Positions 1 through 26,923 of a stretch of DNA of 26,923 nucleotides are shown in pieces. Below the pieces are notes generated by a model. The model had not been told where the DNA came from. It saw nothing but the letters and a program-made list of their open reading frames with translations, and searched no databases. Source of the stretch: a virus. The stretch is from positions 1 through 26,923 of the IMG/VR virus record IMGVR_UViG_3300032050_000679; one strand, written 5' to 3'. Both the position numbers and the translations under genes were made by a program. How positions within the stretch are numbered: the first letter of the stretch is position 1; every line of letters starts with the position of its first letter.

Positions 1-34
1 CCCCACGACACGGGGCCAAGACAAGGAGGGCGGT

Positions 35-340
35 ATGTACGACATGATGGCCATCGACCTACCGCTCTGGGCGGCGGCCCGACGGAACGACCCGCCGACG
101 AGCAAGGCGGCGGGCCGGAACTCGCGGCGGTTCGCCAGCGGTCACTGCCGGAGGATCCTGGACGCCCTGGCGATCGGGCCCGGGACGAAGGACGAAATAG
201 CGGCCCGGTGTGGGCTGACGGAGCAGCAGGTCGCCCGGCGGATGCACGAGCTCGTCGGCGGCGGCCTGGTGCTCGAGGTCGGCGAGGCGGTCTCGCCGAC
301 GGGGAATCGGGAGACGGTTTATAGGATCGGAAACACATAG
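35..340 (+). CDS. small winged-helix DNA-binding protein (phage early region)
   Basis: A 101-residue basic protein. Residues about 37-95 read as a winged helix-turn-helix: a first helix (CRRILDALAIG), a turn, a recognition-type segment (TKDEIAARCGLTEQQVARRMHEL) and a wing ending near the C-terminus (ETVYRIG). This layout is common in small phage proteins encoded beside replication genes. The start is supported by an AAGGAGG ribosome site at 23-29, six bases before the ATG. The stop lies just upstream of the ParB-like gene, whose own ribosome site overlaps it. It probably binds DNA as a regulator or replication accessory protein. Target and role cannot be read from the sequence. Confidence 0.75.
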   Translation: MYDMMAIDLPLWAAARRNDPPTSKAAGRNSRRFASGHCRRILDALAIGPGTKDEIAARCGLTEQQVARRMHELVGGGLVLEVGEAVSPTGNRETVYRIGNT

Positions 341-349
341 GAGCAGAAA

Positions 350-1138
350 ATGCGACTTCTGAAGACTGAGAACAGAAAGATCAACGTCGACCAGTTGAAC
401 ATTTCGGACGCTTACCAGCGTACGATCGTTTCGGCTCGCGTGAACAGGATCGCGAAGAACCTCGATCAAGACGCCTTTGGATCGCTCACTGTCGGCCAGC
501 GTAGAGACGGATCTCACTACGTTGTCGACGGGATGCAACGGCTGACAGCGGCCCGGAAGCTCGGGATCGCTATGGTCCCCTGCGATGTCTTTCAGTCCGA
601 CGGCCAGGAGCACGAGGCCAGGGTGTTCCGCCTGAAGAACAGGGAGCGGACGAACGTGTCTGCCCTGGCATTGTTCAACGCGCAATTGACGGAAGGCGAT
701 CCGCAGACCATCGAGATAGCAGCAGTCGTAAAGCGGGCCGGGCTGAAACTGCGGCTCCGCGACGAGGGAGGGCAGGGCTGGCCGTACATCAAGGCCGTGA
801 AGGCCTTAGAGCGATCATTCCAGCGTATCGGGCCTGATGGCCTTCAGGCGGCCCTGGCGATTCTGTCTGAAGCGTGGCCTGGAGAAGATGGCGCACTACA
901 GGGAGACATGATCGAAGGTGTGTGCTGGTTCATCAAGAAGCACGAAGGGTTTGATGAACGGCGTCTCATCGACAGGCTGTCAAAAAAGTCGATCACCGGC
1001 GTGATCCGCGCGGCGGACGCAAACTTCAGGCTCGGCAAAGATAGAGACAGCTCATCGTATGGCCGCTCGCTTGCCACTTATGACGCTATCGCGTTCATTT
1101 ACACAAAGGGCCTCCGTCGCAAGAAGGCGGAGGCATAG
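350..1138 (+). CDS. ParB-like (ParB/Srx fold) phage protein
   Basis: A 262-residue protein. The N-terminal 110 residues resemble the ParB/sulfiredoxin nuclease-like fold: an opening strand pair (INVDQLNISDAYQR) and the signature VVDGMQRLTAARKLG at residues 58-72, a variant of the usual V-x-DGxHR box with Met-Gln in place of the common Gln-His. Stand-alone phage versions lack the helix-turn-helix of chromosomal ParB and are often found in early regions; their biochemistry is mostly unknown. An AGGAG ribosome site at 339-343 sits six bases before the ATG. The stop codon abuts the next start (TAG ATG), suggesting coupled translation. Codon choice is less GC-biased than in the structural genes. 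Nuclease or CTPase activity is not demonstrated by sequence alone. Confidence 0.75.
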   Translation: MRLLKTENRKINVDQLNISDAYQRTIVSARVNRIAKNLDQDAFGSLTVGQRRDGSHYVVDGMQRLTAARKLGIAMVPCDVFQSDGQEHEARVFRLKNRERTNVSALALFNAQLTEGDPQTIEIAAVVKRAGLKLRLRDEGGQGWPYIKAVKALERSFQRIGPDGLQAALAILSEAWPGEDGALQGDMIEGVCWFIKKHEGFDERRLIDRLSKKSITGVIRAADANFRLGKDRDSSSYGRSLATYDAIAFIYTKGLRRKKAEA

Positions 1139-2008
1139 ATGGCCGGTGAATGGATCCCATACGACGTATGCCTCCCTCAGAAGCCCGAGGTCCTCGAGCT
1201 CGTCGACGTGACCGGCCTCCCGGCCGACCAGGTCGTCGGGCGGCTCCTCATGCTCTGGGGGTGGGCGGCCCTCAACAGCTCCGACGGGACCGCCAGGATG
1301 TCGCTGCGGCTCCTGTCGAAGGTCTGCGGGGGCGATGAAACCTTCTGGTACGCTGTCGAGAATGTCGGCTGGCTCGTGATCGACGCGGAAGCGGGAATCG
1401 TTGGTATCCCCGGATGGGACGCCAGATTCTCTAAGGCCGCAAAATCACGGGCTTTAGGTGCGGTCCGGCACCAGGTCGACAAGGTCGGGGGCGCTAAGCG
1501 CCCCCAGCCGGGGCGCGCCGCCCCCCCGACCGGGGCGCGTCGCGCCCTAGAGAGAAGAGATAGAGGAGATAGAAGTTCTTCTTCTTCCCCCGTGGATGCT
1601 GCGCAGGGCCAGGAGCAGGCCCCGGACGGCGTCCCGGGCTGGGATACCCTGCGGGCCGCCTGGAAGGCCGGCAAGGGCCGACCCTGGGCACTGCCGGACC
1701 CGCCGGACAAGGCGGCCGACCGGCTCGCGGAGGAGGGCTGGTTCGCGAAGGCCCTGGCGGCGATCGACCGGCTGCCGGCCTGCAAGTTCTTCCGCGACCC
1801 GGTGACGCTCCCCCAGTTCGTGGCGGCCGGGTTCGTCGACAAGATCCTGGGGGGCCAGTTCGACAACCCGCGGGACCAGCGGACGGCCCCTCGGGGCCTG
1901 GACGACCGGCCGCCGGCCCAGGCGTGGAGCGGCGACGACGCCGCGCGGTTCGAGGCGACGAAGCGGGCGATCGCGGCGAAGATCATGCAGGGAGAGCACA
2001 AACCATGA
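1139..2008 (+). CDS. replication initiator / replisome organiser-like protein
   Basis: A 289-residue protein with two ordered parts joined by a low-complexity linker. Residues 1-113 resemble the N-terminal winged-helix domain of phage replication proteins (WIPYDVCLPQKPEVLEL, RLLMLWGWA, GWLVIDAEAGIVGIPGWD), which binds origin DNA in that broad class. Residues about 114-162 are Gly/Pro/Arg-rich, then a run of serines. The C-terminal part (about 165-289, GWDTLRAAWKAGKGRPWALP onward) could contact helicase or loader. The linker DNA carries repeats and an A-rich tract, described separately as a possible origin. The ATG directly follows the previous stop, and its own stop overlaps the next ATG. Assignment rests on architecture and neighbours; no catalytic motif is expected. 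Confidence 0.6.
   Translation: MAGEWIPYDVCLPQKPEVLELVDVTGLPADQVVGRLLMLWGWAALNSSDGTARMSLRLLSKVCGGDETFWYAVENVGWLVIDAEAGIVGIPGWDARFSKAAKSRALGAVRHQVDKVGGAKRPQPGRAAPPTGARRALERRDRGDRSSSSSPVDAAQGQEQAPDGVPGWDTLRAAWKAGKGRPWALPDPPDKAADRLAEEGWFAKALAAIDRLPACKFFRDPVTLPQFVAAGFVDKILGGQFDNPRDQRTAPRGLDDRPPAQAWSGDDAARFEATKRAIAAKIMQGEHKP
1487..1590. other. candidate phage replication origin inside the initiator gene
   Basis: Within the linker-coding part of the initiator-like gene there is a perfect 19-nt palindrome (1487-1505, arms GGGGGCGCT/AGCGCCCCC). It is followed by two copies of CCGGGGCGCG (1508-1517 and 1530-1539, 22 bases apart) and then a purine-rich, A-richer strand at 1551-1576 followed by pyrimidines to 1590. 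Repeats plus an easily melted tract inside the initiator gene is the arrangement of the lambda O gene. That this is the origin is inference; only two short repeats are visible. Confidence 0.35.
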
Positions 2009-2151
2009 CGCAAGACGACGCTACACCGGCGAGCAACGGTACACCTGGCGTGTGTAGTAAACCGGTATGCGGCGAATCGGAACGCCAATCACCGCAAGCC
2101 ATGCGGTGTTCTGCCAGCGAACGCGAAAGATCAGGAGCATCGCATGAGTGA
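2005..2151 (+). CDS. small ORF of unknown function, coupled to the initiator gene
   Basis: A possible 48-residue product starting at an ATG that overlaps the preceding TGA (ATGA), so translation could be coupled. It is polar, rich in Ser, Glu and Arg, and has no recognisable domain. Its opening MTQDDATPAS resembles the short leader peptides encoded by the downstream hairpin repeats (for example MTHDNEEPSA), which suggests it may be a remnant of the same kind of unit. Its last codons run into repeat R1 and overlap the next start at 2144. It may not be a functional protein. Confidence 0.35.
   Translation: MTQDDATPASNGTPGVCSKPVCGESERQSPQAMRCSASERERSGASHE
2090..2108. other. short hairpin upstream of the cassette array
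   Basis: CACCGCA (2090-2096) and TGCGGTG (2102-2108) form a perfect 7-bp stem with a 5-nt loop. GGAAC at 2079-2083 and GTTCT at 2108-2112 flank it, recalling the AGAAC/GTTCT ends of R2-R4. The 9-nt spacers and bulged base of R1-R5 are missing. It could be a degenerate first member of that family or an unrelated hairpin. Confidence 0.3.
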
Positions 2152-2203
2152 TTCAGACAGCACGCAGGACGACGCAGCGATGTCTCCTGCATCGACTGGT
2201 TCT
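2119..2203 (+). repeat. attC-like structured repeat R1
   Basis: Ends are AAC (2120-2122) and GTT (2199-2201). Nine-nt spacers lead to a long stem: CAGGAGCATCGC (2132-2143) pairs with GCGATG-T-CTCCTG (2177-2189), leaving T2183 unpaired. The 33-nt loop starts with the ATG of the next gene (2144), and its AGGAG ribosome site (2133-2137) lies inside the left arm, so folding would hide it. The stem sequence differs completely from R2-R5, while ends, spacers and bulge position are the same. Confidence 0.7.
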
Positions 2204-2509
2204 ACCGCCCACACGCCGGGGCCGTGGACAGTCGCAACTATCGACGATTCATTCGCCGTAGCGACATCTCCCGCCTCTGTCAACGAGAAGATGCACTGTG
2301 TTTGTGTGACCGCAGGGAACAGGTGTTCGCTAACGCTGGCAAACGCTCGCCTCATCGCCGCCGCGCCCGAGTTGCTCGCGGCCCTCAAGCGACAGCAGGC
2401 CAACATTCGGCGATGGCTGGAGACTGGAGTTCCGGCCAATGCGGAGGAGAGTCGGTCGATTTCTGAGCAGATTGACGCGGCGATCAAAGTGGCAGAGGGC
2501 GAAAGGTAG
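2144..2509 (+). CDS. conserved phage hypothetical protein (HTPGPW / NARLIAAAPELL family)
   Basis: A 121-residue protein. The motifs HTPGPWTV (residues about 25-32) and ANARLIAAAPELLAALKR (about 67-84) are typical of a widespread family of small phage and prophage proteins of unknown function. The stretch between them resembles a beta-rich domain and the C-terminus is helical. The start codon lies in the loop of R1, and its ribosome site AGGAG (2133-2137) lies in the R1 stem, so translation could depend on RNA folding. The first ~20 residues are encoded by R1 rather than by the family core. The stop TAG forms part of the AGAAC end of R2, as expected for a mobile gene cassette. Confidence 0.75.
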   Translation: MSDSDSTQDDAAMSPASTGSTAHTPGPWTVATIDDSFAVATSPASVNEKMHCVCVTAGNRCSLTLANARLIAAAPELLAALKRQQANIRRWLETGVPANAEESRSISEQIDAAIKVAEGER

Positions 2510-2593
2510 AACACGCGAGATCAACAGCCGCGAACGAAGGAGGCGGCAACCATGAGCGACGAGAATGAGCGGTCTGTTGCATCGGCTGGTTCT
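2508..2593 (+). repeat. attC-like structured repeat R2
   Basis: AGAAC (2508-2512) pairs with GTTCT (2589-2593). Nine-nt spacers flank the stem CAACAGCCGC (2522-2531) / GCGG-T-CTGTTG (2569-2579), with T2573 bulged. The 37-nt loop holds the AAGGAGG ribosome site and the ATG at 2552. It differs from R3 at only four of 86 positions by my count. Confidence 0.75.
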
Positions 2594-2839
2594 AAGCCTT
2601 GGAAGGGTTCGCAATCTGAGGGGCTGCACGACCTTGGCATGATCGTTGGGCTGGTGTGTAGTGCTACAGAAAGTCTTGCGCTTGCGCACCACATCGCGGA
2701 GGTTGGCGGGCTACTCACAGAGGACAAACTTCAGAGGCTCAAAGAGGCCGAAGTCAAAGCCAGCAGCCTTGGAATAGCCAGTGTGTCGATGGCTCGCGTG
2801 GCAGAACTGCACGAAAAGTCTGTTGGGCGGGTGGATTAG
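2552..2839 (+). CDS. hypothetical protein in the second cassette
   Basis: A 95-residue, largely helical protein with no family I recognise. Residues 1-15 (MSDENERSVASAGSK) come from the R2 repeat. The body after that (about 20-95) contains hydrophobic helix-like segments (DLGMIVGLVCSATESLALAHHIAEVGG) and a charged helix (EDKLQRLKEAEVKASSLG). An AAGGAGG ribosome site lies in the R2 loop before the ATG. The stop codon TAG is the first part of the AGAAC end of R3. Size, position between two nearly identical repeats and lower GC favour an accessory gene acquired as a unit. Confidence 0.6.
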   Translation: MSDENERSVASAGSKPWKGSQSEGLHDLGMIVGLVCSATESLALAHHIAEVGGLLTEDKLQRLKEAEVKASSLGIASVSMARVAELHEKSVGRVD

Positions 2840-2923
2840 AACACGCGAGATCAACAGCCGCGAACGAAGGAGGCGGCGAACATGAACGACGAGAATGAGC
2901 GGTCTGTTGGATCGGCTGGTTCT
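2838..2923 (+). repeat. attC-like structured repeat R3
   Basis: AGAAC (2838-2842) and GTTCT (2919-2923) bracket nine-nt spacers and the stem CAACAGCCGC (2852-2861) / GCGG-T-CTGTTG (2899-2909), T2903 bulged. It is nearly identical to R2, including the AAGGAGG ribosome site in the loop and the ATG at 2882. Two such close copies flanking the 95-residue gene could themselves recombine. Confidence 0.75.
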
Positions 2924-3178
2924 GTGGAGCCGGTTGCTTGGGCGGTGGTTTCTGACAGCAGGGAGGAGATCGACTGCGAGTTCGTCTACCCAGACAAGGC
3001 CACTGCCGGCGACGTTGCGCTGGACATCAACGGCGGCTTAGTCCCGCTTTACCGCCAGCCGCAGGCCACGCTCACCGACGCGGAGCGGGAGGCGATCCAC
3101 TGGGTCATCGGTGACGTAGCCGACATCACCTGGCCTGTGGAGGAGACCCTTCGCGGGCTGCTGGAGCGGCTGAAGTGA
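2882..3178 (+). CDS. small phage/planctomycete-type hypothetical protein (EPVAW...VPLYR)
   Basis: A 98-residue protein. After an R3-encoded leader (residues 1-14), the core begins EPVAWAVVSDSREE and reaches VPLYRQPQATLTDAEREAIHW, a pattern of small accessory proteins in phages and bacterial genomes. The C-terminal helix ends ETLRGLLERLK. Function is unknown. The start ATG and an AAGGAGG ribosome site are in the R3 loop. The last codons are closely repeated, out of context, at about 4753-4785, indicating a second, decayed copy of a related gene. The stop lies three bases before repeat R4. Confidence 0.65.
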   Translation: MNDENERSVGSAGSVEPVAWAVVSDSREEIDCEFVYPDKATAGDVALDINGGLVPLYRQPQATLTDAEREAIHWVIGDVADITWPVEETLRGLLERLK

Positions 3179-3181
3179 CAC

Positions 3182-3266
3182 AGAACGCGCAGGATCAGCG
3201 GCGGCGACGAGGAGACGAACCATGACGCATGACAACGAGGAGCCGTCCGCTGCATCCGCTGGTTCT
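3182..3266 (+). repeat. attC-like structured repeat R4
   Basis: AGAAC (3182-3186) and GTTCT (3262-3266), nine-nt spacers, and the stem CAGCGGCGGC (3196-3205) / GCCG-T-CCGCTG (3242-3252) with T3246 bulged. Both arms changed together relative to R2/R3. The 36-nt loop holds the methyltransferase ATG (3222) and a GGAG ribosome site. Confidence 0.75.
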
Positions 3267-4301
3267 AAACCGTTGACCTTCGGCTCGCTCTTCGCCGGGA
3301 TCGGCGGCTTCGACCTAGGCCTCGAGCGGGCCGGGATGGTGTGCAAATGGCAAGTGGAGATTGATGACTACGCGACGAAGGTGCTGGAAAAGCACTGGCC
3401 TTCCGTGCGTCGATGGAGCGACGTTCGGACGTTTCCACCGGAGGGTGATTGGAATGTCGATGTCATCTGCGGCGGGTTCCCATGCCAAGACATTAGCGTT
3501 GCCGGAAAAGGCGCAGGGCTTGCCGGAGCAAGGTCCGGTCTTTGGTACGAGTTTGCTCGGATCATTCGCACAATACGGCCCCGATGGGTGGTCGTTGAAA
3601 ACGTGCCAGCTCTCACTGCTAGAGGACTCGGAACCGTTCTCGGAGACTTGGCCGAAATCGGGTTTGATGCGGAATGGCACTGCATACCGGCTTGTGCCGT
3701 TGGTGCGCCGCACCGACGAGAACGGATCTGGATTGTGGCGAACGCCATCGGCGCAGGAGCCAGGTATCTCGCCGGAGCGGCTCACGGCTGCGGAGGGCGA
3801 AACTCTGGGCGGCGACTGCCGCCACTACGACAAGCACACGGGCCGGCTGGCACAAATCGGGCTAACTCAGCAAGTGCAACTGCGGACGCAGTGGCCGACG
3901 CCATCGGCCAGCGGGATGCCATGCGAAGGGACGGTTCGCCTTGCGAGAAAGGCGTGGCTCGACGGGGCCGCAACGCTAGAGGAAGCAAGCGCGATTGCGG
4001 GTCGGGATGTTCGGGCGAAGCAGGGCAAGGTGGCTGCGATGTGGCCGACGCCAACAGCTTGCCAGGGACACAACAACAGCGCGATGAACAGTGGCAGCGG
4101 AGGACGGGAGTTGCTACAGAAGAAGGCGGCTTCGCCGGAGGAAGCGAGCCAGATGGCTGGTGGGAAACTGAACCCGACGTGGGTCGAGTGGCTCATGGGG
4201 TTCCCGCTCGGGTGGACCGACTGCGGTGCCTCGGCAACGCGGTCGTCCCGCAAGTCGTCGAAGTGATCGGGCGGGCGATTGTGGCGAGGGAGAGTGTTTA
4301 G
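3222..4301 (+). CDS. DNA (cytosine-5-)-methyltransferase
   Basis: A 359-residue C5 DNA methyltransferase, which transfers a methyl group from S-adenosylmethionine to cytosine in a specific site. Motif I is LFAGIGGFDLG (residues 23-33). Motif IV is GGFPCQDIS with catalytic Cys88. Motif VI is ENVPAL with Glu126. Motif VIII is HRRERIWIVAN (164-174). A long variable stretch should hold target recognition, and the C-terminal motif X region is LGNAVVPQ near 337-344. All key residues are present, so it is probably active, likely protecting phage DNA from restriction. No cognate nuclease is visible. The N-terminal 15 residues come from R4, and the stop forms part of the R5 end. A second reading frame overlaps most of it. 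Specificity cannot be read. Confidence 0.93.
   Translation: MTHDNEEPSAASAGSKPLTFGSLFAGIGGFDLGLERAGMVCKWQVEIDDYATKVLEKHWPSVRRWSDVRTFPPEGDWNVDVICGGFPCQDISVAGKGAGLAGARSGLWYEFARIIRTIRPRWVVVENVPALTARGLGTVLGDLAEIGFDAEWHCIPACAVGAPHRRERIWIVANAIGAGARYLAGAAHGCGGRNSGRRLPPLRQAHGPAGTNRANSASATADAVADAIGQRDAMRRDGSPCEKGVARRGRNARGSKRDCGSGCSGEAGQGGCDVADANSLPGTQQQRDEQWQRRTGVATEEGGFAGGSEPDGWWETEPDVGRVAHGVPARVDRLRCLGNAVVPQVVEVIGRAIVARESV
3454..4266 (+). CDS. overlapping gene in another frame of the methyltransferase
   Basis: A 270-residue reading frame lies wholly inside the methyltransferase gene in another frame, yet reads like a protein family I recognise from phages. Conserved-looking blocks are GSFAQYGPDGWSLKTCQLSL, EPFSETWPKSGLMRNGTAYR, SGLWRTPSA, two WPTPT/WPTPS motifs, and LNPTWVEWLMGFPLGWTDC near the C-terminus. 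The last block shares DNA with the methyltransferase motif IX-X region. A start at 3454 is favoured by GGAGGG at 3440-3445, eight bases upstream; in-frame starts exist further upstream. Its function is unknown to me. The alternative is that the blocks are forced by conservation of the methyltransferase frame. Confidence 0.55.
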   Translation: MSMSSAAGSHAKTLALPEKAQGLPEQGPVFGTSLLGSFAQYGPDGWSLKTCQLSLLEDSEPFSETWPKSGLMRNGTAYRLVPLVRRTDENGSGLWRTPSAQEPGISPERLTAAEGETLGGDCRHYDKHTGRLAQIGLTQQVQLRTQWPTPSASGMPCEGTVRLARKAWLDGAATLEEASAIAGRDVRAKQGKVAAMWPTPTACQGHNNSAMNSGSGGRELLQKKAASPEEASQMAGGKLNPTWVEWLMGFPLGWTDCGASATRSSRKSSK

Positions 4302-4353
4302 AACACGCAGGATCAGCGGCGGCTCCGCCGTCCGCTGCATCCGCTGGTTATGC
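4300..4353 (+). repeat. attC-like structured repeat R5 (short-loop form)
   Basis: AAC (4302-4304) and GTT (4347-4349), nine-nt spacers, and the same stem as R4, CAGCGGCGGC (4314-4323) / GCCG-T-CCGCTG (4327-4337), with T4331 bulged. The loop is only TCC, so there is no start codon inside. The right end is GTTATGC, a sequence seen at right ends of genuine attC sites. The methyltransferase stop TAG overlaps its left end. Confidence 0.75.
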
Positions 4354-4383
4354 TAGAGCGACAAACAGAAAGCATGGTGAAGC

Positions 4384-4650
4384 ATGGAAGAGAAGCCAAA
4401 GTACGACACGTTCGCACACCTGCCGGAAATCTCCGGTGCCTGCCTACGGGTGATGGTCTTGGACGATCCAAAATCTGGCATCGACACGCTCCAGCCCTAC
4501 GTTCGCTTCCGCGTTCAGGAAGCGGCCGACATGCTTGACGAGTGTGCGAAGCGGCTGGCGGCTTTGGAGAAGTACGTTGAGTTGGTGCAGGCCGCTGCGG
4601 GCAAAGCGTTCGCAGACCTCGCGGAAGAGTTTGCCGAGTCGCGTGAATGA
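4384..4650 (+). CDS. hypothetical helical protein in the last cassette
   Basis: An 88-residue acidic protein with no family I recognise. The second half is strongly helical and could form a coiled coil (RVQEAADMLDECAKRLAALEKYVELVQAA, about 44-72). I chose the ATG at 4384. An ATG at 4350 inside R5 is in another frame, and the ribosome site here is weak (GGTGAAG). The gene is bracketed by CTGGTTATGC (4344-4353) and its exact inverse GCATAACCAG (4659-4668), supporting a gene-plus-site unit following R5. Confidence 0.55.
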   Translation: MEEKPKYDTFAHLPEISGACLRVMVLDDPKSGIDTLQPYVRFRVQEAADMLDECAKRLAALEKYVELVQAAAGKAFADLAEEFAESRE

Positions 4651-4658
4651 AGGCAGGA

Positions 4659-4668
4659 GCATAACCAG
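4659..4668. repeat. inverted copy of the R5 right end
   Basis: GCATAACCAG is the exact reverse complement of CTGGTTATGC at the right end of R5 (4344-4353). It follows the stop of the 88-residue gene by eight bases, where the left end of a sixth attC-like site would be expected. The rest of such a site (stem, right GTT end) is not recognisable here. Confidence 0.5.
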
Positions 4669-4740
4669 TGTTTCTCTGGAACTTGATAACACGCCGTCTC
4701 GCCGTCAAATCGTCGCCGCGCGGCCGCGAAACGAGGAGTC

Positions 4741-4785
4741 GTGCGTGATAACACCCTGCGCGGCCTGCTGGAGCGGATGAAGTGA
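4741..4785 (+). pseudogene. remnant of a cassette gene ending (TLRGLLERMK)
   Basis: Read in frame to the TGA at 4783-4785, this encodes VRDNTLRGLLERMK, closely matching the end of the 98-residue gene (ETLRGLLERLK, to 3178) in both protein and DNA. A GTG at 4741 with GAGGAG just upstream could start a 14-codon peptide. The terminal TGA overlaps the GTG start of the next gene. It most likely is the leftover tail of a lost cassette, perhaps kept because it delivers ribosomes to the next gene. Confidence 0.5.
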
Positions 4786-5174
4786 CCGACGACTGCGGCG
4801 ACCTCGACCCGTACCTCGCGGACCTGCTCGCCTTCAAGGGATCGGCGTCGACTCGCGACCATGTCGGCATGGACGCGATCCCGATCACGATGGAGCAGCT
4901 CGCCCGCGAGGCCGGGAAGTGGTTCGCCGGCCTGACGCTGCCCGAGGTGCCTGCGAAGCTCTGGCTCGACGCCCACGCGGCGACCGGGCAGATCTACCTG
5001 CGGGCGACGTTCGACCCCAAGGGCATGACGACGAAGGCCCGGATCCGCCTCCAGGGCCTCGCGGTGGCTCTCGACGGCCTGTACGGGACCGAGCTTATCA
5101 CGGTGGCCTACCCGGAGGATCACACCTGGGAGCAGATCGACGACATGAACCGGGCGTTGAACCGGGTCGCGTAG
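4782..5174 (+). CDS. hypothetical protein, alpha/beta, upstream of the RusA gene
   Basis: A 130-residue protein if the GTG at 4782 is used, which overlaps the preceding TGA (GTGA). Shorter versions from ATG at 4861 or 4870 are possible, and the start is uncertain. The body (MEQLAREAGKWFAGLTLPEVPAKLW, then IYLRATFDPKGMTTKARIRL) suggests a small mixed alpha/beta domain, but I do not recognise a family. Composition is again high-GC like the phage core, so the accessory segment ends just upstream. Position before the resolvase gene suggests an early-region role. Confidence 0.6.
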   Translation: MTDDCGDLDPYLADLLAFKGSASTRDHVGMDAIPITMEQLAREAGKWFAGLTLPEVPAKLWLDAHAATGQIYLRATFDPKGMTTKARIRLQGLAVALDGLYGTELITVAYPEDHTWEQIDDMNRALNRVA

Positions 5175-5225
5175 CGGTCGCTCGGGGCATGGATTCAGCC
5201 TGCCGGCGGGCGACGCTGGCAGGGC

Positions 5226-5675
5226 ATGGAAGCCCACGAGATCACGTTCGAAGTCCCCGGCCAGCCGGTCCCACAGCCCCGCCACCGCGTCAGTACCCGC
5301 GGCGGCTTCGCACGGGCTTACATTCCCAAGGGCCACGCGATCCACGCCTACCGCGAGGCGGTCCAACTGCTGGCGACGACCAACGGATGGCGGGAAGGAC
5401 CGGCGGCGGGCCCCGTGGCGGTCGAAATCGACTGTTACCTCGAGCGGCCTGCCAGCCACGTCACGAAGGCCGGCGAGGTCCGCTCGTCGGCCCCGACCTA
5501 CCCGGGCCGATCGGATGTCGACAACCTGGCGAAGGCCGTCCTCGACTCGATCACCGACGCGGGGACGCTCTGGGCCGACGACGACCAGGTCGTCGACCTT
5601 CACGTCCGCAAGCACTACGCCAGGCCCCAGGCGGGCGGCCGGACGATCGTCACCGTCCGGAGGCTGCCGCCGTGA
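5226..5675 (+). CDS. rusA: RusA-family Holliday junction resolvase
   Basis: A 149-residue protein matching the RusA family in length and motifs: PGQPVPQPRHR (residues 11-21) near the start, then SDVDNLAKAVLDSIT (96-110) and LWADDDQVV (115-123). Asp97, Asp99 and the acidic cluster 118-120 are candidates for the metal-binding residues that cleave four-way junctions in this family. In phages, RusA proteins resolve recombination or replication intermediates before packaging. The ATG is preceded only by a modest purine stretch. The stop overlaps the GTG start of the next gene (GTGA), so the two are probably translationally coupled. Confidence 0.9.
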   Translation: MEAHEITFEVPGQPVPQPRHRVSTRGGFARAYIPKGHAIHAYREAVQLLATTNGWREGPAAGPVAVEIDCYLERPASHVTKAGEVRSSAPTYPGRSDVDNLAKAVLDSITDAGTLWADDDQVVDLHVRKHYARPQAGGRTIVTVRRLPP

Positions 5676-6049
5676 GCCAGCGCCGCCCGGTGATCCGCGA
5701 CCCGCTCACCGGGCAGATGCGCGGCCAGCGGCGCGTGTTCCTGACGGCTCAGCAGGCGGCAGTGATCCGCAAGGCGTGGGCGGAGGGGCTGTGCCGGGAC
5801 GCGATCGCCAAGCTGGCCGGCGTCACGGTCGACACGCTCTCGGCCCGGCTCCGCGACCAACTCGCCGACCTGCCCAAGCGCGGCCGCGGCGTCGGGGGCG
5901 GAAAACAGGCTGCCCCGCTCCGCGACCCGACGCCCGAGGAGATATGGGGCCATCTCACCCAGGAGATTCAGGCCAGGTGGACGGACGAGGAGCGCGAGAA
6001 CGCGTGGGTCGGCGGGCGAGACTTCAAGCGGCCGGAAACGGACCCATAG
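5672..6049 (+). CDS. HTH DNA-binding protein
   Basis: A 125-residue basic protein starting at a GTG that overlaps the resolvase stop. Residues about 30-58 (QQAAVIRKAWAEGLCRDAIAKLAGVTVDTLSARLR) form a helix-turn-helix of the kind found in phage regulators and small resolvase-like proteins. A basic hinge follows (KRGRGVGGGK), then an acidic helical tail (PTPEEIWGHLTQEIQARWTDEERENAW). It is the last gene before the tail-fibre genes, so a role as late-gene activator is possible, but this is inferred from position only. Confidence 0.65.
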   Translation: MSQRRPVIRDPLTGQMRGQRRVFLTAQQAAVIRKAWAEGLCRDAIAKLAGVTVDTLSARLRDQLADLPKRGRGVGGGKQAAPLRDPTPEEIWGHLTQEIQARWTDEERENAWVGGRDFKRPETDP

Positions 6050-6058
6050 GGTGTGCTC

Positions 6059-6379
6059 ATGCCAACAGCCGCCAACCTGCCGGGCTACCTCGCGCTCGCC
6101 TTCCGGAAGGGCGACACGTACGGGACGCTGGTGGATTTCTCGATCAACGTCACCGGCCATTCCTGGGATGCGTCGGTCTACTCGTTCACGACCGGCGCGA
6201 CGGTCGTCGAGCCGACGGTCTCGGTCGTGAGCGCGGCGAACGGCCAAGTCAACGTGAGCCTGACCCACACGCAGACCGCGGGGATGGCGGCCGGCACGTA
6301 CGGCTGGCGGCTGGAGTCGCAGGCCCCCGGCGACGTACGTCGAACGTACCTTCAGGGCGTGGTCGAGGTGGCCCCATGA
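6059..6379 (+). CDS. tail-fibre-module N-terminal protein (BppU-like), copy 1
   Basis: A 106-residue beta-rich protein. The pattern LALAFRKGDTYGTLVDFSIN ... W ... GQVNVSLTHTQT ... YGWRLES ... RTYLQGVVEV resembles the small N-terminal domain of phage baseplate-upper (BppU-type) and fibre-attachment proteins, which dock fibres to the virion. It is clearly paralogous to the protein at 7314-7682 (same order of GD, W, G-Q-x-x-x-S-x-T, Y-x-W, R-T motifs). I chose ATG 6059, seven bases after AGGG; an in-frame GTG lies at 6053. The stop overlaps the next ATG. Structural role is inferred. Confidence 0.6.
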   Translation: MPTAANLPGYLALAFRKGDTYGTLVDFSINVTGHSWDASVYSFTTGATVVEPTVSVVSAANGQVNVSLTHTQTAGMAAGTYGWRLESQAPGDVRRTYLQGVVEVAP

Positions 6380-6654
6380 GCGAGATTGCCGTTCAGGCGT
6401 CGACGCAGCCGATTACCGTCACGGCCTCGGCCGGGACCGTGCTGGCCGGCGTGTCCTCGAGCACCGTCTCGACGGCCGCCGGGGGCGGCGTCGGCCCCCA
6501 GGGCCCGCAAGGGATCCAGGGACCGCCGGGCGACGCGATCGGCTCGTCTGCCGACGTGCAGCTCGTCGGCCTGACCGACGGCGACGTTCTCAGCTACTCG
6601 ATCAGTGAAGGCGTCTGGAAAAACGCCGACGTTCTTGACGGAGGGAATTTCTAG
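6376..6654 (+). CDS. short collagen-like fibre protein
   Basis: A 92-residue protein starting at an ATGA overlap. It has a Thr/Ser/Val-rich beginning (MSEIAVQASTQPITVTAS), a short collagen-like stretch of Gly-X-Y triplets (GPQGPQGIQGPPGD, residues 40-53), and an end (LTDGDVLSYSISEGVWKNADVLDGGNF) that resembles repeat units in phage tail fibres. Collagen-like segments in fibres form trimeric rods. Its opening MSEIAV matches the opening MSDIAV of the gene at 7679, which occupies the same place in the second module copy. Confidence 0.65.
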   Translation: MSEIAVQASTQPITVTASAGTVLAGVSSSTVSTAAGGGVGPQGPQGIQGPPGDAIGSSADVQLVGLTDGDVLSYSISEGVWKNADVLDGGNF

Positions 6655-7313
6655 TGGCTACGCCCTTTCGTGTTCGTCGTCGTGCCGCCGGCGGGGCCTC
6701 CGGAGCTCCCGGGTCGCTGCTTCAGTCCGAGCTCGCCTATAGCGAGGTCGACCAGATTCTCTACGTGGGCCAGGGCACCGGCGGGACCGCGAGCGTCGTC
6801 GCCATAGGGGGGCCAGGGGCGTACCTGACGAGCGCGACGGCCGGCTCCACCTACCTCACGATCTCGAACGCGTCGTCGACCTACCTCTCGCAGGCCTCGG
6901 CCTCCTCGACCTACGTCACCCAGGCCACGGCCTCGAGCACGTACGCCCCGTTGTCTTCGCCGGCCCTCACGGGCACGCCGACGGCCCCGACGGCGACCTC
7001 CGGCACAAGCTCGACGCAGATCGCCACCACGGCGTACGTGTCGACGGCGATCTCGAACCTGGTCAACGGTGCCGGCGCGGCCCTGGACACGCTCCAGGAG
7101 CTCGCCGCGGCCCTGGGGAACGACGCGTCGTTCTCGACGACGATCACGACTTCGATCGGCACCAAAGCCGACCGGACGCTCTCAAATCTGACCGACGCTG
7201 GCGCGGCCCGGACGAACCTCGGGCTCGGGTCGATGGCGACCCAGGCCGCGAACAACGTCGCGATCACGGGCGGCTCGATCGACGGCGTCACGCTCGACGG
7301 GGGGACCTTCTAA
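6654..7313 (+). CDS. tail fibre protein with short YLT/YVT repeats
   Basis: A 219-residue low-complexity fibre protein starting at GTG, overlapping the previous stop by one base. Residues 24-40 (QSELAYSEVDQILYVGQG) match the virion-attachment opening common to many tail-fibre proteins. The middle has ~12-residue repeats (STYLTISNAS, STYLSQASAS, STYVTQATAS, STYAPLSSPAL), then a GTPTAPTATSGTSSTQIATTAYV motif split over 125-150 that is widespread in fibres. A helical region (LDTLQELAAALGNDASF) precedes the end GGSIDGVTLDGGTF. It probably forms a trimeric shaft. The stop TAA directly precedes the next ATG. Confidence 0.75.
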   Translation: MATPFRVRRRAAGGASGAPGSLLQSELAYSEVDQILYVGQGTGGTASVVAIGGPGAYLTSATAGSTYLTISNASSTYLSQASASSTYVTQATASSTYAPLSSPALTGTPTAPTATSGTSSTQIATTAYVSTAISNLVNGAGAALDTLQELAAALGNDASFSTTITTSIGTKADRTLSNLTDAGAARTNLGLGSMATQAANNVAITGGSIDGVTLDGGTF

Positions 7314-7682
7314 ATGGGCACGCTGACCAGGATCCCCGGTGAACTCAACCTGATTTTCGTTATCGGCGACGACCTGCCAATCACGATCGACCTCGACCAG
7401 GACGTGACCGGGTCGACCTGGGAGTGCGGCGTCTACGTCGACGGCGTGGGAGTGTTCGCGACGCTGCCGGCGAGCGGCTACGTGACGACGCCGGGGGCGA
7501 CCGTCTTCGCCCCGACTGTCACCGTCACCGACGCGGCCGCCGGCCAGCTCACGATCTCGATCACCGACGCCCAGACCGACATGATGCTCGACGGCGTGTC
7601 CTACCGCTGGTTCCTCAGGCAGACGCTCTCCGGCCAATCGCGGACGGTCCTGGCCGGCTTCGCGGAGGCCCGCGACCCGTGA
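7314..7682 (+). CDS. tail-fibre-module N-terminal protein (BppU-like), copy 2
   Basis: A 122-residue beta-rich protein paralogous to 6059-6379: a GDDLPITIDLDQDVTGSTW opening, GQLTISITDAQTD, then YRWFLRQT and RTVLAGFAEA. It therefore begins the second copy of the fibre module. The ATG follows the previous TAA with no gap, and the stop overlaps the next GTG (GTGA). It likely docks the following large fibre or adhesin to the tail; this is inferred from its resemblance to BppU-like domains and from gene order. Confidence 0.6.
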   Translation: MGTLTRIPGELNLIFVIGDDLPITIDLDQDVTGSTWECGVYVDGVGVFATLPASGYVTTPGATVFAPTVTVTDAAAGQLTISITDAQTDMMLDGVSYRWFLRQTLSGQSRTVLAGFAEARDP

Positions 7683-9406
7683 GCGACATCGCCGTCACCG
7701 TGACGAATCCGGGCTCGGCTGCCGTCACGATCGGGGCGGGTGGCTCGGTCTCCGCGACCGTCTCGAGCGGCGGCTCGGTGGCGGTCAACCTGCCGGGCGG
7801 GGAAGCCGCGTGGACCAACATCACCGGCAAGCCGACGACGTTCACGCCTGCCACGCACACCCACCTGGCCGCGGACATCACCGACCGGGCGACGGCCCTT
7901 GTGACCAGCGTCAACGGCCAGACGGGGGCCGTCACGGTCTCGGGCGGCGGTGGCGGGGCTGGCCTGTCGGACGCGGCCCCGCAGGATCTCGGGGCCGCGT
8001 CCGCTGGCGTTTCAATCACGGCAAGTCGGGCCGACCACGTTCACGAGATGCCGACGGCGGCGGACGTCGGGGCGCTCGACAACAACTCGATCGTCGATGG
8101 CGGCACCTATGCCGGATACATCCCTGAGAACACGATCACGATCACGACGCAGCCGACGAACCAGACGGCCGTCAGCGGCGCGGCCACGTTCTCGGTGGTG
8201 GCGGCCGTCGCCCCGGTCGGGGCGCTCTCCTACCAGTGGCAGAAGTCCGAGAACAACGGATTTTCGTGGGCTGCCGTTTCTGGCGCGACTTCGTCGTCGC
8301 TCTCGCTGACCTCGCTGACGAACCAGGACGACAACGACGACCAATATCGCGTTATCGTGTCATCAGCCGGCGCTACCAGCGTCACGAGCAACGCCGCCAC
8401 GCTCACCGTATCGCCGCCGCCATCGGCCAGCGGCTGGGTGCAGCTCGGAGCAGACATCGACGGCGCGGCCGTCGAGGAAGGGTTCGCGCGGTCCCTTTCC
8501 ATCAGCAACGACGGGACCGTCCTTGCTGCTGGGGCTTGGTCTGCTGACGTCGGCGGGCAGAACGCCGGCGTCGTTCGTGTTTACTCGTGGAACGGGACGG
8601 CATGGTCGCAGCGTGGGGCGGACTTCACGGGCGGTGGGGCGAACCAACTGGCAGGACGTAGCGTCGCTCTCAATGGAAGCGGATCCATTTTGGCAATCGG
8701 CCTCCCTGGGGCCGCCGGCGGTGAGTACCCAGTGAACGTTGGAAAGGTCAAGGTCTACTCATGGACCGGCACTGCCTGGGCTCAGCGAGGGGCGGATGTT
8801 ATTCCAGTAGACATTAGTTCAATGGGGCAAGCCGGCACCAGCGTTGCTATGGACGACTCTGGGGACTTGCTTGTCGTCGGCCAGCCATCCGCCTCGGACA
8901 CTACTGGCGACCAGGGCGGGAAGCGCTACGTCTACCAATGGGACGGGACGGCGTACGCGATTCTCGCTCCGTCTATGCTCGGGTTCGCCGGGGATTCGCT
9001 CGGTAGCAAAGTGGCGGTCAGCGGAGACGGGTCCACCGTCGTCGTGTCTTCGCCTGGCGACGATTTCAGCAGCAACGACGATCGTGGGAGCATCATCGTC
9101 CAGGGCGTGTCGGCGGGCCAGTACGGAACACCAGTGAGCATCTTCGGGCCGCTCGGGCGGAACTATTTTGGAATCGGCTCGCTTTCCGTGAACCTAGACG
9201 GAACCGTAATTGCCCAGGCCGGAGGGCTTCCGCCTCAGTTCTTTAGCGTGCTCGCGAAATCGGGCGGCACCTGGCTATCGCGGCCCCCCGGAAATGACCA
9301 TTTCCGCCGGCTTGTATTACTCAGTCGCAATAAGCGACTCCGGGACGGCACTAGCTGTTGGCACCGGCCACGGCGGGACGAACGCTGGCATCACGAGGGT
9401 CTATGA
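7679..9406 (+). CDS. large tail adhesin: Ig-like domain plus propeller-like repeats (frameshifted)
   Basis: A 575-residue frame from GTG 7679. Residues 45-62 (WTNITGKPTTFTPATHTH) and 75-87 (VTSVNGQTGAVTV) are common fibre motifs. An Ig-like domain spans about 151-246 (TITTQPTNQ ... SYQWQKS ... DQYRVIV ... SNAATLTV). Repeats follow, each with GADI/GADF, a DGT/GSG turn, a hydrophobic VLAAGAW-type strand and VRVYSWNGTAW, resembling blades of a beta-propeller. After about residue 537 the sequence becomes Arg-rich nonsense (HFRRLVLLSRNKRLRD), while the repeat pattern resumes in another frame from about 9291. The gene is thus broken by a +1 shift at 9284-9289; the intact product would end at 9584. 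Confidence 0.7.
   Translation: MSDIAVTVTNPGSAAVTIGAGGSVSATVSSGGSVAVNLPGGEAAWTNITGKPTTFTPATHTHLAADITDRATALVTSVNGQTGAVTVSGGGGGAGLSDAAPQDLGAASAGVSITASRADHVHEMPTAADVGALDNNSIVDGGTYAGYIPENTITITTQPTNQTAVSGAATFSVVAAVAPVGALSYQWQKSENNGFSWAAVSGATSSSLSLTSLTNQDDNDDQYRVIVSSAGATSVTSNAATLTVSPPPSASGWVQLGADIDGAAVEEGFARSLSISNDGTVLAAGAWSADVGGQNAGVVRVYSWNGTAWSQRGADFTGGGANQLAGRSVALNGSGSILAIGLPGAAGGEYPVNVGKVKVYSWTGTAWAQRGADVIPVDISSMGQAGTSVAMDDSGDLLVVGQPSASDTTGDQGGKRYVYQWDGTAYAILAPSMLGFAGDSLGSKVAVSGDGSTVVVSSPGDDFSSNDDRGSIIVQGVSAGQYGTPVSIFGPLGRNYFGIGSLSVNLDGTVIAQAGGLPPQFFSVLAKSGGTWLSRPPGNDHFRRLVLLSRNKRLRDGTSCWHRPRRDERWHHEGL
9284..9306 (+). other. frameshift point: C6 run followed by a hairpin
   Basis: Six C (9284-9289) lie where the coding frame changes by +1. 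CGGAAAT (9289-9295) and ATTTCCG (9300-9306) form a perfect 7-bp hairpin with a GACC loop directly on the run. One extra C from mutation or homopolymer error explains the shift; programmed slippage cannot be excluded. Confidence 0.65.
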
Positions 9407-9584
9407 CTGGAACGGGTCGGGCTGGGTCCAGCGTGGAGCAGACATCGCGGGCGAGGCGGCAAGCGACGTGTCTGGCGATTGCATCGCCATGAGCGCCGAC
9501 GGGACGATCGTCGCCATCGGAGCCTACGGCAACGACGGCGGCGGCACGAACTCCGGGCACGTCCGCGTATACCAGTGGCAGTAA
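9294..9584 (+). CDS. displaced C-terminal part of the propeller-like adhesin
   Basis: Ninety-six residues from ATG 9294 continue the repeat pattern of the preceding gene: TALAVGTGHGGTNAGITRVY, DWNGSGWVQRGADI, then SADGTIVAIGAYGNDGG and a final HVRVYQWQ. The blades match those of residues 252-535 of the upstream frame, so this is the real C-terminus of that protein in another frame rather than an independent gene. No good ribosome site precedes 9294. The stop is followed by AAGGAG serving the next gene. Confidence 0.6.
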   Translation: MTISAGLYYSVAISDSGTALAVGTGHGGTNAGITRVYDWNGSGWVQRGADIAGEAASDVSGDCIAMSADGTIVAIGAYGNDGGGTNSGHVRVYQWQ

Positions 9585-9594
9585 GGAGCGACCA

Positions 9595-11466
9595 ATGCCA
9601 AACAAAATCAAGCCGAAGCGGTCCTATACCAGCAACTCGGTCCCGCTCACGACGGACCTCGAGGCCCACGAGCTGGCGATCAACTGGGCCGACGGCGTGG
9701 CCTACACGAAGGACGCGAGCGGCCAGATCGTGACCGTCCCGCTGGGTGGTGGCGGCGGTGGTGGCGGTGGATCATTCTCGGGAACTGTCACGATACCAGC
9801 CAGCGGAGACGAAGAATTTAGCAGCGTCTCGCTGCTTATGCACATGGACGGCAGCGGCTCTTCGTTCACAGATTCATCTTCATCGCCAAAAACTGTGACC
9901 GTTGTCGGAAACGTCACTCAGTCAGCCACCCAAAGCAAGTTCGGAGGCAAGTCCGCGTACTTCCCGGGAGACGGGAACTATCTGTACCTACCAGACGACG
10001 ATCAGTTTGACCTGCCTGGTGACTTTGTCATCGAGGCGTGGGTGTACCTCACGGCGTACAGTCAGTCCTGGGCCGGCGCGTATGGCGCGTGCGTTGTGGC
10101 GAACTACAAAGGCGGCATCGTCGGCGAAAACCCTGGCTGGCAGTTGCGGATCAACGGGTCGTCGAGCGCTTTCGACACGATCAACGTCTACACGGGGACA
10201 ACCGACCTAAACTGGACTGGCGCGTCGATCAGCCTGAACACCTGGACGCACGTCGCCGTGTCGCGCAGCGGGTCGTCCATCCGCGCCTACGTCGCCGGCT
10301 CGCAGGTTGGAAGCGCAATCACGAACACCGACACGTTCACCGAGGGATCGTCCACGGATCGCCCGCTGTGGATTGGACAACTGAACGAAGCGACTTATCG
10401 GTTCGCGTTGCCAGGATATATCGACGACCTTCGAATCACGAAAGGCACGGCAAGAGGGTACACGGGCTCAACGATAGTTGTTCCCAGTGCTGCTTTTGGT
10501 GAGGCGTACACGGCCGCGCAAACGCTGCCTGTAACAGTCACCGGGTCGGGCGGATCCAGTTCCGGACTATCTTGGTCGAGTGCCCCCGCCTCGGCGACGG
10601 CGACCGGCACGGCGGGCCAGATCGCGTACGACGGCGAATACTTCTACGTGGCGACCGGGACGAACACCTGGAAGCGGACGGCGTTGGCGACGTGGGCGGG
10701 TTTCACGCCCGCGAGCGTGACGGGCCTTCAGCTCTGGCTGGATGCGAGCGATGCGAGCAGCCTGTACGACGCCACCACCGGCGGGAGCCTCGTCGCGGCA
10801 GATGGTGCTGTTGCTAGGTGGGAGGACAAGTCGGGCAACGCGAGGCACTTCACGCAATCAAGCAGCGGCAGCAGGCCGCTGCGGAAGACGAGCCAGCAGA
10901 ATGGCAAGGATACGTTGTTGTTTGCGCGTGGTGGTGGACCTACTTTTGGCGATGATATTTTGATCGGCTCTGATTTTGGTGATTACTTTCAATCAGGCCA
11001 ATCTGCAACAGTGTTTGTCGTATTAAAAACTCTCACGTCCAGCGTGCGGCATGAATTGATAAACAAGCAAAATGCTTCCGGAGGCTGGCGTTTTCTTTTG
11101 GAAAGCGACAACAAGGCGACTTTGTTTTTTGATGACAACAGCAGCAACCGCACAACAGTAGCGACTACCAGCACTGTTTCTACGAGCAGTTATTCGGTTC
11201 TGGCTTTTAAGGCATCCGGCGGCTCTCTGTCGTCCGCCGCAATTTATAAAAACGGCGCGTCGCTTGCTGTGTCGGCGTCTGGTTCGGTGACGACCGTAGC
11301 CGACAATTCAGAAGTGCTAGAAATTGGCGGTGCAACGTCGTCAGGCAGTGTGTTTGACTCGCTTGACGGGAACATCGCCGAAATCATCATCTACGACTCT
11401 GCCCTCTCCGGCACCGACCGCGAGGCGGTGGAGAACTACCTGCTGGCGAAGTGGGCGATCATATGA
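9595..11466 (+). CDS. tail fibre / receptor-binding protein with two lectin-like (LamG-type) domains
   Basis: A 623-residue protein. It starts with a virion-attachment motif (VPLTTDLEAHELAINWADGV, residues about 16-35) and a nine-glycine hinge near residue 52. A LamG/concanavalin-A-like domain follows (LLMHMDGSGSSFTDSS, KFGGKSAYFPG, IEAWVYL, WTHVAVSRSG, GYIDDLRITKG; about 80-290). A short fibre linker reads GTAGQIAYDGEYFYVATG. A second lectin-like domain runs from LQLWLDASDASSLYD to IAEIIIYDSALS near the end. Such domains bind surface glycans, so this is a candidate host-recognition protein. An AAGGAG site lies just upstream of ATG 9595. The stretch around 10,900-11,380 is much less GC-rich than its surroundings, which suggests exchange of the binding domain. 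Confidence 0.8.
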   Translation: MPNKIKPKRSYTSNSVPLTTDLEAHELAINWADGVAYTKDASGQIVTVPLGGGGGGGGGSFSGTVTIPASGDEEFSSVSLLMHMDGSGSSFTDSSSSPKTVTVVGNVTQSATQSKFGGKSAYFPGDGNYLYLPDDDQFDLPGDFVIEAWVYLTAYSQSWAGAYGACVVANYKGGIVGENPGWQLRINGSSSAFDTINVYTGTTDLNWTGASISLNTWTHVAVSRSGSSIRAYVAGSQVGSAITNTDTFTEGSSTDRPLWIGQLNEATYRFALPGYIDDLRITKGTARGYTGSTIVVPSAAFGEAYTAAQTLPVTVTGSGGSSSGLSWSSAPASATATGTAGQIAYDGEYFYVATGTNTWKRTALATWAGFTPASVTGLQLWLDASDASSLYDATTGGSLVAADGAVARWEDKSGNARHFTQSSSGSRPLRKTSQQNGKDTLLFARGGGPTFGDDILIGSDFGDYFQSGQSATVFVVLKTLTSSVRHELINKQNASGGWRFLLESDNKATLFFDDNSSNRTTVATTSTVSTSSYSVLAFKASGGSLSSAAIYKNGASLAVSASGSVTTVADNSEVLEIGGATSSGSVFDSLDGNIAEIIIYDSALSGTDREAVENYLLAKWAII

Positions 11467-11579
11467 TGTCGAATGACGCCTTCGCCGCCGCTCTCGTTCA
11501 CGCCTCAAACATGACACACAGTCTCGCCCGCTACACCGCGAACTTCACGCCGCCGACGGCCGCGTTCCCAGACGCATAG
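11463..11579 (+). CDS. possible 38-residue ORF, coupled to the fibre gene
   Basis: An ATG at 11463 overlaps the fibre stop (ATATGATG) and opens a 38-residue frame ending in TAG at 11577-11579. It contains HASNMTHSLAR, encoded by the first copy of a direct repeat. The second copy, in the same frame after the TAG, encodes HASNMTHSLAN and continues open to 11807. No family is recognised. It could be a small real protein, part of a longer amber-interrupted one, or a chance frame. Confidence 0.3.
   Translation: MMSNDAFAAALVHASNMTHSLARYTANFTPPTAAFPDA
11498..11528 (+). repeat. 31-bp direct repeat, copy 1
   Basis: Starts TCACGCCTCAAACATG and ends CTCGCC. It is repeated at 11594-11624 with one difference (T versus C at 11522/11618). 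The copies are 96 bases apart, a multiple of three, so the same reading frame is preserved. Confidence 0.8.
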
Positions 11580-11593
11580 TCCCATGACCACCG

Positions 11594-11624
11594 TCACGCC
11601 TCAAACATGACACACAGCCTCGCC
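11594..11624 (+). repeat. 31-bp direct repeat, copy 2
   Basis: Second copy of the repeat at 11498-11528. It lies in the 363-base stretch 11467-11829, in which I see only short doubtful frames (11463-11579; 11607-11807, 66 codons), this repeat and the hairpin at 11729-11787. Confidence 0.8.
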
Positions 11625-11728
11625 AACGCTGGCTCCGCGCCCTACGGAGTGTTTTCGGTACGGCGAGGCAGCCCCGACGCGACACGCAGCCCGACAACGG
11701 CCGAGCGACGATGGGAGCGGGGCAGTGG

Positions 11729-11787
11729 CCTCCCGGCGGGACAGGCACCGGCACTGATAAAGCCGCCAGCCGAACCCCGCCGGGAGG
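11729..11787. other. long-loop hairpin upstream of the HNH gene
   Basis: CCTCCCGGCGGG (11729-11740) and CCCGCCGGGAGG (11776-11787) form a perfect 12-bp stem around a 35-nt loop, followed by TTTCT. It could slow or end transcription between fibre and packaging genes, or be a protein-binding or packaging-related site. The T-run is too short for a confident intrinsic terminator. Confidence 0.5.
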
Positions 11788-11829
11788 TTTCTAGATCCGC
11801 GACATGATCCCTTCGGAGCTGCTCGACTG

Positions 11830-12123
11830 ATGCCGAACGCCCTCCCACGCTGGCGGCCAGCTTGCCCACGCGTCCGGCCGTCAAAGGAACGAGCCCACTA
11901 CACGTCGGCCGACTGGCGAGCCCGTCGCCTGCGGACCCTGATTCGCGACGCGTACACCTGCCGCGAGTGCGGTCGCGTCGTCCACGGCTCGGCGGCCCAC
12001 GTCGACCATATCGTCCCGCTCGAGGACGGCGGGACGGACGCCGACGCGAACCTACAAACGCTCTGCGAGGCTTGCCACGGCCGCAAGACACGCGACGAGC
12101 AGCGGCGGAAGGGCTACGCGTAG
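11830..12123 (+). CDS. HNH endonuclease (packaging-associated)
   Basis: A 97-residue HNH nuclease. The core has a zinc-type CxxC pair (Cys44, Cys47), the HNH metal site AAHVDHIVPLEDGG with His57, Asp59 and His60, then Asn74 in DADANLQTLCEACHGRKT with Cys79, Cys82 and His83. Small HNH proteins encoded just before the terminase genes in HK97-like phages work with the terminase in cutting concatemeric DNA at cohesive ends. This position and length fit that role. The start codon has only a weak ribosome site, and the upstream region is mostly non-coding. Confidence 0.88.
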   Translation: MPNALPRWRPACPRVRPSKERAHYTSADWRARRLRTLIRDAYTCRECGRVVHGSAAHVDHIVPLEDGGTDADANLQTLCEACHGRKTRDEQRRKGYA

Positions 12124-12280
12124 CCATTGTTTCAGGGCCGCTACGGGCCACGCTGGAGCCCATGGAACGCAACCAGGCCCCCGGGGTGGGGTCGGCCGAA
12201 CATCTGACAACCGACGGAAAGCCCCAGGCCCCATCGGCGCGAATTTCTGTCGGGTTTTGAGAACCTGGGAGGTCTCCGGC

Positions 12281-12763
12281 ATGGGCCGACGCGGTCCGAT
12301 CCCTGATCCGAAGAGCGAACGGTCGAAGACCGGCCGCAACTCGCGTGCACCTCGCGGACCTCGGTCTACTGGCGAGGCCCCGGCCCCGCCGGCCTCGATC
12401 GCCCACGACCCGCAGGCGGTGGCCTTCTGGGAGGCTCACGCCCAGCAGCTCGCCGCCGTGGGCCGCCTCCGCCCCGAACAGGCCGAGCCGTTCGCGATCC
12501 TGTGCCAGCTCCACGCCGACTGCGTGTCGCTGGCGAAGCAGGTCGCGGCCGAGGGCTGGATCACTGCCACCGACAAGGGGCAGGCCGCGAGCCCGGTCGC
12601 GAAACTCCTCCGCGACGCTCGTCGCGACTTCGTCGCCCTGGCCCGAGACTTCGGGCTGACCGCCGCCGCGGAAGCCCGCCTCCCCCAGGATCCAAACGAT
12701 GCCGCCAAGGAAGACGACGCCGAAGCCGCGCTCCTCCGGACCCTCGCGGTCAAGAGGGCCTAG
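12281..12763 (+). CDS. terS: terminase small subunit (P27 family)
   Basis: A 160-residue protein beginning MGRRGPIPDPKSERSKTG, the classic opening of P27-type small terminases. A helical core follows (DPQAVAFWEAHAQQLAAVGRLRPEQAEPFAILCQLHADC), and GWITATDKGQAASPVAKLLRDARRDFVALARDFGLT (split over about 107-142) matches the conserved family end. Small terminase recognises phage DNA and regulates the large subunit. I chose ATG 12281, eight bases after GGAGG (12268-12272), although an in-frame upstream start exists at 12257. The 157 bases between the HNH gene and this start hold no gene and would be a natural place for the packaging site, but I see no clear cos sequence. The gene overlaps the large subunit by 65 bases. 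Confidence 0.85.
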   Translation: MGRRGPIPDPKSERSKTGRNSRAPRGPRSTGEAPAPPASIAHDPQAVAFWEAHAQQLAAVGRLRPEQAEPFAILCQLHADCVSLAKQVAAEGWITATDKGQAASPVAKLLRDARRDFVALARDFGLTAAAEARLPQDPNDAAKEDDAEAALLRTLAVKRA

Positions 12764-14336
12764 GCGTGCCGCGCCGAACAAGCGGCCGGAGTACGTGGCC
12801 GGGTATGAGTTTGACAAGGTCGCCGCCGAGCGCCCGGTCCAGTTCATCGAGGAACTCTGCCGCCATCCCGACGAGCTGGGCGGCGTCCCGCAAAAGATCT
12901 CCTTGATCGAGTGGCAGAAGGACCGCGTCCTTCGCCCCCTCTTCGGCTGGCGCAGGCCCGACGGCCGCCTCCGCTATCGCCGGGCCGGGATCTTCGTCCC
13001 CAAGAAGAACCGGAAGTCGAGCCTCATGTCCCAGCTCGCTCAGTACATGATTACCTGCCACGCCCCGGCCCAGGACGTGTTCCTCGCGGCGAATGACCGA
13101 CTCCAGGCCCGGACCATGTACCGGATGGTCCGCCAATCGGTCGAGGCCTCGCCGACGCTGTCGAAGCTGCTCGAGGTCGTCGACTCGCGGTCGATCATCC
13201 GGAACCGCGAGACGGGGAAGGAAATCCGCTGCCTGTCTTCGGACTCGTGGCGGAACGAAGGCCTGAACGGCTCGGTGATCCTGGACGAGATTCACAGCTT
13301 CAAGACCTCCGACCTGGTCGACGCCCTGATCTACGCGACCCGCGGCACGGCGAACGGCCTCGTGATCTCGATCTCGACGGCAGGCGACTCGCGGAACGGC
13401 GTCGGCTGGCGATGGTGGTCCGACTGCCAGCTCGTGATCGCGGACCCGAAAACCAATCCGACTTTCTACGGCCTGATCTACGCGGCCGATCCCGACGACG
13501 ACTTCGGCGATCCGAAGGTCTGGCGGAAGGCGAATCCGTCGATGGGCGTAGCGTTCCCCGAGGACGAGTTCGCCGCCGACTACCAGGACGCGAAGACCGA
13601 CCCGCGGAAGTTCTCTCGCTGGCTCCGCTACTCGCTGAACGTCTGGGAGCAATCCGACAACCGCTGGTTCGCGAACCCCGACGACTGGGCCGCCTGTGCC
13701 CGCGAACCTTCGGAGCCGGTAGAGGGCCGCCCGTGCTGGATCGGCGTCGACCTGGCATCGAACCTCGACATCACGAGCGTCTGTTTCGCGTGGAAGGAGC
13801 CCGACGGGTCCTATTACCTCCGGTGGCGTCACTATGTGCCGGAGCAGACCGTTCCGGAACGCGAGAAGAAGGACAACATCCCCTACTCGACCTGGATCCG
13901 CGGCGGCTGGCTGACCGTGACCGAAGGGGCCCGGCTGGACCATCAGCGGATCGCGGCCGACCTAATCGAGTTTGCCGAACGGCACGCCGTCCAGGTCGTC
14001 GGGATCGACCCGTGGAACGCGGGCCTGATCGCCTCGCTTCTTCAAGCGGCCGGGATCGAGGTTCAGGCTATTACGCAGCGGACGGGCACCCTAAACGCCC
14101 CGTCGAAGCTGTTGGAGGGAATGGTCGTTGCGAGGACGTTACGGCACAGCGGCGACCCGGTCGCGGCGTGGGCCGCGAATCACGTCGCCGTTTACGAAGA
14201 CACGACGGGCAGCATCAAGCCGGACAAACAGAAAAGCACCGAGAAAATCGACCCGATCGTCGCCGCGGTAAACGCCCTGGCGGTCGCGAGCACCAGTTCC
14301 GACGACGCCACCGACTGGAACCTGATCCAGCTATGA
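12699..14336 (+). CDS. terL: terminase large subunit
   Basis: A 545-residue packaging motor. The ATPase half has a Walker-A-like VPKKNRKSS (residues 100-108), a Walker B VILDE (193-197) and a coupling-motif candidate near ISISTAGD (223-230). The nuclease half has WIGVDLASNLDITS (347-360, Asp351), VVGIDPWNAG (433-442, Asp437) and a late acidic residue near KIDPIVAAVNA, consistent with an RNase-H-fold nuclease. It drives DNA into the prohead and cuts it. The family is the HK97-like type with no Gly-rich P-loop. ATG 12699 overlaps the small-subunit gene; the first 30 residues are basic and unstructured. The stop overlaps the portal start (ATGA). Confidence 0.93.
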   Translation: MPPRKTTPKPRSSGPSRSRGPRRAAPNKRPEYVAGYEFDKVAAERPVQFIEELCRHPDELGGVPQKISLIEWQKDRVLRPLFGWRRPDGRLRYRRAGIFVPKKNRKSSLMSQLAQYMITCHAPAQDVFLAANDRLQARTMYRMVRQSVEASPTLSKLLEVVDSRSIIRNRETGKEIRCLSSDSWRNEGLNGSVILDEIHSFKTSDLVDALIYATRGTANGLVISISTAGDSRNGVGWRWWSDCQLVIADPKTNPTFYGLIYAADPDDDFGDPKVWRKANPSMGVAFPEDEFAADYQDAKTDPRKFSRWLRYSLNVWEQSDNRWFANPDDWAACAREPSEPVEGRPCWIGVDLASNLDITSVCFAWKEPDGSYYLRWRHYVPEQTVPEREKKDNIPYSTWIRGGWLTVTEGARLDHQRIAADLIEFAERHAVQVVGIDPWNAGLIASLLQAAGIEVQAITQRTGTLNAPSKLLEGMVVARTLRHSGDPVAAWAANHVAVYEDTTGSIKPDKQKSTEKIDPIVAAVNALAVASTSSDDATDWNLIQL

Positions 14337-15571
14337 CCAAAAAGCCCGCGACGAAGAAGGCCGCCCCCCGCCGACGCCAGCCCCGGCAGCTCGAGCTCCG
14401 CTCGATCGAGCCGTTCTTCCTGGAGCGGCCCGACGCCGTCACGGCCCAGACGGCTATCCGCGTGACGGCGATCCTGGCGTGCGTCCGGTTCGTGGCTCAG
14501 TCGCTCGCGAGTTGCCCGATCCACATCATGCGGAACGTCGGCGGCGGCCGCCGCGAGCCAGCCCGCGACCTGCCGGTCTATCGGACGCTCTCCAAGGCCC
14601 CGAACTTCTGGATGTCGTCCTATGAGTGGGTCGAACTCATGGGCCATCACTGTGCCCTGTGGGGCTCGGCCTATTCGCGGATCGTCCCCGGCCCCCGGGG
14701 CGGGTTCGCCGAGCAGCTCCTTCCGCTGCACCCGTCTCGGATGACGCCGAAGCTGGTGGCCGACCGGAACGGCCAGCCGATCGACCTGGTCTACGACTAC
14801 CAGGGCCCCGAGGGGGCGCGCACGTACGCGCGCTCCGAGATCCTGCATTTCCGCTGGCTGTCGGACGACGGCTATAAGGGCTTGATCCCCTCCGAACTGT
14901 GCGGGACCGCCGTCGGCCTGGCCCGCAAGCTCGACGCGGCGGCCTCCTCCTACTGGGAAAATTCGGCGCGGCCGGACGTGATCCTGGAGACCCAGGAAAC
15001 GATCCCCCAGGAAGCGGTCGAGAAGCTCCGCCAGCAGTGGCGGGAAATGTACGGCGGCCCCAAGCGGGCCGGCTCGACGGCCGTCCTCCCGAAGAAGGTG
15101 ACGGCCCGCGTGGTCGAGGGCTCCAGCCGCGAGGCCTCCCAGTACATGGAACTCCGGAACGCGATCGTCGGCGAGATCGCCCGCGCGTTCGGGATCCCCA
15201 GCTCGATCATCGGCCACGAGGCCGCGGGCCGGTGGGCTTCGGTCGAGCAGGAGTTCTTGTCGGTCCAGGTCTTCACGATCCTTCCCTGGCTCCGCCGGTT
15301 CGAGCAGGCGATCGACCGCTCGCTCCTGAACACCTACGGCGACGACGTGTACGCGAAGCTCGACAACCGGGGCCTGCTAAGAGGCGACGGAGCCGCGCGG
15401 GCCGCCCTGTATCAAAGCCTCTTCAACATGGGCGCGATCACGCCCAACGAGATCCGCGGCCTCGAGGACTTCGACCGGCTCGACAACGAAGCCGCCGATC
15501 GGACGTTCATGCAGCTCGGCTTCGCGCCCCTGGGGGCCAACATGGAGGGCACCGATGGAACTGGAGCGTAG
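14333..15571 (+). CDS. HK97-family portal protein
   Basis: A 412-residue portal. Recognisable blocks are VTAILACVRFVAQSLASCPI (residues about 44-63), ELMGHHCALWGSAYSRIV, EQLLPLHPSRMTP, SEILHFRWLSDDGYKGLIPS, ARPDVILETQ, and EIARAFGIPSSIIGHE near the middle-to-end, followed by the typical LNTYGDDVYAKLDNRGLLRGD and the connector-facing NMGAITPNEIRGLEDFDRLD. Twelve copies form the ring through which DNA enters and leaves the head. The N-terminal 20 residues are basic (KKPATKKAAPRRRQ). The start overlaps the terminase stop, and the gene end overlaps the protease start by 17 bases, the usual portal-protease-capsid order. Confidence 0.92.
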   Translation: MTKKPATKKAAPRRRQPRQLELRSIEPFFLERPDAVTAQTAIRVTAILACVRFVAQSLASCPIHIMRNVGGGRREPARDLPVYRTLSKAPNFWMSSYEWVELMGHHCALWGSAYSRIVPGPRGGFAEQLLPLHPSRMTPKLVADRNGQPIDLVYDYQGPEGARTYARSEILHFRWLSDDGYKGLIPSELCGTAVGLARKLDAAASSYWENSARPDVILETQETIPQEAVEKLRQQWREMYGGPKRAGSTAVLPKKVTARVVEGSSREASQYMELRNAIVGEIARAFGIPSSIIGHEAAGRWASVEQEFLSVQVFTILPWLRRFEQAIDRSLLNTYGDDVYAKLDNRGLLRGDGAARAALYQSLFNMGAITPNEIRGLEDFDRLDNEAADRTFMQLGFAPLGANMEGTDGTGA

Positions 15572-16229
15572 GTATCTGCCGGCGGCCGATGGCAACGCCC
15601 TCGAGCTGCGGGACGACGGCGGCCCGGTGATCCGCGGGATCTCGCCCCCGTGGAACTCGCCATCGGTCGACCTGGGCGGCTTCACTGAGCAGTTCTCCCC
15701 GTCGGCGTTTGATCGCGTGCTGAACCGCTCACGCAACGACCCGCGCGGCCGCGTCGATGTGGTCGGGCTGTTCAACCACGACGACAACCTCGTCCTGTCA
15801 CGGACGACGAACAACTCCCTCGGCCTGTCGAAGGAAGCCTCCGGCCTCGGCTGGGAAATGCGAAACCTCCCCGACACGCAGACCGCCCGCGATGTCGTCT
15901 CGCTCCTCCGGGCGGGCCTGCTCTACGGGGCCTCGTTTGGGTTCATCGTCTCCGACAAGGGCCAGCACTGGACGGAAGACACGAAGGGGAACCCCGTGCG
16001 GACGATTACCGACGCCGATCTCTTCGACGTTTCGGTCGTGACCTGGCCCGCCTACCCGGCCTCGTCCGCCGGCCTGCGGTCGCTCGCCCAGTGGCGGGAA
16101 GAAAACCTGACCGCCGCCGAGATCCGCGACCGCGTCGAGCGGGACGCCGAGCGGGCCGCGGCCCGTCAGCGGGAGATCGAGGCCTCGATCGTCGCCCTGA
16201 AGCTCGCGAGGCTCCGCGCGTATGCGTAA
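15555..16229 (+). CDS. HK97-type prohead protease (S78 family)
   Basis: A 224-residue protease. The herpesvirus/HK97 protease core is visible: VIRGISPPWN and EQFSPSAFDRVL near the start, GLFNHDDNLVLSRT with likely catalytic His75, LLYGASFGFIVSD with likely Ser127, and ADLFDVSVVTWPAYPAS, the usual end of the domain. The C-terminal ~45 residues are charged and helical. The enzyme cleaves the scaffold domain from the capsid protein after assembly. Its gene normally sits next to the capsid gene; here about 2.9 kb of other genes separate them. The stop overlaps the next small gene. Confidence 0.92.
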   Translation: MELERRYLPAADGNALELRDDGGPVIRGISPPWNSPSVDLGGFTEQFSPSAFDRVLNRSRNDPRGRVDVVGLFNHDDNLVLSRTTNNSLGLSKEASGLGWEMRNLPDTQTARDVVSLLRAGLLYGASFGFIVSDKGQHWTEDTKGNPVRTITDADLFDVSVVTWPAYPASSAGLRSLAQWREENLTAAEIRDRVERDAERAAARQREIEASIVALKLARLRAYA

Positions 16230-16371
16230 GTGCAACTGCGGCGAGCGGATGAAGGTGGACTCCTCACGCCGGGCCGGCGAGCTCCAGGTCCGGTACCTCG
16301 AGTGCCCGCGGTGCAAGGCCCGCCGCCGGCAGGTGGTCGAAGCCGATCAAATCTGGAGGCGGAAGAAATGA
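16222..16371 (+). CDS. 49-residue zinc-ribbon protein
   Basis: A small basic protein with two cysteine pairs, CNC (Cys4, Cys6) and ECPRC (Cys28, Cys31), spaced as in a zinc ribbon and resembling the Com-type small phage zinc proteins. The ATG lies inside the end of the protease gene, and the stop overlaps the next ATG (ATGA), so it sits in a tight coupled series. This makes a real gene likely despite its size. Possible roles include RNA or DNA binding; none is shown by sequence. Confidence 0.65.
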   Translation: MRKCNCGERMKVDSSRRAGELQVRYLECPRCKARRRQVVEADQIWRRKK

Positions 16372-16709
16372 CGCTGCACGAACTCTCGGAACGCGTGAAG
16401 GCCTTCGTCGTCGAGGCCCAGGATCGGGCCAGCGACGGGATCAGCGTCGCCGACTTCGCCGAGATCGTCGTCGACCTGCTCCGGCTCGTGCTGGCGGCCC
16501 TCGACACGATCCCGGCCGACAACGCGGCAAAGAAGGCCTGGGCCCTGTCGGCCGTCGAGCTGCTGTTCGACACGCTCGCCGACAAATGCGTTCCGGTGAT
16601 GGTCTGGCCGGTCTGGATGATCGTCCGCCCCGCCGTCCGTCAACTCGTCCTGCTCGCGGCCTCCGGCCTGATTGAAGGCCTCCTGCCGATCGTGAGGGCC
16701 GCTACATGA
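16368..16709 (+). CDS. hypothetical protein with hydrophobic C-terminal half
   Basis: A 113-residue protein starting at an ATGA overlap. Residues 1-60 are amphipathic helices (LHELSERVKAFVVEAQDRA, DFAEIVVDLLRLVLAALDTI). Residues about 70-110 are strongly hydrophobic (CVPVMVWPVWMIV, QLVLLAASGLIEGLLPIV) and could enter a membrane. No family is recognised. Next to several membrane-anchored small proteins and a peptidase, a holin-like role is conceivable but unproven. ATG 16368 is chosen because it is coupled to the preceding stop. Confidence 0.6.
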   Translation: MTLHELSERVKAFVVEAQDRASDGISVADFAEIVVDLLRLVLAALDTIPADNAAKKAWALSAVELLFDTLADKCVPVMVWPVWMIVRPAVRQLVLLAASGLIEGLLPIVRAAT

Positions 16710-16948
16710 CATACGTCATCCTGTTCGCCGCCGCCGCGGCTGTACTGTTCTGGCCGTCGAAGCGGCCGATCCTGCCGCCGCTCACGCCGCCGGGCCCGGC
16801 CTCCCCGAAGGTTCCGACGTTCCTCGAGGCGACCTCGGCCCTGGCAGACGTTCGCCGCCGGCTGTTGGCGGGCGACCTCCTGGGCGACGCCGAGCGGAAG
16901 GCCGTCGACGTGCTCCAGCTCGCCCTGACGGCGGGGAGCGAAAAATGA
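16706..16948 (+). CDS. small membrane-anchored protein, proline-rich
   Basis: Eighty residues: an N-terminal membrane segment (YVILFAAAAAVLFW, residues 3-16), a proline-rich stretch (RPILPPLTPPGPASPK), then a soluble helical region (FLEATSALADVRRRLLAGDLLGDAERKAVDVLQLAL). The start overlaps the previous stop (ATGA), and its stop overlaps the next start. The topology suggests a protein held at the inner membrane with its helical part outside it. No family is recognised. Confidence 0.65.
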   Translation: MTYVILFAAAAAVLFWPSKRPILPPLTPPGPASPKVPTFLEATSALADVRRRLLAGDLLGDAERKAVDVLQLALTAGSEK

Positions 16949-17397
16949 GCCGATACGCCCTGGCCGCCGTGTTCGTGCTCGTGGCCGCCGCCATGTGGTT
17001 TGCCAGCGGAGACCGCTCGCCGTCCCCGTCGCCGGCCCCGCCCCAGACCGCGCTCGACCTGCGCGGCCTGTTCGTGGGGCCGACGGCCGCCGATGACGCC
17101 GTGACGTTCGGGGCCCTGTGCGACGAGCTCGCCGAAGTGATCGCCTACGACGGGACGCTGGCGTCGCCCCGCCTGAAGACTGGGACGCAGCTCGACGACC
17201 TCCGCGTCGCCGCCTGTGACGCCCGGATGCGCGGCCTGTCGATCGGGGCTCGCCAGCCCAAGGTCCGCGACGCGATCAAGACGTACCTCGACGCCAAGAT
17301 CGGCACCGGCGGCGGCCCCGTGAGCGTCGACGCCCGCCGGGCGTGGGTCGACGCTTTCCGCGAGATCGCGAGGGCTGCCGCCAATGCGACGCGATGA
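16945..17397 (+). CDS. membrane-anchored or secreted hypothetical protein
   Basis: A 150-residue protein with an N-terminal hydrophobic segment (YALAAVFVLVAAAMWFA, residues 4-20) that could be an anchor or uncleaved signal. A Ser/Pro linker (SPSPSPAPP) leads to a soluble helical domain (ALDLRGLFVGPTAADDAVTF ... FREIARAAAN). Two cysteines (in ALCDEL and AACDAR) could pair. It starts at an ATGA overlap and runs 14 bases into the peptidase gene. It resembles the previous protein in plan: anchor, proline linker, helical domain. Confidence 0.65.
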   Translation: MSRYALAAVFVLVAAAMWFASGDRSPSPSPAPPQTALDLRGLFVGPTAADDAVTFGALCDELAEVIAYDGTLASPRLKTGTQLDDLRVAACDARMRGLSIGARQPKVRDAIKTYLDAKIGTGGGPVSVDARRAWVDAFREIARAAANATR

Positions 17398-18451
17398 GCG
17401 GGCCCTGATCGCCGCGGTCCTCGTGATCGTGGCCGCGACCTTCCTCGGCTACCTGCTGCCGGTCCGGAGCCAGCCCGAGAACTTCGGGTACACGCCGAAC
17501 CCCGAAGGCGTCCAAGAGTTCCTGGCCGAACTTGACCAGCCGATGTTTGCCCAGGCCGGGGCCGAGGCGATCCGCGGGGCCCAGGGCGTCGACACGTTCC
17601 TCTATCGCTCGCTCTACAAGGCCCACCAGGCCCGCTACGGGTCGCCCTTCGTCGTGGGCGAGCAAGGGATCGGAGACTGCGTCTCCTGGGGCTGGGCCCA
17701 CGGCGTATGGATCTCCCAGGCGATCGACTGGGAACTCGGCAAGCTCCCGGAGCCCCCGCTCGCGCCCGCGACGGAGGCCGTATACGGCGGATCGCGGGTC
17801 GAGGCGAGGAACAAGCCCGAAGGCGGCGGCGGGTGGTCCGACGGTTCGTACGGCGGCGCGGCCGCCCGGTGGGTTCGCGACTGGGGCGTCGTCTACCGCG
17901 AGAAGGTGCTCGAGCACGACCTGACGACCTACTCGCCGAAGCGGGCTAAAGACTGGGGCAACTGGGGCGCGGGCGGCAAGGGCGACGGCGGCAAGCTCGA
18001 CGCCGAGGCGAAGAAGCACCCGGCGAAGTACGTCAGCCTGGTGAAGACTTGGGACGAGGCGGCCGCCGCGATCGAGAGCGGCTATCCGGTCGCCGTCTGC
18101 TCCATGCAGGGTTTCGCGTCCGTCCGCGACGCCGACGGCTTCTGTAAGGCCTCCGGGACCTGGGCGCACTGTATGTGTTTCGTCGGCGTCCGCTACGGCA
18201 ACCGCCCCGGCCTGCTGTGCCTGAACTCGTGGGGCCCGTCCTGGGTCGGTGGCCCGCGATGGCCCGACGATATGCCCGAGGGCTCGTTCTGGGTCGAGAA
18301 GGCGGTCGCCGATCGGATGCTCTCGGGTGGCGACTCGTTCGCCGTCGGCAGCGTGGACGGGTTCGGCTTCCGCGACCTACATCACGGTAATTGGTTTCAG
18401 CCGCCCCCCAAACTTCGCCCGGAGAACCTCGCCGATGAGATTCGACCGTAG
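17384..18451 (+). CDS. membrane-anchored papain-like cysteine peptidase
   Basis: A 355-residue protein. An N-terminal membrane segment (ALIAAVLVIVAATFLGYLL, 7-25) precedes a papain-fold (C1-like) domain with all expected active-site residues: Gln94 and Cys99 in EQGIGDCVSWGWAHG, His262 in GTWAHCMCFVGVRYG, and Asn281 in LLCLNSWGPSWVGG, a match to papain's NSWG box. The Gly-rich insert near 196-204 is a loop. It should cut peptide bonds outside the cytoplasm. Its place between prohead protease and capsid genes, among other anchored proteins, could mean lysis, envelope entry or superinfection control. The fold call is strong; the role is inference. I know of no standard phage counterpart at this position. 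Confidence 0.85.
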   Translation: MRRDERALIAAVLVIVAATFLGYLLPVRSQPENFGYTPNPEGVQEFLAELDQPMFAQAGAEAIRGAQGVDTFLYRSLYKAHQARYGSPFVVGEQGIGDCVSWGWAHGVWISQAIDWELGKLPEPPLAPATEAVYGGSRVEARNKPEGGGGWSDGSYGGAAARWVRDWGVVYREKVLEHDLTTYSPKRAKDWGNWGAGGKGDGGKLDAEAKKHPAKYVSLVKTWDEAAAAIESGYPVAVCSMQGFASVRDADGFCKASGTWAHCMCFVGVRYGNRPGLLCLNSWGPSWVGGPRWPDDMPEGSFWVEKAVADRMLSGGDSFAVGSVDGFGFRDLHHGNWFQPPPKLRPENLADEIRP

Positions 18452-18713
18452 TACCGTCGTGGCCTGCGTGGTCGCGATCATTATCTGGAACTGGGCCACG
18501 AGTTCAGGCGGCGGAATCACGCCCGGCCCTGGGCCATCGCCCCGACCGCTGGACGGCCGCCCGATCCTGAAGCTGATCTCCCGGGCCGCGAAGGCGCTGC
18601 TCTGGGTCTCGCTCGTGGCCGAGCCTCCGCCGTCGAGCCAGCTCTACAGTACGACTTCTGTTCTCGTGGACGAGGAAGGCCGCCCGATGCTCGATCATGG
18701 GAGGGGCTGGTGA
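18435..18713 (+). CDS. small membrane-anchored hypothetical protein
   Basis: Ninety-two residues starting inside the end of the peptidase gene. An N-terminal membrane segment (VVACVVAIIIWNWA, 8-21) is followed by a Gly/Pro linker (GGGITPGPGPSPRP) and a mostly soluble tail with a short hydrophobic helix (AAKALLWVSLVAEPP). The plan is the same as the two anchored proteins before the peptidase. A GGAGA purine stretch lies upstream of ATG 18435. No family is recognised. Confidence 0.6.
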   Translation: MRFDRSTVVACVVAIIIWNWATSSGGGITPGPGPSPRPLDGRPILKLISRAAKALLWVSLVAEPPPSSQLYSTTSVLVDEEGRPMLDHGRGW

Positions 18714-19021
18714 TGTGGCGCGCCTTCATTGCGTTCCTCGCGTCCCTGACGGCCGACCCTGTCGCCGTCGACCGTGAAGCCCCGCGGGCTGCCGCCGCGG
18801 TCGCCGCGTCCTATTCGCAATTCGCGAACGGCGAAACGCCGAGCCCCGCTCCCACGCCGAAGCCGGGCGAGTGCTGCAAGGCCTGCAAGGGGACCGGAAC
18901 GATCACGCATGGCGACGGCCATAAAACGCCCTGCCCCTGCCCGGACTCGTGCGCGTGCAAAAAGACCGCGTCGCCCGCATGCCCTGACGGAAAGTGCCCG
19001 ACGAAAACCGTCCTACGGTAG
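18713..19021 (+). CDS. secreted or anchored Cys-rich protein with DnaJ-like zinc motif
   Basis: A 102-residue protein. A hydrophobic start (MWRAFIAFLASLT) and an Ala-rich stretch suggest export, then a Pro-rich linker (TPSPAPTPKPG). The C-terminal half is cysteine-rich: CCKACKGTGTI (54-64) has the CxxCxGxG pattern of DnaJ zinc fingers, followed by CPCPDSCACKK and further cysteines at 90 and 95. Metal binding or disulfide bonding is likely. ATG 18713 overlaps the previous TGA and lies eight bases after GGAGG; an in-frame GTG at 18710 is possible. Function unknown. Confidence 0.6.
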   Translation: MWRAFIAFLASLTADPVAVDREAPRAAAAVAASYSQFANGETPSPAPTPKPGECCKACKGTGTITHGDGHKTPCPCPDSCACKKTASPACPDGKCPTKTVLR

Positions 19022-19101
19022 TGCAGGGCTTCTTCAAGGGTCCGGGCGGGCCGGGGACATTGGCTCCCAGTTCCACGGAAACCCACGAACAAGGAAACGC
19101 C

Positions 19102-20277
19102 ATGCACGCCCACCGCAAGCTCCAGGACGAGGCCGCCGCCGTCATCGCCGAAGTCGAGCAGATCCGCAACCTGACCGACGAGACCGAGGTCGCCGCGAAG
19201 GCCGACCGGCTGGCCGAGCTCGTGCTTCGCGCCGAGCAGCTCCCCGGCGAGATCGAGGCCGCCCAGGCCGCCGAGTCTCGCGCCCTGGCGAGCGTGGAAA
19301 ACCTGCGGACCGCGGTCTCGACCTCCCCCGCCGAGGCCCGCAAGGCCCCGGCGATCCATGTCGCGAAGAAGGTCGAGGGCTTCGAGGACGCCTCGCAGGC
19401 CGTGACGGCCGGCGAGTACCTCCGCGGCCTGGCCCGCGGCGAGTACCGGGCGATGTCGACCGGCGGCGTCGGTTCCGGGAAGGAGATCGTCCCCGAGGAG
19501 CTCTTCGGGAACATCATCAACCAGATGAACCGCGTGTCTGTCGGTCTCCGGGTGGCGAGCGTCTTCTCGACGATCGCCAACAAGATCAGCCTCCCGAAGG
19601 CTGGCGACGCGACCGCCGCGTTCTACGACGAGGCGGACGAGGGCAGCTTGACGGACATCGCCACCAGCTCCGTGCCGGTGACGCTGTTCGGCCTCCGCAG
19701 CCTGACCGCGGTCTCCAACGACCTGATCGAGGACTCGGTCGTCGACGTGGCGGCCCTCTTCGCCCGCTCTGTAGCGAACGGCTTCGCGTCGAAGATCGAC
19801 TACGCCTGGCTCCAGGGCGACACGACCGCCGGGATCGACGGCCTGGTCGGCGAGGTGGCATCCGGGAACACCATCACGGTGGCCTCGGCCGGTGCGACCT
19901 CGGCGTCCGAGCTGGCCGACATGGTCGGCAAGATCGACCCCCTCGCCGCGAATACGAGCTGGGTGGTTAGCCCGGTCGGTTTCGGTGCCCTGCTCGCGGC
20001 CCACGCGAACACGGGCTCGGTGATGCTCGCCGACGCGATGGCTCCGACGGTCTACGGCCGCCCGGTCTACGTGACCAACGGCCTTCCCGCCGGGACCCTC
20101 GCCCTGTACGGCGATTTCGGGATGGCAACGGCCGTCGCGGTGAAGGCCAGCGGCCTCCGGGTCGACGCCCTCCGCGAGGTGCGGGCGGTGAACGACCAGA
20201 CGCTCTTTGTCGCGAAGCAGCGCTGTGGGATCGCGAACCACGCCCCCGAGTTCGTGTCGAAGCTGGTCATCGACTGA
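19102..20277 (+). CDS. HK97-fold major capsid protein
   Basis: A 391-residue capsid protein. Residues 1-95 are a helical delta (scaffold) domain (ETEVAAKADRLAELVLRAEQL), which the prohead protease should remove, leaving a mature shell protein of about 290 residues. The HK97 fold is suggested by IVPEELFGNIINQMN, LTAVSNDLIEDSVVDV, a NTSWVVSPVGFGALLA segment and YGRPVYVTNGLPAG, with the closing GDFGMATAVAVKASGLRV pattern of this family. AAGGAA at 19091-19096 precedes ATG 19102; the open frame extends upstream to 18994 but without a ribosome site. About 80 bases separate this gene from the cysteine-rich one before it, so it may have its own promoter, though I see no clear one. Confidence 0.92.
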   Translation: MHAHRKLQDEAAAVIAEVEQIRNLTDETEVAAKADRLAELVLRAEQLPGEIEAAQAAESRALASVENLRTAVSTSPAEARKAPAIHVAKKVEGFEDASQAVTAGEYLRGLARGEYRAMSTGGVGSGKEIVPEELFGNIINQMNRVSVGLRVASVFSTIANKISLPKAGDATAAFYDEADEGSLTDIATSSVPVTLFGLRSLTAVSNDLIEDSVVDVAALFARSVANGFASKIDYAWLQGDTTAGIDGLVGEVASGNTITVASAGATSASELADMVGKIDPLAANTSWVVSPVGFGALLAAHANTGSVMLADAMAPTVYGRPVYVTNGLPAGTLALYGDFGMATAVAVKASGLRVDALREVRAVNDQTLFVAKQRCGIANHAPEFVSKLVID

Positions 20278-20304
20278 GGCTGATCCCCGGTCGAACGGAA
20301 TCAA

Positions 20305-20337
20305 GGCCGGGGGCTGGCAGGGATGCCGCCCCCGGCC
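20305..20337 (+). terminator. hairpin after the capsid gene (terminator or attenuator)
   Basis: GGCCGGGGGC (20305-20314) pairs with GCCCCCGGCC (20328-20337). After a bulged T, GGCA/TGCC pair around a GGGA loop. It starts 27 bases after the capsid stop. No long T-run follows, so partial termination or protection of the abundant capsid mRNA is more likely than a full stop. Confidence 0.65.
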
Positions 20338-20358
20338 GCCTTCGTATAGGGAGCCAAC

Positions 20359-20907
20359 ATGACGCCTCGATCGGTAAAACTCCTCACGCCGCCCACGGTC
20401 GAGCCCGTCTCGCTGGCCGAGGTCAAGCAACACCTCCGGCTGATGCCGGACCAGACCGACGACGACCTCTACATCGTCGCCCAAATGGCAGCCGCCCGCC
20501 GGCTCATCGAGCGGCGGCTCGGGATCGCCCTCGTCGCGACCCAGTTCCGCAGCAGGTGGGACGCCGGGGCCGTCGTCCTGCCGCTCGTGGGCCCGGTCCT
20601 GGTCGACGAGGACCACCCGCTCGCCCTGACGGTGGACGGCGTGGCCCTGACCTCGAGCGATTACGAACTCGACGATGACTCCTCCGAGATCGAGCTCGAC
20701 GCGGCGGCCACCGGCGAGGTCGTCGCCACCTACTGGGCTGGCGTGGCCCCCGGCCAGCCGATCGCCCCGCAGCTCCGGGCGGCGATCTTGCTCTACGTGG
20801 CCCACCTGTACGCCAACCGCGAGGCGGCCAGCCTGGACGCCCCGGCCGAGGTGCCGATGGCGTTCGAGACGCTTCTCGCCAGCGAGTCGACAACGGGGGT
20901 CTGGTGA
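20359..20907 (+). CDS. head-tail connector protein (gp6-like adaptor)
   Basis: A 182-residue protein with the gp6-like connector pattern: VEPVSLAEVKQHLRLMPDQTDDDLYIVAQMAAARRLIERRLG (about 15-55), a beta-rich middle, then PQLRAAILLYVAHLYANREAA near the C-terminus. In HK97-like phages this adaptor forms a ring under the portal. A GGGAG site precedes the ATG. It is the first gene after the capsid hairpin, in the standard order for connectors. Its stop overlaps the next start. Confidence 0.85.
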   Translation: MTPRSVKLLTPPTVEPVSLAEVKQHLRLMPDQTDDDLYIVAQMAAARRLIERRLGIALVATQFRSRWDAGAVVLPLVGPVLVDEDHPLALTVDGVALTSSDYELDDDSSEIELDAAATGEVVATYWAGVAPGQPIAPQLRAAILLYVAHLYANREAASLDAPAEVPMAFETLLASESTTGVW

Positions 20908-21239
20908 TGCCGCTCCCTTCGGGCCTGCTCCGCGAAGTGTTCGCGATCGAGTCTCCGACGGAGACCCGGAACGCCCTGGGCGAGTCGGTGCAGACCTGGC
21001 AGGAAGAGGGCCGCCGCTACGGGTCGTACGAAGCCATTTCATACTCGGAGCAGACCCGCCGCGGGCAGGTCGGCGGCTCGGTCTCGGCAACGGTTCGGAT
21101 CAGGTACTTCCCGGGCCTGACGGGTAAGCACCGGCTCCGGTGGATCAGCCGTGGCGGCCGCGTGCTGTACGTCTCCAGCGTGATCGAGCGGGGCTTCCGC
21201 GAGGAGCACGAACTCGCGGTCGAGGAGCAGGCCACATGA
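20907..21239 (+). CDS. head-tail joining protein (head closure, gp16-like)
   Basis: A 110-residue beta-rich protein typical of phage head-closure proteins: LREVFAIESPTETRNALGES near the start, TWQEEGRRYGSYEAIS, then TVRIRYFPGLTGKHRLRW and GRVLYVSSVIERGFREE. It would plug the connector and bind the tail. ATG 20907 overlaps the previous TGA; an in-frame GTG at 20904 is an alternative. The stop overlaps the next ATG (ATGA). Confidence 0.85.
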   Translation: MPLPSGLLREVFAIESPTETRNALGESVQTWQEEGRRYGSYEAISYSEQTRRGQVGGSVSATVRIRYFPGLTGKHRLRWISRGGRVLYVSSVIERGFREEHELAVEEQAT

Positions 21240-21757
21240 TCGCGCTATCGTGGAGGGTCGACCGCTACGATTTCACCGACTACGACGCCGATAAGGCCGT
21301 CGCCGTCGTGATGGACCGATTCAAATCCCTGCCGCGGCACATCGCCAGGAAGCACATGGGAGCGGCTATGCGTCGTGTCCTGAAGCCCGGCGTCCCGATC
21401 CTGCGGAAGAATACGCCGCCCATGGGTACACGCCGCGGCCGCCGCAAGAAGGGCGAAAAGCCTATCTCTACCGGAGCCATGCGGCGGGCCGTGACGACAA
21501 GGACAGGCCAGACCGGCCGCAACCAGGACGGGTTCGTCTGGGGCGTGCTCGGCTACCGGGCCTCGTTCGAAAGCCGAAAGGCCATTTGGCACCAGTACGG
21601 AACAACTACCGGGCTCCAGGCGGCCGACATGATCGGCCGCACGATGAGGGAGTTCGGCCAGCCAGCGGCGAACAAGTTAGCGGCCGAATTGGCCGTCGCT
21701 TTCGATAAGGCGGTCAAGGAAAACGCGTCCGGCAAAAACCCTGGTTTCGGAGCGTAA
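21236..21757 (+). CDS. HK97 gp10-like tail-completion/neck protein
   Basis: A 173-residue protein with the usual layout of gp10-like neck proteins. An N-terminal helix (YDADKAVAVVMDRFKSLPRHIARKHMGAAMRRVL) is followed by a very basic loop (RRGRRKKGEKP), a strand region (GFVWGVLGYRASF, AIWHQYGTTTG) that includes the family-typical H-x-x-E/Y-x-G-T segment, and a C-terminal helix. It lies in the standard place between head closure and tail terminator. The start overlaps the previous stop. Confidence 0.75.
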   Translation: MIALSWRVDRYDFTDYDADKAVAVVMDRFKSLPRHIARKHMGAAMRRVLKPGVPILRKNTPPMGTRRGRRKKGEKPISTGAMRRAVTTRTGQTGRNQDGFVWGVLGYRASFESRKAIWHQYGTTTGLQAADMIGRTMREFGQPAANKLAAELAVAFDKAVKENASGKNPGFGA

Positions 21758-21760
21758 CGC

Positions 21761-22150
21761 ATGGCAAGCCCCGAGGCGTGGCTACGGATGGCGATCGAAG
21801 GCGTGGCCGGGTGCAACGCCTACCCACTGGTGGTGAACGAGGGCCAGGCCCCGCCGTTCGTGGTTTACATGAGGACCGCTACGGCCCGCGTCCAGCAGCT
21901 CGACGGCGCGTTCGACTCCCCAGTCGGGACGTTTGAGATCACGATCTACAACGACGGATACCTCGCCGTGAAGACCACGGCCGACGCCGTCCGGGCCGCC
22001 GTGAATAACTTCCAGGGACCGGGCGAAGGGGCGAACATCTTGAGCGTGCAACTCGACAACGAGCGGGACGCCGATCCCGTGTTTCTCGAGGGGCGCGATC
22101 TTCCGACCTTTGTCGTAGAGCAGACCTATACCATCCGCTGGGAAGAGTAG
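21761..22150 (+). CDS. tail terminator-like protein
   Basis: A 129-residue protein resembling phage tail terminators (DUF3168-like): an opening helix, LVVNEGQAPPFVVYMRTA, a strand pair (GTFEITIYNDGYLAVKTTADAVRAAV) and QTYTIRWEE at the end. Terminators cap the finished tail tube and join it to the head. Gene order (neck protein before, tube protein after) supports this. Confidence 0.75.
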   Translation: MASPEAWLRMAIEGVAGCNAYPLVVNEGQAPPFVVYMRTATARVQQLDGAFDSPVGTFEITIYNDGYLAVKTTADAVRAAVNNFQGPGEGANILSVQLDNERDADPVFLEGRDLPTFVVEQTYTIRWEE

Positions 22151-22152
22151 CC

Positions 22153-22521
22153 ATGCCTGTCGCAGACTCACAGGGTACGACGTTTACGTTCGGCGGCGTC
22201 GAGTTCTCGGCCACGAACATCAAGGTGAAGAAGACCGGCAAGGGCTACGACCAGGACGTCGACGTATCGACGCTCTCGCTCGCGAGCGGTGCCGACAAGG
22301 TTTACGAAGCCCCGGCCCTCTACGACTACGGCCCGGCGGGTCGCTCGATCGAGATCTCGCTCTCCTACCTGGGCGACGACGAGCCGGACACCGATAGCGA
22401 GCTGACGCTCGTCTGTGCGAAGTTTGGCCTCAACGACCCGGCGCGGTGCAGCGAGTTTGAGCTCGAAGCAGCCGTCGGCGAGAAGATCAAGGGTACGGCC
22501 ACGTTCGTAATCAAGGGCTAA
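22153..22521 (+). CDS. tail tube-like protein, copy 1
   Basis: A 122-residue beta-rich protein beginning MPVADSQGTTFTFGGVEF. It has SIEISLSYLGDD in the middle and ends FELEAAVGEKIKGTATFVIKG. Size and place (after the terminator, before the assembly chaperones) fit the tail tube protein. It shares its start and its end motif with the next gene, so the two are tandem paralogues. This copy keeps an acidic middle (DDEPDTDSE). Confidence 0.75.
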   Translation: MPVADSQGTTFTFGGVEFSATNIKVKKTGKGYDQDVDVSTLSLASGADKVYEAPALYDYGPAGRSIEISLSYLGDDEPDTDSELTLVCAKFGLNDPARCSEFELEAAVGEKIKGTATFVIKG

Positions 22522-22531
22522 GGGGGATGGG

Positions 22532-22921
22532 ATGCCATTCGCCGATGCCCAGGGTGCGACGGTCTCGTTCGGCGGAGTTGTCCTCGGTAGCCTGGTGAAC
22601 ATCCAGGCCACCCAGTCCGTCTCCGGCAAGTTCGACTGTACCTCCCTGCTCTCGCCCGTCCTTGGGGCCGGGGCGAACTCCCGCGTTCTGCTCCAGTCGA
22701 ACCCGACGAGCGTCGACGCCGGCGGGGTCGCCGTTCAGTTCATCGGCCAGACCGTGTTCTCGCGTGCCGACATCGGCCGCGTCGCCCCGCTGGTTTTCGC
22801 CCTGCCGTCGGGCGGGGCATTGGTTGGGCTGGCGTACCTCGACAATTTGGAACTAGAGGCCGCCGTCGGAGAGAAGCTCCGCGGGACCGCGACCTTCACG
22901 TTCACAGGATTTTTTGCCTAA
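22532..22921 (+). CDS. tail tube-like protein, copy 2
   Basis: A 129-residue paralogue of the previous protein: MPFADAQGATVSFGGVVLG at the start and LELEAAVGEKLRGTATFTFTG at the end, with a different, less charged middle (KFDCTSLLSPVLGAG). AAGGGGGATGG precedes the ATG. The two could form a mixed tube, or one could decorate or replace the other. The stop overlaps the next ATG (TAATG). Confidence 0.75.
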   Translation: MPFADAQGATVSFGGVVLGSLVNIQATQSVSGKFDCTSLLSPVLGAGANSRVLLQSNPTSVDAGGVAVQFIGQTVFSRADIGRVAPLVFALPSGGALVGLAYLDNLELEAAVGEKLRGTATFTFTGFFA

Positions 22922-23277
22922 TGCCCACGACAGCCGAAGACATTTTCGGAACCGCCACGCCCGACGTCGTCGAGGTGACGCCAGCCGGCGCGGCAAAGCC
23001 CGTCCGTCTCCGCTACCCGACTTTCCGCGAGTGGCACGAGATCACGATCGAGCACCGGAAGGCCGGGGCCGACAAGCGCGACCCGTCCGCCGACCTGATC
23101 GCCCGGACGATCGCGATCTGTATCGCCGACGGCCAGGGCCGGCGCAAGCTCACCGACGCCGAGGCCTCCGCCCTGCTCGAGGCCAGCCCGCGGCAGGTGA
23201 TGGATCTCTACACGAAGTGCTGGGAGACGGTGCTCCGGAACGACGACGACGCGGCAAAGGGGGAGGCAAAAAACTAA
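22921..23277 (+). CDS. tail assembly chaperone, short form (gpG-like)
   Basis: A 118-residue helical protein (RYPTFREWHEITIEHRKAGADKRD, LTDAEASALLEASPRQVMDLYTKCWETVL), in the position of lambda gpG, between tail tube and tape measure. It ends at TAA 23275-23277, directly after the slippery heptamer A-AAA-AAC (23268-23274). Most ribosomes would stop here; a fraction shifts -1 to make the long form. These chaperones bind the tape measure during tail assembly and are not in the final virion. Confidence 0.88.
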   Translation: MPTTAEDIFGTATPDVVEVTPAGAAKPVRLRYPTFREWHEITIEHRKAGADKRDPSADLIARTIAICIADGQGRRKLTDAEASALLEASPRQVMDLYTKCWETVLRNDDDAAKGEAKN

Positions 23278-23603
23278 AGAGCGAGCCGGCGGTCTTGTTC
23301 CTCCACCGGCTCGCGATCGAACTAGGGGAACCGAGCGTCGATGCCCTCGCCTCGAAGATCACGGTTCGGGAGTTTCGCCGCTGGTGCGGATACTACCTCC
23401 TGGAGCCCTTCGGGACGGATTGGCAACGGACGGCCCGCCTGGCGGTGTGGTTGGCCGTGACGCTCGGAGCGAAGTTCGACCCAGACGACGAGATCGAGGC
23501 GAAGTTCCTGCCGACCTACCGCAGCGTTCCCCAGACCGACGACGAGATCTTCCGCGAGCTCATGAAAATCCCGGGCCTGAAGAAACGACACGAGAGCGAC
23601 TAA
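22921..23603 (+). CDS. tail assembly chaperone, long frameshifted form (gpGT-like)
   Basis: A -1 shift at 23268-23274 fuses the short chaperone to a further 109 residues read from CTA at 23274 (LKSEPAVLFLHRLAIELGEP onward, ending KKRHESD), about 227 residues in total. The extension has a helical, Trp-rich middle (EFRRWCGYYLLEPFG, TARLAVWLAVTLGAKF), as expected for the gpT part that contacts the tape measure and tube protein. The stop at 23601-23603 overlaps the tape measure ATG. No independent ribosome site for the extension is apparent. Confidence 0.88.
23268..23314 (+). promoter_or_regulatory. programmed -1 ribosomal frameshift signal
   Basis: The heptamer A-AAA-AAC (23268-23274) lies in the right register (GCA AAA AAC TAA). 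Six bases later, GCGAGCCGG (23281-23289) pairs perfectly with CCGGCTCGC (23306-23314) around a 16-nt loop. This is the classic slippery site, spacer and stem-loop arrangement. Confidence 0.92.
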
Positions 23604-25597
23604 TGGCAGCCATCGGCAAGGTGTCCGCTGTCTTTTCGGCCAGCACCAACGGACTCACGAGCGGCGTCAATACTGCGATCGCGGCCTTCGGTCGCGTGGG
23701 TGGCAACGCCCGAGCCCTGGGTTCGGCTTTTCAACAACTCCAGTCCATCGGGAACATGGGCGTCGGCAACGTGGGGCCGGCTGCCGACGCGTCGTCCGCC
23801 GCCTTGTCGAGATTTACGCGGCTCTCCGAAGGACTCCAGCAGGCCCTTCAGGCCGGAAGGATCACGTCCGACGAGTTCGCCCGGCGTATGCAACTCGTCG
23901 AGCAGGCGGCCAGCGAGACGGCGTCCACGATGGCCCGCGGCGCTGCCATCACCGACCAGTACCGCAGCTCCGAGGAGAAGCACGCACGCCGGCTTGACGA
24001 GCTGAACAAACTCCACGCGGCCGGGGCGATCGACACGAAGACCTACCTCCGCGCCGTTGGCGCAGCCAACGACGAGCTTAAACAAAGCCAGGGCGGCGCG
24101 AATGCGTTCAAGAAGGCGGCCGCGACCGTCGAGACCGCTACGACCGCCGTTACCCGCCGCCTCAATGCCCTAATCGCGATCCAGGGGGCCCAGCTTTTCG
24201 GGTCCGTCGTTCGCGGCGTGTCCGACGCTGTCCGGTCTCTCGTGAACATGGGCCAGGCCCAGGCCGAGGTGATCGACTCGACCTCGAAGCTCGCCGCCCG
24301 GCTGGGCTTCACCTACGGCGAGCTGGCGGGCCTGGGTCTCGCGGCCGAGCTGTCGGGCGTGTCGATGGATCAGGTGGCCGCCGCCGCCACGAAGGCCGAC
24401 ATCGCGTTCGTCAAGGCCGCCAACGGCTCCAAGCAGGCCCGGGCCGTCTTCGACCGGCTCGGCCTGTCCATGGACCAGCTCCAAGGCATGAGCGCGGCCG
24501 AGCGGTTCGACGCGATTGCCGCGTCGATCGCCGCCCTGCCGACCGAGGCCGAACGGGCCGCCGCGGCCGTGGCGATCTTCGGCCGGGCCGGGGCTGCCAT
24601 GCTGCCCATGTTCGCCCAGGGGGCCGAGGGGATCGCCGCCGCCCGCCGCGAGGCCGAGGCCTTCGGGCTGACGCTGACGAACGCCCAGGGGCAGAACGTC
24701 GAGGCGATGAACGATTCGTTCACCAGGGCCCAGCAGGCGATCCAGGGCGTCGTCGGCCAGATCGTGGCCTACCTGTCCCCGGCCGTCGAGGCGGTCACGA
24801 CGGCGTTCTCGGACTTCGTGGGTAGCGTCGGCGGGGCGAACATCGGCCAGGCCATCGGCGACGCCCTGCTTCAGGGGGCGCAGTTCTTCGCCGGGATCGC
24901 CGACTGGGTGATCGCCGGCCTGGGCGGCGTGTTCGAGTACGCGACGGCCGTCGGCGAATACTGGGCCACCGGCTGGGAGTTGGGGACGCGTGTCGGGAAC
25001 TTGCTCTACGGTGCGTTCAAGACGTTCGAGGCGGTGGGGAACATCATCGGCGGGCTGTTCTCCGACATCGTGGCGGGCCTGTACCGGGCTGCGGCGACGA
25101 TTGCCGGCGTGATCCCCGGGTTCGGGGATATGGCCGCGTCGCTGAATCAGTCCGCCGACGGCTGGGCCGCGACGGGCGACCAGTTCGCCGCCTCGATGAA
25201 CCAGAACCTCGACGCGGCGTCGACGGCGTTCGGGAACGCCTTCGGCGAGTCGGCCGCGGCGGCCGCCCCGGCGGCGGTCGGGCCCGTGTCGCAAATGATC
25301 GACGACGCGAGGCGTCGCGCCGAGCAGGCGGCAGCCCAGCAGGACACGGCGGCCCGGCAGACCGTCGGCCCGCAGGCCGTGGCCCCGGCCCAGGCGGTGG
25401 CGTCCACCGAGGCCCTGAAGGCCACCGACTCGACCTCGCGGGAAGGGATCGCGGAAATGTTCCGCCTCATGCGTGGCGACGCCGGCAACGTCCAGGAGCA
25501 ACAGCTCGGCGTCCTTGAGCAGATCCGCGACGCCGTCCAGTCAGGGAACGAGGACGGCGGATTCGACTCGACCGAGCTCGTCTTCGGGGGTGCCTGA
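23603..25597 (+). CDS. tape measure protein
   Basis: A 664-residue protein starting at a TAATG overlap. The N-terminal third is long alpha-helix rich in Ala, Gln and Ser (FTRLSEGLQQALQAGRITSDEF ... EEKHARRLDELNKLH). The middle has the tape-measure core (GFTYGELAGLGLAAELSGVS, FDRLGLSMDQLQGMSAAERF, AAVAIFGRAGAAMLPMFAQG). Hydrophobic segments follow (FFAGIADWVIAGLGGVFEYA, and FEAVGNIIGGLFSDIVAGL about 50 residues later), then a helical tail ending in DSTELVFGGA. It sets tail length; at about 0.15 nm per residue this predicts a tail near 100 nm. No lysozyme or peptidase domain is visible in it. Confidence 0.92.
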   Translation: MAAIGKVSAVFSASTNGLTSGVNTAIAAFGRVGGNARALGSAFQQLQSIGNMGVGNVGPAADASSAALSRFTRLSEGLQQALQAGRITSDEFARRMQLVEQAASETASTMARGAAITDQYRSSEEKHARRLDELNKLHAAGAIDTKTYLRAVGAANDELKQSQGGANAFKKAAATVETATTAVTRRLNALIAIQGAQLFGSVVRGVSDAVRSLVNMGQAQAEVIDSTSKLAARLGFTYGELAGLGLAAELSGVSMDQVAAAATKADIAFVKAANGSKQARAVFDRLGLSMDQLQGMSAAERFDAIAASIAALPTEAERAAAAVAIFGRAGAAMLPMFAQGAEGIAAARREAEAFGLTLTNAQGQNVEAMNDSFTRAQQAIQGVVGQIVAYLSPAVEAVTTAFSDFVGSVGGANIGQAIGDALLQGAQFFAGIADWVIAGLGGVFEYATAVGEYWATGWELGTRVGNLLYGAFKTFEAVGNIIGGLFSDIVAGLYRAAATIAGVIPGFGDMAASLNQSADGWAATGDQFAASMNQNLDAASTAFGNAFGESAAAAAPAAVGPVSQMIDDARRRAEQAAAQQDTAARQTVGPQAVAPAQAVASTEALKATDSTSREGIAEMFRLMRGDAGNVQEQQLGVLEQIRDAVQSGNEDGGFDSTELVFGGA

Positions 25598-26499
25598 TGG
25601 CTGTCGTCGGCTGGCGTGAAACCGCAAAAGGGAAAAAGGTCTCCGGCAAGTTCGGAGAGTCGAACACCTACTCGCGGGCGTTCCTGATCCGCGTCGATCA
25701 CCCGGCCACGTCCGAGGTGGCGATCTGCCGGGCTCCCGGCATCGTGTACGGGGCCGCCCACCCGGCACAGTCGGCGTGCAAGGCGATGGAGTTCTCGCTC
25801 GACATGGCCGACGATGTCGGCCTCTGGTGGACGCTGTCGGTGAACTACTACGCGCCGCCGCCCGAGGCGATCCCGGACGAGAACGGGATTCCGGAAGACT
25901 CTTGGGCCGCCAGCGGCGGCACCAGTACGGGCCCGGCGTTCCAGGACATCGACGGGGATACGATCGTCAACTCTGCCGGCGACCCGCTCGAAGGCCTGGA
26001 GCAGGAGAATGACGACATCTCGTGGACGCTCACGAAGTGCTACTCCGACATGAGCTGGGACGCTGTCAGGGTTCAGCAATCAAACACCGTAAACGAAGCT
26101 TTTTGGAACTACGGCCTTTCTGGGACCTGGAAGGTAAACTTCCGGTCGGCCCAGAAGAAGACGATCGCCACGGCGACGACCGGCACCTCGGGCCCATCGC
26201 CGAACGACGGAACGAACGCGCCGGCCGAAGGGTCCGAGTCCACGTCCACCTACTGGGAGACCGTCTGGGAGTTCCGCTACCGGAAGAACGGCTGGGCGCT
26301 GAAGCCCTGGGATGTCGGCTTCAATGAACTGGTCAGCGGCGAACGCCAGGCGATCGTCGGGGCCGACGGAAAAGCCGTGAAGCAGCCGGTCGCCCTGACG
26401 GGCGCGGGGGCGGCCAAGCCTGCCGGCGAGGCCCCGGACGCCCTGGCGTTCGACGTGTACGACTCGTCGAACTTCTCCACGTTCGGGGAGCCGTCCTAA
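25597..26499 (+). CDS. tail-tip region protein, function unknown
   Basis: A 300-residue protein starting at a TGATG overlap with the tape measure stop, in the place usually held by the distal tail protein. The first ~90 residues are beta-rich (SGKFGESNTYSRAFLIRVDHP, EFSLDMADDVGLWWTLSVNYY). A Gly/Thr/Ser linker follows, then YWETVWEFRYRKNGWALKPWDVGFNEL (about 211-247), which recurs in tail proteins of this kind, and an acidic Ala-rich end. Role as a distal tail or baseplate hub part is inferred from position; I do not recognise a named family. Confidence 0.65.
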   Translation: MAVVGWRETAKGKKVSGKFGESNTYSRAFLIRVDHPATSEVAICRAPGIVYGAAHPAQSACKAMEFSLDMADDVGLWWTLSVNYYAPPPEAIPDENGIPEDSWAASGGTSTGPAFQDIDGDTIVNSAGDPLEGLEQENDDISWTLTKCYSDMSWDAVRVQQSNTVNEAFWNYGLSGTWKVNFRSAQKKTIATATTGTSGPSPNDGTNAPAEGSESTSTYWETVWEFRYRKNGWALKPWDVGFNELVSGERQAIVGADGKAVKQPVALTGAGAAKPAGEAPDALAFDVYDSSNFSTFGEPS

Positions 26500-26846
26500 T
26501 GCCAGGCCGCCGCGAGCGGATCACGTTCGACCGCCGGACGGCGAAGCGGATCGCGACCGTCGTCCGCGACGCCGAGCGCGGCGACCGCGACCTGGCCCCG
26601 GTCACGTTTCGGACCGGGGGCGGCGACGATGGGGCCGAGATCCGGCTCGGCACGATCGCGGCGAGCTGGACCAAGGGCACGACGGCCACCGTGACGCAGC
26701 TCAAGCCCGACGGCTCGGCCTTGACGCCGACGCGGACGTTCACGGCGACGAACTGGTTCGCGGCCGTGACGGTCTCGAGCGGGACGAAGAAGGTCGCCTG
26801 CGCGTCGGTGGGCAGCCTGTGGATCCTGATCGCGGCGGAGTGCTAG
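26499..26846 (+). CDS. hypothetical tail-region protein
   Basis: A 115-residue protein with a very basic start (MPGRRERITFDRRTAKRIATVVRDAERG) and a beta-rich remainder (IRLGTIAASWTKGTTATVTQL, TNWFAAVTVSSGTKKVACASVGSLWILIAAEC). The second half resembles small carbohydrate-binding or decoration folds in phage tail proteins, but no family is certain. It starts at a TAATG overlap with the previous gene, so it belongs to the tail operon. Confidence 0.6.
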   Translation: MPGRRERITFDRRTAKRIATVVRDAERGDRDLAPVTFRTGGGDDGAEIRLGTIAASWTKGTTATVTQLKPDGSALTPTRTFTATNWFAAVTVSSGTKKVACASVGSLWILIAAEC

Positions 26847-26849
26847 GCC

Positions 26850-26923
26850 ATGATGCTCGGAAGCCCGTGCTCGCCGTGCTGTGGGGAGGTCTGCGGGTGC
26901 GCAAGCCCGGCGGATTTCCCGCC
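26850..26923 (+). CDS. start of a cysteine-rich protein (cut by the window end)
   Basis: Two adjacent in-frame ATGs (26850, 26853), four bases after the previous stop, open a frame that runs to the window end. The 24 visible codons include SPCSPCCGEVCGCASP, with five cysteines. Cys-rich starts like this could bind metal. Nothing more can be said from the fragment. Confidence 0.5.
   Translation, partial: MMLGSPCSPCCGEVCGCASPADFP

Follow-up and report, generated by a model that had tools for sequence, protein, structure and literature searches.

Integrase-free arrays of integron recombination sites have precedents in phages. Qi et al. 2023 (PMC9892861) described 17 scattered CALINs in phage genomes, with DNA methyltransferase cassettes and no intI, and reported that the phage attC recombines with IntI1 at attI1. 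Sequence conservation among published attC sites is very limited, and the direct repeats DR1 and DR2 have been described for attI1 (both PMC8946536). Recombination sites are also known to affect cassette translation, the examples being ORF-11 in attI1 and attC stem-loops that hinder translation (PMC4670013). Here we analyzed positions 1-26,923 of IMG/VR record IMGVR_UViG_3300032050_000679 (the whole stretch of 26,923 nucleotides, called the window below). Its segment 2120-4662 very probably consists of five integron-type gene cassettes in a phage, with an attI-like end at 4663 and no intI in the record.

Genomic Context and Architecture of the Array

The virus is an HK97-type tailed phage: the window encodes terminase, portal, S78 protease and HK97-type capsid, which places the CALIN in a genuine phage, as in the cases of Qi et al. 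2023. No close isolate phage of this virus was found. All features given below lie on the + strand. On the left, the array is preceded by genes for a ParB-like/DUF6551 protein (350-1138; phrog_1033, E=8e-21; PF20188, E=2e-20) and a phage replication initiation protein (1139-2008; phrog_2509, E=1e-18; 68 related loci). The junction between the latter gene and the first site (2009-2119) ends in CCAGCG followed by AAC, a sequence complementary to GTTCGCTGG, with which cassettes of other phages begin; it may be a tail left behind by a cassette since lost. On the right lies a gene for the RusA Holliday junction resolvase (5226-5675; PF05866, E=2e-23).

All five hairpins claimed by the initial annotation are present. 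They were scored with R1, a covariance model built only from phage sites. Site 1 (2120-2201, stem CAGGAG/CTCCTG) scores 76.2 bits, a value that is not independent as this site was among those used in building R1; site 2 (2510-2591, CAACAG/CTGTTG), site 3 (2840-2921, CAACAG/CTGTTG) and site 4 (3184-3264, CAGCGG/CCGCTG) score 84.5, 83.4 and 86.9 bits, and site 5, a short form of 48 nt (4302-4349), reaches 57.5 bits even though R1 was built without any short site. The GTT/AAC triplet is present at 5/5 sites, with AAC starting at 2120, 2510, 2840, 3184 and 4302 and GTT at 2199, 2589, 2919, 3262 and 4347. The common plan is AAC-6-3 bp-6-bp stem...T-6 bp-extra base-3 bp-5-GTT. The nine-base spacers described earlier are indeed there, the left one comprising six unpaired and three paired bases (GAT) and the right one an extra base (C), three paired (ATC) and five unpaired bases; the single unpaired T noted in the right arm is thus joined by a second extra base, the C. 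The array holds more than the minimum of two attC sites for a CALIN, with imperfect palindromes, unpaired central spacers, extrahelical bases and variable terminal structures. Folding energies gave z-scores between -0.9 and -1.8 at the four long sites and of -3.5 at the short one; given these modest values in long-loop sites, folding energy alone is insufficient to reveal the hairpins.

The R boxes of sites 1-5 read GTTCTAC, GTTCTAA, GTTCTGT, GTTCTAA and GTTATGC. We agree with the earlier remark that the full consensus is absent from the first four (GTTCT): GTTRRRY is a misfit at four of the five sites, and the nearest, that of site 5, agrees at 6 of 7 positions. GTTRRRY is a consensus, not an invariant by which attC is defined, and its absence weighs less than the head/tail complementarity of each cassette (see below).

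Read along the + strand, the plan matches the class 1 aadB attC on the bottom strand but not on the top strand, a match obtained with G-T wobble allowed, as exact pairing excludes aadB. The + strand is thus the attC bottom strand, the recombinogenic one. It follows that a cassette is a site plus the gene downstream of it and that the genes point toward the attI end. The strand first assumed was the reverse of this, and the cut to be considered is accordingly the one within the left AAC (complementary to G/TT).

Cassettes and the attI-Like End

The array comprises five cassettes with one gene each, in keeping with the one gene per interval initially reported. AAC-to-AAC units measure 390, 330, 344 and 1118 bp; the sizes originally given (390, 330, 343 and 1085) hold when counted from GTT to GTT, but a fifth unit, 4302-4662, had been missed. 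This unit is closed by GCATAAC (4659-4665), the complement of GTTATGC (4347-4353). The first cassette encodes a 121-aa protein of unknown function (2144-2509; phrog_1273), the second and third encode proteins of 95 aa (2552-2839) and 98 aa (2882-3178) that fall in no family, and the fourth a 359-aa C5-cytosine DNA methyltransferase (3222-4301; PF00145, E=9e-46; phrog_363, E=6e-84). The start codons of these four genes lie within their attC sites. The fifth cassette encodes an unknown 88-aa protein (4384-4650) and is also carried by locus L069, at 86% DNA identity and with different flanks. A Pesticin-domain match of the 88-aa protein (E=0.013) fell below the cut-off and was treated as chance.

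The array ends at an element that begins with AACCAGTGTTTCTCTGGAACTTGATAACACG (4663-4720) and is conserved in other loci. We found this end at 79 loci, 71 of them with attC, and different cassettes adjoin it; short GTTA-type repeats are enriched beside it, and RusA was detected at 39 of the 79 loci, mostly 120-1200 bp downstream. By its sequence conservation, position 4663 is a conserved attI-like site closing the array, with putative recognition by an integrase.

Distribution, Covariation and Relation to Integron attC Sites

A structure-only scan of 148 fetched IMG/VR stretches returned 341 sites against 2 in shuffled sequence, far more than chance, and none was found on the opposite strand. 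Related sites occur in at least 120 IMG/VR contigs. The compensating stem changes that had been proposed are borne out: 12 of 18 pairs changed on both sides, and the three varying stem pairs covary (p=5e-11, 9e-37 and 3e-34) among 138 sites collected with a degenerate pattern free of any pairing requirement. Over ~8 bases, the head and the tail of one and the same cassette are reverse complements. Among 171 unique cassettes, the head/tail match sum was 769, compared with a permutation mean of 294 and a maximum of 357 in 5000 permutations, and the match drops to background ~5 bases past GTT. Some consecutive pairs show no such complementarity (for example in L070 and L075), indicating that degenerate or missed sites exist.

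An attC model had been proposed as a check, and the reciprocal comparison agreed with the integron reading. Among contigs that carry intI-motif genes, R1 matched attC sites in 13 (lowest E=1.5e-8); in 11 of these the matches share the strand of intI and lie on its 5' side. Four of the intI-motif genes score 410-486 bits with TIGR02249. Neither R1 nor the site scanner gave a match on phage TJE1; R1 is hence not a general attC model. These results already contradict the view of the hairpins as regulatory or terminator elements, or as ends of hairpin transposons, rather than recombination sites. The hairpins are intergenic and contain ribosome-binding sites, as that view would have it, but a model derived from them matches attC beside genuine intI genes on the expected strand, terminators would not be expected to show complementarity within each cassette or exact exchange, and an Rfam scan of the window gave no match. 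We give it a negligible probability. The sites may resemble attC of Rhodopirellula-type Planctomycetota, a likeness to which we attach no evidential weight.

Cassette Exchange between Phages

L012, L135 and L152 share cassette c1 in near-identical form, and the identity begins and stops at AAC. Different cassettes occupy the same attI-like site in L135/L152 and in L206/L208. Examination of breakpoints in related phages, suggested at the outset, revealed gene gain or loss at the conserved triplet in L012/L135/L152, L206/L208 and L202/L206. One could imagine that the array is the relic of a single past capture from a host integron, its cassettes no longer mobile and rearranged only by ordinary homologous recombination between repeats; the records hold no intI, and the sequence common to the attC repeats could support homologous exchange. 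This is improbable as near-identical cassettes have completely different flanks with boundaries at one triplet, one attI-like site is found with different cassettes, and both the covariation of the stems and the complementarity of head and tail have been maintained. Together, these patterns point to continuing site-specific recombination.

Source of the Recombinase

The initial annotation had seen an integron cassette array without an integrase, and this is supported: the integron integrase model TIGR02249 gave 0 matches above cut-off in 98 records, that of the window included, with the proviso that IMG/VR records are often fragments in which an absent intI is not proof. With intI absent in cis, we did not file the array as a complete integron. 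The search for an integrase in the host, also proposed, was covered by two narrow searches of genome contigs, neither of which turned up a host genome that has a matching attC or intI. The lack of an integron integrase in the 98 records makes supply of the recombinase by the host most likely.

Many array phages carry one related family of tyrosine recombinases (~30-60% identity), and in L069 the end of the recombinase gene adjoins the first attC. A separate family of the phages' own, evolved for attC-like hairpins, might move the cassettes in place of an integron integrase. We consider this unlikely. Presence of the recombinase does not track the arrays (12/18 array carriers and 8/12 others among the first 30 records), it was undetected in the four array phages of greatest size (146-204 kb), and where it lies with respect to the array differs between phages. 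It was also rejected as an IntI itself, since its scores are those of an ordinary phage integrase and none of its TIGR02249 matches exceeds the cut-off.

In the favored integron-type model, the + strand would fold into the hairpin recombined by integron integrases, and cassettes would be gained and lost by recombination within the AAC (AA/C, the complement of the classical G/TT) of attC and attI-like sites, with IntI probably supplied in trans by a host integron.

Translation Signals within the attC Sites

Across the loci, 223 cassette genes run toward attI and 35 do not, and the left site travels with the gene in 27 pairs. With this orientation, a Pc promoter at attI could not drive the genes in sense. 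They are co-directional with the flanking phage genes and presumably co-transcribed with them.

The long sites carry start signals of their own. In attC 1, an SD-like AGGAG (2133-2137) lies in the left arm, ahead of ATG 2144; attC 2 and attC 3 have the SD AAGGAGG (2537-2543 and 2867-2873) with ATG 2552 and ATG 2882, and attC 4 an SD-like GAGGAG (3209-3214) with ATG 3222. The short site 5 has no internal start codon. An ATG open to the site end was found in 192/244 long sites versus 76 in loop shuffles, and an ATG with an SD-like sequence in 182/244 versus 22. Stop codons occur in the cassette-gene frame of 28 of the 244 long sites, compared with 194 and 190 in the other frames. Judging from these signals, translation would begin in attC and continue into the cassette gene, the captured gene being made as a fusion to an attC-encoded leader such as the predicted MSDENERSVASAGS. 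The cassettes may supply accessory and counter-defence functions, for example DNA modification.

With moderate confidence, and for all of its parts jointly, we propose a phage-specialised integron platform in which many different phages share a cassette pool and keep a conserved attI-like site for insertion, frequently with rusA next to it, attC sites double as translation-start modules, the recombinase acts in trans, and expression comes from the phage operon without Pc. This suggests that integron-type recombination serves phages as a permanent means of trading genes and is more than a chance event, and that methyltransferases, Mom-like and HNH proteins and numerous small genes of unknown function pass by it from one phage to another. 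An attC encoding the start of its own gene would be a natural case that bears on cassette expression without Pc, and whether phages exploit host integron integrases becomes directly testable.

Comparison with Known Systems

The array resembles the phage CALINs of Qi et al. 2023 (PMC9892861) in being an intI-less attC array with a methyltransferase cassette in a phage genome; such a methyltransferase, first thought unusual, was therefore already published. It differs in that the site class extends over those 120 or more IMG/VR contigs with a shared attI-like end, the genes are reversed relative to attC, SD and ATG lie inside attC, and cassettes are common to different phages. The class 1 aadB attC (59-base element) has the identical bottom-strand plan, spacers, 3-bp and 6-bp stems and two extrahelical bases, but the outer extra base is C here, not G. 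Compared with integron attC sites such as aadB, the R box is mostly GTTCT instead of GTTRRRY, and the 3' half holds an open reading frame with a start codon. Like attI1 of class 1 integrons, the attI-like end would be where cassettes insert into the array, with a putative GTT/AAC crossover and adjoining short GTTA-type repeats; unlike attI1, it has no adjacent intI, its sequence is unrelated, and its repeats are candidates identified by enrichment. As with ORF-11 and the attC effects on translation, recombination sites would influence translation of cassette genes, but here attC carries the predicted start codon of its own gene and would encode the N-terminus. Phage CALINs with methyltransferases were thus known; what appears to be new is the shared attI platform, together with the reversal of the genes and an attC in which translation would start.

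Hairpin array and its conservation

The window covers an entire IMG/VR virus record (26,923 bases), and its terminase, portal, S78 protease and HK97-type capsid genes are those of a tailed phage. The interval from the replication initiation gene (1139-2008) to the RusA resolvase gene (5226-5675) contains five hairpins, their AAC triplets starting at 2120, 2510, 2840, 3184 and 4302 and their GTT triplets at 2199, 2589, 2919, 3262 and 4347, respectively. On the + strand, the left arm reads AAC, six unpaired bases, three paired (GAT), six paired, further stem and loop; the right arm follows with stem, an extra T, six paired bases, an extra C or G, three paired bases (ATC), five unpaired bases and GTT. 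The hairpin anatomy given in the initial annotation was right but incomplete, lacking the extra C or G and the 3-bp pairing. The stretch before site 1 (2009-2119) closes with CCAGCGAAC, which is complementary to the head of a cassette found in the IMG/VR loci L048 and L072; this stretch may be the leftover tail of a cassette whose site was lost.

A structure-only scan recovered 61 sites in the first 76 sequences (2 and 6 in two shuffles) and, over all fetched loci, 341 sites in 148 loci compared with 2 in shuffles; the opposite strand of array loci gave none. R1, a covariance model built from 42 phage attC sites, had 78 matches within 732 kb and found the short site at 4302 (E=2e-14), although its building set held no short sites. 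In the 42-site alignment, both sides change in 12 of 18 pairs. As its members had partly been picked by pairing, an unbiased test used a degenerate DNA pattern in which three stem positions per side could vary without any requirement to pair. At least 120 contigs matched, and the three free stem pairs covaried (p=5e-11, 9e-37 and 3e-34; 138 unique matches).

Orientation and cassette boundaries

That the + strand is the bottom strand of attC follows from three independent lines of evidence. The class 1 aadB attC served as a control: its bottom strand matches the plan, both extra bases included, and its top strand does not. When near-identical cassettes occur in different contexts (27 pairs), it is the left site that tends to accompany the gene, not the right one. 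Ordinary integrons carry attC bottom strands on the same strand as intI, to its 5' side. Among IMG/VR contigs with an integron-integrase motif, gathered independently, R1 matched attC in 13, with this geometry in 11; four integrases from the matched contigs scored 410-486 bits with TIGR02249, the IntI family model. The usual geometry is inverted in the other two contigs (L231 and L250), where R1 matched the opposite strand, 3' of intI. The orientation implies that each cassette is a site plus its downstream gene, that the cut falls in the left AAC, and that the window's cassette genes point toward attI, as do 223 cassette genes across the fetched loci, against 35 in the opposite direction.

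The head and tail of an integron cassette pair in the circular form, so the bases after the GTT of the head are complementary to those before the AAC of the tail. Cognate matches in the window extend 5, 4, 5 and 6 bases past the triplet, and a fifth cassette begins at site 5 (GTTATGC) and is closed by GCATAAC at 4659-4665. Summed over 171 unique cassettes, the match was 769 (permutation mean 294, maximum 357). Position by position, agreement was 0.94, 0.96, 0.88, 0.78 and 0.70 over the first five bases and close to background further out, giving an R box of about 8 bases.

attI-like end and cassette exchange

The last window cassette is followed at 4663 by AACCAGTGTTTCTCTGGAACTTGATAAC..., and arrays in many phages end in similar sequences. 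A profile search placed this attI-like end in 79 loci, 71 of them with recognised attC; ATAAC-type repeats averaged 1.49 per end (0.12 in shuffles). A rusA relative was detected in 39 of these 79 loci, in most cases on the same strand and immediately downstream, which could be a replication-module coincidence or an aid in resolving recombination intermediates.

Groups of phages share the same attI region and carry different cassettes. The decisive test of the initial annotation, gene gain or loss with breakpoints at the triplet, came out in favor of cassette exchange: the cassette c1 is the same in three loci (L012, L135 and L152), its identity starting and stopping at AAC at base level, and an extra cassette between c1 and attI in L135 is absent from L152. 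Likewise, different cassettes separate the identical left flanks of L206 and L208 from the attI that these two loci share.

The 287 proteins encoded by the fetched cassettes fall into 177 clusters, some of which may be merged by shared leaders. Most are of unknown function; recognisable products include C5, N6/N4, Dam and MT-A70 methyltransferases, Mom and HNH proteins. The replication protein family of the window occurs in only 10 of 56 pattern-found records and array carriers reach 204 kb, so the cassette pool is common to different phages. One 38.6-kb record (G064) carries 16 attC sites, with long and roughly 41-nt short forms mixed.

Predicted translation start inside attC

The genes of window cassettes 1-4 have their start within the hairpin, after AGGAG, AAGGAGG, AAGGAGG and GAGGAG, respectively. 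An ATG open to the site end, in one common frame, was found in 192 of 244 unique long sites (76 in loop shuffles, maximum 95), and 182 of these 192 had an SD-like sequence (22 in shuffles, maximum 34). Stops fell in the ATG frame in 28 of the 244 sites and in the other two frames in 194 and 190. The open ATG was kept in 74 of 95 long sites once similar ones were removed; most sites of the short form, to which site 5 belongs, have none. As judged from sequence, long attC sites are thus predicted to be coding, with the translation start in the hairpin.

Source of the recombinase

No integron integrase scored above the family cut-off in 98 records. Ordinary phage tyrosine recombinases are found in many records, and the main alternative is that one of these moves the cassettes. 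In L069 (record G023) and L076, such a gene ends beside the first attC of the array; in other phages it lies kilobases away. The presence of these recombinases does not track the arrays, and none was detected in the four largest array carriers. We therefore favor a host IntI acting in trans, an argument limited by the incompleteness of the records. The tyrosine recombinases of L213-L215, L219-L224, L076, L081 and L082 form one related family, often with FHxIRK in the HxxR motif region; the L069 member had no PDB sequence match. Two host searches across 84,980 genomes of bacteria and archaea, both with narrow queries, were empty.

Comparison with known systems

In open PMC papers, we found no description of a conserved attI-like platform used by many phages, of systematically reversed cassette genes, or of attC carrying a ribosome-binding site and start codon. 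Models of attC exist for planctomycetes (PMC8352920), and Qi et al. 2023 (PMC9892861) described 17 CALINs (attC arrays without intI) in phages, some with methyltransferases, and found that phage attC recombine with IntI1.
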